64,000 nt of DNA, taken from contig NZ_LT703001.1 of NCBI RefSeq assembly GCF_900149705.1, forward strand, positions 1,798,001-1,862,000. The letters are read 5' to 3'. Numbering within the stretch: position 1 is the first letter of the stretch; each line of letters begins with the position of its first letter. Source of the stretch: Sphingorhabdus sp. Alg231-15 (GTDB taxonomy: Bacteria; Pseudomonadota; Alphaproteobacteria; Sphingomonadales; Sphingomonadaceae). Shown in pieces: positions 1 to 64,000 of this stretch. The notes beneath the pieces are model-generated. The model had not been told where the DNA came from, ran no database searches, and saw nothing but the letters and a program-made list of their open reading frames with translations. Both the position numbers and the translations under genes were made by a program.

Positions 1-361
1 ACCACGCCTTTGCCTGACCCAGCGCATCGCGACCCTCAATGGTCAAGGTTGGCCCGTTCACCTGATCTAGTGGCATGATCCCGGATGAGCGCCAGTGAAA
101 ACGCAGGCTGAGCCGGGCATAATCGCGGCTTGTCTCATAAGCCAGTAACGGGTGGTCGAGTATATCCTCGCTCTCCCAGATCAGCCCTGCGAGATCGTCC
201 GAATTATAAAAGGTCGTATCAACCCGCAGCGCATCCGCTGCGGTCGTCACAACCGACGCCATCATTGGGCGCGGAAAATTGACGGTCCAGAAACGCGGAT
301 CAAAGCGCTGGATAAAATTGGTCTGTTGCGCTGTGCGCTCCTTCGCTAGCCAAAAACCCAT
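1..361 (-). CDS. GTA distal tail/baseplate protein, N-terminal part (gp12 position, DUF2460-like?)
   Basis: This open frame starts with ATG at 361 and runs off the left edge of the window, so only about 120 N-terminal residues are visible. The text contains RFDPRFWTVNFPRPMMASVV and later GPTLTIEGRDALG. I associate these with the large protein that follows the tape measure gene in sphingomonad GTA clusters. It starts 3 bp after the tape-measure stop codon, so it is surely co-transcribed with it. By position it should be a distal tail or baseplate component. Whether the missing C-terminal part carries the DUF2460/TIGR02217 domain cannot be seen. The gene is partial because of the window edge, with no sign of decay. 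Confidence 0.7.
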   Translation of the reverse strand, partial: MGFWLAKERTAQQTNFIQRFDPRFWTVNFPRPMMASVVTTAADALRVDTTFYNSDDLAGLIWESEDILDHPLLAYETSRDYARLSLRFHWRSSGIMPLDQVNGPTLTIEGRDALGQAKAW

Positions 362-364
362 GGC

Positions 365-955
365 TTATCCGTCCCGATGGGCTAGCGCATTGCGCACTGC
401 GCGCGCCACCTGACGACCGGAACGACGTATCTGGTCGGGCGCGCTGCCTTGCCCGTTGTCTGATATATTGATGGTGAGCTGGATATTCGGCGCGGCGGCC
501 ATTCCGCCACTGCGCTCTATCCGGCCCGCTGCAGTCGGCACAAAAAGCTCTGGCCCCTGCTCCCCGACCAAATAAGCATGGCCACCGGTCACCGGTCCGC
601 CAGTCGCTCGTCCCGGTGCACCAACCGCAGCGCCGAGGATTGAAGTCCCGATCCCCAGCAAGCCCCCGCCGGAGCCGCCACTGGAATTGGCACCAAACAG
701 GTTGCCGATACCGCTATTGATTGCTGCATTGGCAATATCCGCCAAGACCGACAGAGCTACGTCTTTCAAGCCTTCAAAACCCAGCGATCCGCTCCGGATG
801 GCCCGGCTCAAACTGGTTTCGAGAGCAGAGCCGGCGCGCTCCATACCGCTGGCAAGCGGACCATCAAGCTGGCGGCTCATGGCAGCCACATCTTTCGCAA
901 ATCCGGCGGTATCGGCCCGCACAGCAATGACAAGGCGTTCGATTTCTTCATCCAT
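365..955 (-). CDS. GTA tail tape measure-like protein (gp11)
   Basis: This 196-residue protein occupies the gp11 position of the Rhodobacter-type GTA cluster. In that family gp11 is a very short tape measure protein that sets the short tail length and helps move DNA through the tail. The N-terminal half is alpha-helical (EEIERLVIAVRADTAGFAKD). A glycine-rich linker follows (SSGGSGGGLLG, around residues 90-105), then a segment with GRATGGPVTGGHAYLVGEQGPELFVP, which is typical of phage tape-measure tails. The ATG at 955 overlaps the stop of the preceding chaperone gene by 8 bp, which indicates translational coupling. The length is normal for a GTA and far shorter than in long-tailed phages. Confidence 0.85.
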   Translation of the reverse strand: MDEEIERLVIAVRADTAGFAKDVAAMSRQLDGPLASGMERAGSALETSLSRAIRSGSLGFEGLKDVALSVLADIANAAINSGIGNLFGANSSGGSGGGLLGIGTSILGAAVGAPGRATGGPVTGGHAYLVGEQGPELFVPTAAGRIERSGGMAAAPNIQLTINISDNGQGSAPDQIRRSGRQVARAVRNALAHRDG

Positions 956-1160
956 AACTAAAGGTTTCTTTCAGCTTTTCGAGTTGGGTTCGGCTGAGCG
1001 GCTCAGCGGTCTGACTGCCCGGAGATGCGGCGGAAACTACATACAGGATTGCGGTCAATTCAGCGGGTGTCGCGCTCCAATATTGGTCCGGCGTCCACCC
1101 AAGGACTGTGGGGACAATCCCAGCACAATGAGCTGCCGAGGCGCGGAAGTCTTTGGTCAT
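948..1160 (-). CDS. GTA tail assembly chaperone-like small protein (gp10.1)
   Basis: A 70-residue protein with the pattern WTPDQYWSATPAEL, characteristic of the small phage tail assembly chaperone (DUF2376-like) encoded just before gp11 in alphaproteobacterial GTA clusters. The family is thought to act during tail tube assembly and is probably not abundant in particles. The start is ATG at 1160, 7 bp after the stop of gp10, and the 3' end overlaps gp11. The assignment rests on position and the tryptophan-rich motif. Confidence 0.75.
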   Translation of the reverse strand: MTKDFRASAAHCAGIVPTVLGWTPDQYWSATPAELTAILYVVSAASPGSQTAEPLSRTQLEKLKETFSYG

Positions 1161-1167
1161 GCAGCAC

Positions 1168-1482
1168 CTACCGTCCTTGCAATATCTGTTTGAGCAGAAT
1201 CTTCAACGGAGGCGTGACGCCGGTTAGGCCCAGCAGCAGCATTGCTTCACCGAAATGCTCTCGAGTCAGATCCTCCGAACGGTCCTTGATCACGTGCCAG
1301 AATAGGCCCGCGATTTCCGCCAGCATGAGCCGGCCATTCGCGGCCCTTTCAACCAGATCAAATAACGACCCCAGTTCCTCTTCCGCTGCGACTAGAGCTG
1401 CAAAGCTGGGCCGCAGAACCAGCCGCTGGCCATTGATCATCAATTCCGCTTCGCCGCGGAGCGAATTGGCGCGATCAGACAT
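1168..1482 (-). CDS. GTA gp10-family protein (tail assembly)
   Basis: A 104-residue protein that begins MSDRANSLRGEAELMINGQR and contains LRPSFAALVAAEEELGSLFDL, the recognisable core of the GTA gp10 family (tail tube/tail assembly chaperone type). The ATG at 1482 is preferred to an upstream in-frame GTG at 1494. It overlaps the stop of the major tail gene by 8 bp, as expected for coupled translation. It presumably assists assembly of the tail tube made by the gene just upstream. Confidence 0.8.
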   Translation of the reverse strand: MSDRANSLRGEAELMINGQRLVLRPSFAALVAAEEELGSLFDLVERAANGRLMLAEIAGLFWHVIKDRSEDLTREHFGEAMLLLGLTGVTPPLKILLKQILQGR

Positions 1483-1882
1483 GGGACACCGCACCAGAGC
1501 TTTCGAGGTTCAGCGTGTAGCTGCGCTCGCCATTATAATCACCGCTGTAATCCAGCCGGGTGACGAGGAAATTACCGCGCATGCTGTCGCCGCCTTCAAA
1601 GCTCAGCTCATAAGCGTCGATCATTCCTTCCAGCGCGTGGTTTTTCATACGCAATTCGGCATCCGAGCCCGTAAACACACCGGCGCCTGATACCGATACG
1701 GACCGTATCCCTGCGCCGGACAAAAGCTCGCGCCAGCCACCGCTGTCCTTATTGGTAATCGTCACCGGTTCGCCATTGACCGACAATTGCGTGGTCCGCA
1801 GACCGGCGATGGTGGAATAGCCTATCGGGTCCGCCCCATCGCCAATTCTCAGGAGAAAAGCGCTCCCTTTTTCTGCTGCCAT
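1475..1882 (-). CDS. GTA major tail tube protein (gp9)
   Basis: A 135-residue protein resembling the TP901-1-type major tail proteins. It opens MAAEKGSAFLLRIGDG, has a central SVNGEPVTITNKDSGGWREL stretch, and has a C-terminal beta-rich part ending in NLESSGAVSHV. It should polymerise into the short tail tube of the particle. An AAGGAAC ribosome site lies just before the ATG at 1882. A 216-bp inverted-repeat element sits between this gene and the upstream DUF3168 gene, so the distance between these two genes (about 260 bp) is abnormal for the cluster. Confidence 0.88.
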   Translation of the reverse strand: MAAEKGSAFLLRIGDGADPIGYSTIAGLRTTQLSVNGEPVTITNKDSGGWRELLSGAGIRSVSVSGAGVFTGSDAELRMKNHALEGMIDAYELSFEGGDSMRGNFLVTRLDYSGDYNGERSYTLNLESSGAVSHV

Positions 1883-1927
1883 GATTTGGTTCCTTTTTGT
1901 TTGTGTTGGTGGATTTTTTATTATTTC

Positions 1928-2143
1928 CTCAAGCGCCGGGCGCGGGCATCCGCCTGCTTGGCTATCGCGCCATAAGGCGCGGCGGCCGGTTGGCCTTGCC
2001 TCGCTTCGCTCGGACGATGATCTTTAGGTTTGTCTACTCAAGTCTGTCACCAGACCGACGCGAAGTGGAGGCAAGCGCGACTGCGCGCCCGAGCTTATGC
2101 GAGGAAAGCCAAGCAGGCGGATGCCCGCGCCCGGCGCTTGAGG
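1928..2143. repeat. 216-bp long inverted-repeat element, copy A
   Basis: The outermost 37 bases at each end (1928-1964 and 2107-2143) are perfect reverse complements. They begin CCTCAAGCGCCGGGCGCGGG. Further inward the arms stay imperfectly complementary for tens of bases around a more variable centre. The element abuts the TAA stop codon of the DUF3168 gene and lies upstream of the major tail gene. It encodes nothing convincing. Copies B (5765-5980, same length, inverted core) and C (16604-16804) belong to the same family. It is probably a MITE or REP-like mobile repeat. In RNA it would form a very long hairpin. Confidence 0.9.
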
Positions 2144-2551
2144 TTAAATCTGAACCCCTTTCAAAACCCGCGCGCGATATTCGATCAGACCGCTCCATGG
2201 GCTTACGGCATTGCGCAAGACCCGCGAGCGGCGGAAATCAAATGTCACTATCTGCCAGCCTTCCGGATCGGCCAGACGGTCTTCCAGAGCCTCCTCCACC
2301 AGAGCCATTATCTGGTGGAGGCGCGCAGCGCTTAGCCCGTCGTCATGGATGGTTAGTGCCAGACTAAGCTCACGACCCACTCCACCCTTAAAGCTCCAGT
2401 CCAGCGCGGCGCCGGTTGTGAGCGCAATATACGGAAAGCGCGCCCGAGGTGGAGGGCCATCATAAATAGCATCAACTTCCGCCATCAAAGGCACATGCGC
2501 GTTCAGCGCCGCGATCAGGCTTTGCTGCACGATTTCGACAGCGCCCGTCAC
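2144..2551 (-). CDS. GTA DUF3168 protein (gp8, tail completion)
   Basis: A 135-residue DUF3168 protein with the family-like text LMAEVDAIYDGPPPRARFPY and a C-terminal IEYRARVL. These proteins sit at the head-tail junction or act in tail completion in many phages and GTAs. The chosen start is GTG at 2551, whose bases overlap the TGA of the upstream small gene (GTGA). The longer open frame to 2851 reads through that gene in the wrong frame and is not used. The stop codon is directly followed by repeat copy A. Confidence 0.82.
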   Translation of the reverse strand: MTGAVEIVQQSLIAALNAHVPLMAEVDAIYDGPPPRARFPYIALTTGAALDWSFKGGVGRELSLALTIHDDGLSAARLHQIMALVEEALEDRLADPEGWQIVTFDFRRSRVLRNAVSPWSGLIEYRARVLKGVQI

Positions 2552-2766
2552 CGGACACCGCGCATCAGAAAAGCGACGTCGCGCAGACCATGATTGCAGA
2601 CAATCTCTGAGCCGAGACCGGAACCCGAAATCGCCACGCCGTCGTTCGTTTCTTCTATGGACAGATTGTTTGACAGTTCTTCGACAAGCGCCATTTTGAT
2701 ATCTGTCTTGATCTTTTGCGTCGCTGCGCTTGCTGCTTTCTCGGCTTTGTGTTTCAACTTCTTCAC
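2548..2766 (-). CDS. Small unknown protein within the GTA cluster
   Basis: A 72-residue protein with a lysine- and alanine-rich helical N-terminus (MKKLKHKAEKAASAATQKIK) and an acidic middle part. It is wedged between the head-tail adaptor and DUF3168 genes with 4-bp overlaps on both sides, which strongly supports translation. I do not recognise a domain. Small genes at this place are not part of the Rhodobacter core set that I know, so it may be a sphingomonad-specific addition. Confidence 0.65.
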   Translation of the reverse strand: MKKLKHKAEKAASAATQKIKTDIKMALVEELSNNLSIEETNDGVAISGSGLGSEIVCNHGLRDVAFLMRGVR

Positions 2767-3110
2767 ACCCGTTTCTCCTCGGCTTGCAGGAAGGTTCTTG
2801 GAATGAACCGGTGATCGGCGGCGACCGACTGGACAACCATCTCGCGGTCACTCCAGGTCAGCATGTCACCGGGTCGAATGGCATTGGTCTGGCGCAAGGT
2901 GAAGCGCCAGCGCGGCAACGCGGAGCGGCTGCCAGCAACCACTTCATCACCGGAACCCAACGGTTCTGCCGACGCCCGGAAATCGCCAATGGGATCGTTT
3001 TGATCTATCGCTGATCCGGCGGCATCGCGCTCAGAAGACTGCCGTTCAATGTGAATCAGTTCACGCAGCAAACCGCTAAATTCCGACCCGTCAGTTCTGG
3101 ACCCGCTCAT
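2763..3110 (-). CDS. GTA head-tail adaptor (gp7)
   Basis: A 115-residue head-tail joining protein. It contains FRASAEPLGSGDEVVAGSR and WRFTLRQTNAIRPGDML, followed by a hydrophobic VVQSV strand, the usual pattern of SPP1 gp16-like or GTA gp7 stoppers. The ATG at 3110 overlaps the upstream TGA by 4 bp (ATGA), so it is preferred to the TTG at 3140. It should bind below the connector and close the filled head before the tail attaches. Confidence 0.78.
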   Translation of the reverse strand: MSGSRTDGSEFSGLLRELIHIERQSSERDAAGSAIDQNDPIGDFRASAEPLGSGDEVVAGSRSALPRWRFTLRQTNAIRPGDMLTWSDREMVVQSVAADHRFIPRTFLQAEEKRV

Positions 3111-3652
3111 GCCACACGCATCCGGCGATGAGGTCGCCAAAGGGCGGTCACCGCGCTTGGAGGGCCGCCAGCATCCATGCGGTCACGGTGCGTATAGAGA
3201 TAGCCAGCCAGCCGAACGACACCCTGGCGCAATGTGGTGGGCACATGCGCCCAGTCTGTGGCCAGGCCAGCGTCATAAGTGACGGCAATGCGCGCGACCA
3301 TGTTGGCGGGAAGCAATTTGACCCAGCCAACGCCATCACTGTCGATATCAAGGGCATAATCATTCAATGGCAAAGATGTCAGCGCGCCATCAGGCCCGAC
3401 AGCTTCGACCAGCGTGATCGCCTGCACCGGTTGCTTTTTCAGTTTCTGCCATTCCGTTCGCACTGGCATCCGGTCGCAAACCGAGCGGGCAATCAGTCTC
3501 TGACCAATAAAATTTTCGCATAGACGCGCGGCGCTGCGCAATAGCTGGGCAATCGCCTCATCATCTTCGACATGATCGAGGCGCAGAAAACCTCTAACTT
3601 CATCGATCAACTCTATCGGTACAGGAAGCATGTCATCAGGAGGAAAACTCAC
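3107..3652 (-). CDS. GTA head-tail connector (gp6)
   Basis: A 181-residue protein of the HK97 gp6-like connector type. It begins MSFPPDDMLPVPIELIDEVR, has the DDEAIAQLLRSAARLCENFIGQ helix typical of this family, and ends with the helical RQGVVRLAGYLYTHRD part. Connectors form a ring under the portal. The gene lies about 110 bp downstream of the capsid gene and is tightly coupled with gp7 through a 4-bp overlap. Confidence 0.85.
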   Translation of the reverse strand: MSFPPDDMLPVPIELIDEVRGFLRLDHVEDDEAIAQLLRSAARLCENFIGQRLIARSVCDRMPVRTEWQKLKKQPVQAITLVEAVGPDGALTSLPLNDYALDIDSDGVGWVKLLPANMVARIAVTYDAGLATDWAHVPTTLRQGVVRLAGYLYTHRDRMDAGGPPSAVTALWRPHRRMRVA

Positions 3653-3759
3653 GGGTGGGGTGTCCTTTCTAACAGGATAAGGGGCGCCCGTGCCGGGGTA
3701 GGAGAAGACCCCGGACAGGGGCGCGTATCGTCGCGCCTGGGCACAACTGTGGGGAGTAG

Positions 3760-4968
3760 CTAGGTCGCGCTGAATTGCATCAGCTTGATCGCTTCGCTGT
3801 TCATCAACTGCCCACCGACGCGCTTGGTCGCGTAGAAATGGACAAAGGGTTTGTTGGTGAACGGATCGCGTAAGATGCTGGTCGCGCTGCGCTCCGCGAT
3901 GAGATAGCCCGCGCGGAAATTGCCGAAAGCGATCGACAGGCTGTCGGCCGCCACATCCGGCATATCTTCTGCCTCAACCACTGGATAGCCGAGTAGCATA
4001 TCCGGCTGACCCGAAGCCAGTGACGCCTGCCACAGGAACGCGCCATCGGCGGTTTTGAACTTGCGGATCTGAGCCAAGGTCGCGCTGTTCATCACAAAGC
4101 TCGCGCCTTGCCGGTACGCCGGTTTCAACGCGTGAACCAGATCAACAAGCGCATCCTCGCCATCGCTTCCGGCAAAGTCACCAGCCGCACCCGATGGAAT
4201 ATATTGCAGCGTCCCGAAGGCGCGAGCATCATCTAGCTCCTCGGTCACTGGCGCATTGAGGAAACCGCGCGGCTGATTAACCCCGGAGCCGCCAACAAAT
4301 GCTGCCCCCTCCGCCTGCGCAAATTCGCGAGCAATTTCATCCGCGAGCCACGCCTCAACATCAAAGGCCGCGTCATCCAGCATCGCCTGCGACGCCGCTG
4401 GATTGGCATAAAGCTCTCCGGTCGGCGGTGCGATTTCGTTGAAATTGGGTGTGTCGGTTTCTGGCCGTCCAGCGGTTTCGCTAACCCAACCGGAAGGGGT
4501 GCCACCATCGGTGACGAGCTTGCGATATCCCGCGCTGCCAGTCTGCACCACCGTCGCAATCGCTCGAATGGGCGAAATGTCCTTCAGCGTTCGGCCGATC
4601 AGCGCATCAATTTCCTGTGGCACGGCAAAACCACCTTCGGGGCCGGATGCGCCGGAAAAGCTTTTGAGCTCAACCCCGCTATGATCGCCCCGGCGGAGAT
4701 ATTTTGCTGTGAAATCGCGAGCGGCGTTGGAAGACATCATGCCCTTCGCACCGTCCTCATTCGCGGCCAAAGCAGGTCGCGCCGATGCCTTGGAGATCTC
4801 TGACATCTGGCTTTTCAGACCGTCGATATCGCTGCGCAGATCGGTAATCGCCTTTCCGTTATTGTCGTTATTGTCGTGATTGCCGTTTTCTTCCGCCTGC
4901 AAAATGGCGTCAAACGAGGCCTCCAGCGGCTCTGCTTTTGTTTCAAGGGGGGTATTGGAAAAGTCCAT
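3760..4968 (-). CDS. GTA major capsid protein, HK97 fold (gp5)
   Basis: A 402-residue HK97-family major capsid protein. An acidic and polar N-terminal region of about 120 residues (DNDNNGKAITDLRSDIDGLK, helical) matches the delta scaffold that the prohead protease removes. The capsid core follows, with SGPEGGFAVPQEIDALI, ANPAASQAMLDDAAFDVEAW and the C-terminal RVGGQLMNSEAIKLMQ. The start is ATG at 4968 behind AAAGGA. An in-frame extension to 5388 overlaps the protease gene in another frame and is discarded. This should be the most abundant particle protein. Confidence 0.93.
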   Translation of the reverse strand: MDFSNTPLETKAEPLEASFDAILQAEENGNHDNNDNNGKAITDLRSDIDGLKSQMSEISKASARPALAANEDGAKGMMSSNAARDFTAKYLRRGDHSGVELKSFSGASGPEGGFAVPQEIDALIGRTLKDISPIRAIATVVQTGSAGYRKLVTDGGTPSGWVSETAGRPETDTPNFNEIAPPTGELYANPAASQAMLDDAAFDVEAWLADEIAREFAQAEGAAFVGGSGVNQPRGFLNAPVTEELDDARAFGTLQYIPSGAAGDFAGSDGEDALVDLVHALKPAYRQGASFVMNSATLAQIRKFKTADGAFLWQASLASGQPDMLLGYPVVEAEDMPDVAADSLSIAFGNFRAGYLIAERSATSILRDPFTNKPFVHFYATKRVGGQLMNSEAIKLMQFSAT

Positions 4969-5002
4969 GATATTCCTTTCTGGTAAGTAATTGAGTTTGT
5001 CC

Positions 5003-5404
5003 TCAGCACATGATGAGGTGCACCTGCGCCAGCGGCTGCATTGGGCAGGTAACAAGCGAGATTTCGGCAACATCGAGATGGTGCAGGATCCGCGGTCGTC
5101 GTCCAGCCGATTGCTCCACACGATAACCAAAGCTAAGACCTTCAACCGTCCTGCCCGCCAACATTGCCGCGACCTCTCGCCCGACCCGTGTCGCGGTCGA
5201 CAGGGTTCCGATGACGCGCAGGCCACGCTGATCTTCGCGGGCATAGCTGATGCTGCCGATGCGGTTCTCCTGTCGGTGCTGCCAGAGCAGGGGCAGCGAC
5301 AGCCCGTCAGCCAGTGACCCAAAGGCACCCGGCCGAATAATGTCCCCGCCTTTGTCGATACGATTAAAGATAGCGGCATAGCCAGCAAAGCGGATGGCGC
5401 TCAC
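5003..5404 (-). CDS. GTA prohead protease, HK97 type (gp4)
   Basis: A 133-residue protein of the HK97 prohead protease family. It has the early AGYAAIFNRIDKGGDII segment, the histidine motif LLWQHRQENRIGSI and the serine motif VEGLSFGYRV, the two conserved catalytic regions. It cleaves the capsid scaffold during maturation. The start is taken as GTG at 5404, which shares GTGA with the stop of the upstream gene. The capsid gene follows 34 bp downstream. At about 133 residues it is compact compared with phage versions but complete in its motifs. Confidence 0.85.
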   Translation of the reverse strand: MSAIRFAGYAAIFNRIDKGGDIIRPGAFGSLADGLSLPLLWQHRQENRIGSISYAREDQRGLRVIGTLSTATRVGREVAAMLAGRTVEGLSFGYRVEQSAGRRPRILHHLDVAEISLVTCPMQPLAQVHLIMC

Positions 5405-5709
5405 GTAATCAGGCTTCCGAACCCGAACCGCATGGCGATACCGATCAGAAGCAGCGCCAGCATAGCGCGAATAACCCACGTAATCGCCGCTTTCCATGCA
5501 CTCGCCTTGGCATCGCGCCAGGCGCGGAGCAATTCGCGTAGCTCGTCAAGATCATCCGGTGCCTTGTGATCGGCCAAACCGAGCCGGTCGAGCACGCGCT
5601 CCGCACCGCTGTCGGTCGCTTCCTCGACAATCGCGCGGAGCGTGATCAGGTCAGCGCCATCGCCTTCCGCCTGCGCCACCAGGCGAGCGAGCATTTCTTC
5701 GTTTTGCAT
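5401..5709 (-). CDS. DUF6127-like GTA membrane protein (gp3.5 position)
   Basis: A 102-residue protein with a helical N-terminal part (MLARLVAQAEGDGADLITLR), a central EATDSGAERVLDRLGL segment and one C-terminal transmembrane stretch (AITWVIRAMLALLLIGIAM). The pattern fits the DUF6127 family, which I associate with the place between portal and protease in sphingomonad GTAs. The function is unknown, and a membrane-bound assembly role is only a guess. It overlaps the protease gene by 4 bp. Upstream lies a repeat-filled 300-bp stretch. Confidence 0.75.
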   Translation of the reverse strand: MQNEEMLARLVAQAEGDGADLITLRAIVEEATDSGAERVLDRLGLADHKAPDDLDELRELLRAWRDAKASAWKAAITWVIRAMLALLLIGIAMRFGFGSLIT

Positions 5710-5732
5710 TCTGTGATTCCTTTTTTGTTAGA

Positions 5733-5753
5733 CCTCAGGCGCCGGGCGCGGGG
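5733..5753. repeat. Remnant end of the long inverted-repeat element
   Basis: The 21 bases beginning CCTCAGGCGCCGGGCGCGG match the outer end of the 216-bp element family and then stop abruptly. A complete copy (B) begins only 12 bp further on. This looks like a solo end left by deletion or by insertion next to an older copy. Confidence 0.7.
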
Positions 5754-5764
5754 ATTTTGTTGAA

Positions 5765-5980
5765 CCTCAAGCGCCGGGCGCGGGCATCCGCCCGCTTGGC
5801 TTTCCTCGCATAAGCTCGGGCGCGCAGTCGCGCTTGCCTCCGCTTCGCGTCGGTTCAGCGCGACTTTGAGAGCATGATCCTTTAGTTCGTCGTCCGAACG
5901 TAGTGAGGCAAGGCCGACCGGCCGCCGCGCCTTATGGCGCGATAGCCAAGCGGGCGGATGCCCGCGCCCGGCGCTTGAGG
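5765..5980. repeat. 216-bp long inverted-repeat element, copy B
   Basis: It has the same length (216 bp) and the same outer inverted ends as copy A, with CCTCAAGCGCCGGGCGCGGG at the left end and its reverse complement at the right end. The inner sequence runs in the opposite orientation: the part near the CTCGCATAAGCTCGGG arm is now on the left. It fills the interval between the portal stop codon (6009) and the DUF6127 gene. No coding potential is seen, and the end symmetry allows insertion either way round. Confidence 0.9.
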
Positions 5981-6008
5981 TGAATAAAAACCCACATAAC
6001 TAAACAGA

Positions 6009-7148
6009 CTACTCGATCCCCAACATTGCCCGTTTCTCTTCGGGTGCCAGGAAATCCGCTTCGCTCACTTGCTGCCACAATCGTTCGCGATCCTCCGACA
6101 GTGCGGGTATTTGATCGCGGTCCACGGCCAGTGACATATCTTCAAACCAATCCCCTAACGCTGCAGACAGACCGTCCAGAATCTTCCCAGCCAGCGGTAA
6201 TATCGTCAGCCGCCACAGCGCCCGATTGGCTTCACGGTAATTGGCATAACTATTGTCGCCGGGCAGCCCGAGGAGCATGGGCGGCACACCAAAGGCCAGC
6301 GCGATTTCTCTTGCCGCGGCCGCTTTCAAAGCCACAAAATCCATGTCCGCAGGGGTCATGCTCATGCGTTCCCATTTCAAGCCGCCTTCGAGCAGCATCG
6401 GCTTTCCGGCATTTCCGGACCCGGCAAAGCTCGCCTCCATCTCGGCCTTGAGCCGATCAAACTGATCCGACGTCAGCGCCGATCCATCCGGTCCGGGATC
6501 AAAGACCAGCGCTCCTGATGGCCGCGCCGCATTCTCGAGCAAGGCCCTGTTCCACTGCGCCGCCGCATTGTGCACCGCCACTGCCTTTGCCGCTGCACCG
6601 AGACAGCCAAGGCCATAATGATCATCGGTCGGGTGAAAAGCCTTGATATGAATAATCGCAGGCCGCCCCCTGTCATCCAGTGCGGCAATGCGGGTCTGGT
6701 GCTCGCCTGCGCGATAGACATAGGCAATCGGCCAGCCCTTTTCATCCGGCTCGATCGTGATCCGATCGGGCCGCAGAGCAAACAGCTCAGCAGGCTGCTC
6801 GTCGATTCCGCACATCACCTGCACATAGGCATTACCATGCAGCAACAGATGCGCGGCAACGGTTTCGAGAAGAGACTGGCCGGCGCTGGTCGCATTGACA
6901 AGCATCGCGAGCGTATCGTCCATCGGAGAGAGCGGCGCACCACCAACCCCTTCAGCAACAATCCGCACCGCGCGCTGAGCCACCGCATTTTCGACATAGG
7001 CTTCGCGCACACGTCCCTCATATGAAAAGGGCGCTTCTCCCGAAAAGAAAGCGCCTCCATAGGAGCCGATATAACTGCGCCCCAAAGGCGGCCGTGTTCG
7101 TTCACCCCCGCCCTTGAAGGCGAGGGCCAGACTGTCCCAAATGCTCAT
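6009..7148 (-). CDS. GTA portal protein, HK97 family (gp3)
   Basis: A 379-residue HK97-type portal protein. The N-terminus carries MSIWDSLALAFKGG, then REAYVENAVAQRAVRIVAEG (a typical portal helix), HLLLHGNAYVQVM, RPDRITIEPDEKGWPIAYVY, and the C-terminal FGVPPMLLGLPGDNSYANYR motif, highly characteristic of the family. Twelve copies normally form the DNA entry ring and dock the terminase. The start is ATG at 7148 behind AAGGAAC. The open frame further upstream crosses a repeat remnant and is not used. Confidence 0.93.
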   Translation of the reverse strand: MSIWDSLALAFKGGGERTRPPLGRSYIGSYGGAFFSGEAPFSYEGRVREAYVENAVAQRAVRIVAEGVGGAPLSPMDDTLAMLVNATSAGQSLLETVAAHLLLHGNAYVQVMCGIDEQPAELFALRPDRITIEPDEKGWPIAYVYRAGEHQTRIAALDDRGRPAIIHIKAFHPTDDHYGLGCLGAAAKAVAVHNAAAQWNRALLENAARPSGALVFDPGPDGSALTSDQFDRLKAEMEASFAGSGNAGKPMLLEGGLKWERMSMTPADMDFVALKAAAAREIALAFGVPPMLLGLPGDNSYANYREANRALWRLTILPLAGKILDGLSAALGDWFEDMSLAVDRDQIPALSEDRERLWQQVSEADFLAPEEKRAMLGIE

Positions 7149-7186
7149 GGTTGTTCCTTTGTATTTTTGTATAGTTGCTTTTTTTA

Positions 7187-7207
7187 CCTCAGGCGCCGGG
7201 CGCCTGA
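7187..7207. repeat. Collapsed remnant of the inverted-repeat element
   Basis: The sequence CCTCAGGCGCC-GGG-CGCCTGA is both outer ends of the long element joined with the whole interior missing, forming a short hairpin. It lies between the terminase stop (7233) and the portal start (7148). It looks like the scar of an internally deleted copy. Confidence 0.65.
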
Positions 7208-7232
7208 ACTCCAATAAACAATCCTTCACTTC

Positions 7233-8699
7233 CTAAACCCGCACCCGCGGTTCTCGCCGCCGCAGCAGCATCAATTCCGTCAACGCATAGACCAGCGCGT
7301 CAGCGCGATCAGGTGAGCGGCCCGGTCCATCATAACCGCCACCGACCAACAACCCACACAACTCGTCCTCCAAGCGAGAAAACGCACCCATATGGAGCAC
7401 CCGCCCCGCTTCATAGAGTGCCGCAACCGGTTCAGCCCGGGCGACCTTGCCGCGTGAGGCGCGTACGAGCCGGATCGGCAAAGAGATATCCGCAGCTTGC
7501 AAGACTGATTTGACCATCTCTCCGCCCTGATTGGCTTCAGCAATCACACGGTCAGCACCCCAGTTTCGGGCCGCATCTGCTACTGCTCTTGCCCATGTTT
7601 CGGGACTGGCCTTCTCGACGCTTTGGTCGGCGAGAATGACGGCTTTATTATCTGTACGCAGGGCAGCAACAATGATCCCGCAGGCATCTCCGCTGCTGGA
7701 GGCGGGTGGATCGACGCCAATGACTATTCTCGTCCAGTCTGTCGTCATCCCCTCCGTCATCCCGGACTTGATCCGGGATCCAGTGTAGCTCACGTCACCC
7801 TCACGATGATCACAGACCTCTCTGCTTGACACTCTGGATGCTGAATCAAGTTCAGCATGACGAATTTGGCGATGGTCCGGAGTTTCTTCATCTTGCCGCA
7901 CCCGGCATTCCTCCAGCATCGCCCGCGTCCACAAAGCGCCTTCCAACTCCTCGATCAGTTCGCCATTCAGCTCCTGCCGCCCCAATCGCGTGCCGCCATA
8001 GTCAGCCTCCATCACCTGGATGAATGCCGAGGGCAGATTTGCGACATTGTCCTCAGTACTGCCGCGCGTAGTCACAGTACCGCTGTCCTTGACCAGCGCC
8101 CGCACCAGCGGTACCGGCCTTGGCGTCGTCGTCGCAGTAATTTTGGGCGCGTCGCCAAGCCGCAAACCCATTTTCAGATTATCCCAGGCCGCTTGCGCCT
8201 GCCCGGCATTGTTGGTCCATTTGGCAATCTCGTCGCACCATGAATGACTATGCTGTGGCCCGCGCAGGCCTTCCGGCTCCGCCGCCGAATAGAGATAAGC
8301 CTCGGCACCATTTGACCAGCGCAGTCGCTTTAACGACGGCTCCCAAAGCGGGCGGTTTTTCGTTGGAGCGATCGACAATAGGCCGCTCTCTCCCTCAACC
8401 ATTACCATCCGCGCCTCGCCAAGATTCGCACCAACCAGAGCAAAGCGCGCGCTGCCGTCACTCTCTGCAATTTCACGGACCCATTCCGCACCGGCACGGG
8501 TCTTGCCAAAACCGCGCCCGGCCATAATCATCCACACGGTCCAGTCGCCAGCAGGTGGTAATTGTTCGTTGCGCGCCCAATAGTGCCAGCTGGCCTCATA
8601 TTGCTGGCAGGTTTCCCGGTCCATCAGGCCGAGGTAAAGCGCACGGTCGTCGTCCTCCAGTGCGCCAATTTCGGCTGCCTTTAGTAGATCACGATCCAT
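7233..8699 (-). CDS. GTA terminase large subunit (gp2) with in-frame repeat insertion
   Basis: This is the 488-residue packaging ATPase/nuclease of the GTA. The Walker A motif GRGFGKTR is at residues 61-68 and the Walker B-like WCDEIA at 154-159. The nuclease domain begins with IGVDPPASSSGDACG (Asp330), continues with ADRVIAEAN (Glu388) and ends with SPDRADALVYAL. Residues 280-315 are encoded entirely by a 108-bp palindromic repeat placed between the two domains, where relatives go straight from the ATPase tail to the nuclease. All motifs remain intact, so activity may persist. The ATG at 8699 overlaps the small terminase gene by 11 bp. Confidence 0.92.
   Translation of the reverse strand: MDRDLLKAAEIGALEDDDRALYLGLMDRETCQQYEASWHYWARNEQLPPAGDWTVWMIMAGRGFGKTRAGAEWVREIAESDGSARFALVGANLGEARMVMVEGESGLLSIAPTKNRPLWEPSLKRLRWSNGAEAYLYSAAEPEGLRGPQHSHSWCDEIAKWTNNAGQAQAAWDNLKMGLRLGDAPKITATTTPRPVPLVRALVKDSGTVTTRGSTEDNVANLPSAFIQVMEADYGGTRLGRQELNGELIEELEGALWTRAMLEECRVRQDEETPDHRQIRHAELDSASRVSSREVCDHREGDVSYTGSRIKSGMTEGMTTDWTRIVIGVDPPASSSGDACGIIVAALRTDNKAVILADQSVEKASPETWARAVADAARNWGADRVIAEANQGGEMVKSVLQAADISLPIRLVRASRGKVARAEPVAALYEAGRVLHMGAFSRLEDELCGLLVGGGYDGPGRSPDRADALVYALTELMLLRRREPRVRV
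7755..7862. repeat. 108-bp bipartite palindromic element inside the terminase gene
   Basis: The two ends are inverted copies of about 29 bp. On the plus strand the left end reads CGTCATCCCGGACTTGATCC and so on, and the right end starts CTGGATGCTGAATCAAGTTC. Both share CTGGAT, ATCAAGT and ATGACG. Each end is itself a small palindrome. The length is exactly 36 codons, there are no stops in the terminase frame, and the boundaries coincide with codons 280 and 315. This recalls the Rickettsia palindromic elements, which also insert in frame in proteins. Other copies in this genome are expected but none is visible in the window. Confidence 0.85.
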
Positions 8700-9234
8700 G
8701 AACTGCACCGTTGCTTTTGTCCGGATCAAGCATTCGTGCGGCCGCTTTTTTACGCCGTTTTTCGGCCTGAAAGGCGCGCAGGCGCACGTTGATCTTTTTC
8801 AGCTTCTCATCCAGCGTGTCGCGCACCGGCTCCGCTTCAGCCGCCACTTCGGCCTGTGCAGCGCGAACCAGCGCCACCGTTTCCTTATGCAGACGCAGAA
8901 GTTGCAACGCTGTCTTGTGATCATAGTCGCGCACGGTGCCAACATGTTTGCCATGATAATAGATCTTGCGCTCAACGCCCTGCCGGGCGCGTTCGAGCAT
9001 CTCCATTTCCAGCAGCTCATAACCTGCCGCCAGCGCCTTTAACCAGGCCGCGCCAAAATCGGGGATACGCTCTCTCCAGAAATATAATGTGCCATTGGCG
9101 ATACCGGCGACCGCCGCCGATTCCTTGATGCTGGAGGTGATCGCCAGATGCTCCAGAAAGGCTTGCCGCTTTGCCGCCTTATGGTCAGCGCGGGGATCAG
9201 GGTAGTTATTTGGGTCTTCATTTGTTTCAGCCAT
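8689..9234 (-). CDS. GTA terminase small subunit-like protein (gp1)
   Basis: A 181-residue protein and the first gene of the cluster. It has a helix-turn-helix-like N-terminal part (SSIKESAAVAGIANGTLYFWRERIPDF), then a long helical region with GYELLEMEMLERARQGVERK and DHKTALQLLRLHKE, and a basic C-terminus (FQAEKRRKKAAARM). This layout matches small terminase-like proteins that recognise DNA for packaging. In GTAs the subunit has lost sequence specificity. The ATG at 9234 follows GAGGAT and is preferred to the ATG at 9246. Confidence 0.78.
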   Translation of the reverse strand: MAETNEDPNNYPDPRADHKAAKRQAFLEHLAITSSIKESAAVAGIANGTLYFWRERIPDFGAAWLKALAAGYELLEMEMLERARQGVERKIYYHGKHVGTVRDYDHKTALQLLRLHKETVALVRAAQAEVAAEAEPVRDTLDEKLKKINVRLRAFQAEKRRKKAAARMLDPDKSNGAVHGS

Positions 9235-9565
9235 ATCTATCCTCATGCCCGGATCGCCAATGGCGCGGGCATTAAAAAGGGCCGTTGCTCTGAAACAGAT
9301 TCAGCCCGATTGGGCCGGCATGCCTCAGAGCCGCAAGGCCCGAATCACAATTTCTCGATGTTCCTGATATGTACCTAAACAGCGTGACAATGTCAACCGC
9401 TTTTTACCTATATGGTTATTTGTCTGATTTATTGATCGAATGATTAGTGGCTGCTTCATTCTGAAAGCGGACATTAGAATTGGCTCCCGATGAAGAAGCC
9501 ATATTTGTCGTCGTTCAGTCACTGTGATAGTCACGGTTTTCCGAATATCAATATCGGAGAACACC
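9235..9565. other. Intergenic region between the GTA cluster and the hydrolase gene
   Basis: This 331-bp divergent stretch contains the GTA promoter at 9368-9396 and, on the other side, the ribosome site GGAGAAC of the hydrolase gene. I see no small gene, tRNA or terminator. The open frames here are antisense or low in coding character. Confidence 0.6.
9368..9396 (-). promoter_or_regulatory. Predicted promoter of the GTA cluster
   Basis: On the minus strand there is TTGACA (9396-9391), a 17-bp spacer and TACATA (9373-9368), a strong sigma-70-type match. Transcription would start near 9361 and leave a leader of about 125 nt before the first GTA gene. The -35 box is part of an 11-bp dyad (TGACAATGTCA on the plus strand, 9385-9395), a possible regulator site overlapping the promoter. 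Confidence 0.65.
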
Positions 9566-11038
9566 ATGAAGATCGATATACTGATGATATTCCTGCTAGG
9601 TACGGTGATATTCGGTGGTTGGTCAGTTAACGCCGATGCCATGCCTGCTCCTGCGTATGAGGCATCCAAGCGCCTTCCTTTGGAAATTTGTGAAATTGAC
9701 AATGTGGACGAGCCACTTCTGTGCGGCGTTCACATTGTATTCGAAAACCGCGAAACCAAGTCTGGGCGCAGGATTCCGATAAAGATCGTCGTGGTGCCAG
9801 CGCGGGAAAAACCGACGACGGATTCTGCCTGGATAGAACATCAAGGCGGACCTCGCTTTTCCATGGTGGGGAGCGCCCATTTGTTCGCAAAAGGTGGTTT
9901 TCTAGAGTCGTTCAGACAAACGCGCGACATTGTGTTGATTGATCCGCGTGGCTTGCATCAATCCGGTCCGCTCTATTGCGAAGCACTTAAGGTGCCGAGA
10001 ATTCTCGAACGCTACTATCCTCCGGAAAAGGTGAGTGCCTGTCGGGAGGAACTTGCCAAGCGAGTGGACCTCAAACAATATTCGACCTTGAATGCGATTG
10101 AGGATTTCGAGGATATTCGTCGCTGGCTCGGTTACCGGAAATGGGATGTTGGTGGCTGGTCATATGGGTCGCGTTTCATGCTCACCTATCTCCACAAATA
10201 TCCGGAAAGTATCCGGAGTATCAGTCTGATTGCACCTTCCATTCTCAATTTCGAACGTCCGCGAGATTATGCGAAATTTGGACAGCAAGCCTTCGACCGC
10301 TTGGTCGAAGATTGCCGCAATGACGAAGCCTGCAATGCCCGTTTTCCAGATGTTGCTGGTGATTTGCAGATGGTACTCGCAAAACTTGAAACACAACCTG
10401 AAGCGGTCGAATTTACCGACCCTCATTCCGGAAAGGTTGTTACCCGGCAACTGTCACGTGATGTCTTTGCTGAATCGATATGGATAGCGCTTCTGAGGAC
10501 ATCCGAGGCGCGTCAGCTTCCCTTTGTCTTGAAACATGCTGCAAACGGTAACTTCGCACCATTTGTGGATTTGGCCGTTCCCACCTCCGCTCCTCCCTCT
10601 GAACCGGAAGGACATTATTTCTCAGTGGTGTGCCCAGAAGAAACCGGCCGACTTGATATTGGTAAAGCTGAAGAATCTGCCAAAAACACGTTTGTTGGCA
10701 CCTACATTGCACGAGACTATATGGATGCATGTGAGGCTTGGGACCTACCATTAAACCCAAGCCATCCGATAAAGCCAAAGCGCTTTTCCGTGCCCGCTCT
10801 TATCGTTACTGGAAAACAAGATCCGGTTACTGCTCCGGAATATGGCGAGACTATTGCCCAACATTTCGAGAACAGTGTTCACGTCTCGATTCCGCATATG
10901 GCGCATAGCATCAGCCAAATGAATAATGCGGAATGCTTTACCCAGTTTCTCAGCGAATTTGTCGAGGCGGGAAATTCAGAAAACCTCAATATGGATTGCC
11001 CCAATTCCCTGCGACCTCCGGCATTCCGACTAAATTGA
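9566..11038 (+). CDS. Secreted alpha/beta hydrolase (tripeptidyl-aminopeptidase-like)
   Basis: A 490-residue alpha/beta hydrolase with an N-terminal hydrophobic signal (MKIDILMIFLLGTVIFGG). The core has IDPRGLHQSGPLYC, the nucleophile elbow GGWSYGS (Ser199), a lid region, and C-terminal ALIVTGKQDPVTAP and HMAHSIS, which supply the acid and the histidine. The large domain spacing and TAP-like C-terminus suggest peptidase or esterase action in the periplasm. ATG at 9566 with GGAGAAC is chosen over the upstream start at 9524. It is a single gene, divergent from the GTA cluster. The substrate cannot be told. Confidence 0.8.
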   Translation: MKIDILMIFLLGTVIFGGWSVNADAMPAPAYEASKRLPLEICEIDNVDEPLLCGVHIVFENRETKSGRRIPIKIVVVPAREKPTTDSAWIEHQGGPRFSMVGSAHLFAKGGFLESFRQTRDIVLIDPRGLHQSGPLYCEALKVPRILERYYPPEKVSACREELAKRVDLKQYSTLNAIEDFEDIRRWLGYRKWDVGGWSYGSRFMLTYLHKYPESIRSISLIAPSILNFERPRDYAKFGQQAFDRLVEDCRNDEACNARFPDVAGDLQMVLAKLETQPEAVEFTDPHSGKVVTRQLSRDVFAESIWIALLRTSEARQLPFVLKHAANGNFAPFVDLAVPTSAPPSEPEGHYFSVVCPEETGRLDIGKAEESAKNTFVGTYIARDYMDACEAWDLPLNPSHPIKPKRFSVPALIVTGKQDPVTAPEYGETIAQHFENSVHVSIPHMAHSISQMNNAECFTQFLSEFVEAGNSENLNMDCPNSLRPPAFRLN

Positions 11039-11186
11039 CGTTATGGCGCAGTAACTAGGTCGGTAGTTACAATGCCCGTTTTTGCGCCCATGGCGGACAC
11101 CAAAGTCGGGTTGAAAGAAACCCTATTGAGCGAAAGCACCAAACGGGTCCTTCCGGCCTCGAGCCGATATTGAACGGCACAATCGC

Positions 11187-11852
11187 CTATTGCGCCTCGG
11201 CCAAAACCTCGCGATAAATGTCTGCCTTCTCGTCAATCGCCAGTCGTTCGGCGGTTTCTAGCTTGATCGGCATCGCCAGCGGCTTGCCGGTGTCATGGTC
11301 AAACAGCGGCGACTTTCTGAGCTCTGGATGGAGCCGCGCCTTGATCGTGCGGACCAGCAAATTCCAAAGCATGCCGGGCATGCTGGCGGTTTTGACCTTG
11401 CCCAGATCGCCAACCCCCGATGCGATCGCAACATGTTCGACATCCGGCCCCAGAATCCTGTCCGTTTGCCCGGCGTCAAAGCCAGACAGAATCAACGACA
11501 GAAAGGCGAAGCGCGTGGAACTCAGCGTGTTGGCAATTGGCGTGCGGCAATCGGTGCAATACCAGCGCAATAGCGGTCCACCCGTGACGGTGACACAAGC
11601 AAGCTTGTCTTGCCCTTTGGCAATCTCAAATTTCGAGCTATCCATTTGATAGACATGGGTGCCGGCATGGTCATCCAGCATCTGCTTTTCCCTGCCGAGA
11701 TAATGGGCAAAGGCCTGGCAGTCATTGCAGTGGCAGACCAGTCGCCGGCCGGTTGGTGGTGCCGATTCCTGCACGGCACCTTGAATGGCGCCGCATTGGC
11801 ATTGAAATGCGAGGGCTTGCGGGGGATTGGCGGAGGGGGTCATACGCTTCAT
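11187..11852 (-). CDS. GFA-like zinc protein (DUF6151 family)
   Basis: A 221-residue protein with the zinc-binding cysteines of the glutathione-dependent formaldehyde-activating (GFA) fold: CQCG near residue 18, CHCNDC near 40-45 and CTDC near 99. The C-terminal half, with MPGMLWNLLVRTIKAR, is outside the minimal GFA domain and fits DUF6151. The reaction is unknown; the fold suggests thiol or glutathione-adduct chemistry. It lies upstream of the patatin gene on the same strand, but the gap separates them clearly. Confidence 0.75.
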   Translation of the reverse strand: MKRMTPSANPPQALAFQCQCGAIQGAVQESAPPTGRRLVCHCNDCQAFAHYLGREKQMLDDHAGTHVYQMDSSKFEIAKGQDKLACVTVTGGPLLRWYCTDCRTPIANTLSSTRFAFLSLILSGFDAGQTDRILGPDVEHVAIASGVGDLGKVKTASMPGMLWNLLVRTIKARLHPELRKSPLFDHDTGKPLAMPIKLETAERLAIDEKADIYREVLAEAQ

Positions 11853-11890
11853 TCCTGCTTAAGGGCGCAACCGGTTCGCGGCTTGCCTGC

Positions 11891-13678
11891 CTATAGATGT
11901 TTCAACCCGGCGCTCTCGATCACCTGGCTGGTAATATATTCTGCAGCCATTTCTGCCAATTCACGGCCCAAATGCCAGTCGAGTATTTGCATATCGGGGA
12001 TGATTGGCGGATTAACCAGGATATCCTCATCGCCGAGCATTTCCTTGGACGCCATCCGGCTCGCCACCACCATGGAGCGCGACATTATCTCGACAATAGA
12101 GGGAAATTCCGCTTCCCGTTTTTTGCGCAGCAACACGTCTTTCATCAAGGTCCAACGGCCGCGGATATCCTCATATTCCACATCGGTCCGCCAGATCTCA
12201 TCGGGGTCGCCCAATGACACCACGATATTGGGGCCCGTTTTCAGGCCATGCATGACCTTGACCGGAACATTGTCGAGCACGCCGCCATCAACCAGGATAT
12301 TGCCATCACCATCGATAAAGGGTGGCAATATGGTCGGCAGCGAACCCGATGCGCGAACACATTCCCACAGCGGCCCGCGGCGATGGATATGCAGGCCGTT
12401 GGTTGACAGATTGGTTGAAACACCAAAAAAATTAATCGGCTGGTCGGCAATATCCTTGGTCCCGTAGCGCTCTCGCAGCTCCGCATCGAACACGGTCGGA
12501 TCGAGCAGCGAATAGAGCGGCAGAGTCAGACGCCGCATCGCCTTGGCCTTGATAAACATGGCTTCCATCTGGTCGAGCGTTTCTTCGACGGTCATCCCGC
12601 GGGCTATCGCGCCGCCCATCGCCGCGCCGGCACTGGCTCCGCCGATAAAGTCGATCGGGATATTGGCCGCTCTCAGCGCCTGCACCACGCCCAGATGTGC
12701 ACAGCCAAGCGCGCCGCCGCCGGCAAGCACCAGCCCGATCGCACGGCCGGTTAGAAAGCGCGCGACCTTGGCGAAATCGGCATCGTTGTCGAGCCCGACA
12801 TGATGGTGCAGCTTCGGTTCGCGCGGGTCTATCCAAACCGCACTCTTGCTGATCGCCTTGTCGGACTTTTCCCGCACCAGCAGCAGAGTGCGTTGCGACG
12901 CTGCAATCCAGCGCATTGCACTTTGCTCCATCGCATTGGGTTCCGGCTCTGCCCTGCCCGGACGCCCCACCATCACTAGTGCATCCGCATTGCGGCAAAC
13001 TTGCTCACTCCATTCGTTCGACCCGCTACCATCGATCAGGACATAGGCGCCCTTTGCCTCCTGTTCCGCCAGCCACGCCTGATAGGCCGCGCCGTCGGAG
13101 GCCTCACTGGTTCCCTGGTCCACCGCAATGACCGGCGTCTCGGCCTTCACAACCCCTTCAAAGGCCGCCGCCAGTCGCGACAGCAATCCATCAGGCAATT
13201 GGCTGGTTCCGGCGGGCAGCAAAGCGATGACACGCGGTGTCCCGGTCGACACCGATGCTGTACGCGCGGTGGCGACCGCGAGCCGTTCCGATACCAGTTT
13301 CAGCATCGCCTGAGTCAGTTCGGGATGGTCACAAGCGATATCGTCAAACGCCTTGCGCGATACTTCCAGCACAACCGAATCGCGCGTCGCGATGACATCT
13401 GCTGTGCGTTTTCCACCGGCAAAAAAGGCCAGCTCACCCACCGCCTCCCCGGCTTCGATATGAGCGACAATATGGGCCTTGTTGACCACTACGCGGAACC
13501 GACCGGACTCGACAAAATAGAGCGCATCGGCGTCGTCACCCTGCATGACAAGATTCTCGCCGCCCGACACGGGCTTTAGTGTAGAAACCGATTCCAGCGC
13601 ATCAAGCGCCGCCACCGACACGCCATCAAATAGCGCGTGGCGGGCCAGATTTGGGCCGGAAACCGGTGTTTCAGTCAT
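11891..13678 (-). CDS. Patatin-like phospholipase with cyclic-nucleotide-binding domain (NTE type)
   Basis: A 595-residue protein. Residues 15-135 form a cyclic-nucleotide-binding-like domain (MQGDDADALYFVESGRFRVV, GEAVGELAFF). Residues 150-300 look like a P-loop-less linker domain. Residues 313-480 form a patatin lipase with the oxyanion loop GGGALG (320-325), nucleophile GASAG (Ser349) and the dyad Asp464 in LVDGG. This arrangement is that of neuropathy-target-esterase-like lysophospholipases. The nucleotide-binding arm has GELAFF, but whether cAMP binds is unknown. It is likely cytoplasmic or membrane-associated. Confidence 0.9.
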   Translation of the reverse strand: MTETPVSGPNLARHALFDGVSVAALDALESVSTLKPVSGGENLVMQGDDADALYFVESGRFRVVVNKAHIVAHIEAGEAVGELAFFAGGKRTADVIATRDSVVLEVSRKAFDDIACDHPELTQAMLKLVSERLAVATARTASVSTGTPRVIALLPAGTSQLPDGLLSRLAAAFEGVVKAETPVIAVDQGTSEASDGAAYQAWLAEQEAKGAYVLIDGSGSNEWSEQVCRNADALVMVGRPGRAEPEPNAMEQSAMRWIAASQRTLLLVREKSDKAISKSAVWIDPREPKLHHHVGLDNDADFAKVARFLTGRAIGLVLAGGGALGCAHLGVVQALRAANIPIDFIGGASAGAAMGGAIARGMTVEETLDQMEAMFIKAKAMRRLTLPLYSLLDPTVFDAELRERYGTKDIADQPINFFGVSTNLSTNGLHIHRRGPLWECVRASGSLPTILPPFIDGDGNILVDGGVLDNVPVKVMHGLKTGPNIVVSLGDPDEIWRTDVEYEDIRGRWTLMKDVLLRKKREAEFPSIVEIMSRSMVVASRMASKEMLGDEDILVNPPIIPDMQILDWHLGRELAEMAAEYITSQVIESAGLKHL

Positions 13679-13754
13679 GTCGTCCCCTAACAGGCGCGAC
13701 CCTGTTCAGACTATTATCCGCCGTTCTTTGTTGATAATCAACGCTTTTTCAATC

Positions 13755-14834
13755 TCAACCCAGCACACAGATCAACCCGCGATTGGGCGCGACCTGGTTC
13801 GCCAGCATCTCAAGATAAGCACTTTGCAAAGCATCCTGTCCGGAGAGATGTTCAACCGACAGATGGTTAGCAACCCCGGCAACAAAGGCGGCAAATTGCT
13901 CGTCGACCTTGGCTCGGAAGGTCGCGGGTCCGACTTCTTTCATCAACGTTTCAGCGGCGGTCGGGGCAAAGAACAGCACAGGCTCAGGCCCCTTCAGCTC
14001 GCCAGTACCCTTACGCTCCTCAAAATGGGTGGCGCCGACCATGGAACTGAATTTCAGATTACTGTCCCAATGGCCATGGATCGCAGAGAGCAGCGCGCTG
14101 TTGCCAGCAAAGTCGACCGACACAATGTTTTGCGATGCATCCGCGTTTGGCAGATCATCGTAGCTTAGCACTTCATCATAAAGCCCGGTTTCCTCAACAA
14201 ACGCCTTGTTACCTGCAGAAGTCAGGCCAATACGTTTGATATTGGGACTCAGATTTTTGGCAACCATCGCCAGTCCCAGGGCTGTTTTGGATGATGCGCT
14301 GGTGAGCAGCACGGCTTCGGCACCAAACCAATCGGACTTGCGCATCATATCTTCGATCAGGAAGCTGGTCGTGAACAAAGGTTGGTAAAGCGCGCGCTCC
14401 TCTTCCATCTGTCCTTCATCCGTGCCGAGACGGTGATATTGATTATAAATGATCGCGAGGCCCTGCCGATGTTCGGCATGATCAACAAATCCCGCGTCGG
14501 TCACATTGCCTGGCGACACCACAAGATGGCTGGCCATGGGCAGATAGCCATAAACCCGCTCGCCAACCGCAATGTCGGCATTTTGCGAAGCGACCACTTT
14601 GGCAAAGCCCCAGACCGGCACAATACCCCAGTCTTCATCACCGGTCGGAAAAAAGTTCCAGTACCCAAAGCCATCACCCACCGCAGCATAAGTGATGTTG
14701 TTCGCTGTCAGCGCATATTTCTCGATCTCGAGCAAAATCTGACCCTCGCCAAGCGTTGGGGCAGGTCCGGCATGCCATTCGCTTTTTGGAAGATCCGCCT
14801 TTTTCACCCAAAGGCTGCTTGTCTGGTCACTCAT
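13755..14834 (-). CDS. DUF2855 family protein
   Basis: A 359-residue protein of the DUF2855 family, which resembles medium-chain dehydrogenase/reductase folds. The text has GEGQILLEIEKYALTANNITYA near the N-terminus, GYWNFFP, PVWGFAKVVAS, and later LLTSASSKTALGLA, which takes the place of a nucleotide-binding loop. No catalytic zinc motif is seen. The ATG at 14834 follows GGAGCAG. It is divergent from the symporter gene, with two dyads in the shared region. The function is unknown; an oxidoreductase-like role is inferred only from the fold. Confidence 0.75.
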   Translation of the reverse strand: MSDQTSSLWVKKADLPKSEWHAGPAPTLGEGQILLEIEKYALTANNITYAAVGDGFGYWNFFPTGDEDWGIVPVWGFAKVVASQNADIAVGERVYGYLPMASHLVVSPGNVTDAGFVDHAEHRQGLAIIYNQYHRLGTDEGQMEEERALYQPLFTTSFLIEDMMRKSDWFGAEAVLLTSASSKTALGLAMVAKNLSPNIKRIGLTSAGNKAFVEETGLYDEVLSYDDLPNADASQNIVSVDFAGNSALLSAIHGHWDSNLKFSSMVGATHFEERKGTGELKGPEPVLFFAPTAAETLMKEVGPATFRAKVDEQFAAFVAGVANHLSVEHLSGQDALQSAYLEMLANQVAPNRGLICVLG

Positions 14835-14909
14835 GTGCGCTGCTCCATCTGTCAAAGAATCATGATATTGGTTTTGATTTTCTAACTTTATCATAGGCTT
14901 TCACACCGG

Positions 14910-14931
14910 TTTGGCAAAAGCATTTGCCAAA
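14910..14931. promoter_or_regulatory. Inverted repeat, possible operator
   Basis: Perfect 9-bp arms TTTGGCAAA and TTTGCCAAA are separated by 4 bp, in the region between the DUF2855 gene and the symporter gene. There is no T-run on either side that would make a terminator, so an operator for a dimeric repressor is more likely. Confidence 0.5.
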
Positions 14932-14960
14932 AAGCGCGGGACTGCTAATCCTGTTGCGAT

Positions 14961-14975
14961 TGTAATTAAATTACA
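14961..14975. promoter_or_regulatory. Perfect 15-bp dyad before the symporter gene
   Basis: TGTAATTAAATTACA is a perfect palindrome centred 53 bp upstream of the symporter GTG start. It lies where a promoter should be, so it is a candidate binding site for a regulator of amino-acid uptake. Which protein binds it is unknown. Confidence 0.5.
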
Positions 14976-15020
14976 GAGCAGATTTCAGCATCAAAAGCAT
15001 GCGAAACGGGGAGAATTTGA

Positions 15021-16592
15021 GTGAGTACAGCGCCAGTTTCCGGGTTTGAAGCGGCTATTCAGCCAGTCACTAATGTATCGGACTTTATCTGGGGCGGGAG
15101 CTGGAACGGGGAACCCGTCCTTGCCATTGCTGGCCAGCCGATACCGCCGATGGTCATCATCTTGCTAGGGGCTGGTATCTATTTCATGATCGGTCTGCGT
15201 GGCTATCCATTGCGTCGCCTGTTCCCGGCCCTCGCTGGTCTTTTCAAGAAATCGGAGAGTAAGGGTGCAGGTGAGATATCACCATTTGCTGCGTTGTCTA
15301 CCGCGCTTTCCGGGCAAGTTGGAACCGGTAATCTGGCGGGCGTTGCGACTGCCATTACGCTAGGCGGCCCCGGTGCCATATTCTGGATGTGGGTCACCGC
15401 CCTGTTCGGCATGGCGCTTGCCTTTGCCGAAGGATCACTGGCGGTACGTTTCCGCGAGCAGGCAGAGGATGGCACCTATCGCGGCGGGCCGATGACTTAT
15501 ATCAGCATCGGCCTTGGCCCCAAATGGACCTGGCTGGCGGTGCTTTTCTGCATTGGCGCTCTCTTTTCCGCCTTGGTTACTGGCAACGGCATTCAAGCCA
15601 ATAGTCTGGGTGACAGCGCCAACGAGCTTTTTGGTGTTGAAGAGTGGATTGGCGGCGCTATTGCTGCGATCGCTGTCTTTGCCGTCATTATCGGGGGCAT
15701 CAAATCCATCGGTAAAGTTGCTGAAACGATCGTCCCTTGGATGGCAGGCGCTTATCTGATCATGGCTTTTGTCGCCTTGATGATTAACCTGCCCTATCTT
15801 CCAGAAACCTTTTCCCGCATCTTTGCAGGCGCATTTGGTTATGACGCTGCCGCAGGTGGCTTCCTCGGTGCGATGATCATGATTGCCATTCGTGCTGGTG
15901 TGGCACGCGGACTGTTCTCCAACGAGGCAGGTCAGGGTTCCACCCCGATTGCCCATGCTGTGGCACAAACCAATGACCCGGCGGCTCAAGGCCGCTTTGC
16001 AATGATGGGTACGTTTATCGATACAATCGTCATTTGCACGATGACCGCATTGGTCATGCTAACCGTTGCGGGCGACTTTACCGTGACCGATGCCAATGGC
16101 GTCAAAACAGCGGTAGAACATGCTTGGCAGTCCGACCTCAATGGCTTTGCGATGACATCGGGTGCCTACGGAGCGGCCTTCCCGTTTGAACTGTTCAGCA
16201 TTCCTATCGGGACATTGATCGTCTCTGTCGCGTTGATCCTATTCGTGTTCACCACCTTGCTCACTTGGAGCTATTATGGCGAGCGCGCGATCACTTATCT
16301 CTATGACCTGCTGCCCGGTTCGAGCCTTAGCGGCGAAAAGAAGCTGCACTTTGTCTGGCGCGTGCTTTGGTGCGTGGTGATCTTCTTCGGTTCTTTCGCA
16401 CCGTTGCAACTTGTCTGGCGCCTGGGCGATATTTCGAATGCGGTAATGACGCTGCCAAATATCGTCGCCCTTCTGGCCCTATCCGGCGTGGTCTTTGCGC
16501 TGGCCAAAGGTAATCGCACGGCGGGCACCGATCATGGCCGTGAGACACCGAAAGAGCTGCAAGAGGAAGTTTCAGGAGCAGCGGGGCATTAA
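15021..16592 (+). CDS. Amino-acid (alanine/glycine):cation symporter, AGCS family
   Basis: A 523-residue integral membrane protein of the AGCS family, which takes up alanine or glycine with sodium or protons. The family signature FAALSTALSGQVGTGNLAGV is at about residues 89-108. Later conserved parts include GGPMTYISIGLG, RAGVARGLFSNEAGQGSTPI and TLLTWSYYGERA. About eleven hydrophobic segments are visible. The start is GTG at 15021 behind GGGGAG. A repeat element follows the gene and separates it from yqaA-like DNA. The precise substrate cannot be read from sequence. Confidence 0.92.
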   Translation: MSTAPVSGFEAAIQPVTNVSDFIWGGSWNGEPVLAIAGQPIPPMVIILLGAGIYFMIGLRGYPLRRLFPALAGLFKKSESKGAGEISPFAALSTALSGQVGTGNLAGVATAITLGGPGAIFWMWVTALFGMALAFAEGSLAVRFREQAEDGTYRGGPMTYISIGLGPKWTWLAVLFCIGALFSALVTGNGIQANSLGDSANELFGVEEWIGGAIAAIAVFAVIIGGIKSIGKVAETIVPWMAGAYLIMAFVALMINLPYLPETFSRIFAGAFGYDAAAGGFLGAMIMIAIRAGVARGLFSNEAGQGSTPIAHAVAQTNDPAAQGRFAMMGTFIDTIVICTMTALVMLTVAGDFTVTDANGVKTAVEHAWQSDLNGFAMTSGAYGAAFPFELFSIPIGTLIVSVALILFVFTTLLTWSYYGERAITYLYDLLPGSSLSGEKKLHFVWRVLWCVVIFFGSFAPLQLVWRLGDISNAVMTLPNIVALLALSGVVFALAKGNRTAGTDHGRETPKELQEEVSGAAGH

Positions 16593-16603
16593 TTTATTTA
16601 TTC

Positions 16604-16804
16604 CCTCAAGCGCCGGGCGGGCGCATCCGCGCCCTTGGCTACGCGCCATAAGGCGCGGCGGCCGGTCGGCCTTGCCGAAGCTGCGCTTCGGTTTGGCGGT
16701 AACTTCAAAAATGGTCTCCGAGCGGAGCGAGGCAAGCGCGACCGCGCGCCCGAGCTTATGCGAAGAAAGCCAAGGGCGCGGATGCCCGCGCCCGGCGCCT
16801 GAGG
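16604..16804. repeat. 201-bp long inverted-repeat element, copy C
   Basis: It shares the left end CCTCAAGCGCCGGGCG, the inner GCGCCATAAGGCGCGGCGG arm and the right arm with CGAGCTTATGCG and CCCGCGCCCGGCG with copies A and B, but has a shorter, different centre. It fills the space between the symporter stop and the YqaA start. The copy shows that the family is dispersed and not confined to the GTA cluster. Confidence 0.88.
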
Positions 16805-16815
16805 TCTAATAAATA

Positions 16816-17397
16816 ATGCTCAAAAAACTATATGACTGGATGCTCGAAAAAGCCGGCCATCCACAAGCGACAAAATGGCTTGCAGGAATCAGCTTTGCAG
16901 AGTCGAGTTTCTTTCCAATTCCGCCCGATGTCATGCTCGCGCCCATGTGCTTGGCGAAACCGAAACGCGCCTATTGGTATGCGTTTATCTGTACGGTTTC
17001 ATCAGTGCTCGGCGCGCTGCTGGGCTATGCTATCGGTTTCTTCCTGTTTGAAACCATTGGTATTGCGATACTCGATTTCTATGGACTGGCCGACAAATTC
17101 GATGTGTTTGCAGAGAATTTTAACGAGCAAGGCTGGATCGTTGTCCTGCTCGCCGGGTTCACGCCGCTTCCCTTCAAGGTGATCACTATAGCCGCTGGTA
17201 GCACCGCCATGCCGCTTTATGTCCTGATCTTTGCTGCGATTATTGCGCGTTCAGCACGGTTCTTTCTCGTCGCGGTTCTTCTCGCCAAGTTCGGCGCGCC
17301 CATGAAAGACTGGATCGACAAGAACTTCGCGCTGGCCACCACGCTCGGCGGCATATTATTCGTCGGCGGCTTTGTTGCGGTGAAGTGGTTGCTGTGA
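16816..17397 (+). CDS. YqaA/DedA-like membrane protein
   Basis: A 193-residue membrane protein of the YqaA branch of the SNARE-associated/VTT (DedA) superfamily. Diagnostic text: WLAGISFAESSFFPIPPDVMLAPM near the N-terminus, VSSVLGALLGYAIG, and the conserved LLAGFTPLPFKVITIAAG. About four membrane-spanning stretches are visible. Members of this superfamily are linked with lipid flipping and membrane homeostasis, but this branch lacks a settled function. The start lies 11 bp after repeat copy C, so the ribosome site borders the repeat. Confidence 0.87.
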   Translation: MLKKLYDWMLEKAGHPQATKWLAGISFAESSFFPIPPDVMLAPMCLAKPKRAYWYAFICTVSSVLGALLGYAIGFFLFETIGIAILDFYGLADKFDVFAENFNEQGWIVVLLAGFTPLPFKVITIAAGSTAMPLYVLIFAAIIARSARFFLVAVLLAKFGAPMKDWIDKNFALATTLGGILFVGGFVAVKWLL

Positions 17398-17472
17398 CGC
17401 CCAAGAATTAGTTTCAGGCGGAACAGCTTTTTTTCAGTAGCATAGCGCCAAATCATTTCCTAAAGCTGAGCG

Positions 17473-18846
17473 ATGAGCACAAGACAAGTTTCAAACAGCA
17501 ACGATCCTGTGATCGAGGATGTCAGCCAGCTTATCGCGCCCATGCAAGGCGGGGAAAAGCCGAAAGAACAATGGCGCATCGGCACCGAGCATGAAAAATT
17601 TGTTTATTGCACCACCGATCATCACGCTCCCAGCTATGACGAACCCGGCGGAATCAAGGATCTTCTCCTCGCGCTGCAGGAATTTGGCTGGAAGCCGGTG
17701 GAGGAAAACGGCAAAGTCATTGCCATGGCGGGTGATGATGGCACCGTCAGCTTAGAGCCAGCTGGGCAATTGGAACTTTCGGGCGCGCCGCTCGAAAATC
17801 TCCACGAGACCTGCAATGAAACCGGTCGCCATTTGCAGCAAGTGAAAGCGATTGGCGAGAAAACCGGCAAGGGTTTCCTCGGCATGGGCATGTGGCCGGA
17901 CAAGACCCGCGCAGAGCTGCCGATCATGCCGAAGGGCCGCTATGGCATCATGCTCAATCACATGCCGACCGTTGGCAATCTTGGCCTCGACATGATGCTG
18001 CGCACCTGCACCATTCAGGTCAATCTCGACTATGCCAGCGAAGCGGACATGGCCCAGAAATTCCGTGTCGGTCTGGCGCTACAGCCTCTTGCCACCGCGC
18101 TGTTCGCCAATTCGCCCTTTACCGAAAATCAGCCCAATGGCTTTGAAAGCTTCCGCAGCCATATCTGGTCAGACACTGACCCGCATCGCACCGGCATGCT
18201 ACCCTTCGTGTTTGAAGAGGGTTTTGGCTATGAACGCTATGCCGAATATATGCTCGACGTGCCGATGTATTTCGTTTTTCGCGACGGAAAATATATCAAT
18301 GCGGCAGGCCTCAGTTTCCGGGATTTCCTGAAAGGCGAGCTATCAGTGCTGCCAGGCGAAAAACCCACCATGGACGACTGGAACGATCATCTTTCCACCG
18401 CTTTTCCAGAAGTACGGTTGAAAAGTTTCCTCGAAATGCGCGGTGCCGATGGCGGACCGTGGAACCGGATCTGCGCCCTGCCCGCTTTCTGGGTTGGCCT
18501 GCTCTATGATCAGACCGCCCTCGATGCCGCATGGGATCGAGTGAAGGGCTGGAGCATGGAAGAGCGTGAAGCGCTGCGCAACGCGGTACCGAAACAAGGG
18601 CTGGATGCACCACTGCCAAATGGCGGCAAATTACTCGATCTGGCTGGCGAAATTCTCGATATCGCCTCCGCTGGCCTGACCGCTCGCGGCCGCCTCAACA
18701 CGAGCGGCGATAACGAAAGCGGCTTTCTCGATCCCCTGCGCGAAGTCGTTGCAAAGGGTAAATCGCCAGCGGCTCAGCTGCTTGATCGCTATAACGGTGA
18801 CTGGAATGGCGATTTATCCCACATCTATGATGAAATGAGCTTTTGA
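17473..18846 (+). CDS. gshA: Glutamate--cysteine ligase, plant/alphaproteobacterial type
   Basis: A 457-residue enzyme that joins L-glutamate and L-cysteine with ATP, the first step of glutathione synthesis. Recognisable text: WRIGTEHEKFVY near residue 36, GDDGTVSLEPAGQLELSGAP around 90-110, LNHMPTVGNLGLDMMLRTCT, and FEEGFGYERYAEYMLDVPMYF. The length is normal for the class-2 type GCL of alphaproteobacteria and plants. Two cysteines in and near MLRTCTIQVN could form a redox switch as in plant GCL, but that is not established here. It is a monocistronic gene. Confidence 0.95.
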   Translation: MSTRQVSNSNDPVIEDVSQLIAPMQGGEKPKEQWRIGTEHEKFVYCTTDHHAPSYDEPGGIKDLLLALQEFGWKPVEENGKVIAMAGDDGTVSLEPAGQLELSGAPLENLHETCNETGRHLQQVKAIGEKTGKGFLGMGMWPDKTRAELPIMPKGRYGIMLNHMPTVGNLGLDMMLRTCTIQVNLDYASEADMAQKFRVGLALQPLATALFANSPFTENQPNGFESFRSHIWSDTDPHRTGMLPFVFEEGFGYERYAEYMLDVPMYFVFRDGKYINAAGLSFRDFLKGELSVLPGEKPTMDDWNDHLSTAFPEVRLKSFLEMRGADGGPWNRICALPAFWVGLLYDQTALDAAWDRVKGWSMEEREALRNAVPKQGLDAPLPNGGKLLDLAGEILDIASAGLTARGRLNTSGDNESGFLDPLREVVAKGKSPAAQLLDRYNGDWNGDLSHIYDEMSF

Positions 18847-19038
18847 TAAGCACGGCCATCTAACAATCAGCAATGATTTGTAACGCAATTGCAACAGTTG
18901 TGCCGGATTCCGCACGATCCCGCCCCTTTACACCCCCATAAACTTGACCGTTGCGGCCATGATGGTCAGGGGTTGCGGCACGGAGAACAGGGAAGCTCTC
19001 CGAGTCCATTACCAACGCCATTGCCGGAGATTATCGTC
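18847..19038 (+). promoter_or_regulatory. Leader of the TonB receptor gene with hairpin
   Basis: The 192-bp interval holds a G/C-rich leader. A stem CGGAGA...TCTCCG (about 18980-19001) lies some 40 bp before the start codon, and GGAG lies 9 bp before the ATG. It does not match the cobalamin riboswitch core that I know, so I do not name a riboswitch. Local structure near the ribosome site remains possible. Confidence 0.3.
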
Positions 19039-21384
19039 ATGCGTCGCATATCCGTATCTGCCATTTCACGTTTCGCCCTTGCCGGAGCTTTGCTCGCGGG
19101 CGGCCTGTCACAGCCCGTTTTCGCACAGGAGGAAGCCGGCGCGGACGATGATCAGCTCGGTACCATTGTTGTGACCGCACAACGGCGCGAAGAAAATTTG
19201 CAGGATGTGCCGCTCTCCATCTCGACCCTCAGCGATGATAAGCTCGCGGCCATTGGCGCTGGTGGTCAGGATGTTCGCGCTCTATCTTCCCGCGTACCGA
19301 GCCTGGTGGTTGAATCCTCTTTCGGACGCACCTTCCCCCGCTTTTATATTCGTGGCCTCGGCAACACCGATTTCGATTTCAACGCAGCCCAGCCAGTCAG
19401 CCTTGTTTATGATGATGTGGTTCTGGAAAATCCGATCCTCAAAGGCTTTCCGATTTTCGATCTTGAACGTGTCGAGGTTTTGCGCGGGCCGCAAGGCACA
19501 TTGTTCGGCCGGAACACCCCGGCTGGCATCGTGAAATTTGACTCGGTCAAGCCGACAAATGATGTGAACGGCTATGGCCGTATCAGCTATGGCCGGTTCA
19601 ACGCGGTCAATGCGGAGGGCGCTGTAACCGTGCCGTTGATCGACAATGTCCTCTCGGCGCGCATCTCGGCGCTCTATCAGCGACAGGACGATTGGGTGGA
19701 CAATACTAACCCGTCCGCACCTGAGAATAACACCTTTGAAGGCTATGACGAATTTGCTGTTCGCGGCCAGCTGTTGTTTACACCTAGCGATGAGCAGGAA
19801 TTGCTGATCACCGGTCAGTATCGCGATCTTGAAGGCACGGCGCGCGTATTCCGCGCCAATGTCTTTACCCGCGGACAATCCGGCCTGAACGCCGACTTCG
19901 AGCGTGATGAAGTCGCGACCGACGGCCAGAATGAGCAGGATGTCGAAACCTACAATATCGCAGCACGCTATAGCTATGATTTCGGACCGGTATCGCTAAT
20001 CTCGGTCACCAGCCTGTGGGGCGGCGACGCGACATCAGTCGGCGATGTCGACGGCGGTTTTGGTGCCAATTTCCTGCCGCCTGCGCTATTTGGCCCGGGC
20101 GACATTCCCTTTACCGCTGAAACCCGCGACAGCGTTCCGTTCCTGACCCAGTTCACGCAGGAAGTGCGTCTGGAAAGCAATGGTGACGGCCCGTTTAACT
20201 ATCAGGCCGGTTTCTTTTACTTTGACGAACAGCTCAGAATTGACAGCGAAAATTATTCGACGCTCGGCGATCCTTTGAACGCGCCCGGCGGGATTAATAT
20301 TTTCGTGCGCCAACGTCAGTCGAGTGAAGCCTTTGGCATATTTGGTGCCGTGACTTTTGATGTTACCGATCAGCTGAGCATTTCCGGCGGATTACGCTAT
20401 AATGATGACGAACGTGACTATAGCGTGGTGCGGTCTCGGGATACGCAGTTCCCGACCTTCCTGCAAAACCCGCTCGGCACCGTTACCCGCTCGGTTAGCG
20501 ATGACAATGTGACCTGGGATGCCAGCATAACCTACGCTGCCAGTGATGATATCAACCTCTATGCTCGCGTCGCCAGAGGCTATCGCGCGCCGAGCATACA
20601 AGGCCGGATCCTGTTTCCCCCAGCAACTGCAACGCCATTGGAAGATGGTGTGACGATTGGCGATTCCGAAACCATCCAATCCTATGAGGCAGGCGTCAAA
20701 GCCACCGTGCTGGATGGCCGCGGGCGGATCAATCTCAATGGCTTTCTCTATAATCTGAATGATGCACAGCTCACGGCTGTAGGCGGCGGCATTAACGCCA
20801 ATCGCCTGATCAATGCCGACAATGTCCGCGGCTATGGTTTTGAACTCGACACGGAATTCAAACCAATCCCGGAATTGCTGCTCAGCGCGAGCCTCAGCTA
20901 CAATAACACCGAGATTCAGGATGATGGTCTGACAACAGCTGCTTGCGGTGCAACCCGGGTCGACACCTTCCCGGATGTGTCGCTCTGCACCATATTGGAT
21001 CCGATCGTCACACCAGCAGCACCCTTTTCGGCGGCAATTGTTAGCATCGACGGCAACAGCCTGCCACAGAGCCCGCGCTGGATTGCCAACTGGACAGCAC
21101 GCTACTCCATTCCTGTCGGCGCTGGCGAAGTCTATGCCTTTACCGATTGGTCCTACCGCTCGAAAATCAACTTCTTCCTCTACGAATCGGTTGAGTTTCA
21201 GGATGGTGGCCAGCTCGAGGGCGGCCTGCGCATCGGCTATCAGACCGACAGCTTTGATGTTGCCGGCTTTGTTCGCAACATCACCAACGACGAGTCAGCG
21301 GTGGGTGGAATCGACTTTAACAACCTGACCGGCTTCGTTAACGAACCGCGTATCTGGGGCATTGAAGCCGGGTTCAAATTCTGA
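19039..21384 (+). CDS. TonB-dependent outer-membrane receptor
   Basis: A 781-residue protein with a cleavable signal (RFALAGALLAGGLSQPVFAQ). A TonB-box-like GTIVVTAQRREENLQDVPLSI follows immediately, then the plug domain with FYIRGLGNTDFDFNA and VEVLRGPQGTLFGRNTPAGIV, then a 22-strand barrel with YARVARGYRAPSIQGR and a final aromatic residue (GFKF). It is the type abundant in sphingomonads, which take up siderophores, oligosaccharides, plant phenolics or lipids; the substrate is unknown here. The ATG at 19039 has GGAG upstream. An in-frame extension to 18889 lacks signal-like features and is rejected. Confidence 0.93.
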   Translation: MRRISVSAISRFALAGALLAGGLSQPVFAQEEAGADDDQLGTIVVTAQRREENLQDVPLSISTLSDDKLAAIGAGGQDVRALSSRVPSLVVESSFGRTFPRFYIRGLGNTDFDFNAAQPVSLVYDDVVLENPILKGFPIFDLERVEVLRGPQGTLFGRNTPAGIVKFDSVKPTNDVNGYGRISYGRFNAVNAEGAVTVPLIDNVLSARISALYQRQDDWVDNTNPSAPENNTFEGYDEFAVRGQLLFTPSDEQELLITGQYRDLEGTARVFRANVFTRGQSGLNADFERDEVATDGQNEQDVETYNIAARYSYDFGPVSLISVTSLWGGDATSVGDVDGGFGANFLPPALFGPGDIPFTAETRDSVPFLTQFTQEVRLESNGDGPFNYQAGFFYFDEQLRIDSENYSTLGDPLNAPGGINIFVRQRQSSEAFGIFGAVTFDVTDQLSISGGLRYNDDERDYSVVRSRDTQFPTFLQNPLGTVTRSVSDDNVTWDASITYAASDDINLYARVARGYRAPSIQGRILFPPATATPLEDGVTIGDSETIQSYEAGVKATVLDGRGRINLNGFLYNLNDAQLTAVGGGINANRLINADNVRGYGFELDTEFKPIPELLLSASLSYNNTEIQDDGLTTAACGATRVDTFPDVSLCTILDPIVTPAAPFSAAIVSIDGNSLPQSPRWIANWTARYSIPVGAGEVYAFTDWSYRSKINFFLYESVEFQDGGQLEGGLRIGYQTDSFDVAGFVRNITNDESAVGGIDFNNLTGFVNEPRIWGIEAGFKF

Positions 21385-22494
21385 TCAGAAGTTAAACGCC
21401 GATTGCTCGGTATCATCGTTGTGAGAGGCGGATATCTTGTCCGCCTCTTCAACACCTTCGAGATTCGCCAGCGTCAGGCCCAGCAGCCGCACGCCATTTT
21501 CCACCGGCATGATGCTCGCTAGCAACTCCCTACCGATATCGGCAAATTCAGTCTTGCCTTCGACATTGCGATCTAGTGATTTGGATCGGGTGATCTGCCG
21601 GAAATCGGCATATTTCGCTTTCAGCGTCACCGTCCGCCCGCGCGATCCAGACTTCTCGATGCTATTCCAGACAATGTCGATAATCTTCTCGATCGCTTCT
21701 TCGAGATCTGTGTCACTGACCAGATCTTTGCCATAGGTGCGTTCGCCACCAACAGACTTGCGGATGCGATTTGGTTTGACCTCGCGGTGGTCCACGCCGC
21801 GAGAGGCGCGGAATAGATAGCCCGCCGACTTGCCAAAATGCTGACGAAGAAACTCCTCCGACTGCGCGCGCAAATCCGCGCCGGTGTGAATATCGAGCTT
21901 GGCCATGCGCTCGGCGGTTTTGGGGCCAACACCAAAGAACCGCCGTACCGGCAGTTGAGCGACAAAATTCGCTCCCTGATGAGGCTTGATCACGCAAATT
22001 CCGTCCGGCTTGTTCTGGTCCGAGGCTATTTTGGCGATAAACTTGTTATAACTCACACCGGCACTGGCCGTTAGCTGGGTTTGTTTCTTGATCTCCGCAC
22101 GTATCATTTCTGCAATGCGGGTGGCGTTGCCGACCCCCATCTTGTCTTGCGTCACATCAATATAGGCCTCGTCGAGCGATAATGGTTCAACCAGATCGCT
22201 ATGGCTGCGGAAAATTGCCCGGATCTGTTGTGATACCTGCCGATAGACGTCAAAGCGATGCTTGACGAAAATCAGATCGGGACAACGCCGTTTTGCGGTT
22301 ACCGACGGCATGGCCGAGCGCACACCAAATTGCCGTGCTTCATAGCTCGCTGCAGCAACCACACCACGCGCTGCCGAACCGCCCACCGCAACCGGCTTGC
22401 CTTGCAGTTCGGGATGATCGCGCTGTTCAACACTGGCAAAAAACGCATCCATATCGATATGGATGATTTTGCGGATGCCGAGCTGTTCCGTCAT
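21385..22494 (-). CDS. dinB: DNA polymerase IV (Y family)
   Basis: A 369-residue translesion polymerase with the catalytic HIDMDAFFASVEQRDHPEL at the start and LSLDEAYIDVT around residues 102-112, which provide the three metal-binding carboxylates. The helix-hairpin-helix FFGVGPKTAERMAKLDI and a little-finger domain follow. A C-terminal clamp-binding motif may be QSAFNF (last residues). The ATG overlaps the stop of the preceding gene by 4 bp. The gene ends back-to-back with the TonB receptor gene with no gap between the stop codons. Confidence 0.95.
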   Translation of the reverse strand: MTEQLGIRKIIHIDMDAFFASVEQRDHPELQGKPVAVGGSAARGVVAAASYEARQFGVRSAMPSVTAKRRCPDLIFVKHRFDVYRQVSQQIRAIFRSHSDLVEPLSLDEAYIDVTQDKMGVGNATRIAEMIRAEIKKQTQLTASAGVSYNKFIAKIASDQNKPDGICVIKPHQGANFVAQLPVRRFFGVGPKTAERMAKLDIHTGADLRAQSEEFLRQHFGKSAGYLFRASRGVDHREVKPNRIRKSVGGERTYGKDLVSDTDLEEAIEKIIDIVWNSIEKSGSRGRTVTLKAKYADFRQITRSKSLDRNVEGKTEFADIGRELLASIMPVENGVRLLGLTLANLEGVEEADKISASHNDDTEQSAFNF

Positions 22495-24074
22495 CGTTCG
22501 GTTTCGGCAGCCTCACGGTATCGCTCGATCACCGCTTCAGGAACCGCCATCCGGATCATGGGCGGAAAGCTCGCCCGCGCGCCGCAACTGACATAGTTCA
22601 TCATTGGGCTATCTTCATCGCCGCGCAATTGACCGCTTTTATAAACTTCCACGCGCCCGTCATGATAGCGCAACACGGGAAAGTTGCGGGTCACGCCATC
22701 TTTTTCTTGCGCTATGCTGTACCAGCCAGTGGCTCGGTCAAAGCGCAGGCCCTTGACGCCTAGCCCGCATATATGGGCATTGGCACCAATCGCATCTCCA
22801 AAAGCTTCCAGACCGCCATCCATGCTCCGTTTGACCAACAGGCTCGCGCGCGCTTCTCCCGCCAAGATCGGAACCAGCTGGCCATAGCTAGAGGATTGCT
22901 TGATATCATCGGTCAGCGGCAGGACATCTTCCAGAAACAACGCTTCTTCTCCGGGTTTCAGCCAATCCGCTTCTCCCAAAAGCCCGATCAGCTGGCCAAC
23001 ACGCTGGTCATAGGACGCGCGCAGGCAGTCGGTCGGATATTGTTCAAATCCGCAAGCGTTTCGCTGCTTTAGCCAAGCTTTCTGACTGGCCTTCACGCTG
23101 CGATCCCGTTTGAGCACTTCTTTGTAAAGCGTGGCGACTTGCCGGTCATAGAAACGCATGCTGCTGTTATATTCACCGCAAATCTCGTTCTCGATATCCG
23201 TTCTGGCTTTGCCGCAATCAAAGGACGGCGCATCGTTATCCTCTGCCGCTAATGCTGAGGCCATCAATACCGCCCAGGTTTCTGGTAGAACCATGACCTT
23301 TTCATCGCCGCCAGCCAGAAACACTGCCCCCATATTGTTGGCATCCTTGAAAGCGGTTAACTGACGCGGACTGATGACGGTTTGGTTCAATATCGCACCG
23401 GTCACGTTAGCGTCGTAAAAACCAAAGCTGCTGATATCGACGAAAGCGAGATTCGTCACCTGCGCACTGATGCCGTTCCGCGCAATCGGGCAGCCATCGA
23501 TAACCGTAATCCCGCAATCAAATTTGAAACCCGTTAAGTTGGCGCCATCGATATTCAGCCCCTCGACGTCACCATCCCAGCCGCCATCTAATTTGCCGCT
23601 GCTCCAGTCTACAGCTTTGGCATCGACACGCGAAAAAACGCTGCTGCGGATCAGGATATCCTGCATTCTCGCGCCGATCATTCCGGCTGCATCCAAATTT
23701 GATTTAATGAAACCAACGCCGGGCGCCTTTACCCCGGTCCAATCTGATCGTCTGAGATCGCTCTCCACGAAACAGATATTGGACAGTTCGACACCAGTGA
23801 AATCCCAACCCGAAAAATTGCCGCCTTCGATCAAGATGGTCTTGTCACCAGCGACCTTGGAATAGCCCGCGAGCTGTTCGGGCGACGCGATCTTCGTGCC
23901 GTCATAGGTTTTCATCGCTTGGCCTACGGCGGCACCATTAACGCTGCCATAGATATTCCCATAGGCATATTGGCAACCGGGAATCGGCGGCGTTGGTAAC
24001 TGAGCAGCGGCCGGAGTTGCCATGAAAGGCAACACCATCAACATACCCCAAAGCCACAACTTCCCGTTTTTCAC
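22491..24074 (-). CDS. Secreted protein with pentapeptide-like and LprI-like (DUF1311) domains
   Basis: A 527-residue exported protein: signal MKNGKLWLWGMLMVLPFMATPAAAQ. Residues 85-230 contain repeating A/N-L-x-x-x pieces (NLTGFKF, DANVTGAIL) suggestive of a pentapeptide-like beta-helix. Then comes a cysteine-rich LprI-like segment with SFDCGKARTDIENEICGEYN and AWLKQRNACG around residues 288-350. Its C-terminal part has no name. LprI domains can inhibit lysozyme, so envelope protection is possible. It is co-transcribed with dinB through a 4-bp overlap. The association with a polymerase is odd and may be fortuitous. Confidence 0.7.
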   Translation of the reverse strand: MKNGKLWLWGMLMVLPFMATPAAAQLPTPPIPGCQYAYGNIYGSVNGAAVGQAMKTYDGTKIASPEQLAGYSKVAGDKTILIEGGNFSGWDFTGVELSNICFVESDLRRSDWTGVKAPGVGFIKSNLDAAGMIGARMQDILIRSSVFSRVDAKAVDWSSGKLDGGWDGDVEGLNIDGANLTGFKFDCGITVIDGCPIARNGISAQVTNLAFVDISSFGFYDANVTGAILNQTVISPRQLTAFKDANNMGAVFLAGGDEKVMVLPETWAVLMASALAAEDNDAPSFDCGKARTDIENEICGEYNSSMRFYDRQVATLYKEVLKRDRSVKASQKAWLKQRNACGFEQYPTDCLRASYDQRVGQLIGLLGEADWLKPGEEALFLEDVLPLTDDIKQSSSYGQLVPILAGEARASLLVKRSMDGGLEAFGDAIGANAHICGLGVKGLRFDRATGWYSIAQEKDGVTRNFPVLRYHDGRVEVYKSGQLRGDEDSPMMNYVSCGARASFPPMIRMAVPEAVIERYREAAETER

Positions 24075-24137
24075 GATCCCGAAAACTCCCTGTTCGTATG
24101 TCGGCCAGCGATCATAGCATTTTCACCTATAGCCACG

Positions 24138-25427
24138 ATGAATAATAGTTGCCATAGCCCGCCAGTGAATACGAAAGAGCTTCCATTTCCCCTGGGACGT
24201 ACCGAGCTGATCATCATGATGGCCAGCCTGATGTCGCTGAACGCGCTGGCAATTGACATCATGCTGCCGGCACTGGGCTTGATCTCCGATGATTTCGGAC
24301 TGGCCAGTGAGAATGACCGGCAATGGACCATCACGTCTTACATTTACGGCATGGCCATAGGGTCGATCCTCTACGGCTCGCTCGCCGACCGGTATGGCCG
24401 CAAACCGGTTTTGCTGGTCACGACCGGCGTATACATCCTGTTTGGACTGCTCTGCGCGATCAGCGATAACTATGATCTGATGCTGCTCGCGCGGTTCATC
24501 CAGGGCCTTGCTGCATCAGCCATGGGCGTACTGGCCAACAGCATCATCAGGGACCGCTATGAAGGTGATGCGATGGCGCGGATGATGTCGACCATCATGA
24601 TGGTGTTCATGGCCGTGCCCGTGCTCGCCCCGATGATCGGTCAACTGGTGCTGGTTTTTGCGCCTTGGCGAACGATTTTCATCGTATTGTCCGGCTTTGG
24701 CATGCTGGTCCTTCTATGGGTGATGGTGCGCCTCCCCGAAACCTTGCATCCCGAAAACAAGATCATGATCAACACCGCTTCGGTGGCGCAGACCTGGGGC
24801 GGCGTGGTAACCCATCGCAACGCGGTCGGCCATGTCTTTGCCAGCGGCCTTATGATGGCACCGCTTTTTGCGTTTATCGCATCGGCGCAGCAGATATTTT
24901 TCAAGACTTTCGACGCGGCTGATCTGTTCGTATTCATCTTTGCCGTCAACGCTATGGCGATGGCCTTGTGTAATTTTATCAACTCGCGGATTGTCATGCG
25001 CTTTGGCGCGCGAAGGGTTTCGCAGGCAGCATTACTGTTTTTCATCTTTGTCGCGATCATCCATCTGGGCGTCACGCTGGCGGGCTGGTTGAATTTGCCG
25101 ATATTTGTTCTATTGCTGGCGGCCTCGATGGGCATGGTCGGCTTCACCGGTGCAAATTTCAGTTCCATCGCGATGCAGCCTTTCGGCAAAAGCGCAGGGG
25201 TCGCATCATCATTTCAGAACTTCACCCGTACCTTGATATCCGCTGCGATTGGCGGTGCCATTGGCTTGCAATTTGATGGCACTACCTTGCCGCTGGTCAC
25301 TGGATTTTTCTTTTGCGGGGTCGCTTCATTTTTGTTTATCCTGTGGGCGGAAAACGGGAAATTATTCCGGCGCGTTCAGACAGCGGCAAGCCAGGAAACA
25401 TTATCTACGCAAACAAAGACGTCATAA
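24138..25427 (+). CDS. Bcr/CflA-type multidrug efflux MFS transporter
   Basis: A 429-residue twelve-helix major facilitator. The N-terminal half has LALDIMLPALG-like text (LAIDIMLPALGLISDDFG), the motif A loop YGSLADRYGRKPVLL around residues 84-97, and FIQGLAASAMGVLANSIIRD. This combination defines the drug:H+ antiporter Bcr/CflA group. It exports small hydrophobic drugs; the substrate range is unknown. It is divergent from the LprI-like gene and is followed 24 bp later by the DUF2147 gene on the same strand, so the two may share a transcript. Confidence 0.88.
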   Translation: MNNSCHSPPVNTKELPFPLGRTELIIMMASLMSLNALAIDIMLPALGLISDDFGLASENDRQWTITSYIYGMAIGSILYGSLADRYGRKPVLLVTTGVYILFGLLCAISDNYDLMLLARFIQGLAASAMGVLANSIIRDRYEGDAMARMMSTIMMVFMAVPVLAPMIGQLVLVFAPWRTIFIVLSGFGMLVLLWVMVRLPETLHPENKIMINTASVAQTWGGVVTHRNAVGHVFASGLMMAPLFAFIASAQQIFFKTFDAADLFVFIFAVNAMAMALCNFINSRIVMRFGARRVSQAALLFFIFVAIIHLGVTLAGWLNLPIFVLLLAASMGMVGFTGANFSSIAMQPFGKSAGVASSFQNFTRTLISAAIGGAIGLQFDGTTLPLVTGFFFCGVASFLFILWAENGKLFRRVQTAASQETLSTQTKTS

Positions 25428-25451
25428 ATTCAATCGGGGTGGACCGAAACT

Positions 25452-25871
25452 ATGAAAAACCTTCAGACAATCGCCATTGCTGGCAGTTTTTTGATCGCTT
25501 CGCCGGCGCTGGCCGCGGATTCGATTAACGGCAGTTGGGTAACGCAGGACCGCGATGCGATTATCAAAATCAGCAAATGCGGCAATACGGTCTGCGGACG
25601 CATTCACAAATATCTGGTGACACCCCCCAATGGCGTCAATCAGAAAGATACCGAGAATCCGAACAAGAAGCTACGTAACCGGAAACTGCTGGGCGCTGCG
25701 ATTTTGACCGGATTCAAACCGGATGGCAAAATCTGGCGCGGAAAGGTTTACGATCCCAAGACGGGGAAAACCTATCGCTCTGAAGTAGAACTGCTTTCGC
25801 CGACAAAGCTGAAAATGAAGGGCTGCATTGCCTTTTTCTGCCAAGGCCAGAACTGGACCCGCGCGAAATAG
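25452..25871 (+). CDS. DUF2147 family secreted protein
   Basis: A 139-residue exported protein with signal MKNLQTIAIAGSFLIASPALA. The mature part is of the DUF2147 type: NGSWVTQDRDAIIKISKCGNTVCGRI, a PDGKIWRGKVYDPKTGKTY core, and a final CIAFFCQGQNW. Four cysteines could form two disulfides. The family is widespread in proteobacteria, and its role is unknown, perhaps envelope-related or calycin-like binding. It lies closely downstream of the exporter gene. Confidence 0.87.
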   Translation: MKNLQTIAIAGSFLIASPALAADSINGSWVTQDRDAIIKISKCGNTVCGRIHKYLVTPPNGVNQKDTENPNKKLRNRKLLGAAILTGFKPDGKIWRGKVYDPKTGKTYRSEVELLSPTKLKMKGCIAFFCQGQNWTRAK

Positions 25872-25880
25872 GAGAAGAGT

Positions 25881-26894
25881 TTAATCCTTCTCCATCTTCG
25901 CAATCCATTCGCTGAGCAAGGCAGCGCCTTCTGCATGCACTAACGAACGGCCGACTTCCGGCATCGCTACACCGGGCTCCAGACTTTTGAGGCGATGCAT
26001 CATGATGCTCTCGTTCGGATTGCCCGGCGCAATCGCGAATTCGAAACCGCCGCTGCCGCGTCCGGCAGCAACCGGGCGTTTGCCGACACCCAGATGGACC
26101 GGCGATTCTTCCTCATAGGTCAGAAACAGACCGCTATTGCTGGCCGAACCTTGCCGGTTGTGGCAATGGGCGCAGTTAATATCGAGATAGGCGCGCGCGC
26201 GGCTTTCCAGTGGCATGGCGTCGTCGTCATAGTCAACCACTGGTGGATGAGAGCCGGATTTTTGCTCCAGCATCGCATTACTCAGCAGCATGTCGAGTGT
26301 ATCATGCGACAGGTTGCGCGACTTCGGGCCAATCGGCATCACCGCACCGGACAACGAATGGCATTCCTTGCACTGGTTCTTGTTCGGAACCGCGTAGCTA
26401 ATGTCTCGCTGTTTGCCCGATGGATCGGTGAAGCGCACCGGAATCCGTTTTCCTGCAACCTTCAGTGTCGCCTCGGTCTGCTCGGCATTCCAGACATAGG
26501 GCAAGGCAATCCAGCCGTCGGCGCGGTGCAACAGAACCCGTGTTTCCAGCAGCCGATCTTTTCCGTCGATTTCATAGCCGAAACTTTTTATCAGTGCTGA
26601 ACCGACTGGAAATTGAAGCAGGCCATCGCCATCCGCTACGGCCTGCTGCCCCGCGGGTATATAGATATAACGATATTTCTCGGCATAGTCGGTGAACAGG
26701 GCGCTGTTGAGCTGATAGAGCTCGACCCCCTTATTGGGTTTCCAGCCAGCGGCATCGGTAAAAAAGCCGAAGTCCGACAGTTTTTTGGGCATGCCCTTTG
26801 CTGTGATCGCCGTATCGGCCACCGGCGCAATGGGCGCCGCGCTGACCGCGAAACCGGCAACGCAAATAGAAATAGCGGCGATCAAGGTGCGCAT
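25881..26894 (-). CDS. SO2930-family diheme c-type cytochrome
   Basis: A 337-residue periplasmic protein with signal MRTLIAAISICVAGFAVSAAP. The two heme sites are CKECH (residues 175-179) and CAHCH (241-245). The N-terminal module ESF-like LSDFGFFTDAAGWKPNKGVELYQLNSALFTDYAEKYRYIYIP and the end text PEVGRSLVHAEGAAL are hallmarks of the SO2930 group. It is always found with a beta-helix partner, encoded here directly upstream with a 1-base stop/start overlap. Electron transfer or oxidation of an unknown substrate in the periplasm is inferred. Confidence 0.87.
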   Translation of the reverse strand: MRTLIAAISICVAGFAVSAAPIAPVADTAITAKGMPKKLSDFGFFTDAAGWKPNKGVELYQLNSALFTDYAEKYRYIYIPAGQQAVADGDGLLQFPVGSALIKSFGYEIDGKDRLLETRVLLHRADGWIALPYVWNAEQTEATLKVAGKRIPVRFTDPSGKQRDISYAVPNKNQCKECHSLSGAVMPIGPKSRNLSHDTLDMLLSNAMLEQKSGSHPPVVDYDDDAMPLESRARAYLDINCAHCHNRQGSASNSGLFLTYEEESPVHLGVGKRPVAAGRGSGGFEFAIAPGNPNESIMMHRLKSLEPGVAMPEVGRSLVHAEGAALLSEWIAKMEKD

Positions 26895-28084
26895 TATTTG
26901 AGTGCAGCCTCCATCGATGCGGGCAGGACGATGGGCGATAGGGCCACGGTTTCGCCTTTGCCTTTTTGTTCATGGAGCGATGGCTTGGCTTCTGTGGGCG
27001 ACTGCCCCACTTTCGTCAGCCCGAGATTGAGCACCGATACGGTGTCATTGACAATCAGGCCCTTTCCAAGCCCATCATAGAAAACCCCAGGCAGCGCGCC
27101 ACCGAAAGCCGCGGCCAGTTGCTGACCACCTTCAAAATCCGGAGCAAATCCGGCGCGGCCATAGACATTATCAGCGATATAGACATCGCGCGGAGTCGGA
27201 TCATAATTGGGATCATTAAAACTCTGCGTATAGGCCACCACCATAACGTTACTCGTGCCGTTGTTGATCATCGCATTTTCGACGACCTGCACATTGCGAT
27301 TGGCCATTACCATCACGCCCGTCCCAGCAGGGACGCTGGCGACAATATTGCCTTCGGGCGCAAAATTATCGGTATTATTGTTGATGATCGCGTTGCGCGC
27401 GACCAGCACATTATGTCCGCCCATTTGCGGAAGGTTGGGCAAGTCGAAAACCAATATGCCGCCGGTATTTTCGGTCACCAAATTTTCGGTGACTTCCGCA
27501 TCAAAGCTGTTTTCGATCTCGATCCCCGCGACATTCTCTATCGCGGTGTTGCGACGGACAATGATATTCTTGGACTGGCCGACATAAATACCGGCATCAG
27601 AGGCTCCGCGCACTACGCTGTCCTGCACCAATATGTCGCTGGCCTCGACCGGATAAATGCCATAAGCGCCGTTGCTGGCCTTGGGCCCACCGGTCCATTC
27701 AACGCGAATGGCATGATAGACGATCCGGTCTGCGCCTTTCGATTTAATCCCGTCGCCCTTGCTGTCTTCGACCGCAAAGTCTCTGAGGACAACATCGTCA
27801 GAGGTGACCAGCAGGCCTTCACCTGCACCCAATTGTCCCGCAAAGCTAAGGATGCTCTTGTCCATCCCCTGACCACGAACGGTCACTTGATCGACATCGA
27901 GTGACAGGCCGTCAGTAAGGATAAATGTTCCTGCTCCCAGTTCGACAATATCACCCGGCTCAGCGAGAATAAGCGCTTCCTGCAGCTTTTCCTGCGCATC
28001 CGCGCCGGCTTCGACAGTAATGGTTTTGGCCAGCGCTGGCATAGCGCAGCACAAAGCGGTGGCGACAAGTAAGGTCCGGATCAT
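26894..28084 (-). CDS. Parallel beta-helix repeat protein, partner of the SO2930 cytochrome
   Basis: A 396-residue exported protein (signal MIRTLLVATALCCAMPALA). It is built from repeated short strands such as NAYGIYPVEASDILVQDSV, GIYVGQSKNIIVRRNTAIEN and GIEIENSFDAEVTENLV, which form a right-handed parallel beta-helix like pectate lyases. Known partners of SO2930 cytochromes have this fold. The start at 28084 is the one that yields a signal peptide; the frame extends to 28117. The enzymatic reaction is unknown. The two-gene operon is preceded by a clean dyad at 28141. Confidence 0.85.
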   Translation of the reverse strand: MIRTLLVATALCCAMPALAKTITVEAGADAQEKLQEALILAEPGDIVELGAGTFILTDGLSLDVDQVTVRGQGMDKSILSFAGQLGAGEGLLVTSDDVVLRDFAVEDSKGDGIKSKGADRIVYHAIRVEWTGGPKASNGAYGIYPVEASDILVQDSVVRGASDAGIYVGQSKNIIVRRNTAIENVAGIEIENSFDAEVTENLVTENTGGILVFDLPNLPQMGGHNVLVARNAIINNNTDNFAPEGNIVASVPAGTGVMVMANRNVQVVENAMINNGTSNVMVVAYTQSFNDPNYDPTPRDVYIADNVYGRAGFAPDFEGGQQLAAAFGGALPGVFYDGLGKGLIVNDTVSVLNLGLTKVGQSPTEAKPSLHEQKGKGETVALSPIVLPASMEAALK

Positions 28085-28140
28085 ATTTCTCTCCCAATTG
28101 CACGGATAATGACGCAATTTTGATCCCTTGCCAAGAACAT

Positions 28141-28154
28141 TGACAATACTGTCA
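28141..28154. promoter_or_regulatory. Dyad upstream of the SO2930 operon
   Basis: TGACA-ATAC-TGTCA is a perfect inverted repeat of 5-bp arms with 4 central bases, 57-70 bp before the beta-helix start codon. The shape resembles TetR-family operators. No TetR gene lies nearby in the window, so the regulator is unidentified. Confidence 0.5.
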
Positions 28155-28268
28155 GTAATAGCACGCGCCGGCTGCAGTCCGTTGTCTTTGCTTTTGCTGC
28201 AATACGGTCAGCCTTCAGGCAGGGTCCTGGGACACAGATAGGCAATCATATGACGGATAAAGTCGGCC

Positions 28269-29252
28269 TTATCCAGCAAGGCTGACCTTACCATCTGAAA
28301 AATGCATGGCCTCTTTCCGATCCCTGGCCAGAAGCAACGGACCATCAAGATCTACCCATCGGGCGCGCTGGGCCAGCGCAAAGGCCGGGCGGATGGCGAG
28401 AGATGTCGAGAGCATACAACCGACCATCAGTTCCAGTCCGGCCTGCTCTGCCGCATCGGCAATATTGATCGCTTCACTAAGACCACCGGCCTTGTCGAGC
28501 TTGATATTGACCGCCTGATAATAACGCGCGAGCTTGGGAATATCCGCGCTGGTGTGACAGCTTTCATCGGCGCAGAGCGGGACCGGCGAACGGACGTCGG
28601 CAAGCAGCGCATCCCTTCCGGTACTCACAGGTTGTTCGATCAGCTCAACACCCCATTGCGCAAGCGTGGCCGCTTCGTGGGCGATATCGAGATCATCCCA
28701 GCTCTCGTTGGCGTCGACAATCAGCCGCGCTGCGGGCGCACCGCGATGGACGGCAGCTACCCGCTCATGGTCGTTGCTGCCGGATAGTTTGAGCTTGAGC
28801 AGGTTGTGGGTATCGGCTGCGGCGCGAGCATCGACTTCCATCTTGGCGGGATCGGCCAGGGAAATGGTGAAGGCAGAAATCAGCGGCTTGGGTTCGGGCA
28901 AAGAAGCATGGCGCCACAGTGGCCGGTCATGCTGCCGGCATTCAAGGTCCCACAGCGCACAGTCGAGCGCGTTGCGGGCGGCTCCCCTCGGCACCTGATC
29001 GAGCAACATCTGATGGTCAAAAACCTCATGGGCGCTGGCAAAGGCCTCGATGGTGGCAACACAGTTTTGTGCGGTTTCACCCTCATAGTAGATCGGCGTG
29101 GCTTCTGCTGTACCGCTATGGGTCCCGTCGCTGACCGTGCAGACAACAACATCGACATGAGTCTTGGCCCCCCGGCTGATGACGAACGAGCCATTGACTG
29201 GCCAGCGTTCAGCAGTTGCGGAGACAGAAAGCGGAACAGCAGGAGATGTCAT
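28269..29252 (-). CDS. dgcA: Enolase-superfamily dipeptide epimerase / N-acetyl-D-glutamate racemase (DgcA type)
   Basis: A 327-residue enolase-superfamily epimerase of the muconate-lactonising group. Catalytic parts: KLKLSG with Lys155, metal ligands Asp180 (VDANESW), Glu206 (IEQP) and Asp229 (CADES), and the second base region NIKLDKAGG (251-257). The family includes L-Ala-D/L-Glu epimerases of murein recycling and DgcA, which racemises N-acetyl-D-glutamate. No DUF1611/DgcN gene lies next to it here, so the substrate is uncertain and the symbol is tentative. The short N-terminal capping domain is normal for the family. Confidence 0.75.
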   Translation of the reverse strand: MTSPAVPLSVSATAERWPVNGSFVISRGAKTHVDVVVCTVSDGTHSGTAEATPIYYEGETAQNCVATIEAFASAHEVFDHQMLLDQVPRGAARNALDCALWDLECRQHDRPLWRHASLPEPKPLISAFTISLADPAKMEVDARAAADTHNLLKLKLSGSNDHERVAAVHRGAPAARLIVDANESWDDLDIAHEAATLAQWGVELIEQPVSTGRDALLADVRSPVPLCADESCHTSADIPKLARYYQAVNIKLDKAGGLSEAINIADAAEQAGLELMVGCMLSTSLAIRPAFALAQRARWVDLDGPLLLARDRKEAMHFSDGKVSLAG

Positions 29253-29319
29253 CCGATGATCGTAGCGGACTATGCGCGTCTGTCATCTGCTTTGTGGTCC
29301 TGGAAACAGGGGCCGCGGA

Positions 29320-30714
29320 TCAGGAGGCGGCTTGCGACCATGTACGGGTTGGCAGATGTCCCGAAATCGGGCTCCATTTCGCCTCTTGTGCGCGGCGGCT
29401 CATATAGGTGTCGAGGCCGATTTGCAGCGCGACCAGCATATAGACAAAGGGCTGAAACGCGACGCCGACAAACAGTGATCCGACCATGTAGATAATATGG
29501 GCATTACCTAACGCGATGGCCAGCGGAGCGACCCACATCTCACCTTCTTTGGTGGTCTTGCGATAGCGCCGACGGAGCACTTCCATCCGCCAGATCCCAC
29601 CGAGATGGATGAACAGCCACAGGGCAAGGCCAGGATAGCCCTGTTCACCGAGCATCTCAAAATAGCTGCTGTGGAAGGCGCGGGCTTCATCAATTACTTC
29701 GATCGGTCCCTCATCCTCCAGCTCGTATTCATATTCCGGCTCCGGCTGGTCATCCTTCTTATCCGGAGCCAGTTCATAACGCAGCTTGTTCAGCCGATAG
29801 ACGTTAAACCCACCGCCCATCGGATTGGCATTGGCATATTCGATGGTCCACTCCCAAACCGCGATGCGGGTCGAGGCCGACTCATCAGCCTTGTAGTTCT
29901 GGATCGTGCCCATCCGATCGGAGAAGCTTTGCGGTAGAAACGGGATGGCCATCAGGCCGATGGTCACCGCAAGACCGGCATAGAGAAAGCGGTATTTGAC
30001 AAAGCGCAACTGCAGCACTGCCAGCACAGCAATGCACACCAGACCGGTCCGCGCCTGGGTGCCGATCGGGATCAGCAAAGCCGCGAAGATGAGTGCCATG
30101 GTAAAATATTTAACCCGCCAGTCGGGCGGAAAGATCGTGCCATGTTTCGACAACCAAAGCATCAACGGGATGATCGCAATCGCCACCATAGAGATGATCG
30201 AGCCTTCATACAGTCCGGCATTATCGTCGATCAGCAGCACCAGCGCCCCATAACCACCACCGGATCCCAATGTCTTGATACCGCCGGTTATGATCAGCGT
30301 GCCAGCGCACAATACCATGAACAAGGTCAGCGCCTCGATCCGGAGCTTCGTCCTCAACGTTAGCGGCAGAAATATAGCAAAAACCAAGGCTTTCCAGACC
30401 CAGTCCCATTTTTCCATCGCATCTTCGGGTAACGCCCCCTGAAATGTCGTGTAGCCGCAATAGAGCAACAACAGCACCATCGCCCCTTGTCGCACGGAAA
30501 AGCGGCTGTCTTTCTTGTCGTCGGCGACCATATAACCCAAGAACGCCATGCCGAAAACGATCAGCGATAGGGGTATGGAATTGAGCAGAAAATAGCTTAG
30601 CCGCTGAGGCGCAACAATGTCGATATAGGCGTAGACAAGCGTGAAAATAAACGGCCGCTTAAACGCCAGAAACAGTAGAGCAAGCAAATAGGCGACAAAA
30701 ACCAGATCACGCAT
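29320..30714 (-). CDS. Exosortase-A-associated O-glycosylation ligase (Wzy-like)
   Basis: A 464-residue polytopic membrane protein. The N-terminal FAYIDIVAPQRLSYFLLN-like text (YAYIDIVAPQRLSYF), FGGFNVYRL-type loop (GGGFNVYRLNKLR) and FHSSYFEMLGEQGYPGLALW are characteristic of the putative O-glycosylation ligase of exosortase A (PEP-CTERM) systems, a Wzy/WaaL-like enzyme that attaches or polymerises sugar chains. About ten membrane segments are seen. The ATG at 30714 overlaps the small upstream gene by 8 bp. The adjacent divergent glycosyltransferase belongs to the same system. No exosortase gene is within the window. Confidence 0.85.
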   Translation of the reverse strand: MRDLVFVAYLLALLFLAFKRPFIFTLVYAYIDIVAPQRLSYFLLNSIPLSLIVFGMAFLGYMVADDKKDSRFSVRQGAMVLLLLYCGYTTFQGALPEDAMEKWDWVWKALVFAIFLPLTLRTKLRIEALTLFMVLCAGTLIITGGIKTLGSGGGYGALVLLIDDNAGLYEGSIISMVAIAIIPLMLWLSKHGTIFPPDWRVKYFTMALIFAALLIPIGTQARTGLVCIAVLAVLQLRFVKYRFLYAGLAVTIGLMAIPFLPQSFSDRMGTIQNYKADESASTRIAVWEWTIEYANANPMGGGFNVYRLNKLRYELAPDKKDDQPEPEYEYELEDEGPIEVIDEARAFHSSYFEMLGEQGYPGLALWLFIHLGGIWRMEVLRRRYRKTTKEGEMWVAPLAIALGNAHIIYMVGSLFVGVAFQPFVYMLVALQIGLDTYMSRRAQEAKWSPISGHLPTRTWSQAAS

Positions 30715-30877
30715 CAGATTGACCTTTGAGCGATTGACTCGTGGGCATGTGAAAGCCGTCAGGCTCTGCATCCGGTTCGGGTGGATCCTCGAAATCCAGG
30801 TCGGGCCGGTGAATCAGGCGCCATACCGCGATCAGCAGCAATCCATGGGTCAGAGCGATGGAAAAATTATCGATCAT
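30707..30877 (-). CDS. Small membrane protein upstream of the O-glycosylation ligase
   Basis: A 56-residue protein starting MIDNFSIALTHGLLLIAVWRL, with one transmembrane segment, then a proline/aspartate-rich tail (PDLDFEDPPEPDAEPDGF). It overlaps the ligase start codon, so it is probably translated with it. An in-frame extension up to 31006 would cross into the divergent glycosyltransferase and is rejected. Its role is unknown; by place it may belong to the exosortase-A-associated set. Confidence 0.5.
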   Translation of the reverse strand: MIDNFSIALTHGLLLIAVWRLIHRPDLDFEDPPEPDAEPDGFHMPTSQSLKGQSDA

Positions 30878-30986
30878 ATGGAGTTTGGCAGCCTCAACTA
30901 ACGCATCAGATTCATATATACATCTGGGTGCGATACAGGCTTTGGGTTGACGGGACGTTAATCCTTTTCTGGCAACGACTTGTGCC

Positions 30987-32219
30987 ATGACGCGGATTTT
31001 GCACATATTGGATCACAGCCTGCCGTTGCACAGCGGATATTGCTTTCGCACACGAGCCATCATGAAGGCGCAAATAGCCAGTGGCCTGCAGGTTGCTGGC
31101 GTAACCGGCGTTCGGCAAGATCAGCATGGCTATGAAGCGGCCGAACCACTGGAACAGGTCGACGGTTTGAATTTTTTCCGCACGTTGAGCGATGTGAGCG
31201 GTCCATCACCGGTTCGCGAATGGCGAGAAGTTTCGGTCCTTGCCGACCGCATTGCCGAAGTGGTGCAAGAATGGCGACCCGACGTCTTGCATGCACATTC
31301 CCCGGCGCTCAATGGGCTGGCCGCGCTGAGGGTCGCTCAAAAGACCGGACTGCCGCTGCTTTATGAAATTCGCGCTTTCTGGGAAGATGCGGCGGTCGGA
31401 AATGGCACTGGCCGAGAAGGCAGTCCGCGCTATTGGCTAACGCGGCAGCTTGAAAATCATGTTGTTGCCGGAGCAGATGCCGTTGCCGTCATTTGCGAAG
31501 GCCTGAAGTCCGATCTAATCGCCCGGGGCGTTGCGAAAGAAAAAATCACCGTTTCGCCCAATGGCGTCGATATGAGCTTGTTCGGAAAGCCGCCAGCGCC
31601 CGACGAAAAACTTAGAGATCAATTGAACCTGACCGGCAAGTCCGTACTCGGCTTCATCGGCAGCTTTTACGACTATGAAGGGTTGGATGACCTGATCGCC
31701 GCGATGCCGCATCTTCTAGAACTGTGCCCGGACGCGCATCTCTTGCTGGTTGGCGGGGGGCCCATGGAAAAGCAGTTGAAAAAACAAGTCACGGCCTCTG
31801 CTGCGACATCCGCGATCAGCTTTACCGGACGCGTGCCACACGATGAAGTGGAGCGTTATTACGGCCTTATGGACGTCATGGTCTATCCCCGCAAATCAAT
31901 GCGGCTCACCGAATTGGTCACGCCACTGAAGCCTCTGGAAGCCATGGCTCAGGGCCGGATTGTCGCGGCATCCGATATTGGTGGTCATCGCGAGCTGATA
32001 AAGGACGGCCTCACCGGCACATTATTTCCGGCAGGATCTCCGGAAAAAACGGCGCAAAAATTGGCTGATTTGCTGAAAAATCGCGCCGAATGGCCACAAA
32101 CCATTGAAGCAGCAAAGAAATTTGTTGAAGCGGATCGTAACTGGTCGTCAAACATTTTGCGTTACAAACCTGTTTACCAAAGGCTGATTGCACATAAATC
32201 CTATGAGCGAGCAGCCTGA
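30987..32219 (+). CDS. Exosortase-A system glycosyltransferase (TIGR04063-like, GT4 fold)
   Basis: A 410-residue GT-B glycosyltransferase. The N-terminus MTRILHILDHSLPLHSGYCFRT is typical of the glycosyltransferases attached to PEP-CTERM/XrtA clusters. ADAVAVICEGLKSDLIARGV and SPNGVDM follow, then the GT4 sugar-nucleotide motif (VMVYPRKSMRLTELVTPLKPLEAMAQGRIV) around residues 290-325. It adds a sugar to a lipid-linked chain in the cytoplasm, which the neighbouring ligase would then use. It is divergent from the ligase, with only 109 bp between start codons. Confidence 0.88.
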   Translation: MTRILHILDHSLPLHSGYCFRTRAIMKAQIASGLQVAGVTGVRQDQHGYEAAEPLEQVDGLNFFRTLSDVSGPSPVREWREVSVLADRIAEVVQEWRPDVLHAHSPALNGLAALRVAQKTGLPLLYEIRAFWEDAAVGNGTGREGSPRYWLTRQLENHVVAGADAVAVICEGLKSDLIARGVAKEKITVSPNGVDMSLFGKPPAPDEKLRDQLNLTGKSVLGFIGSFYDYEGLDDLIAAMPHLLELCPDAHLLLVGGGPMEKQLKKQVTASAATSAISFTGRVPHDEVERYYGLMDVMVYPRKSMRLTELVTPLKPLEAMAQGRIVAASDIGGHRELIKDGLTGTLFPAGSPEKTAQKLADLLKNRAEWPQTIEAAKKFVEADRNWSSNILRYKPVYQRLIAHKSYERAA

Positions 32220-32220
32220 T

Positions 32221-33273
32221 ATGGCGGAGAACATGGTGGAACAGACGGATCGCAATATAGCACGGTTTAAGGACCCAGTCCTTTCGGTAGCCGCCGGATT
32301 TGGCGCCGCGCTGGTTATTGTCACGCTCCCGCATATTTATCTGGAAAACATTATCGGCGCGACAGGGCTTTCGGAAATCGTGCCCGCCGCGGCACCGCCA
32401 CTGGGCAACACGGCGCGCGGCCTCATCGCTATTCTGGCGGGGATGGTATCCGCATCAACAATTTACTTATTTCTAAATCGCAAAGGGAGCTCTGACATGG
32501 GCGTTGCACTTCGAGAACAAATTAATGCTGCCAGTCCGATCGAACTGGACCTGGAAGAGGAAGCTAAGGCGAAAAAGAGTCGCTTCAGTCTGCCTAAATT
32601 CGATGCCAAATCGCTGACAAAATTTCTGAAGAAGCCGAAAAAGGACAAAGCCAGAGTTATGGATCTTGCTGACTTGCCGCAATTGCGCAAAGTCGACAGC
32701 GAATCCGCTGCACCAGAGCGTCCGCCTTTATTTGCGGAAACGGACGAAATGTCGCCAGTTGCCGAAGCCATTCAACCCTTTGAAGACACTGCTGCTTCAG
32801 AGGTTCCAGACGCGGAAACTCAAGAGGCGCAAGCGGATGAGATGTCAGATGCTGTGATGCCTTCAATTACACCGTTCACACCGCCAGCTTCTGAAGCGGC
32901 TCATGAAACAGCACCTGTCCGGCAGGAACCCGCGATGCCAGTATCGCCTGATATGCCAGTAGCAGCACAAGATCTGTCAGATCTTACGATCGCGGAACTG
33001 GCTGATCGGCTTGAGTCCGGCTTGAACCGCTTAAAACAATTGGATGCGTTTAGCCGAACTACTGATGCTATGATGGCGAATGCAGAGACCGTAGAACCAC
33101 CCGAAACAGCACCGGCCTCTGAGATGCATGGAGAAGCGCCTGCTATTGCACATCCGCCCCTCAAGGAAGTTGAGAGAACCGCCGAACAGGTGCAAGCGGC
33201 TCAACAGGCCGATATGGATGCCGCACTGAAAGCGGCACTCGGGACTCTCGAAAAAATGACTGCACAGCGTTAA
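32221..33273 (+). CDS. Membrane-anchored protein with acidic, alanine/proline-rich tail (unknown)
   Basis: About 350 residues. Two hydrophobic segments lie near the N-terminus (SVAAGFGAALVIVTLPHIYL and GLIAILAGMVSASTIYLFL), then a basic stretch (KKSRFSLPKFDAKSLTKFLKKPKK), and then a long low-complexity region rich in Ala, Glu and Pro, with helical LTIAELADRLESGLNRLKQLDAF. No family is recognised. The start is uncertain among ATGs at 32203, 32221 and 32233; the second lies right after the stop of the glycosyltransferase, so it is probably co-transcribed. The tail suggests a scaffold or tethering role, inferred from composition only. Confidence 0.6.
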   Translation: MAENMVEQTDRNIARFKDPVLSVAAGFGAALVIVTLPHIYLENIIGATGLSEIVPAAAPPLGNTARGLIAILAGMVSASTIYLFLNRKGSSDMGVALREQINAASPIELDLEEEAKAKKSRFSLPKFDAKSLTKFLKKPKKDKARVMDLADLPQLRKVDSESAAPERPPLFAETDEMSPVAEAIQPFEDTAASEVPDAETQEAQADEMSDAVMPSITPFTPPASEAAHETAPVRQEPAMPVSPDMPVAAQDLSDLTIAELADRLESGLNRLKQLDAFSRTTDAMMANAETVEPPETAPASEMHGEAPAIAHPPLKEVERTAEQVQAAQQADMDAALKAALGTLEKMTAQR

Positions 33274-33294
33274 TCGGGTTTCATCAACGACCTG

Positions 33295-33657
33295 CTACCC
33301 GTTGTCCACTGGATCATTGATGGTGAGCAACTCGATCGTGATCTGTTGGTCGCTGGTGCTTTCGCTGTGAACTAGAATGTCAGCGACAAATTGGCCGGGC
33401 AGATTAAACTCATAGTCGGGCAACTGATTGCAAGCTGAACCGATCCCGGGCATCTCCCCGAGCACAGCCAGTTTAACAACTAGAATATGCCGGGTGCCGG
33501 AGAAGGTGATACTGGCCCATGGTCGCTCTCGCACCATCGTCACCTCATAATCCGCACCGAACAGCTTTTGCAGCTGTTCAACTATTCTCGATCCCGGATC
33601 CCTATGGCTGCGATCCTTTGGTTTCTCTCTCTCAACGGTTTCAGCCCGCATGATCAT
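33295..33657 (-). CDS. Unknown protein, 120 residues
   Basis: This reading frame starts with closely spaced ATGs at 33657 and 33651 (MIMRAET). It has a mixed charged N-terminus (EKPKDRSHRDPGSRIVEQLQKLFG) and a beta-rich centre (YEVTMVRERPWASITFSGTRHIL). No domain is recognised. It overlaps the 3' end of the upstream small gene by 17 bp. The pair is transcribed away from the S24 regulator and may be under its control, which would explain the half-site array between them. It ends convergent with the gene on its left. Confidence 0.55.
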   Translation of the reverse strand: MIMRAETVEREKPKDRSHRDPGSRIVEQLQKLFGADYEVTMVRERPWASITFSGTRHILVVKLAVLGEMPGIGSACNQLPDYEFNLPGQFVADILVHSESTSDQQITIELLTINDPVDNG

Positions 33658-33829
33658 TTCTCCATTTGTTTATGAAATGTTCCGTACGTTTTGAAATTTT
33701 GCTCCCTGGTTGCCTGCCATTGCGCAAGTCGTCCACAAAGCGTGGATCGCGGACCGCTAGGCGTCCGAATTTCGTCGATGCCATGCCCGATTCGCGCATG
33801 AAAACCTCGATTTTCCTTATAAGATACAT
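33641..33829 (-). CDS. Small basic protein with DPRFVxDLRxGR motif
   Basis: A 62-residue protein whose core (STKFGRLAVRDPRFVDDLRNGRQPG) matches a small, widely shared alphaproteobacterial type I recognise by the FGR-x-A-x-x-DPRFV-x-DLR-x-GR pattern. The helix spacing resembles one half of a helix-turn-helix, but DNA binding is only suggested. Translation could also begin at Met11 or Met16. Its promoter should lie in the half-site array upstream. It overlaps the next gene. Confidence 0.6.
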   Translation of the reverse strand: MYLIRKIEVFMRESGMASTKFGRLAVRDPRFVDDLRNGRQPGSKISKRTEHFINKWRNDHAG

Positions 33830-33890
33830 TGCTTGATCTCCGTTCAGTTTAAGCAGTCTGCGGACAAGATTTCGGCTGACGACTCGTCCA

Positions 33891-33948
33891 AAATAGGCAT
33901 TTTCCTATTTGAAATGTAATTTCCTACATGTCTAGGATTTTTCCTATT
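33891..33948. promoter_or_regulatory. Half-site array between the S24 regulator and the small-gene pair
   Basis: The stretch carries a 20-bp dyad (AAATAGG-6-CCTATTT, 33891-33910), a second dyad TCCTA-6-TAGGA (33922-33937), and a further TTTCCTA half-site (33940-33946). In all there are five copies of the TTTCCTA/TAGGAAA-like half-site in under 60 bp. It ends 34 bp before the regulator start codon, as expected for autoregulation and control of the divergent pair. Confidence 0.6.
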
Positions 33949-33981
33949 GCCAATTCCGGTCATTGAGGCTAAATCCGTTAT

Positions 33982-34659
33982 ATGGCCCAAGCGATACCAA
34001 TGGCGGAGGGAGATCCACGCAGTAATCTGGAACAGTTGATCCGGAAAAATGGTGACGATTTTTCATCATTGTCCCGGATGCTGGGCAAAAACCCCGCCTA
34101 TATTCAGCAGTATATAAAGCGTGGTACACCCAAGAAACTCGATGAAAATGATCGGCGAAAGCTGGCGGAGTTTTATGCGGTCGACGAGCAAGTGCTGGGC
34201 GGCACGGGTCAGATGCCAGGTGGCAGCTCAGCCAGCATTGCCAGCCATAATCTCGTTCGAATCAAGCAACTGCAAGTCGAAGCGTCTGCCGGCCCCGGAT
34301 CGTTGGCGGACGATGACGCCATTCAAGACAATATGGCCTTTGGCGCGAAATGGCTGAAACAGCTTGGCCCTGATCCGGCCAACTTGTCGCTAATCTCTGT
34401 CGATGGCGATTCAATGGACCCGACCTTGTGTGATGGCGACGATATCATGGTCGACCACAGTGCTGCTGAACGGCCTTTGCGCGATGGCATCTACGTGCTG
34501 CGGATGGACGATGTTCTGCTGGTAAAGCGGCTGGCGCTTCGACCGTCAGGCAAGTTATCGATTCGCAGCGACAATGATCGCTATCCCAACTGGGGCGATG
34601 TCGAACCGCGAGAGGTCAATATCATTGGGCGCGTGGTTTGGACCGGTCGGCGGCTATAG
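33982..34659 (+). CDS. S24-type transcription regulator (phage repressor/LexA-like)
   Basis: A 225-residue protein. Residues 15-70 form a helix-turn-helix DNA-binding domain (FSSLSRMLGKNPAYIQQYIKRG). Residues 95-222 form an S24 peptidase-like domain with Ser144 in GDSMDP and Lys182 in LLVKRL. An Ala103-Gly104 bond in ASAGPG lies 41 residues before the serine, similar to the spacing in LexA and lambda CI, so RecA-dependent self-cleavage is plausible. The half-site array directly upstream suggests autorepression. The type is common in sphingomonad chromosomes, and no prophage is attached here. Confidence 0.85.
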   Translation: MAQAIPMAEGDPRSNLEQLIRKNGDDFSSLSRMLGKNPAYIQQYIKRGTPKKLDENDRRKLAEFYAVDEQVLGGTGQMPGGSSASIASHNLVRIKQLQVEASAGPGSLADDDAIQDNMAFGAKWLKQLGPDPANLSLISVDGDSMDPTLCDGDDIMVDHSAAERPLRDGIYVLRMDDVLLVKRLALRPSGKLSIRSDNDRYPNWGDVEPREVNIIGRVVWTGRRL

Positions 34660-34729
34660 ACGGTCACTCTCAGCCACTTAACACTATCAGGCCTTGCAAC
34701 TTGCTGGCCGCCCCGCCAAATAGCTGTGC

Positions 34730-35392
34730 ATGACAGAAGCTCCTTTAAAGGCCGTGATTATTCCGGTCACACCGCTCCAGCAAAATTGCACCCTCTTGTG
34801 GTGTACCAAGACAAACAAGGCTGCACTCAGTGACCCAGGCGGAGACTTGGGCCGGCTCAAGGCAGCGGTCGCCGAACATGGTGTTGACCTGGAAAAAATC
34901 ATCATCACCCACGGCCATCTCGATCATTGCGGCCAAGCCGGGATGCTTGCCGAAGAACTCGGCTTGCCAATCGAAGGGCCGCACAAGGACGATCTGTTCT
35001 GGATCGAGCAACTGGATGGTGATGGCGCGCGTTATGGAATGGAGGCCAAAAGCTTTAAACCTGATCGCTGGTTAAATGACGGCGATCAAGTGACGGTTGG
35101 TGATCTCATCCTGGATGTCATTCATTGCCCGGGACATACGCCCGGTCACGTTATTTTCTATCATCAGCCTTCCAAGCTCGCGGTGGTTGGAGATGTTATT
35201 TTTCAGGGATCCATTGGCCGCACTGATTTCCCGCGCGGCAACCATCAGGACTTGATCGACGCCATTACTCAAAAACTCTGGCCGCTTGGCGATGATGTAA
35301 CCTTCATTCCCGGCCACGGGCCGACCAGCCAATTTGGCTATGAGCGCAAAACCAATGCCTTTGTGGCGGATGATGTTTTGGCGGCGCGCTAA
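34730..35392 (+). CDS. MBL-fold metallo-hydrolase (glyoxalase II-like)
   Basis: A 220-residue metallo-beta-lactamase-fold hydrolase. The metal site is THGHLDHCGQ (residues 60-69), with a further histidine in HCPGHTPGHVIF, aspartate in VGDVIF, and a final PGHGPTSQFG. The size and N-terminus (PVTPLQQNCTLLW) match the YcbL/GloB-like subgroup, which hydrolyses thioesters such as S-lactoylglutathione. It ends with a 4-bp tail-to-tail overlap with the sugar dehydrogenase gene. Confidence 0.88.
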   Translation: MTEAPLKAVIIPVTPLQQNCTLLWCTKTNKAALSDPGGDLGRLKAAVAEHGVDLEKIIITHGHLDHCGQAGMLAEELGLPIEGPHKDDLFWIEQLDGDGARYGMEAKSFKPDRWLNDGDQVTVGDLILDVIHCPGHTPGHVIFYHQPSKLAVVGDVIFQGSIGRTDFPRGNHQDLIDAITQKLWPLGDDVTFIPGHGPTSQFGYERKTNAFVADDVLAAR

Positions 35393-36591
35393 GGCCGTTT
35401 GGGAACGACGCGCAGAATTTTACTGACGGGCCCGGATTTATCTTCGGTCAGAAGATATAAATAACCGTCCGGTCCGGTTCGCACGTCACGGAATCGCGCT
35501 CCCAATTCACCAAAAAGTTCCGTCTGCTTTCCCAGAGAGCCGTCGGCTTCCATCTCGACATGGCGCACATGCTTTAGAACCAGAGCAGAAAGAAACAGAT
35601 CATCCTGCCAGTCCGGAAAAGCTTCTCCGGAATATTGTGCGAACCCGGAAGGGGCTATTGAAGGCGTAAAGTGGACCAGCGATTGCTCCGTACCATTACG
35701 CGCTTCAAACGGCGATATGCGACCACCAGAATAGTCTAACCCATACGAAACCGTCGGCCATCCATAATTTACTCCGGGCTTGATCTCGTTAATCTCATCA
35801 CCGCCAGCAGGTCCATGCTCATGGGCGAAAACCCGCCCATCAGCAGCCAGAATGATTCCTTGCGGATTGCGGTGACCATAGCTCCAGATTTCCGGTAAAG
35901 CCCCTTCCCTATCCACAAATGGATTGTCTGCTGGCACCGAACCGTCGTCGTTCAGGCGGACAATTTTGCCGAAATGCGTGTCGAGCTGTTGGGCTTTTTC
36001 GCGAAAATGGAATGCGTCCCCGACCGGCATCAACAATGTGCCATCGCTCAAAAACTGAATACGGGCACCATAATGATTCCCCTGCACACGAGCCGGTGAA
36101 GCGGCAAATAGCTGTTTTCCCTCCGAAAGACGCGGCGCGGCGCCGTCATCATATCTAAACCGCATCAGCAGCAAACTATTCTGGTCCCCTTGGTGCGCGG
36201 CATAGGAAATGTAGACCTGACTATTGGACTCGAACTGCGGATGCAGAACAACGTCGAACAGCCCGGCCTGCATGCCGTCGCCAAAGTGTACTGTTGGATG
36301 CGGTTCGCCAGTTGTAAAATCGTGAACCAGATCAGTCTTCCCATTTTTGCCGACACGCTTCAGTTTGCCGGTACGTTCGGTCACCAGCATGTCTCCATTG
36401 GGAAGAAAGGCGAGAGACCAGGGATGATCAAGGCCATCTGCGACGGTCTGAATTTCATAGTTTATTGGCGCAGGGTCGGCCTTGCCAGCCAATTCGCTGG
36501 TTTTGACACCGGAGGAAGATGCCCCCTGATCGGCACAGGATATCATCAGGCAGGACACCAGTATCGAAAGAATGATTGAATTGCTGCGCAT
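35389..36591 (-). CDS. PQQ-dependent sugar dehydrogenase, lipoprotein
   Basis: A 400-residue beta-propeller protein of the soluble aldose sugar dehydrogenase (YliI-like) family. The lipobox LMISC in MRSNSIILSILVSCLMISC predicts a lipoprotein. Diagnostic parts: LDHPWSLAFLPNGDMLVTERTGKL, VQGNHYGARIQF, EIWSYGHRNPQGI (the PQQ-site histidine region) and FAHEHGPAGGDEINEIKPGVNYGWP. It oxidises aldoses at the periplasmic face of the membrane, passing electrons to quinone. The ATG at 36591 is chosen because it gives the signal peptide; the open frame extends to 36654. Confidence 0.9.
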   Translation of the reverse strand: MRSNSIILSILVSCLMISCADQGASSSGVKTSELAGKADPAPINYEIQTVADGLDHPWSLAFLPNGDMLVTERTGKLKRVGKNGKTDLVHDFTTGEPHPTVHFGDGMQAGLFDVVLHPQFESNSQVYISYAAHQGDQNSLLLMRFRYDDGAAPRLSEGKQLFAASPARVQGNHYGARIQFLSDGTLLMPVGDAFHFREKAQQLDTHFGKIVRLNDDGSVPADNPFVDREGALPEIWSYGHRNPQGIILAADGRVFAHEHGPAGGDEINEIKPGVNYGWPTVSYGLDYSGGRISPFEARNGTEQSLVHFTPSIAPSGFAQYSGEAFPDWQDDLFLSALVLKHVRHVEMEADGSLGKQTELFGELGARFRDVRTGPDGYLYLLTEDKSGPVSKILRVVPKRP

Positions 36592-36712
36592 TTTGTATCC
36601 CCGGAACTTGATGTTACGACTTTCAATCATGTCCAGGCTTTTGTCTACAAGCATTTACGCTTGATCAGCCTGCCAAAGAAGCTAGGTTCGATGTTCTTCT
36701 GGAGTTATCACT

Positions 36713-37165
36713 ATGGCCGGTTTTTTACGCTTTATTCTCGGACTATTCGGAGGAGCATTGATCACCTATATTGTGGGAACAACGGTCAATTCTCAATTTG
36801 TGATGAATGCGCATGGCGTTCCCGTGACATGGGGCGATCGGCTTAACATGACCTTATTCGATATATCCAATATGCTATTATATTTTGTGATCATTGCCCT
36901 TAGCTTTTTGATCGCATTTGCTATTGCAGCTCTCCTAAAGCGGCTGCTCCCCAATCTGGCAAATATTGCCTATCCAATTGCTGGAGCAGCGGCAATTGGC
37001 GCCGCATTGGGGCTAATGTATATGATGTTTCAAACCGTTCCGATCAGCGGCGCGCGTTCAACACTCGGCTTTCTGTCGCAAATGGCTGCGGGCGGACTTG
37101 GCGGATGGATTTTCGGGCGTTTCCTGGTCGCAAACCAAACACATTCCTCAGGCGCAAGCGCTTAG
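36713..37165 (+). CDS. Small four-helix membrane protein (unknown)
   Basis: A 150-residue protein with about four transmembrane stretches (FLRFILGLFGGALITYIVG; LLYFVIIALSFLIAFAIAAL; IAGAAAIGAALGLMYMMF; LSQMAAGGLGGWIFGRFLV). No domain name can be given from sequence. The gene lies alone between the sugar dehydrogenase (divergent) and MAPEG (convergent) genes. A weak GGAG-like site precedes the ATG at 36713. A function related to membrane lipids is not supported by any motif. Confidence 0.6.
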   Translation: MAGFLRFILGLFGGALITYIVGTTVNSQFVMNAHGVPVTWGDRLNMTLFDISNMLLYFVIIALSFLIAFAIAALLKRLLPNLANIAYPIAGAAAIGAALGLMYMMFQTVPISGARSTLGFLSQMAAGGLGGWIFGRFLVANQTHSSGASA

Positions 37166-37177
37166 TCGAACGGTGGG

Positions 37178-37609
37178 CTAGCCTGCTTGAACCGTCACCG
37201 GTGACGTACTTGCGTCTGTCGCACTAAAGTAGGGAATCGCAATGGCATAGGCGCCAAGACCAAGCGTGATAAGCAGTGTCAGTATAGTTCCAACTGTGCG
37301 GCCTTTGCCCAGTTTTCCGCCATCCATTCCGACACCATGGGCAATTCGGCCGAGCATATAGAGGCCGCCAACAATCCACAGCCATGTATGGGAACCGGTC
37401 GCAAGCTCGATAACCGCAATCAGAATCAAAATGATCGGCAAGCTTTCGCCATAATTGGCATGGGCACGCATCCGGCGAATAACCTTTTCATTTCCTCCAT
37501 CACCAACGCTGACTTTCTCTGATGTGCGGACCTGTCCGACACGGATCATTAACCAGATATTGACCATCGCTGCGGCTCCGGCAATGGTAAGTGTAATCGG
37601 TAAAATCAT
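37178..37609 (-). CDS. MAPEG family membrane protein
   Basis: A 143-residue, four-helix membrane protein of the MAPEG superfamily, whose members include glutathione transferases and eicosanoid enzymes. The loop RMRAHANYGESLPIILILIAVIEL with the conserved R-x-x-x-x-N-x-x-E pattern marks the glutathione-site helix. The window also contains gshA, but the two are 19 kb apart. The substrate in this bacterium is unknown; detoxification is inferred from the family only. Confidence 0.88.
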   Translation of the reverse strand: MILPITLTIAGAAAMVNIWLMIRVGQVRTSEKVSVGDGGNEKVIRRMRAHANYGESLPIILILIAVIELATGSHTWLWIVGGLYMLGRIAHGVGMDGGKLGKGRTVGTILTLLITLGLGAYAIAIPYFSATDASTSPVTVQAG

Positions 37610-37754
37610 CGTTCCCCCAAAAAGCTTTTGAATTTATCCCCTGCCTATAGAAGCACAATGCTTGCAACGCACGGGAAAATCGTTATACGCGCCCCTTCGC
37701 GTGTAATTCGCTTACGCATGAGTCGGTGATTCTCTGTAGATATATAGAGGTAAG

Positions 37755-37784
37755 CTTGCTCAAAAGCGGCGTTTGGCTTATTAT
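37755..37784 (+). promoter_or_regulatory. Predicted promoter of rpmF
   Basis: CTTGCT (37755-37760), an 18-bp spacer and TATTAT (37779-37784), about 40 bp before the rpmF start. The spacer includes CAAAAGCGGCGTTT, a 14-mer that recurs at 46178-46191 upstream of the DEAD-box helicase gene. Confidence 0.6.
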
Positions 37785-37825
37785 ACACATATATGAAATT
37801 TGAAATTTAACGAACAGGCTTAGCA

Positions 37826-38005
37826 ATGGCTGTCCCTAAACGAAAAACTACGCCGTCCAAGCGCGGAATGCGCCGTTCTCATGATGCTTTGAAAGTCGAA
37901 GCCTATCAAGAATGTTCCAATTGCGGTGAACTGAAGCGCCCTCACCATATGTGTGGGGCTTGCGGCTTCTATAATGGCCGTGAAGTAATGGCAGTCGACC
38001 TTTAG
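37826..38005 (+). CDS. rpmF: 50S ribosomal protein L32
   Basis: A 59-residue protein, [20 protein letters not shown] at the start, with four cysteines of a zinc ribbon (CSNC and CGAC) and the ending [12 protein letters not shown]. This is the standard alphaproteobacterial L32 of the large ribosomal subunit. The gene stands upstream of plsX-fabH, the usual arrangement that links ribosome and fatty-acid synthesis. Too short for many gene finders, it is nevertheless unmistakable. Confidence 0.96.
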
Positions 38006-38066
38006 TCTTTCGGACTTTGGTCGACTATCGTCACGCCATCACGCATTTAATCAAGGGGAATAACCG

Positions 38067-39116
38067 GTGGGGATGAGGCCGCGAATCGCAATTGACGCGA
38101 TGGGCGGCGATGTCGGCGCGCGCGTGATGGTTGCCGGCGCTGCTCTAGCCCGGCATCGGCACGAAGGTTTTCAATTCCTGTTTGTCGGTGATGAAAACGA
38201 GATCAAGGAAGCGCTGAAAAGCCATCCCAATCTTAGCGCCGCTTCCGAAATATTACACGCTGAAGATGTCGTTTCCGGTGATGCGAAACCCAGCCAGGCG
38301 CTACGCGGCTCCAAAAAGACATCAATGGGCATGGCAGTCGGCGCAGTTAAATCAGGCGAAGTAAGTGCTGCGGTGAGCGCCGGCAATACGGGTGCCCTGA
38401 TGGCAATCTCGAAACTTGCGCTACGTACCATGCCGGGCATTGATCGTCCGGCCCTGGCGGCTTTGCTGCCAACCATGAAAGACAGCGACGTCGTGATGCT
38501 GGATCTTGGCGCCAATGCCGAGTGCGACAGCCGCAATCTGGTCCAATTTTCCGTAATGGGTGCAGCCTATAGCCGGATCATGCATGGCTTTGAAAAGCCA
38601 AAGGTGAAGCTGCTGAATATCGGAACAGAAGACGGTAAGGGTACAGGAACATTGCAAGTCGCTGCCGAAGCATTGAAAAATGCTGATGGCCTGGCAATGA
38701 ACTTTCAAGGCTTCACGGAAGCGGACAAGATATCAACCGGCGAAGTTGATGTAATCGTGACAGACGGCTTCTCAGGCAATATTGCGCTAAAGGCGCTTGA
38801 GGGCACTGCACGCTTCGTCACCGATCTGTTGAAACGCAGTTTCCTAAGCTCTTTGCGCTCCAAGATCGGCTTTCTGATTTCTCGACCGGCGACAGAATTG
38901 CTGAAAGAACATCTCGATCCCAACAATCACAATGGAGCGGTTTTCCTGGGCCTGAACGGTGTCGTGGTAAAAAGCCATGGAAGTGCCGATGAAAAAGGCG
39001 TAGCCAATGCGGTAGAAGTTGCCGCAAGGTTGGTAGAGGACAGCATTTTGGAACGCATTAGCGAAGATCTGAATAAGATCAGCAGTTTACCTCCAGTGGA
39101 GTTAGCTGGCAAATGA
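38067..39116 (+). CDS. plsX: Phosphate acyltransferase PlsX
   Basis: A 349-residue enzyme that converts acyl-ACP to acyl-phosphate for phospholipid synthesis. Diagnostic text: IAIDAMGGDVGARVM at the start, SAGNTGALMAISKLALRTMPGIDRPALA, VMLDLGANAECDSRNLVQFS, and IVTDGFSGNIALKALEG. GTG at 38067, 7 bp after AGGGGA, is preferred to ATG at 38073. fabH follows with a 4-bp overlap, so the two are translated together. Confidence 0.95.
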   Translation: MGMRPRIAIDAMGGDVGARVMVAGAALARHRHEGFQFLFVGDENEIKEALKSHPNLSAASEILHAEDVVSGDAKPSQALRGSKKTSMGMAVGAVKSGEVSAAVSAGNTGALMAISKLALRTMPGIDRPALAALLPTMKDSDVVMLDLGANAECDSRNLVQFSVMGAAYSRIMHGFEKPKVKLLNIGTEDGKGTGTLQVAAEALKNADGLAMNFQGFTEADKISTGEVDVIVTDGFSGNIALKALEGTARFVTDLLKRSFLSSLRSKIGFLISRPATELLKEHLDPNNHNGAVFLGLNGVVVKSHGSADEKGVANAVEVAARLVEDSILERISEDLNKISSLPPVELAGK

Positions 39117-40084
39117 GTGGCGCGACCGCCCGCCGCGCGGTCATTAAGGGGACCGGCTCGGCCCTGCCGCGGACGAAAGTGTCAAACGCTGAACTCGCAG
39201 AAAAAGTCGATACCACCGACGCATGGATTGTTGAACGCACCGGTATAAAATTTCGCCATATCGCAGAGGATGATGAAACAACGTCAAGTCTGGCGACAGC
39301 CGCGGCACGGCAAGCACTCGACATATCGGGACTGTCTGCTGATGATATTGATTTGATCGTATTGGCCACTGCAACGCCAGACCAGACCTTTCCCGCAACC
39401 GCAACGATCGTGCAACATGAACTGGGCTGCAACGGATGCGTTGCCTTTGATGTTGCGGCGGTCTGCTCGGGCTTTCTCTATGCGTTGTCCGTTGCAGAGA
39501 GCATGATACGCGCTGGCAGCGCACAAAATGCGATCGTTATCGGCGCGGAAACATTCAGTCGAATCCTGGACTGGGAAGACCGAGCGACCTGCGTATTATT
39601 TGGTGATGGCGCAGGTGCGATCATTCTTTCTGGCGAAGAAACAGAAAAAGGGGTGCTGTCGACGCGACTTCATGCAGATGGCGAGCATAACCAGTTACTT
39701 TATGTAGATGGGGGTGCGGGTACGACAGGAACGGTTGGAAAGCTTCGTATGAAGGGACGAGAAGTGTTTCGTCACGCCGTTGTCAATCTGTCATCAGTAT
39801 TGACCGAGGCATTGGATGCCGCCGGTGAACAAATGGATGATGTTGACTGGGTTGTGCCGCATCAAGCCAACGCCCGTATATTGGATGCGACTGCCAAAAA
39901 ACTAAACCTAGCGCCTGAAAAGGTAATCAAGACAGTGGATCAGCATGCAAATACGTCGGCGGCGTCGGTGCCTTTGGCGCTTGATGCTGCTGTTCGTGAT
40001 GGCCGCATAAAACCGGATGATCTGCTGGTACTTGAAGCGATGGGCGGCGGTTTCACCTGGGGCGCAAGCGTCATTCGATACTGA
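39113..40084 (+). CDS. fabH: Beta-ketoacyl-ACP synthase III
   Basis: A 323-residue enzyme that condenses acetyl-CoA with malonyl-ACP to begin fatty-acid synthesis. The nucleophile is in AFDVAAVCSGFLYAL (Cys about residue 117), the histidine in VPHQANARI and the asparagine in DQHANTSAASVPLAL. GDGAGAIILS matches the family too. The start overlaps plsX by 4 bp. A 150-bp gap separates it from the AraC regulator; no ihfA follows here. Confidence 0.95.
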   Translation: MSGATARRAVIKGTGSALPRTKVSNAELAEKVDTTDAWIVERTGIKFRHIAEDDETTSSLATAAARQALDISGLSADDIDLIVLATATPDQTFPATATIVQHELGCNGCVAFDVAAVCSGFLYALSVAESMIRAGSAQNAIVIGAETFSRILDWEDRATCVLFGDGAGAIILSGEETEKGVLSTRLHADGEHNQLLYVDGGAGTTGTVGKLRMKGREVFRHAVVNLSSVLTEALDAAGEQMDDVDWVVPHQANARILDATAKKLNLAPEKVIKTVDQHANTSAASVPLALDAAVRDGRIKPDDLLVLEAMGGGFTWGASVIRY

Positions 40085-40237
40085 AGGTCATTATGGATCA
40101 GGATAGAGCTACCTGAGCCTTCGTATCGACGCGATCAATGCGGTCCAAATGGGCAGCAGATGACTTGTTGATCGTCAAATTTACATTTTGGTCGAAAGAG
40201 CATTGAGCTTACAGATATCCTGGCCCTAGCTGTATCG

Positions 40238-41278
40238 ATGGGGCAAACAAGTTACGACAATATAAGTGTTTCATCACAGTTTCTCAATCGACTCTTTCGC
40301 AGTTGCCTGGAGATTGGTGCGCGGAAACCTGTTCTGCTGGAAGCATTGGGCCTTGCCGAATCAGAACTGCGTGATCCGCGAACGAGATTTGGGAGCAACG
40401 CCGTCAGTGTCTTGTGTCACACGACAGCTCAGGAACTTGGCAGCGATACCATATTGTCCGATATTGGCAGGGAAATGATGCCCTCCGGTTTCTCAGATTT
40501 TAGTCATGCAGCAATGTTTGGACCAACTTTGAGAGATGTACTGCAGGCTGCTGCAGCGGCACTTGATTTCGGTATGCATAGACCGCTTCTCAATTGGCAG
40601 GAGCTTGGTCATCAATGCCGTTTGACCTGGGATCGCGAATCAGATGCGGCCGACGAACTGGTTGCTGTGGTTTTTTCAATCCTGTGTCATGTTGCTCAGA
40701 CGATAACGCGGGGCGGACCCCCGGTGATTAAGGCTGCATGTTTCCGCAACAGGGGAGGGAAAAACTACGACAGTTTGATCAGTACAGAATATCGTGCACC
40801 CAAATTATCATGTTTTTTCAATCAACCAGATACCTGTCTGGAATTTCATCAGAGCCTTGTCGATCTGCCCAATCCTTTCCGCAATGCGGCGGTTGTGCGG
40901 ACTGCAGGACAACAGTTCGCCCAGTTTCAGATTAATGGGGAAAAATCGGTTCCATTGGCTAAACTGAGCTATAATTACCTGTTTCATTTGCTAGACAAAT
41001 CAGGACTCGGTCTTGACGCGGCTGCGGCCACCTTCGGAATGGCCGAACGAACTCTACGGCGCAAGCTCGTTGCGGAAGGTGCCTCCTTCCGGCAGATATT
41101 GGAACAAGTACGCCGCGATACCTGTCAGCTCTATTTCCTTGAAGGCACACGTTCCCTTTCGGAAATTGCGACCAAATTGGGTTATAGTGAATTGAGTGCC
41201 TTCACCCGGGCATATACGGCGTGGCATGGTCGTTCACCCAGCCGAGATCTCGCAGCGCATATCGCGCTCGCTGCCTGA
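40238..41278 (+). CDS. AraC-family transcription regulator (OruR/ArgR-like N-terminal domain)
   Basis: A 346-residue regulator with an N-terminal ligand-binding domain of the type found in OruR-like proteins (LLEALGLAESELRDPRTRFG). The C-terminal AraC HTH region (residues 250-340) contains GLDAAAATFGMAERTLRRKL and SLSEIATKLGYSELSAFTRAYTAWHGRSPS. The ligand is unknown. The ATG at 40238 lacks a strong ribosome site. No target can be recognised next to it; a tRNA gene follows. Confidence 0.88.
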   Translation: MGQTSYDNISVSSQFLNRLFRSCLEIGARKPVLLEALGLAESELRDPRTRFGSNAVSVLCHTTAQELGSDTILSDIGREMMPSGFSDFSHAAMFGPTLRDVLQAAAAALDFGMHRPLLNWQELGHQCRLTWDRESDAADELVAVVFSILCHVAQTITRGGPPVIKAACFRNRGGKNYDSLISTEYRAPKLSCFFNQPDTCLEFHQSLVDLPNPFRNAAVVRTAGQQFAQFQINGEKSVPLAKLSYNYLFHLLDKSGLGLDAAAATFGMAERTLRRKLVAEGASFRQILEQVRRDTCQLYFLEGTRSLSEIATKLGYSELSAFTRAYTAWHGRSPSRDLAAHIALAA

Positions 41279-41313
41279 CTATGGTGCATTTTCTGATACA
41301 TGATTAAGAAAAA

Positions 41314-41388
41314 TGGTGGGCGTAGAGAGAGTTGAACTCCCGACCCCTTCGATGTCAACGAAGTGCTCTACCACTGAGCTATACGCCC
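41314..41388 (-). tRNA. tRNA-Val (anticodon GAC)
   Basis: The minus strand folds into a full cloverleaf. The acceptor is GGGCGTA/TACGCCC and the D arm GCTC-AGTGGTA-GAGC. The anticodon arm CTTCG-TTGACAT-CGAAG has anticodon GAC (valine codons GTC/GTT). The T arm is GGGAG-TTCAACT-CTCTC, with discriminator A. CCA is encoded at the 3' end (75 nt including CCA). It lies 43 bp after cpdR on the same strand. Confidence 0.96.
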
Positions 41389-41400
41389 ACGCTGCAGGCC

Positions 41401-41419
41401 GTCTAGCTACCCCCTAGAC
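41401..41419. other. Small hairpin between cpdR and tRNA-Val
   Basis: GTCTAG and CTAGAC form a perfect 6-bp stem with a 7-base loop in the 43-bp gap. There is no U-run, so it is more likely a processing signal or a chance palindrome than a terminator. Confidence 0.3.
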
Positions 41420-41431
41420 AGGGTGCAAGAC

Positions 41432-41809
41432 TTAATTCAGTTCACCGATACTATCTGGTTCAAATAGCCGTTGCACTTCAAGAACGAGATCCTTCAAATG
41501 GAACGGCTTTGAGAGAATTTTTGCCTTCGGTACCGATTCACCGGCACGCAAGGTCACACCAGAAAATCCTGTAATGAACATGACTTGCGTATCAGGAGAT
41601 ACTTTGGCGCAATGCTGAGCCAACTCGATACCATCCATCTCTGGCATGACAATATCGGTCAGCAATAGATCAAATTTCTCTGCTTCGAGATAGGGCAAAG
41701 CTGCTGTCCCGCGATCGACCGCGACGACATCATAATTAGATTTTTGCAACGCGCGCGTCAGATGTTCACGCATAGCCTGTTCATCTTCCGCAAGAAGAAT
41801 TCTTATCAT
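41432..41809 (-). CDS. cpdR: Single-domain response regulator CpdR
   Basis: A 125-residue receiver protein. Residues 1-120 form one REC domain with the acidic pocket AEDE, phosphoacceptor Asp52 in LLTDIVMPEMDG and Lys in ILSKPF. The text matches CpdR, which receives phosphate through the CckA-ChpT relay and, when dephosphorylated, directs ClpXP to degrade CtrA and other substrates in alphaproteobacteria. ATG at 41809 is used; the TTG-based longer frame has no support. CtrA is also known to influence GTA production in Rhodobacter, but no link is shown here. Confidence 0.9.
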   Translation of the reverse strand: MIRILLAEDEQAMREHLTRALQKSNYDVVAVDRGTAALPYLEAEKFDLLLTDIVMPEMDGIELAQHCAKVSPDTQVMFITGFSGVTLRAGESVPKAKILSKPFHLKDLVLEVQRLFEPDSIGELN

Positions 41810-41951
41810 TTTCGGGCCATTCCCTGTCGTTATAGTCTTCAAAAACTAAAGCGTTTATGCCTAAACTTAACTATAGGAGCAAATCTCTTAATATTTTGGT
41901 TCTGTGAGCTCTTTTTATGCGATATTGGGAAAAGGAACGAGTGAGAACATA

Positions 41952-42845
41952 ATGACCAATCAAAATATCGATAGTTTGAGCGATATTGAGGCTCTCGGTG
42001 GTCCTTTTTCCTCCTATAATATCAACAACCTGCAATTTCCGCTCCTGATCAGCGTCCCGCATGCAGGGCGAGTATATCCCGATCAAATAATGGAGAATCT
42101 AGCCGTATCTGCGGCGCATCTTTTGCGGTTGGAAGATCGGTATGCCGATCGCCTCGCCAGCACGGCTATCGCTTGCGGTTTTCCGGCAATTATTGCTCAC
42201 CGGCCTCGGGCATGGGTAGATTTGAACCGCAATCGATCAGAAATTGATGCTGATATGATCGTTGATTTGACCACATCTCAAGTACCTGCACCCAGCAGGA
42301 AGGTTCGCGGAGGTCTGGGCGTCGTGCCCAGCCGCTTGCACGGTGTTGGCAGCTTGTGGAGGAAAAAGTGGCAATGGAAAGACATAGATCACCGTCTGAA
42401 TAGCTGTCATGAACCCTATCATGACAGCATTGCCGGAATATTAGAGCGGATGCGCCTTAAATTCGGCTGTGCCATTTTATTGGATCTGCACAGCATGCCG
42501 CCATTGGATGAAGATCAAGGAAATGCCGATATCGTTATCGGCGATCGATTTGGTCGCAGTGCGGGCTCACGCTACTCAGAGCTTTCCATGTCCTTCTTTC
42601 AGCAATCTGGAGTCCAGGCACGGCTAAACCATCCTTACGCCGGCGGATATATTTTGGAGCGCCACAGCAAGGTCGAGAAAGATATTCATGCCCTGCAGTT
42701 GGAAGTCAGCCGCCGCTATTATCTGGATGAATCACTGCAGGAACCCGGTTGCCGGTTACCGGAGATGGCCGGCCACATTGCTAATCTGGCTTCACGATTG
42801 GCCGGACAGATAGACAAGCAGTTTCTGCTCACTGCCGCCGAGTAA
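41952..42845 (+). CDS. N-formylglutamate amidohydrolase family protein
   Basis: A 297-residue zinc hydrolase-like protein of the N-formylglutamate amidohydrolase family. Key text: LLISVPHAGRVYPD, RLEDRYADRLAS, HRPRAWVDLNRNRSEID, LLDLHSMPP and the C-terminal QLEVSRRYYLDE. The family cleaves N-formylglutamate in histidine breakdown, but relatives act on other acyl-glutamates. No hut genes are beside it, so a general deformylase-like role is possible. The ATG at 41952 is taken over the upstream in-frame start. Confidence 0.85.
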   Translation: MTNQNIDSLSDIEALGGPFSSYNINNLQFPLLISVPHAGRVYPDQIMENLAVSAAHLLRLEDRYADRLASTAIACGFPAIIAHRPRAWVDLNRNRSEIDADMIVDLTTSQVPAPSRKVRGGLGVVPSRLHGVGSLWRKKWQWKDIDHRLNSCHEPYHDSIAGILERMRLKFGCAILLDLHSMPPLDEDQGNADIVIGDRFGRSAGSRYSELSMSFFQQSGVQARLNHPYAGGYILERHSKVEKDIHALQLEVSRRYYLDESLQEPGCRLPEMAGHIANLASRLAGQIDKQFLLTAAE

Positions 42846-42865
42846 ACGACAGTTATAGCAAAGCT

Positions 42866-42898
42866 AAAAAAAACCACCCCGCCATTACGGCGAGGTGG
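42866..42898 (-). terminator. Intrinsic terminator (minus strand)
   Basis: On the minus strand CCACCTCGCC-GTAAT-GGCGGGGTGG forms a strong stem, with one mismatch, followed by a run of eight T residues (plus strand A 42866-42873). It would end the candidate small RNA, or the SapC transcript, on the minus strand. Confidence 0.8.
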
Positions 42899-42967
42899 CC
42901 AAGGTTCAGGGAGGTGGCATTCAAAGAATGCCGGTACAGATCCAATCGGGGGATGTGAACCTGTACG
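42866..42967 (-). ncRNA. Candidate small regulatory RNA, about 100 nt
   Basis: In the 369-bp gap 42846-43214 the minus strand carries several elements. They are a promoter-like CTTGCA (43003-42998), 18 bp, CACATT (42979-42974), then a hairpin-prone GTACAG...CTGTAC arm, and a perfect 7-bp hairpin GGCATTC-TTT-GAATGCC (42932-42916). Single-stranded CCTCCCT follows and, last, the terminator. CU-rich single strands between hairpins are typical of alphaproteobacterial sRNAs that pair with ribosome sites. There is no credible protein in the region. Expression has not been shown. Confidence 0.55.
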
Positions 42968-43214
42968 ACTCGTAATGTGGTCTCTTGTGCAACGAGTTGC
43001 AAGACCCAATCACGAAATTATTGGTCCGATTCTGTGTTATCGGGAAAGCCACCCCAAATAGAAGTGAGATAATTGGACCCGATCAAGTCCTCAGGGACCA
43101 GTTGATGCTTTCGAAAAAAGGATCTTATAAATCCAATGATCCAGTGAAGCGCCTAATAAAACGATAGTTTACTTCACTGGATCACAAATATTCTCAAAGG
43201 CCTGATAGCGCCAT

Positions 43215-43994
43215 TTAGACAGTTGGAGCCTCAGTTACCTGGGGCACCTTACCTGCTTCAACTTGCTTCGCGAAGACCTCACGCATGATCTGGAGCGAGA
43301 AAAGATGCGCATAGATTAGAGGCAACATGCCGTTCTGGTTAATTTTGCGCAGTTCATCGCCGCGCATGTCCCGAAGCTTTTCCTCATTGACCATCTGAAA
43401 ACCGCGATAGACGAACGGCTTTTCAACGCCGGTCTGCTGGATAGCAACTTCACCATCCATCAACAGATCCAGTTTCTTCAGTTCCTCGACAAACTGGCCA
43501 GTACGTTGACCAGCCTGTTCAAATTGTTCACAAAACTCCAGGATACTCTTGGTCTTTTCGCTAGGCTGGTCTTTGTCAAAAAGCGCCTCGCCATCTTTAT
43601 AATCTCCGATGGCTCCTGTTGTAGGATCAAAGCAGAGCGATAGCTCGTCGGCATCAGGCCGCAATTTTGCGAGCATGAATGGATAGCGGCGCACATAAGC
43701 AGGAACGTAGGCAGGTTGGTTGAAACGGCCATCTTCACCCATGAACGTGTTCACACCTTCGTTCAGCCCCATCAAGATCAGAGGAACGCTATTTTCACCC
43801 ACTGAGAAGACAATGGGATAGTTGCGGGCGGCATTGGAAAACTCATCAACTGTCAAGGGAATCGCGTGCTGTTCTTGCATAAAGGACGCATCATCCAGCC
43901 CTTTGACTTTCCAGCCTCCATGTTCTTTAGAATTGAGCGGAACCAAATCCTTGTAGAACATAGGAAGAGCTTGAGCTTGCGGCGCGCTGGCCAT
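43215..43994 (-). CDS. SapC family protein
   Basis: A 259-residue SapC-family protein: FYKDLVPLNSKEHGGWKVKG at the N-terminus, EFSNAARNYPIVFSVGEN in the middle, and RYPFMLAKLRPDADELSLCFDP. The family was named after an S-layer-linked gene in Campylobacter. In sphingomonads it often goes with TonB receptors or tryptophan halogenases, neither of which is adjacent here. GGAGAAA precedes the ATG at 43994. The exact function is unknown. Confidence 0.88.
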   Translation of the reverse strand: MASAPQAQALPMFYKDLVPLNSKEHGGWKVKGLDDASFMQEQHAIPLTVDEFSNAARNYPIVFSVGENSVPLILMGLNEGVNTFMGEDGRFNQPAYVPAYVRRYPFMLAKLRPDADELSLCFDPTTGAIGDYKDGEALFDKDQPSEKTKSILEFCEQFEQAGQRTGQFVEELKKLDLLMDGEVAIQQTGVEKPFVYRGFQMVNEEKLRDMRGDELRKINQNGMLPLIYAHLFSLQIMREVFAKQVEAGKVPQVTEAPTV

Positions 43995-44042
43995 AATTTT
44001 TCTCCAAAATAGATTACTGTAAACTTGTCTGTTGGGGCTGCT

Positions 44043-45506
44043 TTAAGAGGCTGGCGTTGCAGACGCAAGCGGAACTAGTTTGCCCGGATTCATTATATTT
44101 TGCGGATCAATCGCTTGCTTTATTGCGCGCAGCGTCAAAGTCCGAGCATCGCCGGAAAGGCGCGCCAGCTCGTCGCGCTTAGATTGACCTATGCCATGTT
44201 CGGCAGAAATAGAACCACCTGTTGCCACGACGAGATCATGAACCATTGGTGAAACTGTCTGAGAAGACTGCAGCATCCATTTCACCCCTTCAGGGCCGGT
44301 GGTCACGTCGTCAGGTGCCTTCACATGAAAATGGACATTGCCGTCTCCCATATGGCCAAAAGCCGCTACTTTTGTGCCCGAGAATGCGGTTTCAATCTGC
44401 GCACCGGCCTCAGTTATAAAATCTGCCATTTGCGCCACCGGTACACTGATATCATGTTGCAGCGCCGGACCATCAGTTCGTTCTGCTTCAGAAATCGAAT
44501 CACGGATTTTCCAGAATGCCTCGGCGTGGTTTTCGTTCTCAGCAATCGCAGCGTCGCTAATAAGATCTTTTTCAATCGCCTCGGTTAGCAATGATTCAAC
44601 CACTTCACGTGGATCAGCCGCACCGGGTTGGTCGCGCACAAATTCAACCAAGACATTCCATGGCGCCCCCTGTTCCAATGGCGGGCGCGTATCAGGAATA
44701 TGTTTTAACACCGAGTCCAGGCAGGTCCTCGGAATGATTTCAAAGCCTTCCAATGATTGATTTTCACGGGAGCAAAGAAACTTGAACAGCTGGTGGGCCG
44801 CTTGCGGAGAAGCCACGCCAGCCCAAGCTACACAGCGGTCAATCAAAGCCGGAACCGTTTTGAGCGTCGCGCCAGTCACGATACCCAGCGTTCCCTCTCC
44901 ACCAATAAGCAGCTGTTTAAGATCATAACCACGATTGTCTTTTTTGAGCGCCGACAATCCATTATAGATGCTACCATCAGGCAATACCGCTTCCAGCCCA
45001 GCAACCAGTGCCCGCATCGTGCCGTGCCGCAAAACCTGAGTGCCACCGGCATTGGTTGATACAAGGCCGCCAATGGTCGCCGATCCCTTGCCGCCCAGCG
45101 TCAGTGGGAAACGTTGGCCATGCTCGTCTAGTGCCTCGTGAAAATTCTGGAGGATGACGCCGGCATCGCAGACCGCCAGTTGATCTCCAGATGCGATCTC
45201 GCGGATTCGGTTCATTCGGCGCAGCGAGAGCAGAACAGATTCGCCTTCTGGATTAGGTGTAGCACCTCCGACCATTCCGCTATTACCACCCTGAGGAACG
45301 AGCGAAATCGCATGGGCATGAGCGACTTTGACTATTTCTGAAACTTCCTTGGTGCTGGCTGGTGAAAGGAGGGCAAGCGCCTTTCCAGTATAGCGACCAC
45401 GCCAATCAGTCAGCCAAGGTTCCATATCGTCAGGCGCGCTGGTAAAACCCTTTGGCCCGACAATTTCAGCCATGCTCTTTAACCAATCGGCCATTTCCGA
45501 CATCAT
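44043..45506 (-). CDS. FAD-binding oxidoreductase, D-2-hydroxyacid (GlcD-like) dehydrogenase
   Basis: A 487-residue flavoprotein of the vanillyl-alcohol-oxidase fold, near D-2-hydroxyglutarate or D-lactate dehydrogenases. The FAD-binding half has VPQGGNSGMVGGATPN (residues 76-91), VSTNAGGTQVLRHGTMRALV and LLIGGEGTLGIVT. The C-terminal half has GHMGDGNVHFHV, the metal-ligand histidines, and SAEHGIGQSKRDEL. It is in the same direction as sapC with a 48-bp gap. The electron acceptor is unknown. Confidence 0.9.
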   Translation of the reverse strand: MMSEMADWLKSMAEIVGPKGFTSAPDDMEPWLTDWRGRYTGKALALLSPASTKEVSEIVKVAHAHAISLVPQGGNSGMVGGATPNPEGESVLLSLRRMNRIREIASGDQLAVCDAGVILQNFHEALDEHGQRFPLTLGGKGSATIGGLVSTNAGGTQVLRHGTMRALVAGLEAVLPDGSIYNGLSALKKDNRGYDLKQLLIGGEGTLGIVTGATLKTVPALIDRCVAWAGVASPQAAHQLFKFLCSRENQSLEGFEIIPRTCLDSVLKHIPDTRPPLEQGAPWNVLVEFVRDQPGAADPREVVESLLTEAIEKDLISDAAIAENENHAEAFWKIRDSISEAERTDGPALQHDISVPVAQMADFITEAGAQIETAFSGTKVAAFGHMGDGNVHFHVKAPDDVTTGPEGVKWMLQSSQTVSPMVHDLVVATGGSISAEHGIGQSKRDELARLSGDARTLTLRAIKQAIDPQNIMNPGKLVPLASATPAS

Positions 45507-45642
45507 ATGCTCCAGAATTTAAGGGACTTTCCAGAATATAGCGGCATTGCTACCAAAGGCCAAGAAATGAGTAGAAAAGATAGTTCATCAATTGTTCAAT
45601 CTGCACCGTTATAGGCATGATGATGATAACTAGGGGTTTTCG

Positions 45643-46137
45643 GTGAGTCTTACACTCTATGCATCATTGCTGTTGGCGGCACCGGTCGCCTCAGAGCTGC
45701 CCGAAACCGGTATTCCCGACAAGACCGAGGGTTTTTTTGTTGCCCCCGCTGGACAACGATTTGCACAAGTGCGGATCGAAAAACGGGTCATTATCCGGGT
45801 ACCACGTCGCCGACCGTTAATGGCTTCAGCGATGGCGGATATTGCCCGTTCATCTCGGCCAACAACTTATAAGCAAAAGAAAATTGGCAAATGCCTTCCG
45901 ATGCGAAGCATATTGGGAGTCCAGAGATTTGGGGAACGGTATCTGGATCTGGTGACTAGGGACCGCAAACAAATCCGCGCGCGCCTGAAAAAAAAATGCC
46001 AGGCGCGTAGCTTCTATTCCGGATTCTACATGGAAAAATCGAGTGACGGCAAAATCTGCACCGACAGGGATGTTTTACATTCCCGGACAGGCTCCAAATG
46101 CGAGATTGACAGATTTCGACTTTTGGTTCCGGAGTGA
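45643..46137 (+). CDS. Secreted protein of unknown function with C-terminal Cys pair
   Basis: A 164-residue protein with an N-terminal hydrophobic signal (MSLTLYASLLLAAPVAS) and a basic mature part (RIEKRVIIRVPRRRPL). Residues 95-160 carry RFGERYLDLVTRDRKQIRARL and the tail ICTDRDVLHSRTGSKCEIDRFR, where two cysteines may bridge. I think I have seen this ending in other sphingomonad hypothetical proteins, but I know no role. The start is GTG at 45643. It lies upstream of the helicase, with its own gap of about 130 bp. Confidence 0.6.
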   Translation: MSLTLYASLLLAAPVASELPETGIPDKTEGFFVAPAGQRFAQVRIEKRVIIRVPRRRPLMASAMADIARSSRPTTYKQKKIGKCLPMRSILGVQRFGERYLDLVTRDRKQIRARLKKKCQARSFYSGFYMEKSSDGKICTDRDVLHSRTGSKCEIDRFRLLVPE

Positions 46138-46172
46138 CTATTCCCGTCTAACGATCTGATAGTTCCAGATAG

Positions 46173-46201
46173 CTTGACAAAAGCGGCGTTTCGCACCATC
46201 C
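46173..46201 (+). promoter_or_regulatory. Possible promoter/shared motif upstream of the helicase
   Basis: CTTGAC (46173-46178) is followed by AAAAGCGGCGTTT and then a poor -10 region. The 14-mer CAAAAGCGGCGTTT (46178-46191) is identical to that in the rpmF promoter (37761-37774). The distance to the ATG is about 65 bp. Confidence 0.45.
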
Positions 46202-46265
46202 CCCGGTAAAGCTTTTACAAGCTTGTTGATTGTGCGTAAATGCACCGTAATTTTCCGGAAACACT

Positions 46266-47621
46266 ATGAAATTCGCCGACCTCGGCCTCTCTGATGAATT
46301 GTTGAAAGCCGTAGCAGATGCCGGCTATGATGAGCCCACGCCCATTCAGGCGCAGGCCATACCTCCCGTGCTGATGATGAAGGACATTATCGGCATTGCA
46401 CAGACCGGAACCGGTAAGACGGCAAGCTTTGTCTTGCCCATGATCGACATTCTGGCGCATGGGCGCTCCAGGGCCAGAATGCCGCGCTCCCTAATTCTGG
46501 AACCGACACGGGAACTGGCGGCTCAAGTCGCTGAGAATTTTGAGAAATATGGCAAGAATCATAATTTGAGCATGGCGCTTTTGATCGGCGGTGTATCAAT
46601 GGGCGATCAGATCAAGGCACTGGAAAAAGGTGTCGATGTATTGATCGCAACACCGGGCCGGTTGATGGATCTTTTTGAGCGTGGCCGCATCTTGATGTCC
46701 GGCTGTGAACTGCTCGTGATCGACGAAGCAGATCGCATGCTTGATATGGGCTTCATTCCGGATATCGAGCAGATCTGTTCAAAACTGCCGACAACCCGGC
46801 AGACCATGTTGTTCTCCGCTACGATGCCGCCGCCAATCAAGAAACTGTCTGATCAGTTTCTCAACAATCCGAAATCTGTTGAGGTATCGCGGCCAGCAAC
46901 TGCCAACACATCTATTGACCAATCAATTATCCATGTCGCGCCTAAGGCAAAGCGCAAACTACTCTATGGCATATTAGACAATGAGGGTGTCGATACCGCG
47001 ATTATCTTTTGCAACCGCAAAACCGAAGTGCGCGATCTTTGCCAGCAAATGCGCAAGGATGGTTTTGATGCTGGGCAGATTCATGGCGATATGGACCAAA
47101 GCTCTCGCCTTGCAGAGCTCGACCGCTTTAAATCCGGCGAGATCAATATCTTGTGCGCCTCCGATGTCGCAGCCCGGGGGCTGGACATCAAGGGCGTCAG
47201 TCATGTGGTGAATTACGACATTCCCTGGCATCCCGATGACTATATCCACCGGATCGGTCGTACGGGCCGGGCGGGTGCGACTGGTGTTGCTATTACATTT
47301 GTCACCAATCGTGATGATGAACATGTTGATAGCATTCAAAAACTTACCGGCATGAAACTTCCAGTGCGGGACAGCAAGTCGGTCAAGCCTGAGAAAAAGC
47401 AGGGCAGCAAAAAACCGATTGCTGACAAGCCAAAGAGCCACAAGCCCAAAAAGCAACCTTCTGATGACCAACAGATGGCCGCTCAAAAGCGTCCGGAAAA
47501 AACCGCGAAGAAAGATGCCAAATTAAGAAAACAAAGCCCGACTGAAGACAAAGTCAATGAAGGTGATGATGGCTGGAATGGCCCAGTTCCAGGGTTCCTC
47601 GATGCAAAACTAGACCGCTAG
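46266..47621 (+). CDS. DEAD-box RNA helicase (RhlE-like)
   Basis: A 451-residue helicase. The Q motif is FADLGLSDELLKAVADAGYDEPTPIQ, Walker A is AQTGTGKT (about residues 44-51), then come PTRELAAQ, VIDEADRMLDMGF, SATMP in motif III, and HRIGRTGRAG. The C-terminal 90 residues are lysine-rich (KKQGSKKPIADKPKSHKPKK), typical of RhlE proteins, and bind RNA. It probably unwinds structured RNA during ribosome assembly or cold stress. A shared 14-mer upstream links it with rpmF. Confidence 0.94.
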   Translation: MKFADLGLSDELLKAVADAGYDEPTPIQAQAIPPVLMMKDIIGIAQTGTGKTASFVLPMIDILAHGRSRARMPRSLILEPTRELAAQVAENFEKYGKNHNLSMALLIGGVSMGDQIKALEKGVDVLIATPGRLMDLFERGRILMSGCELLVIDEADRMLDMGFIPDIEQICSKLPTTRQTMLFSATMPPPIKKLSDQFLNNPKSVEVSRPATANTSIDQSIIHVAPKAKRKLLYGILDNEGVDTAIIFCNRKTEVRDLCQQMRKDGFDAGQIHGDMDQSSRLAELDRFKSGEINILCASDVAARGLDIKGVSHVVNYDIPWHPDDYIHRIGRTGRAGATGVAITFVTNRDDEHVDSIQKLTGMKLPVRDSKSVKPEKKQGSKKPIADKPKSHKPKKQPSDDQQMAAQKRPEKTAKKDAKLRKQSPTEDKVNEGDDGWNGPVPGFLDAKLDR

Positions 47622-47626
47622 CAATA

Positions 47627-47646
47627 AGTCCATTCATCAATGGACT
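47627..47646. other. Hairpin between convergent genes
   Basis: AGTCCATT and AATGGACT form a perfect 8-bp stem with a 4-base loop in the 38-bp gap between helicase and lipoprotein genes. It could end transcription from both sides, but no U-run follows. Confidence 0.4.
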
Positions 47647-47659
47647 GACCAGATGGTGG

Positions 47660-48265
47660 CTATTGCAGTGTCAGACTATCCAAAATCTGCTTTGCCAGTG
47701 GATCAATGGTTTCGGCGCTATCCACCGGGTAGGTGATTGCCGCTTTGATCATTGTTCCATCTGGTTTGCGAAGGATGCGTTGCGCAGTTTTGGTGCCTTC
47801 TTCAATAAGACCGGATGCCCGATATTCATTTTCGTTCACATAGTCACCGGTCATAGCTTCACCGGCATTTTCAAGCTCGGTTACAGCTGCGGCAAGATCA
47901 GCATCTTCCCGATTTTCGATCCAGCCAGCAGTAAGCTTTGCCTTTGATTGCGCGTCGTCAAACACACGGCCATTGTCGTCGCTGGCCGTTTCATCAGCTG
48001 CCCAATCTTTCGGAACCATGATCGAAAATCCCCGAAGAGCATTGGCGTAGCTGGTCATCTCGGCGCTATCTATAACCGGTGCGTCGCCGTCTGCATTGGC
48101 CGCAGCCTCTTCGTCGCGAATAGCCTTACTGGCAGCATCTGCTTGCTCGGCCAGTTCTTCACTCGACGGCACGTCACCAACGGCCTCTTGTTTGCCGCAG
48201 GAAGAAAGAATCAGAACAGCAGAAAGAGCTGCAGAAATCGAGAATGAAGGTCGCATGTTTGTCAT
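47660..48265 (-). CDS. Putative lipoprotein of unknown function
   Basis: A 201-residue protein with a lipoprotein-type N-terminus (SISAALSAVLILSSC, lipobox LSSC), then an acidic alanine-rich linker (EELAEQADAASKAIRDEEAAANADG). A folded part follows with GFSIMVPKDWAADETASDD and SGLIEEGTKTAQRIL. No family is known to me, though the folded part recalls PsbP-like stress proteins in pattern only. It is divergent from nothing and convergent with the helicase. Confidence 0.6.
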   Translation of the reverse strand: MTNMRPSFSISAALSAVLILSSCGKQEAVGDVPSSEELAEQADAASKAIRDEEAAANADGDAPVIDSAEMTSYANALRGFSIMVPKDWAADETASDDNGRVFDDAQSKAKLTAGWIENREDADLAAAVTELENAGEAMTGDYVNENEYRASGLIEEGTKTAQRILRKPDGTMIKAAITYPVDSAETIDPLAKQILDSLTLQ

Positions 48266-48311
48266 AGATGGTAGACTTAGGGAGTGAAGCCCTAAACATC
48301 AACTGGGAAGA

Positions 48312-49739
48312 TCAGGCCGCGTTATCGATTCCCAGATCTGCCAGTTTGCGGTAAAGAGTCGAACGGCCAATGCCGAGCCGGCGCGCGACCTCTGTCATCC
48401 GGCCGCGATAATGGCCGATTGCCAAGCGAATGACATCGGCTTCAATCTCTTCAAGCGGTCGAAGGTTACCGTCTTCACTATATAGCGTGATTCCAATACC
48501 TTCGGGGCTACTGGCCACATGGTGATGCTCATCTCCAGATTCCGCTACAAAGGAAGCGATCTGAGGAAACTCATCGCAGGTCAGTGCATCGCGGTCACAC
48601 ATTACAGCCGCTCTGAACAAAACGCTTTGCAACTGACGGACATTGCCTGGCCATTGATAACTGCGCAGCAGGTTGAGCGCTTCATCAGTAATACCAAGGC
48701 TGCGCAGACCGGGCTGGAGCGCAAGGCGCGACAGAAAATGACGCGCCAGTGCCGGTATGTCACCGGTGCGATCACGCAAAGGTGGAATAGTCAATTGAAC
48801 GACATTCATCCGGTAATAGAGATCTTCGCGGAACCGTTCCTTTTTGACCTCCTGATCAAGAGTACGGTTTGTGGCCGCAATGATCCGTACATCAATCTGA
48901 AAGCTGTTCGGGCTGCCCAAAGGCTGAATTTCTGATGTTTTCAGGAAGCGCAGCAGGCGAACTTGAGTCTCGGCTGGTATCCGGTCCACCTCATCGAGGA
49001 AGATTGTCCCGCCTTCGGCTTGCTGCAGCAAACCAATTTTCCGGTCAAATGCGCCAGTAAACGCACCTTTTTCATGACCGAAGAGAATCGAATCGAGCAA
49101 ATTTCCCGTAATCGCACCACAGTTGATTTTCAGCATGGGCAGTTTGGAACGCGGACTCGCAGCGTGAATGGCGTCGGCAATCACTTCTTTGCCAACACCG
49201 CCTTCGCCCTCAATCAGGACAGGAACCCGGGCCCGCGCCGCTTTGGCGGCAATAGCCAAGGCCGCACGAAAGGCAGGAGCTGCACCAACAATTTCTTCAA
49301 ACTCCAGTGGTGCAGAAATTTTTTCGGTCAGCGGCTGTAATTCACCAACCTCCTTTGAGCTTTCAACCGCCGTTGTGAGCGCTTGCAGCATCTGCTCCGG
49401 CGCCACGGGCTTGATGAGATAATCGGTTGCACCAGCCCGAACCGCATTTACGGCTTCGGTCACTGAACCAACGGCAGTAAGCATCAAGATTGGCAGGGCC
49501 GGTCGACGGGATTTGAGTTCGGCAATCAGTTCGGTGGCTTCTGGGCCTGGCACCCAATGATCAAGAATGATCGCATCAAGCATCATGCCATCTTGTGTAC
49601 CCAATGTCGCGATCGCGGTTTCGGCGTCACGCGCAAAGATGGTGCGATAGCCGGCCCGCGATGCAAGGGCGGAGATCAACCGGCATTGTGCCGGCTCATC
49701 GTCGATTAACATCAGCAATTTTGTGCCGTTTTGAGCCAT
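48312..49739 (-). CDS. Sigma-54-dependent response regulator (NtrC family)
   Basis: A 475-residue three-domain activator. The receiver domain occupies residues 7-125, with Asp60 in AIILDHWVPG. The AAA+ domain spans 150-380, with Walker A EGEGGVGKE (177-185) and the sigma-54 contact loop GAFTGA (225-230). The C-terminal Fis-type HTH has MTEVARRLGIGRSTLYRKLADLGI. The intact GAFTGA loop indicates activation of sigma-54 promoters. ATG at 49739 is chosen; the frame extends to 49844. No cognate histidine kinase is next to it. Confidence 0.93.
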   Translation of the reverse strand: MAQNGTKLLMLIDDEPAQCRLISALASRAGYRTIFARDAETAIATLGTQDGMMLDAIILDHWVPGPEATELIAELKSRRPALPILMLTAVGSVTEAVNAVRAGATDYLIKPVAPEQMLQALTTAVESSKEVGELQPLTEKISAPLEFEEIVGAAPAFRAALAIAAKAARARVPVLIEGEGGVGKEVIADAIHAASPRSKLPMLKINCGAITGNLLDSILFGHEKGAFTGAFDRKIGLLQQAEGGTIFLDEVDRIPAETQVRLLRFLKTSEIQPLGSPNSFQIDVRIIAATNRTLDQEVKKERFREDLYYRMNVVQLTIPPLRDRTGDIPALARHFLSRLALQPGLRSLGITDEALNLLRSYQWPGNVRQLQSVLFRAAVMCDRDALTCDEFPQIASFVAESGDEHHHVASSPEGIGITLYSEDGNLRPLEEIEADVIRLAIGHYRGRMTEVARRLGIGRSTLYRKLADLGIDNAA

Positions 49740-49918
49740 TTTTATCCCATATGTGCCAGAATGAACCAATAATGTAGCAACGAGGGGTAAAGACCGGATT
49801 AAGAAGGGCTGATATTTTCTATCACTCTTATTAGGATAAATCACGCCGCGGGGCCTTGAGCGATACGATATATATGGTTAGAGCAGCGACAATCTTTATT
49901 CGAATATTTGGAGGAACC

Positions 49919-50044
49919 ATGGCTTCTGATAACAATATGAAATCGGCAGAAGAGAATTACGGCCGCTTTTTGTCCTGGCTGAAGATCGGATCGATCATCA
50001 CAGCTCTGGTTACGATATTGGTCATCATCCTCATTGTCAGCTGA
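49919..50044 (+). CDS. aa3-type cytochrome c oxidase subunit IV-like small protein
   Basis: A 41-residue protein, MASDNNMKSAEENYGRFLSW, then one membrane segment (SIITALVTILVIILIV). The A-E-x-x-Y-x-x-F pattern with a single helix matches the bacterial aa3-oxidase subunit IV family. In sphingomonads this gene commonly precedes pntA. The ribosome site GGAGG is directly upstream of the ATG. It starts the pnt operon. Confidence 0.8.
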   Translation: MASDNNMKSAEENYGRFLSWLKIGSIITALVTILVIILIVS

Positions 50045-50056
50045 TTGGAATAATCC

Positions 50057-51187
50057 TTGAAAATTGCGGTATTGAAAGAACTCGCCGACGGTGAGCAGCG
50101 GGTTAGTGCTTCCCCGGAAACGGTAAAGAAGTTCACGGCACTGGGCGCCACCATGGCGGTGGAAGAAGGGGCTGGTCTGTCTGCATCGATTGCGGATGCG
50201 GACTATGAAGCACAAGGGGCCAGCATTGGCACGCGCGCGGCGGTGTTGAAAGATGCCGATATTGTGCTGGGCGTGCAGGGTCCGGAACCAAAATCGCTGA
50301 AGGGTATGAGAAAGGGCGCATGGCTGGTGGCCAGCCTCAACCCATTTGGGGAGCGGGCGCGAGTTGATGAATATGCCGCGCTGGGCATTGATGCTCTGGC
50401 TATGGAATTCATGCCGCGGATCACCCGCGCGCAGTCGATGGATATCTTGTCCTCACAATCGAACTTGTCCGGTTACAAAGCAGTGATCGAAGCCGGTTCC
50501 CATTATGGCCGTGCTTTTCCGATGATGATGACCGCTGCTGGCACGGTGTCGGCGGCAAAATGCTTTGTCATGGGTGTCGGTGTCGCCGGTCTGCAGGCCA
50601 TTGCGACGGCGCGTCGGCTGGGCGCACAGGTTTCAGCAACCGATGTACGGGCTGCAACCAAGGAACAAATTCAATCGCTTGGCGCCAAACCTATTTTTGT
50701 CGAAGATGTCGCAGGCATCGAAGGCGAAGGCACCGGCGGCTATGCCACCGAAATGAGCGAGGAATATCAAAAGGCGCAGGCTGAACTGGTATCCAAGCAT
50801 ATCGCCAAACAGGACATCGTGATCACCACCGCGTTAATCCCGGGACGCCCGGCACCGCGACTGATCAGTGACGCCCAGATTGCCACGATGCGTGCCGGCA
50901 GCGTGATTGTCGATCTGGCCGCAGAACAAGGCGGTAATGTCGAGGGCGCTGTCGCCGGCAAGGTTGTAGAAAAGCATGGCGTAAAGATTTACGGTGCGAA
51001 CAATATGCCCTCGACCTTGGCTGCGGATAGCTCCGCATTGTTTGCCCGCAACCTCTATAATTTCCTCAGCGCCTATTGGGATGAAGAGGCCAAGCGGCCC
51101 GTCCTTCCGGATGATGATGAAGTGACGATTGGCATCCGTCTGACCAAAGACGGCAAAGTTGTGAACGAGCGCCTTCTGGCGAGCTAA
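50057..51187 (+). CDS. pntA: NAD(P) transhydrogenase subunit alpha, part 1 (NAD-binding)
   Basis: A 376-residue cytoplasmic domain I of proton-translocating transhydrogenase. MKIAVLKELADGEQRVSASP starts it, then QSNLSGYKAVIEA, GRAFPMMMTAAGTV, the NAD site VGVAGLQAIATARRLGAQVSATDVR (around residues 170-195), and VDLAAEQGGNVEG. The start is TTG at 50057, with GGAA 7 bp before it; no better start is near. Like most alphaproteobacteria the alpha chain is split into two genes. Confidence 0.93.
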   Translation: MKIAVLKELADGEQRVSASPETVKKFTALGATMAVEEGAGLSASIADADYEAQGASIGTRAAVLKDADIVLGVQGPEPKSLKGMRKGAWLVASLNPFGERARVDEYAALGIDALAMEFMPRITRAQSMDILSSQSNLSGYKAVIEAGSHYGRAFPMMMTAAGTVSAAKCFVMGVGVAGLQAIATARRLGAQVSATDVRAATKEQIQSLGAKPIFVEDVAGIEGEGTGGYATEMSEEYQKAQAELVSKHIAKQDIVITTALIPGRPAPRLISDAQIATMRAGSVIVDLAAEQGGNVEGAVAGKVVEKHGVKIYGANNMPSTLAADSSALFARNLYNFLSAYWDEEAKRPVLPDDDEVTIGIRLTKDGKVVNERLLAS

Positions 51188-51197
51188 GGGCAAAAAA

Positions 51198-51494
51198 ATG
51201 GACTTTATATCAATTCTCTCAATTTTCGTGATGGCCTGTTTTGTGGGCTATTATGTGGTCTGGTCAGTGACGCCGGCGCTTCATACGCCGCTTATGGCGG
51301 TGACCAATGCGATTAGCTCGGTGATCATTGTCGGGGCCTTGATAGCGGCTGCTGCGGGATCGCAGGCTGATGGTGGTCAGACCGCGAAATGGCTGGGGCT
51401 GGTGGGTGTTGTTCTGGCCAGCGTGAACATATTTGGCGGCTTTGCCGTGACCGAGCGGATGCTCGCAATGTACAAGAAAAAGGAGCGCAAATAA
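51198..51494 (+). CDS. pntAB: NAD(P) transhydrogenase subunit alpha, part 2 (membrane)
   Basis: A 98-residue protein with three transmembrane stretches (ILSIFVMACFVGYYVVWSV; HTPLMAVTNAISSVIIVGAL; GLVGVVLASVNIFGGFAV). The motif HTPLMAVTNAISSV is typical of this part, which completes subunit alpha and contributes to the proton channel. It begins 10 bp after the first alpha gene and shares bases with the beta gene (TAATG). Confidence 0.93.
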   Translation: MDFISILSIFVMACFVGYYVVWSVTPALHTPLMAVTNAISSVIIVGALIAAAAGSQADGGQTAKWLGLVGVVLASVNIFGGFAVTERMLAMYKKKERK

Positions 51495-52966
51495 TGCGCG
51501 CATTATTGGGGGGCGCAGCGGCGCTATTTTTCGCGACGCCAGCGATGGCGGCATCGGGCGAAGCGGTTAATCCATGGGTCGCCGTGGCCTATCTAATCTC
51601 TGGCGTCCTGTTCATTCTCGCTCTGCGCGGTCTGTCCTCGCCGGAATCCAGTCGACGCGGCAATCGTTTTGGCATGATCGGCATGCTGATCGCCGTGGTC
51701 ACAACACTGGTCACCCATGACATTGCCAGCTTGCCAGAAATCGGTGTTGCGATAGCCATTGGTGGCGCGATTGGTTTCATCATTGCCCGACGTATTCCCA
51801 TGACCGATATGCCGCAGCTTGTTGCGGCTTTTCACAGTCTTGTTGGTATGGCAGCGGTGCTGGTCGGTATTGCCGCCTATCTCAATCCCGGGGCGTTCAA
51901 TATTCTCGACTCAGCGGGCGAGATACTGGTCGTCAGCCGGATCGAACTGGGCTTGGGCGTTGCCATTGGCGCGATTACCTTCTCTGGTTCGGTTATCGCT
52001 TTCCTGAAACTCAACGGCAATATGTCCGGAGCGCCGATCATGCTGCCCGGCCGCCATGTCATCAATCTCGGCGTGCTCGCGGGTATCATCGGCCTGACCG
52101 CCTATTTCGCGGTCCTGCCAACTGTCGAGACAGCGATGGTCTTTTGGATCATTGTCGCGCTGGCCTTTGTTATCGGCTTCCTGCTGATCATCCCCATTGG
52201 CGGCGCGGATATGCCGGTCGTGGTGTCGATGCTGAACAGCTATTCCGGTTGGGCAGCAGCGGCCATGGGCTTTACGCTGGGTAACACTGCCATGATCATT
52301 ACCGGTGCGCTGGTCGGTTCCTCTGGTGCGATCCTCTCTTACATCATGTGTAAGGCTATGAACCGCAGCTTCATCAGCGTCATCGCTGGCGGCTTCGGTG
52401 CCGACAGTGGGCCATCAGAAGGGGCAGAGAAGATCGATCGGCCATGGAAACGCGGCAGCGCCGAAGACGCGGCATATATGATGAAGCAAGCGGAAAATGT
52501 CATCATCGTGCCTGGTTACGGCATGGCGGTGGCACAGGCTCAGCATGCTTTGCGGGAAATGGGTGATATGCTCAAAGAAGAAGGCGTCAGCGTCAAATAT
52601 GCCATCCACCCTGTGGCGGGACGGATGCCGGGCCATATGAATGTGCTGCTCGCCGAAGCCAATGTGCCTTATGACGAGGTGTTCGAGCTGGAAGATATCA
52701 ATAGCGAGTTTGCGCAAGCCGATGTCGCTTTTGTCATCGGCGCCAATGACGTGGTCAATCCGGCGGCCAAAACCGATAAGGGATCACCGATTTACGGCAT
52801 GCCGGTTTTCGATGTCGACAAAGCCAAGACGATCTTCTTCATCAAGCGCTCGATGGGCGGAGTCGGCTATGCCGGCGTCGACAATGAAGTATTTTACATG
52901 GATCAGACCATGATGCTGTTGTCCGATGCGAAGAAAATGTGCGAGGATATCGTCAAATCGCTTTAG
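51494..52966 (+). CDS. pntB: NAD(P) transhydrogenase subunit beta
   Basis: A 490-residue protein. The N-terminal eight to nine membrane segments carry the proton channel (SLVGMAAVLVGIAAY, GNMSGAPIMLPGRHVINLG). The C-terminal NADP-binding domain III has VIIVPGYGMAVAQAQHALREM, YAIHPVAGRMPGHMNVLLAEANVPYD and GANDVVNPAAK. It couples proton flow to NADPH formation. The ATG at 51494 overlaps the alpha-2 stop. The frame extends further upstream, but this would duplicate pntAB. Confidence 0.94.
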   Translation: MRALLGGAAALFFATPAMAASGEAVNPWVAVAYLISGVLFILALRGLSSPESSRRGNRFGMIGMLIAVVTTLVTHDIASLPEIGVAIAIGGAIGFIIARRIPMTDMPQLVAAFHSLVGMAAVLVGIAAYLNPGAFNILDSAGEILVVSRIELGLGVAIGAITFSGSVIAFLKLNGNMSGAPIMLPGRHVINLGVLAGIIGLTAYFAVLPTVETAMVFWIIVALAFVIGFLLIIPIGGADMPVVVSMLNSYSGWAAAAMGFTLGNTAMIITGALVGSSGAILSYIMCKAMNRSFISVIAGGFGADSGPSEGAEKIDRPWKRGSAEDAAYMMKQAENVIIVPGYGMAVAQAQHALREMGDMLKEEGVSVKYAIHPVAGRMPGHMNVLLAEANVPYDEVFELEDINSEFAQADVAFVIGANDVVNPAAKTDKGSPIYGMPVFDVDKAKTIFFIKRSMGGVGYAGVDNEVFYMDQTMMLLSDAKKMCEDIVKSL

Positions 52967-53014
52967 GATGATCCGATTCCTGTAGAGCGGCTCACTTTAT
53001 CAGGGATATAATCA

Positions 53015-53710
53015 ATGCGTAAATTAGGTCTGATTGGCGGGATGTCCTGGGTCTCGACCGAGAGCTATTATCGCCGGATCAACGGTGAAGTACAGCGTAA
53101 GCTGGGCGGGTTTGCGAGTGCGCATCTGCTGATCGAAAGCGTCAATTTCAATGACTATGCGCGTCTACAGTCGGACGATGACTGGGATGCGGCGGCAGGA
53201 CTGATGACCCGCTCGGCCAAACGTCTGGAAGCATCGGGCGCCACTGCGATACTGATCTGCTCCAACGCCATGCACAAAATCTACGAACAGGTTGCGCCTG
53301 AAGTCGGTGTGCCAATTCTTCATATTGCCGATTGCGTTGGTGACAAGATGATTGCGGACGGGATCAAGACCGCAACCTTGCTGGGTACACGCAATGTGAT
53401 GACCGAGGGCTTCTACCGCAAACGGCTGGTCGGCAAGGGCATTACCCTAACCCCGCCGAACGAAGACCGGGTCGAGGAGATTGAACGGATCATCTACGAG
53501 GAACTGATGTTCAACCAAGTGAAGCGCGATTCGGAGCGAACATTGAAAACCTTCATCACCAATATCGCCAAACAGGAAGTCGAAGCCGTTGTGCTAGGCA
53601 GCACTGAACTTGATCTGATCATCGATACCAAGGCCAATATTCTGCCAATTTATAACAGCACCGAAATCCATGCCGATGCCGCCGTCGACTGGATCTTGAC
53701 GGAGAAATAA
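53015..53710 (+). CDS. Aspartate/glutamate racemase-like protein with altered second catalytic residue
   Basis: A 231-residue member of the Asp/Glu racemase family. MRKLGLIGGMSWVSTESYYR starts it; the first catalytic region ILICSNAMHK keeps Cys82. In the second region, where most members have a cysteine (G-C-T-E), the sequence reads VLGSTEL, with Ser196. Two-base racemisation may therefore be changed, as in YgeA-like enzymes in which one of the pair is Thr. It follows pntB by 48 bp and could be in the same transcript. The substrate is not known. Confidence 0.82.
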   Translation: MRKLGLIGGMSWVSTESYYRRINGEVQRKLGGFASAHLLIESVNFNDYARLQSDDDWDAAAGLMTRSAKRLEASGATAILICSNAMHKIYEQVAPEVGVPILHIADCVGDKMIADGIKTATLLGTRNVMTEGFYRKRLVGKGITLTPPNEDRVEEIERIIYEELMFNQVKRDSERTLKTFITNIAKQEVEAVVLGSTELDLIIDTKANILPIYNSTEIHADAAVDWILTEK

Positions 53711-53804
53711 TCGCACAGCGCTGGCTTGGCATGGCGGCCCTGATATATCTGTTTAGCTGCTTTATCCGTTTCCAAGGCAATGACCACACGCAAGTTATGT
53801 GTAG

Positions 53805-54992
53805 CTAATACCGCTCCATATATCTGATTTTGCTAATCATATTGTCATTGGACGCTTCCGCCACGCAATTGCGGCCATCGGCTTTGGCTTCATAAAGGGC
53901 TCGATCCGCCCGCCTTAATGCCATGGCAAAGCTCTCGTCTTCAGCAATAATAGATATGCCAAAGCTGGCTGTGACTCTTTCGGAATCGCCAATTTCCGGG
54001 TGCGCAAGCATACCAACGGACAATCTGAGATGTTGAGCCACCACCAAGCGATCCGCTGAACTCGGTCCATCCAAAATGACGACAAACTCCTCACCGCCAA
54101 TTCGGGCAACTTTGCCCAGTGTTCCAGTGACCCTTTGCAGGATTGTTGCGGCACGTATCAATATTTTGTCGCCAGTTTCATGCCCGAAATTGTCATTTAC
54201 CCTTTTAAACAGATCTAGATCGATAATCATGATCGCTCGATCAGCCGCACTTTCTTCCGAAAGTTCCTTGATTATATATTGATCCAATCCGCGCCGGTTC
54301 ATGATTCCGGTAAGCGGATCGATTGTCGCCGCCCTTTGGAGCTTTTCAATAGTATCATGCCCAACAACAATCAGCATGACGACACCGCAGGCCAGACCGC
54401 AAAATGCACTGGTTGCATGCAGCAGGATTGCAAAGGTGGAATGTTGATAGTCTGCCACCGTATGAGCGGCGTCCAAGACATCATAAACGATATAGGGGCG
54501 TAGAAAGTACATCGAGCACAACGCGGCAACTATGACGAACATGATATTCTCAAGAGCGCCACTTCGGTTCTTCCAAAGCAGCGGTAACGCGCACATCAGA
54601 ATCAATCCTGCCGTAACGGACGAGAACACCGATCGCATGATGACATCTGTTTGAACAAAACTGAACCAGAGCAACAGGACAAACCCAATGCCTACAATTC
54701 CGCCTATTCTCCGAGACGGGTAGCTGGATTTATAGCGATCAAAAAGACCCAGAACCATGGCAATGCTGAAGCACCAGAACAATGTTTTTGCGATGATGTC
54801 GGATATCACCGGGTCTAGAATCGCGCGACTGATATCCATCAAAAACGCGGCGAGGCCAGCGATATAGGCCAAGGCAAGCCAACCGGCCATGCGTTGCTTT
54901 GAATCCCGCAAATAAATGATCGCAAATACACTCGCAAACAGCACAAGAATGACGATCATCAAGCCGCGAAAAACTAGATTTGGTTCTATCAT
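53805..54992 (-). CDS. Membrane-bound diguanylate cyclase (GGDEF)
   Basis: A 395-residue protein with about six transmembrane stretches in residues 8-210, then a GGDEF domain: IDPLTGIMNRRGLDQYI, DLDLFKRVNDNFGHETGD, and the active site ARIGGEEFVVIL (GGEEF at 299-303). The intact loop predicts synthesis of cyclic-di-GMP. The product-inhibition RxxD site, expected five residues before GGEEF, reads TLGK, so feedback inhibition is probably lacking. The N-terminal membrane part is a sensor of unknown signal. Confidence 0.9.
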   Translation of the reverse strand: MIEPNLVFRGLMIVILVLFASVFAIIYLRDSKQRMAGWLALAYIAGLAAFLMDISRAILDPVISDIIAKTLFWCFSIAMVLGLFDRYKSSYPSRRIGGIVGIGFVLLLWFSFVQTDVIMRSVFSSVTAGLILMCALPLLWKNRSGALENIMFVIVAALCSMYFLRPYIVYDVLDAAHTVADYQHSTFAILLHATSAFCGLACGVVMLIVVGHDTIEKLQRAATIDPLTGIMNRRGLDQYIIKELSEESAADRAIMIIDLDLFKRVNDNFGHETGDKILIRAATILQRVTGTLGKVARIGGEEFVVILDGPSSADRLVVAQHLRLSVGMLAHPEIGDSERVTASFGISIIAEDESFAMALRRADRALYEAKADGRNCVAEASNDNMISKIRYMERY

Positions 54993-55107
54993 ATACGTCT
55001 GGGAACGGTCGAACCGCTCCAGAATTAAGGGTTAGCTGTGGCTGTACTGGATCAGATCGGAAGTAGGTGTTTGAAGCACTGTAATCAATTCTATCAATCT
55101 ATGATGG

Positions 55108-57678
55108 TCAAACAACGAACAAAACTATGGAAAACGGCAAGCAGCAAAACACCGCTAACCAGTCCCGTTTGTTATACCGACCACTTTCGATCACTAGCTC
55201 TCGATCATTGGCTGAGTTTATTTGTTGAACCACTGGTATAAGCACCACTATCCCCATTATGGCCGCTATTGAACTGATCCCGAACTGAACATCGAATTGT
55301 TCTACAATCGCAGAAGTCAAGGAAGTCAGGAAGTAGCCGATGCTGACAATGACTCCTAACCACAGTGGTTTTTGCAACTCAGCTTTTGAACGCGCGGCCT
55401 TGAACAGCTCAAATACCCAAAATATGCTGAAAAATGCTCTCCAGAAAGGACTTATAGCAACGCCTTCTGTTTGCTGATGTCGACGCCAACATCGCCAGAA
55501 CCAATAGAAAAGATATACCCCAAAGGTCGAAATGCTCATCACCAAAAACTTGGAAATGCTCATTGGCCTAAATGACCCGGAAACGGTTCCGATAGCCTCG
55601 GCGCTTTTCAACGATTGCACCGCCAATGTCAGCGAAACTATTCCTCCAACCAGCGCCAGCCCTACAATGATCAAGAAGAGCTCTGATCCGACGAATCCAA
55701 ACTGGTCGTCAAGATCGATAAATTCATACGATAGATTGGTCAGCCTTTCTGTATCATTGCGATAGCCAGCGACATCCACGGCCTCCAAAATGGTTGTTTT
55801 TCCAACCAAACTCATTTCAATTATGGCATTGTCCCCGTTTCGCGTGCTAACTCTATTGAAGTCAAAAGCATTGCTCGAAATCGTTTCAGCATCGGGCAAC
55901 TCCGGCCTCATCCCTGGAGTTGTCAACTTGAAAACATGCCGCCGATTAATCTGGTTAGGAAGAGCGAGGGCCGTTTTACGCTCCGCAGCGTCAGGCGTGT
56001 CAAAGAGATCACCCAAAGTCCATGCGTTGATTTGATATGAAGTTATGGTGTCTTGGTAATCTGGTGCAGTCGCCGGTAAAAAATAGTTCTGTTCTATTGC
56101 AAGTATATTTTGATCGCGGTTATCGCTGACAATCAATTCACCTCTTTGTTTCACGCCTGGGAAAAGGTCTTGATAATATTCAATCTCATTTTTTTCGAGG
56201 GATGACAGTGAACTATCGGCGATACTCGCGCGTTTTATATTTGCCTCGTCGTCCCTATAAGTAGTGTGAATAGCAATCTCTACGCCGTTGTCTGAACGGA
56301 TATGGGATTCGACAACGTCTATTGTCGGTTTATCTGGCGTGGGTGCGGGAATTTCCTGCAGTTGGGTTTGACCAGCGACCAGTGGCAAGGCAAATCCGTA
56401 GGTTTGATCTGCGATATACGGAATAACTCCGCCTTCATGCGATCCAGTTGGATCGAGCCATATCGGCTTTCCCAGACCGTCGGCTCGCACGATGACATGA
56501 TCAAATGCATCCGCTCTGGGTTGTAAATCGATCAGGCCTCGGCCAGTGTCAGTGTCGGTCAAGGCCGGCACTGCTTCAATTCCAAGTCTAAGCAGAACAG
56601 CAATCAAGAGCGTTGTCTTGTCTTTACAGTCACCAAAACCGCTTTTCCATGTGACAGCAGGTGTTCGGGGACGATAACCGCCGACACCAATGGAAAGGCT
56701 AGTATATCGTACGGAATCCTGCACAAGCCACAATGCCTTTGTCGCTCGAGTCTTGGGATCAGCAGAGCTCGCCGCAATAGCATCAACTTTAGCGGCTAGG
56801 TCTGAAGGAAGAGACGAATCAACATCATAGAATGGTAGCGCCCAACTGACGACTGAAGACCAATCTGACATTGTTGAGAGTTGTACAGCTGGCCAATGCT
56901 TGCGCCATTTTGGAGTGTCTTTCTCCGAGGGTATCGGGTCGGGATCAATTGTAGCCCAGGTAAGAACTCTTGCTCCATTCTCAAGGGTTTCTTCGTGGTT
57001 TGGCGCTCCATTTGATAGCTTGGTATTTAGTTCCAGCGTTCTAGGCATGACCACGCGAAGGCGAGTCATAGCAACCGGAACCGACCAGCCCAGAGCATAT
57101 TTGCCAAAAAAATGCCCCGGCCAATAACTACTTTTTTCATTAAGACTCCAGGCAATATCTGTAACATCACCGACTCGAACATCGTCCAATCTCAAGTGCG
57201 CTGTGCGCTGTCCTGTTATAATCCCTTCTTCAAGCTCGCTTTCACGGCGCATGACTTCGACCGACGCAGTCGCCGTTTGATCAATCATATTTCCATCACG
57301 CCAGACGGCTACTCTGTGCAACACTAGATTGTCTATTTCAGGATCAAATGTGAGTTGGATCTGGGAGGCATCTTCTAATCCACTGCGATCAATGATCTTT
57401 TGTGTAGTCCTGAGAAAATAGTCAGCTCCTCGCGCCCCGATCCTGATTTGTGTATCATCTATCAGGTGATAAATTCCGTCACTGACCGCTCGTATTCGCT
57501 TTTCATTAGTGTCAGGAACAGAAGCATCCAGAACCCAATTGGGGAGAGATTGATAAGATATTTCTAAGTTTTTCTTTGCGCTAGTTGGACCGATTAGAAA
57601 TACTGATAGGAAGACCGTAAACATTACAAAACAAAACAAACGCAATTTGTCCTGCTGGTAAGAATGCCAACTAACCAC
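55108..57678 (-). CDS. DUF3857/transglutaminase-like membrane protein
   Basis: An 856-residue exported protein. The signal is in the first 35 residues (LFCFVMFTVFLSVFLIGPTSA). Residues 55-250 form a DUF3857 beta domain (ITGQRTAHLRLDDVRVGDV). Residues 290-420 form a transglutaminase-like domain with Cys in SGFGDCKDKTTLLIAVLLRLG, His in AFDHVIVRADG and Asp in IWLDPTGS. A long extracytoplasmic part follows, then four to five C-terminal membrane spans, including GVYLFYWFWRCWRRHQ of DUF4234-like type. It is probably an envelope or protein-crosslinking factor; the substrate is unknown. Confidence 0.82.
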   Translation of the reverse strand: MVSWHSYQQDKLRLFCFVMFTVFLSVFLIGPTSAKKNLEISYQSLPNWVLDASVPDTNEKRIRAVSDGIYHLIDDTQIRIGARGADYFLRTTQKIIDRSGLEDASQIQLTFDPEIDNLVLHRVAVWRDGNMIDQTATASVEVMRRESELEEGIITGQRTAHLRLDDVRVGDVTDIAWSLNEKSSYWPGHFFGKYALGWSVPVAMTRLRVVMPRTLELNTKLSNGAPNHEETLENGARVLTWATIDPDPIPSEKDTPKWRKHWPAVQLSTMSDWSSVVSWALPFYDVDSSLPSDLAAKVDAIAASSADPKTRATKALWLVQDSVRYTSLSIGVGGYRPRTPAVTWKSGFGDCKDKTTLLIAVLLRLGIEAVPALTDTDTGRGLIDLQPRADAFDHVIVRADGLGKPIWLDPTGSHEGGVIPYIADQTYGFALPLVAGQTQLQEIPAPTPDKPTIDVVESHIRSDNGVEIAIHTTYRDDEANIKRASIADSSLSSLEKNEIEYYQDLFPGVKQRGELIVSDNRDQNILAIEQNYFLPATAPDYQDTITSYQINAWTLGDLFDTPDAAERKTALALPNQINRRHVFKLTTPGMRPELPDAETISSNAFDFNRVSTRNGDNAIIEMSLVGKTTILEAVDVAGYRNDTERLTNLSYEFIDLDDQFGFVGSELFLIIVGLALVGGIVSLTLAVQSLKSAEAIGTVSGSFRPMSISKFLVMSISTFGVYLFYWFWRCWRRHQQTEGVAISPFWRAFFSIFWVFELFKAARSKAELQKPLWLGVIVSIGYFLTSLTSAIVEQFDVQFGISSIAAIMGIVVLIPVVQQINSANDRELVIESGRYNKRDWLAVFCCLPFSIVLFVV

Positions 57679-57939
57679 TACAATACCCCCCGAATTACCT
57701 TACAACCTTCGCTCTTTTCGTTTTCAGTTTTAACAGTTCGACTGAGCTAAGTTTGTGCCGCAAGCAGAACGTTTACCGTGCTAAAAGTCGTTCGCCAAAT
57801 CTGTCAAAAAAGAAAATGATGTCTTTACGGACGAGCCCACCGTTATACCTAAATCGGACTGCAAATATCTCTCGATTGCTCTCTAGTGACGTCGAGAAAA
57901 TGCGGGTGCCGCGCCAATCCCGGTGCGGCACCCTGCAAA

Positions 57940-58668
57940 CTATTCCATGCGTTTTTTATAGCATTTCTTGAGCGCTTTTTGCCGCTTCTTCGGCTTGGAG
58001 ATCGTCTCGGCTTCCGCTTTACATTGTCCGAGAGGCGTGTCTGCCAGCGCAGCGGCCATCGCGCTTTCGGAATCAAAAGATGGCGACAAGCTGCCATCAG
58101 GCGAAAATTCCAATGGTTGGGCAACCTGAGACAACAGTTCCCGGCCCATGGGAAGCCGGGCGCGTTTACCGGTAATAAATCCGGCGAAAACACCTATAGC
58201 CAAAACGCCAACCCCAGTTGCAACCGTATTGCCCTCGCCTTCCTGCCGGAAGTTGCCGGTAATGGGAATGCTTTGACCATCAAGTTCGACAGAGCGCATG
58301 GAAAATTCCAGCTTGCCGGACTTTCCAAAAGCCCCTTTGCCGGTCCGCCAGGTTATCTCGGCCGAAGCTGGGGTGCCGCTTGGTATGACGACCGTGTCAC
58401 CGACCCGAACATCCTCCAACACGGTTAGCCCGAACATATCACCCGCATCATGCGTGCTGCTGTTCACTTCTTTAGCCACTGCCAGTTTTAAAGGCGTCCC
58501 GCTTTTCAGGATCAGCGGTTTCAATTCGACAGGCTCAGGAGCTGTTTGCTCCGGACTGACAATGACCGGAGCCACCGGAGCGACGGCTTGTGTATCATCC
58601 GCAAGCTGTGCGGACACAGGCGTGATAGTCAATGCGGCAATAGCCACACCTGCAAAAAGTGTTTTCAT
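57940..58668 (-). CDS. Secreted protein of unknown function
   Basis: A 242-residue protein with signal MKTLFAGVAIAALTITPVSA. The mature part has a proline-rich linker (APVAPVIVSPEQTAPEPVEL), then ILKSGTPLKLAVAKEVNSST and GDTVVIPSGTPASAEITWRTGKGAFGKSGKLEFSMRSVEL, a beta-rich segment that resembles TrbI/VirB10-like conjugal periplasmic domains in pattern but lacks that context. The end is lysine-rich. AGGGGG lies 6 bp before the ATG at 58668. No neighbours give a role. Confidence 0.65.
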   Translation of the reverse strand: MKTLFAGVAIAALTITPVSAQLADDTQAVAPVAPVIVSPEQTAPEPVELKPLILKSGTPLKLAVAKEVNSSTHDAGDMFGLTVLEDVRVGDTVVIPSGTPASAEITWRTGKGAFGKSGKLEFSMRSVELDGQSIPITGNFRQEGEGNTVATGVGVLAIGVFAGFITGKRARLPMGRELLSQVAQPLEFSPDGSLSPSFDSESAMAAALADTPLGQCKAEAETISKPKKRQKALKKCYKKRME

Positions 58669-59048
58669 GTATTCCCCCTTCTTAGCATCGACGAACTGTG
58701 ATGCTGTACTGGCTTTGCTAACCAGCTTTACAGATGTGTACAACTTCCAAAACATCCATTTTGCAAGTTAGATTACTTTATCCCTTTTTGGATCCCTTCA
58801 CCATCATGATGCGTGCCAATCAACCTGATCGGATTGTCCTTGCCGAGCCGAAAATTGCGCACGCTGTCCCGACTGAATCACGCGCAGCGGGACGTGCCGA
58901 ATACCGTCAGGATCGGATCGATAGCAAAAGCCTGATTTCATATCCTTATTCTTTGTGATATTCGAATCGCCTGCCCGAATTTCGAGCTATGTCTTCACGT
59001 CGCGCCGCATGTCTTTGGCGTTCAAATATGACCTTGCAGGAGAAAAAA
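58669..59048. other. Intergenic region before the beta-oxidation genes
   Basis: This 380-bp interval separates divergent genes. Only AGGAG at 59038-59042, the ribosome site of the beta-oxidation gene, is clear. I see no small gene, tRNA or repeat, and no convincing FadR-like operator. An in-frame extension of the next gene up to 58989 lacks support. Confidence 0.5.
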
Positions 59049-61085
59049 ATGTCTGTCGTCACCACCGAAAAACATCAGAATATATTGGTCATCATCTCGA
59101 ACAACCCGCCGGTCAATGCGCTTGGTGCGGCGGTACGCCAAGGGCTCGTCGATGGTATAAACGAAGCGCTGTCCGACGATGAGGTTGAAGCGGTGGTCAT
59201 ACGCTGTGACGGACGGACGTTTTTTGCCGGTGCGGATATTACCGAATTTGGCAAACCGATGCAGGGGCCCAATCTGGGCGAAGCAATTGATCGTCTAGAG
59301 GCTAGTGACAAGCCGGTTGTCGCAGCGATCCACGGAACCGCATTGGGCGGAGGCTGTGAAGTTGCCTTGGCTTGTCATTACCGGGTCGCAGTGCCATCAG
59401 CAAAAATGGGTCTGCCAGAGGTCAAGCTGGGCCTGATCCCCGGAGCTGCCGGCACCCAGCGCTTGCCGCGCGTGGTCGGGGCAGAAGCCGCTTTGCCGAT
59501 GGTGGTGATCGGCAACCCTATTTCAGCCAAAAAGGCCCATGCCATCGGCTTGGTTAACCAGATCGTCAGCGAGGACAGTCTAGCTGATGATGCGATAGCC
59601 TTTGCGCGCGAACAGATCGGCAAGGCACCGCCGCGCTCGTCCGAGGGCACCGCCAATGAAGATGGCATCAAGAACCCGGCCATATTTGACGAATTCCGTC
59701 AGAAAAACGGCCGCAAGATCCGAGGGTTCGATGCTCCGGAAGCCGGTATTCAGGCGGTGAAAGCAGCAGGCGAACTTTCTTATGCCGATGGCGTCAAGAA
59801 AGAAGGCGAGCTGTTTATGAAGCTGATGACCGGCACCCAGTCGGCTGCCATGCGTCATTATTTCTTCGCTGAACGTGCGGCCAATAAAATTGACGGCATT
59901 GATCCTAAAATTGACCTGATCCCAATCAAGAAAGTCGGGATATTGGGCGCAGGCACCATGGGCGGCGGCATTGGCATGAACTTTCTGTCCGCTGGCATTC
60001 CGGTGACCATTGTCGAACTGAAAGAGGAAGCGCTGGACCGCGGCGTCGGTGTCATCCGCAAAAATTACGAGAACACCGCAAAACGTGGACGGATGACCGA
60101 GGAGCAGGTTGAAAGTGCGATGAGCATTTTGACGCCTAGCCTGTCCTATGATGATCTCGCCGATTGCGATCTGGTGATCGAGGCCGTGTTTGAGAATATG
60201 GATGTCAAGAAGGAGGTCTTCACAAAGCTGGATGGCATTGTGAAACAGGGTGCGATCCTCGCCAGCAATACAAGCTATCTGAACATAGACGAAATCGCGG
60301 CGGTGACGAAACGGCCCGAATATGTGCTCGGCTTGCACTTTTTCTCGCCCGCCAATATCATGAAACTGCTCGAAATCGTGCGCGGTGAGAAGACCGCCGA
60401 TGACGTGCTGATGACCGCGATGAAGCTGTCGAAGAAAATCGGCAAGGTTGCAGCCGTCTCAGGCGTCTGCCCTGGCTTTATCGGCAACCGGATGCTCAGC
60501 CCGCGTCAGGAACAGGCGAATATCATGATCATGGAAGGCGCCAACTACTGGGACGTGGATGACGTATTGCTGGATTTCGGCTTTCCGATGGGGCCGTTTC
60601 AAATGTCTGACCTCGCCGGGGTTGATATCGGTTGGCACCGTGATCCGGAGCGTATCGAAACATTGCGCGACGCCTTATGTGCCGCTGGCCGTTGGGGACA
60701 GAAAGTCGGCAAAGGCTTTTATGATTATAATGAGGCGCGGCAACGTACGCCTTCTGATGAAGTCAAACAGATTATTGCCGAATTCGCATCGAAAGCGGGC
60801 AAGGAACAGCGCGACATTTCGAAAGACGAAATCCGCGAGCGCCTGCTCTATCCGATGGTCAACGAGGGCGCGAAAATCCTCGAAGAGGGCATGGCCCAGC
60901 GCGCGAGTGATGTCGATGTCGTGTGGATCAATGGGTATGGCTGGCCGCTTTATACCGGTGGTCCGATGTTCTGGTCGGATACAGTCGGGCTCGACAACGT
61001 GGTTGCGGGCTTGAAAAAACATGGCCTGCCCATTGCCAAGCTGTTGGAAGAAAAAGCCGCTGCAGGCGGGAAGTTTAACGGATAG
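59049..61085 (+). CDS. Multifunctional fatty-acid oxidation protein (enoyl-CoA hydratase / 3-hydroxyacyl-CoA dehydrogenase)
   Basis: A 678-residue fusion. Residues 1-190 form the crotonase domain with oxyanion text [29 protein letters not shown] (Glu104) and [20 protein letters not shown] (Glu124). Residues 290-480 form the NAD-binding dehydrogenase ([45 protein letters not shown]). The C-terminal part has [19 protein letters not shown]. It performs two beta-oxidation steps on acyl-CoA. ATG at 59049 with AGGAG is used. The acyl-CoA synthetase gene follows. Confidence 0.93.
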
Positions 61086-61114
61086 GGTCGCGTCTATCGA
61101 TCAGGAGAGATTAT

Positions 61115-62857
61115 TTGTCAGCTGAAGCTATAGATCCACTGGAAAAGTGGACACCGCCCGCTGGATGGCCCGTGCGAACACGCAAAGACGTGGACGCCTT
61201 GCTGTGTGCACCAGGTCAGCCGTTTGAAATGGAGACGGTCGATATTGATGGTGTGCCCACCCGCGTGTGGAAGAACGCGCATCCTACACTCGCGGCGATG
61301 GCGGAACATGCGCGCGGCCATGGCGAGAGCGAGTTTCTGATATTTGAAGATGAACGCGTCACCTATGCGAGCTGGTATCGGGCAGTGGCAGCTCTCGCTC
61401 TGGAGCTTCAGAATATTGGTGTGTCAAAAGGTGATCGGGTCTCGCTCGCCATGCGCAATCTGCCGGAATGGCCAGTGATTTTCTTCGCGGCGGCGTCAAT
61501 CGGTGCGATTGTTGTGCCGCTCAACGCATGGTGGACGGATCAGGAGCTGGTTTTTGGATTGGCTAATTCTGAAACCAGCGTGCTGCTCTGTGATGCAGAG
61601 CGTTGGGACCGGATTTCCCCGCATTTGAGCCAGTTACCGGATCTGAAACATGCCATTGTGGCACGTAGCCAGAGCGCATTGGCTGATCCTGCGCAGGCAC
61701 TGGAAGAGATTATTGGGCGGCCCAATGATTATGCCGATCTTCCCGATCAAGACCTGCCAGCGGTAGACATGGCACCGGATGATCCGGCGACGATTTTCTA
61801 TACAAGCGGCACAACCGGCCAGCCCAAGGGCGCGCTCGGTACGCATCGCAACCTGACCACCAATGCTATTTCGGTGGGCTATTCGGGCGCGGCGGCGGCC
61901 TTGCGCCGGGGCAATGAATTGCCAGAACCCTCGATTCGGGTTGGTTTAACAGTAGTGCCGATGTTCCATTGCACCGCTTGTTCCGCCATCATGATGCCGA
62001 CCGTGCACGGTGGGCATAAAATGGTGTTCCTGCACAAATGGGACACGGTGCGGGCGATGGAGATTATCGAACGGGAAAAGGTCAATGCAACCGGCGGCGT
62101 GCCGTTCATTGCCTGGCAATTGATCGAGCATCCGGACCGTGAAAAATATGATCTGAGTTCCATCGATGCCATCAGCTATGGTGGCGCGCCGTCTGCACCG
62201 GAACTGGCGCGAAAAATCTACGAGGTCTTTGGCGCCCTGCCCGGCAATGGTTGGGGCATGACCGAGACCATGGCGACGGTGACATCCCACAGCGCCGAGG
62301 ATTATCTCAATCGCCCGACCAGTTGCGGCCCGCCGGTCGCTGCGGCGGACCTCAAAGTCATGAGTGAGGATGGTGCCCATGAATTACCGATTGGCGAGGT
62401 TGGCGAGCTTTGGGCGCGCGGGCCGATGGTCGTGAAAGGCTATTGGAATCGACCGGATGCAACGGCCGAAACCTTCGTCAATGGCTGGGTCCGGACCGGC
62501 GATCTGGCACGTCTGGACGATGAAGGTTTCTGCCATATTGTCGACCGCGCGAAAGACATGATCATCCGCGGCGGGGAAAATATCTACTCCTCCGAGGTCG
62601 AGAATGTCCTCTATGATCATCCTGCGGTGATGGATGCCGCATTGATTGGTATTGAACATAAGACGCTCGGCGAGGAACCCGCAGCAGTCGTACATCTTGT
62701 TCAGGGCCGATCCGCTAATGAAGCAGAACTGCAATCATGGGTGCGTGAGCGGCTGGCAAATTTCAAGGTACCGGTGAAAGTGCTGTTCAGCGAGGACAGC
62801 CTGCCGCGCAACGCCAATGGCAAGATACTGAAACGCGATCTGAAGTCACTATTTTAA
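61115..62857 (+). CDS. Acyl-CoA synthetase (class I adenylate-forming)
   Basis: A 580-residue enzyme that activates fatty acids with ATP and CoA. The phosphate loop is IFYTSGTTGQPKGALGTHRN (about 224-243), with GNGWGMTETMATVTSHS, the adenylate-site WVRTGDLARLDDEG, and LPRNANGKILKRDL near the end. An AGGAGA site lies 6 bp before a TTG at 61115, which is the only suitably placed start. It directly follows the beta-oxidation gene by 29 bp and likely shares its transcript, supplying its acyl-CoA substrate. Confidence 0.92.
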   Translation: MSAEAIDPLEKWTPPAGWPVRTRKDVDALLCAPGQPFEMETVDIDGVPTRVWKNAHPTLAAMAEHARGHGESEFLIFEDERVTYASWYRAVAALALELQNIGVSKGDRVSLAMRNLPEWPVIFFAAASIGAIVVPLNAWWTDQELVFGLANSETSVLLCDAERWDRISPHLSQLPDLKHAIVARSQSALADPAQALEEIIGRPNDYADLPDQDLPAVDMAPDDPATIFYTSGTTGQPKGALGTHRNLTTNAISVGYSGAAAALRRGNELPEPSIRVGLTVVPMFHCTACSAIMMPTVHGGHKMVFLHKWDTVRAMEIIEREKVNATGGVPFIAWQLIEHPDREKYDLSSIDAISYGGAPSAPELARKIYEVFGALPGNGWGMTETMATVTSHSAEDYLNRPTSCGPPVAAADLKVMSEDGAHELPIGEVGELWARGPMVVKGYWNRPDATAETFVNGWVRTGDLARLDDEGFCHIVDRAKDMIIRGGENIYSSEVENVLYDHPAVMDAALIGIEHKTLGEEPAAVVHLVQGRSANEAELQSWVRERLANFKVPVKVLFSEDSLPRNANGKILKRDLKSLF

Positions 62858-62860
62858 ACT

Positions 62861-63790
62861 TCAGTCGTTTTTCGGTGTGACGCGGATAAGGCCTTCCTGT
62901 ACGGCCGATGCAACCAGCTTGCCATCCTGTGTGTAAAGCGAACCGCGATTAAGGCCGCGCGTGCCGCCGGTCCAGTCGCTGTCCATCACATAGCAGATCC
63001 ATTGATCGATCCTGAAATCATCATGGAACCACATCGCGTGATCAAGGCTGGTCGAGAATAATCCGGGTGTGGTCCAGTGCAGTCCGTGCGGGATCATCGA
63101 GGTAGAGAGCAATCCCATATCGGATGCGAAGGCCAAGGTTGCCCGATGCGTCAGTGGATCATCTGGTAGAGGCGCAACGGTCTTGAACCATTGATACTGG
63201 CGCGCGGGTTCACTTTTGCCTTCCGGGCGAAAGCTTCGCACGTCAAAGGGACGTGGCATGCTCATCCGGTGGATATGCTTATCCGATACCTGCGGGTTAC
63301 GGGCAATTTGCTCCATCATACTCATGCATTTTTCGGGCGGTAATACATCCGGCATCGGAACCTGATGTTGGAGCCCGTCTGCTGGTTTTTGAAACGAAGC
63401 AGTCAGGTTGAATATGACCTTTTCATTTTGCCGGACAACGACCCGGCGGTTCGAGATGCTGCGCCCATCAAAGTCGCGGTGCACTCGAAAATGAAGCGGT
63501 TTTGTCTCATCGCCAGCGCGCAGAAAATAGGAATGCAGCGAATGTATGGTCTTTTCCTCATCCACCGTACGGTCTGCCGCAACAATCGCTTGCGCGATCA
63601 CCTGTCCACCAAAAATTCGTTCGCGTGCGGTTGACGCGAGCGCGGGATATACAAACTCATCAGCACCATCTGCTGTAAGATTAAATGTGCGGAGCAACCC
63701 GGCTATCAGCTTTTCAGCGGGCACCGAAGAGCGATGCGCCAAAGCCTCCGACAACCGGCGCTCGACTTGTTCGTCCGTTAGTTGATTCAA
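62861..63790 (-). CDS. tesB: Acyl-CoA thioesterase II
   Basis: A 309-residue double hot-dog thioesterase. The N-terminal half has FGGQVIAQAIVAADRTV, HSLHSYFLRAGD and VHRDFDGRSISNRRVVVRQ. The second half has LAFASDMGLLSTSMIPHG and LDHAMWFHDDFRIDQWICYVMDS, the catalytic Asp region. It hydrolyses acyl-CoA to free acid and CoA, balancing the synthetase on the opposite strand. The two genes converge with only 3 bp between the stop codons. Confidence 0.93.
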   Translation of the reverse strand: MNQLTDEQVERRLSEALAHRSSVPAEKLIAGLLRTFNLTADGADEFVYPALASTARERIFGGQVIAQAIVAADRTVDEEKTIHSLHSYFLRAGDETKPLHFRVHRDFDGRSISNRRVVVRQNEKVIFNLTASFQKPADGLQHQVPMPDVLPPEKCMSMMEQIARNPQVSDKHIHRMSMPRPFDVRSFRPEGKSEPARQYQWFKTVAPLPDDPLTHRATLAFASDMGLLSTSMIPHGLHWTTPGLFSTSLDHAMWFHDDFRIDQWICYVMDSDWTGGTRGLNRGSLYTQDGKLVASAVQEGLIRVTPKND

Positions 63791-63838
63791 AACTGCTTCT
63801 ATTCCTTAACTGTTGCTGATGCCGACTGTCCGGAAGGA

Positions 63839-64000
63839 TCAGGAATATATCTCAAACAATCCGGCGCCGCCCTGACCGCCTCCGATGCACATGGTGACAA
63901 CGCCCCATTTTGCACCGCGCCGCCGGCCTTCCTGCAACAAATGTCCAGCACAGCGTGCGCCGGTCATTCCGAAAGGATGACCGATAGAGATAGAACCGCC
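63839..64000 (-). CDS. Thiolase (acetyl-CoA acyltransferase), C-terminal part
   Basis: The last 53 codons of a thiolase enter from the right edge. The text [16 protein letters not shown] carries the catalytic histidine, and [13 protein letters not shown] carries the second catalytic cysteine; both are diagnostic of acetyl-CoA acyltransferases. It ends at 63839. It lies 48 bp before tesB on the same strand and completes the fatty-acid degradation block. Confidence 0.92.

Follow-up and report, generated by a model that had tools for sequence, protein, structure and literature searches.

The Terminase Gene and Its Cluster

The window, the whole stretch of 64,000 nucleotides that was analysed, belongs to the genome of Sphingorhabdus sp. 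Alg231-15 (G000, 3.62 Mb) and contains a gene cluster in which a putative small terminase and the terminase are followed by portal, protease and capsid genes and then by tail genes. The cluster extends leftward past the window with genes for a TIM-barrel tail sheath/Rcc01695 protein, a baseplate hub and an Rcc01698-like protein (Table 1). Beside the terminase, the family matches TIGR02218 (baseplate hub) and TIGR02217 (Rcc01695) lie above cut-off, and further matches of gene transfer agent (GTA) type are to Rcc01698_C, TIM-barrel NCTSP and the gp10 family. A megatron-like GTA protein (L178 7051-9249), with 732 aa against the 1299 positions of model NF048004, scores 375 bits, under the cut-off of 800, and is perhaps incomplete or else a shortened version. 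Taken together, this is the gene content of a predicted RcGTA-type gene transfer agent.

Table 1. Features of the terminase region, in window positions.
Feature	Position	Strand	Details
CGTC-tagged REP head-to-head heterodimer, 108 bp	7755..7862		36 codons (aa 290-325), in the frame of the - strand terminase
Arm 1	7755..7782	+	CGTC tag, stem ATCCCGGA/TCCGGGAT, loop CTTGA, tail CCA
Arm 2	7835..7862	-	CGTC tag, stem ATGCTGAA/TTCAGCAT, loop CTTGA, tail CCA
Spacer separating both REP units, 52 nt	7783..7834
GTA large terminase (TerL), 498 aa	7233..8729	-	Terminase_6N aa 67-272, Terminase_6C aa 337-484 (Pfam)
Putative small terminase, 185 aa	8689..9246	-	upstream; named by position only; no Pfam family at E 0.001
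HK97-type portal protein	6009..7229	-
HK97-type major capsid protein	3760..5388	-	ORF as listed; profile match begins at aa 155
GTA gp10-type protein (Phage_TAC_11)	1168..1494	-
DUF6127 protein	5401-5709	-	in the portal/prohead protease interval of the GTA cluster

The AlphaFold2 model of the terminase has a mean pLDDT of 84.9, with values under 50 only at residues 1-9, 283-329 and 493-497; within the insert, the low pLDDT partly reflects the fact that few homologues possess it. The best structural matches of the model are phage large terminases (E 1e-15). Their TM-scores reach only 0.3-0.4 of the query and the whole-chain rmsd is large, so that the domains match, not their arrangement. Outside this locus, the terminase frames L043 865-2823 (G035) and L047 (G040) run to about 650 residues; some 200 of these are additional at the N-terminus and possibly represent a small-terminase fusion or an upstream open frame.

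A Repeat Pair between the Two Terminase Domains

A previous sequence-only reading had reported a 108-bp element translated within the terminase between its ATPase and nuclease domains, with inverted ends that are themselves palindromes and intact motifs on both sides. Its coordinates, length and frame are exact, the two arms are inverted and each forms a stem-loop, and both Pfam domains remain recognisable on either side. An inverted-repeat search of the window returns the arms as 7755-7786 and 7831-7862, of 32 nt each and 78% complementary. Each arm is composed of an unpaired CGTC, a stem of 8 bp that opens with AT, the 5-nt loop CTTGA and CCA, and thus shows the features that sections of PMC3733652 give for the CGTC REPs, namely a CGTC (or TGTC/CCTC) unpaired motif at one end, a stem of 8-9 bp with AT as its first two residues, a loop of 4-5 nt and a CCA tail. 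Since the two stems are unlike (CCCGGA type and GCTGAA type), the element is a heterodimer. Its predicted translation is RHAELDSASRVSSREVCDHREGDVSYTGSRIKSGMT, placed at aa 290-325 by arithmetic from the coordinates.

Among the six frames of the element, that of the terminase is the sole stop-free one; in shuffled sequences, a given frame is open in 20%. The 28-bp end pattern is matched once in the window but not once in 100 shuffled versions which, together with its recurrence in the genome and the lack of matches to the reversed pattern, indicates that the palindromic ends are not due to chance. The single-stranded DNA fold of the element beats 200 of 200 shuffles (z -3.55), and its RNA fold is stronger than 197 of 200 (z -2.73). 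The terminase of G000 has 73 residues where close relatives have a 26-residue segment, which means 47 extra codons, the repeat accounting for 36 of them. As far as the DNA itself can tell, the segment is confirmed as an in-frame CGTC REP pair joining the two domains of an RcGTA-type large terminase.

Copies Elsewhere in the Host Genome

When sites within three mismatches are counted as end-like, G000 contains ten of them (none for the reversed-pattern control), including head-to-head pairs at C1:1805755, 2140675 and 2844159, those other than the terminase pair being 80 and 84 bp long. Thus, the genomic repetition and head-to-head dimers typical of CGTC REPs are also found in this genome. Seven CGTC-REP loci were inspected, namely the terminase and six others that include one weaker match. 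Two of these seven loci are intragenic (terminase and truB), and five of the six further loci are not inside a long conserved frame, frames being judged by looking. The truB gene (L137 1541-2608; G000:C1:3594040-3595107) contains one REP unit in frame. At the matching place, a complete heterodimer is present in the sister species G020, and the single unit of G000 may therefore be a shortened remnant.

These copies bear on the possibility that the segment is an ordinary variable protein loop that happens to resemble a repeat. Of the protein parts compared, the linker indeed evolves fastest, and this holds for most of the short-linker pairs too; however, its DNA ends recur in the genome where reversed controls do not, and its DNA folds beyond shuffles. 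The existence of genome copies refutes this reading, to which we assign virtually no probability. The sequence-only reading had itself proposed to search for the ends, and had accepted that similar residues in related terminases whose genomes hold no such repeat elsewhere would point to an ordinary loop. The search was productive, with the F1 (CGTC) pattern present in all 32 genomes of the genus; G017 and G002, whose terminases have similar residues, do carry the repeat elsewhere (in G002 at one extra F1 site only), and G020, the sister of G000, is without the insert.

Linker Occupancy across the Genus

The sample comprised 32 genomes of the genus, including G000. A terminase was matched in 28 of them (25 full-length and 3 partial), the other four being multi-contig draft assemblies. 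Measured from landmark EGALWT to landmark VIGVDP, the linker is short in 11 of the 25 full-length terminases (26 residues in eight, 24 in three) and filled with repeat DNA in 14, where it spans 37-73 residues. The alignment of related terminases thus mapped the insertion, as had been suggested, and this range is in keeping with the view that extra residues are tolerated at this place. By the criterion applied, lineage-specific internal insertions of at least eight residues occur in the linker alone among the 25 proteins; the remaining length differences are N-terminal, frames having been read from stop to stop.

Three kinds of repeat occupy the filled linkers. F1 is found in G000, G017 and G002, in each case as exactly 108 bp; F2 (CCGTTCG-GTCGAG type) in G010, G003, G016, G028, G024, G015, G025 and G001; and F3 (CCGTTCG-CCTGAG type) in G027, G007 and, as a half-unit identified visually, G022. 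Judging by their palindromes, the three families are mutually unrelated. F2 and F3 patterns occur in 17 and 24 of the 32 genomes, respectively, and controls gave none for any family. There are seven F1 sites in G000, eight in G017 and two in G002, and no F2 or F3 site was detected in G000 at the settings used. Linkers can be short despite more F1 sites, as in G031 (24 sites) and G006 (19). A plain stem-length test gave P <0.05 in 7 of the 14 filled linkers, G000 being among the other seven; taking into account the weakness of this test, the family identification of filled linkers rests on the repeat matches.

In five terminases aligned from outside the genus, the linker has 24-28 residues. Among 80 named loci (17 of them unparsed), a few have longer linkers (L067, L115, L109 and L056), seen as peptides only. 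The peptides of L067 (Aurantiacibacter suaedae), L115 and L109 are long or repeat-like. At loci L128-L131, corresponding to G005, G012, G014 and, from another genus, G032, a terminase truncated near residue 137-167 is found with no portal match in about 2.4 kb past it, suggesting that GTA structural genes may have been deleted there.

Selection on the Gene and Divergence of the Arms

Both domains flanking the linker remain under purifying selection. In 17 pairs of terminases, filled or empty, pN/pS was 0.07-0.15 for the ATPase and 0.03-0.16 for the nuclease domain, with linker values of 0.16-0.79 in 15 pairs and of 1.01 and 2.14 in two F2 pairs that have few silent changes. For ATPase and nuclease, respectively, the values are 0.13 and 0.12 in G000-G017, 0.09 and 0.16 in G000-G020, 0.09 and 0.03 in G010-G016 (both F2), and 0.09 and 0.13 in the empty pair G020-G023. 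The possibility that the terminase is a pseudogene was rejected on the basis of these ratios.

The F2 arms of the eight terminases are much more uniform than their surroundings, with 77 of 1624 compared sites differing (4.7%), against 128 of 357 (35.9%) in spacers of equal length and 2018 of 5643 (35.8%) at fourfold sites, that is, a divergence about 7.6 times under that of fourfold sites. Codon variants in these arms comprise eight that change the amino acid and one silent, so the arm peptide looks unconstrained, and no compensating changes were seen by eye in the aligned arms. Five of the eight F2 terminases have spacers that look alike by eye, and this common spacer was not seen, also by eye, among the 18 F2 pairs listed in G010; both facts fit one shared insertion whose arms were rewritten later. 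The uniformity of the arms would be best explained by gene conversion from other copies or by repeated replacement within the same family, although selection on a DNA or RNA hairpin could also account for it. As for the peptide of the insert, we infer that it is functionally neutral.

Repeat Length and Reading Frame

The sequence-only reading had raised the idea that such repeats are shaped for in-frame insertion, and this part of it is not supported. In G010, 39 stretches around listed repeat sites (covering all listed F1 sites, some of F3, and F2 except for the terminase copy) resolved into 58 clusters, 32 of which are exact two-arm, facing clusters of one family, 29 outside and 3 inside verified genes. 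The term verified refers to five clusters located in glyS, ligA (two), uvrA and truB, and the others may include unrecognised genes. The 29 copies outside verified genes fall into length classes 0/1/2 modulo three as 11/7/11, distributed by family as 3/4/3 (F1), 1/2/5 (F2) and 7/1/3 (F3), F3 alone leaning to class 0 (7 of 11); the three copies within verified genes belong to classes 1, 0 and 1. The F2 repeats of the terminase linker are 74 or 80 bp from symmetric end to symmetric end. It has to be noted that the class of any one length varies with the definition of the ends, the spread across classes being unaffected.

Similar heterodimers were searched for in 397 genomes of the family, where ten were found, including the terminase copies of G000 and G017 (that of G002 was unmatched); the eight remaining have total lengths of 95-98, with two bases added at the outer ends, and cover all three classes. 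Construction as a multiple of three was rejected, since lengths outside verified genes are spread over all classes. An enrichment of the arms in open frames was likewise discarded: the element in the window has 1 against a shuffle mean of 1.21, and the F2 arm has 6 against 5.11 (P 0.30). Most simply, the reading frame would be kept by selection on the gene; its retention looks like a filter because the flanking domains stay under purifying selection.

Other Genes with the Same Pattern

The terminase is not the only gene of this kind, a notion that was rejected once truB and ligA, together with one case each in uvrA and glyS, were found. A truB match exists in 29 of the 32 genomes, and all 29 loops measure 34-78 residues between landmarks, so that the genus offers no clean empty truB loop. 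By inspection, nine of these loops contain CGTC units, ten are of a long SSPLEGE-like type, six are of a type beginning with SS and ending with REE or GEE, and four are singletons (G009, G022, G002, which is F2, and the short one of G018, hard to classify). Only CGTC and F2 have been confirmed as repeats elsewhere among the kinds of truB insert. In the CGTC loops of G016, G001, G015 and G025, apparently broken extra units stand next to the pair.

At ligA site 1, 26 of 30 loci could be parsed, 11 being empty (26 residues) and 15 filled. The inserts are of at least five kinds by eye, one of them common to G000 and G017. The ligA gene of G000 (L231, near C1:3602645) has a different in-frame insert (SLSREGEG...PTPPLKRRG), of the same kind as that in G017. 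Sister species are empty or have other inserts at this loop.

Arrival of the Insert

On a terminase tree built without the linker, the occupancy labels need seven changes, the minimum possible being four, and well-supported branches force at least three changes for F1 and two each for F2 and F3, either gains or losses. Deep in the genus, this tree has several forks of uncertain order, which makes the number of independent insertions uncertain as well. A tree of LigA and TruB (without G002) agrees with it in that it pairs G000 with the insert-free G020 (97/93) and places G017 in a separate clade from G000 (100/100). Aligned over its full length, the 108-bp element of G000 is 87% similar to the terminase insert of G017 and 78% to that of G002; G017 has a second full-length copy elsewhere, 73% similar. 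Spacer and some flanking sequence are common to G000 and G017, and thus their inserts may be one event, either inherited or exchanged.

Sites grouping G000 with G020 versus G017 are 9:29 near the linker and 173:60 elsewhere (P 3e-9), the near-linker stretches having been picked after inspection of the data. Such a grouping would be a sign of local recombination, through which G000 may have acquired its insert or G020 may have lost one. The identities, of only 82-84%, give no pointer to a close donor.

An Explanation and Its Alternatives

The explanation that we propose, and hold to be probably right, is that two CGTC REPs forming a head-to-head heterodimer, and thus a palindromic repeat of the non-autonomous kind, entered the linker between ATPase and nuclease, which would act as a recurrent landing site, as the loops of truB and ligA appear to do. 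Copies breaking the frame or the protein would be purged by selection, with the result that surviving inserts are stop-free and an overall multiple of three. A recurrent hot spot is favoured because unrelated families occur next to short linkers. A palindrome already in place might leave the site prone to breakage and refilling, and gene conversion, or replacement happening again and again, could maintain the uniformity of the arms. The stronger form of this proposal, in which the terminase linker and the TruB and LigA loops would be revolving docking sites where a resident palindrome makes the site break or recombine and is swapped for an unrelated one, the arms that survive being rewritten from copies in other parts of the genome, is put forward only tentatively, and the odds are rather against it.

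Filled linkers would also be accounted for if the linker had received a single insertion long ago, whose descendants have since diverged so far that they appear as different repeat families, and parts of PMC3767692 argue for such a common origin of differing RPE groups at orthologue loci. The inserts of G000, G017 and G002, which align over their full length, could be read in this way. The arms of F1, F2 and F3 are, however, different palindromes, each of which matches copies of its own family in the genus; empty linkers have exactly 26 (8/11) or 24 (3/11) residues and are not decayed repeats; and, as already mentioned, F2 and F3 were not found in G000 at the settings used. At ligA site 1, the 26-residue empties likewise stand alongside the several kinds of insert. 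A single ancient event is, hence, a quite improbable origin for the families. Slightly better, but still unlikely, is that the repeat is kept for a function, either as a transcript hairpin tuning GTA expression or as a peptide adjusting packaging. The low divergence of the F2 arms compared with spacers and fourfold sites, and the RNA fold of the element, would be expected from such a role; against this, sister species have unrelated repeats or none at the linker, variants in the F2 arms mostly change the amino acid with no compensating changes by eye, and REPs are also present in unrelated genes.

A last alternative, that the insertion is tolerated in a decaying terminase of a dead GTA, has very little probability. 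Terminases cut off near residue 137-167 in G005, G012 and G014, with no portal match in the approximately 2.4 kb beyond them, mean that a GTA can be lost. In G000, however, the terminase is full length, its domains show pN/pS values of 0.09-0.16 against G017 and G020, and family matches were obtained for the portal, capsid, protease and tail genes (the megatron model being below cut-off).

Taken by itself, the element is an ordinary one for Alphaproteobacteria, and CGTC REPs located within genes were already known. What is new is the comparative result, in which the same codons are occupied by several repeat families with no relation to each other, with short and filled sites side by side. A small genus makes it possible to discriminate between single ancient insertions that drift and loops that repeatedly take palindromes, and the data favour the latter. 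If the tentative docking-site view is true, segments of 20-60 residues are added to proteins, altered and removed again while function is kept. For both a DNA ligase and a packaging motor, the genus offers natural pairs with and without inserts, and its RNA-modifying enzyme loops hold several kinds of insert.

Comparison with Known Systems

The closest known relatives of the element are the CGTC REPs described in sections of PMC3733652, by stem and loop length those of type CGTC-2, with which it shares the tag, the stem and loop lengths, the CCA tail and the head-to-head heterodimer. According to the same sections, CGTC REPs are occasionally inserted in frame in genes, mostly in Alphaproteobacteria, as in the case described here; the copy number in G000 is low compared with many of the families reported there. 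In other bacteria, intragenic REPs are described for truB, uvrA and DNA ligase, and in recB of two Xanthomonas they lie at approximately the same site, with different sites in other genes of that functional category, whereas here three families share one linker within one genus. The sections consulted of that article, its additional files aside, mention neither terminase nor GTA genes, and among the matches listed in our search of the open-access literature no earlier work dealt with palindromic repeats inside a terminase of a GTA.

The likeness to the Rickettsia palindromic elements, put forward in the sequence-only reading, is right in kind, taking into account that RPE-4 and RPE-6 are counted among the CGTC REPs, a class that includes intragenic copies (Di Nocera 2013, PMC3733652). 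The element shares with that type an in-frame, stop-free insertion within a conserved gene, its host being a sphingomonad in contrast to the intracellular Rickettsia. The guanylate kinase of Rickettsia conorii that contains an RPE stays active, as tested with and without the insert (Abergel 2006, as described in PMC2229807).

The nearest parallel for the occupancy of the linker comes from a study of Rickettsia japonica (PMC3767692), in parts of which different RPE groups are described at the same orthologue loci. As in the genus analysed here, RPE-4, RPE-6 and RPE-7 are inserted in conserved genes with varied groups per locus, and their presence in exposed parts of proteins is a further listed likeness. 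Two options were considered in those parts, hot spots or one insertion that diverged, the latter being preferred and the former kept as possible. Thus, the authors of the Rickettsia work lean to one ancestral insertion, whereas in this genus the combination of short linkers and unrelated families favours repeated filling of the same site.
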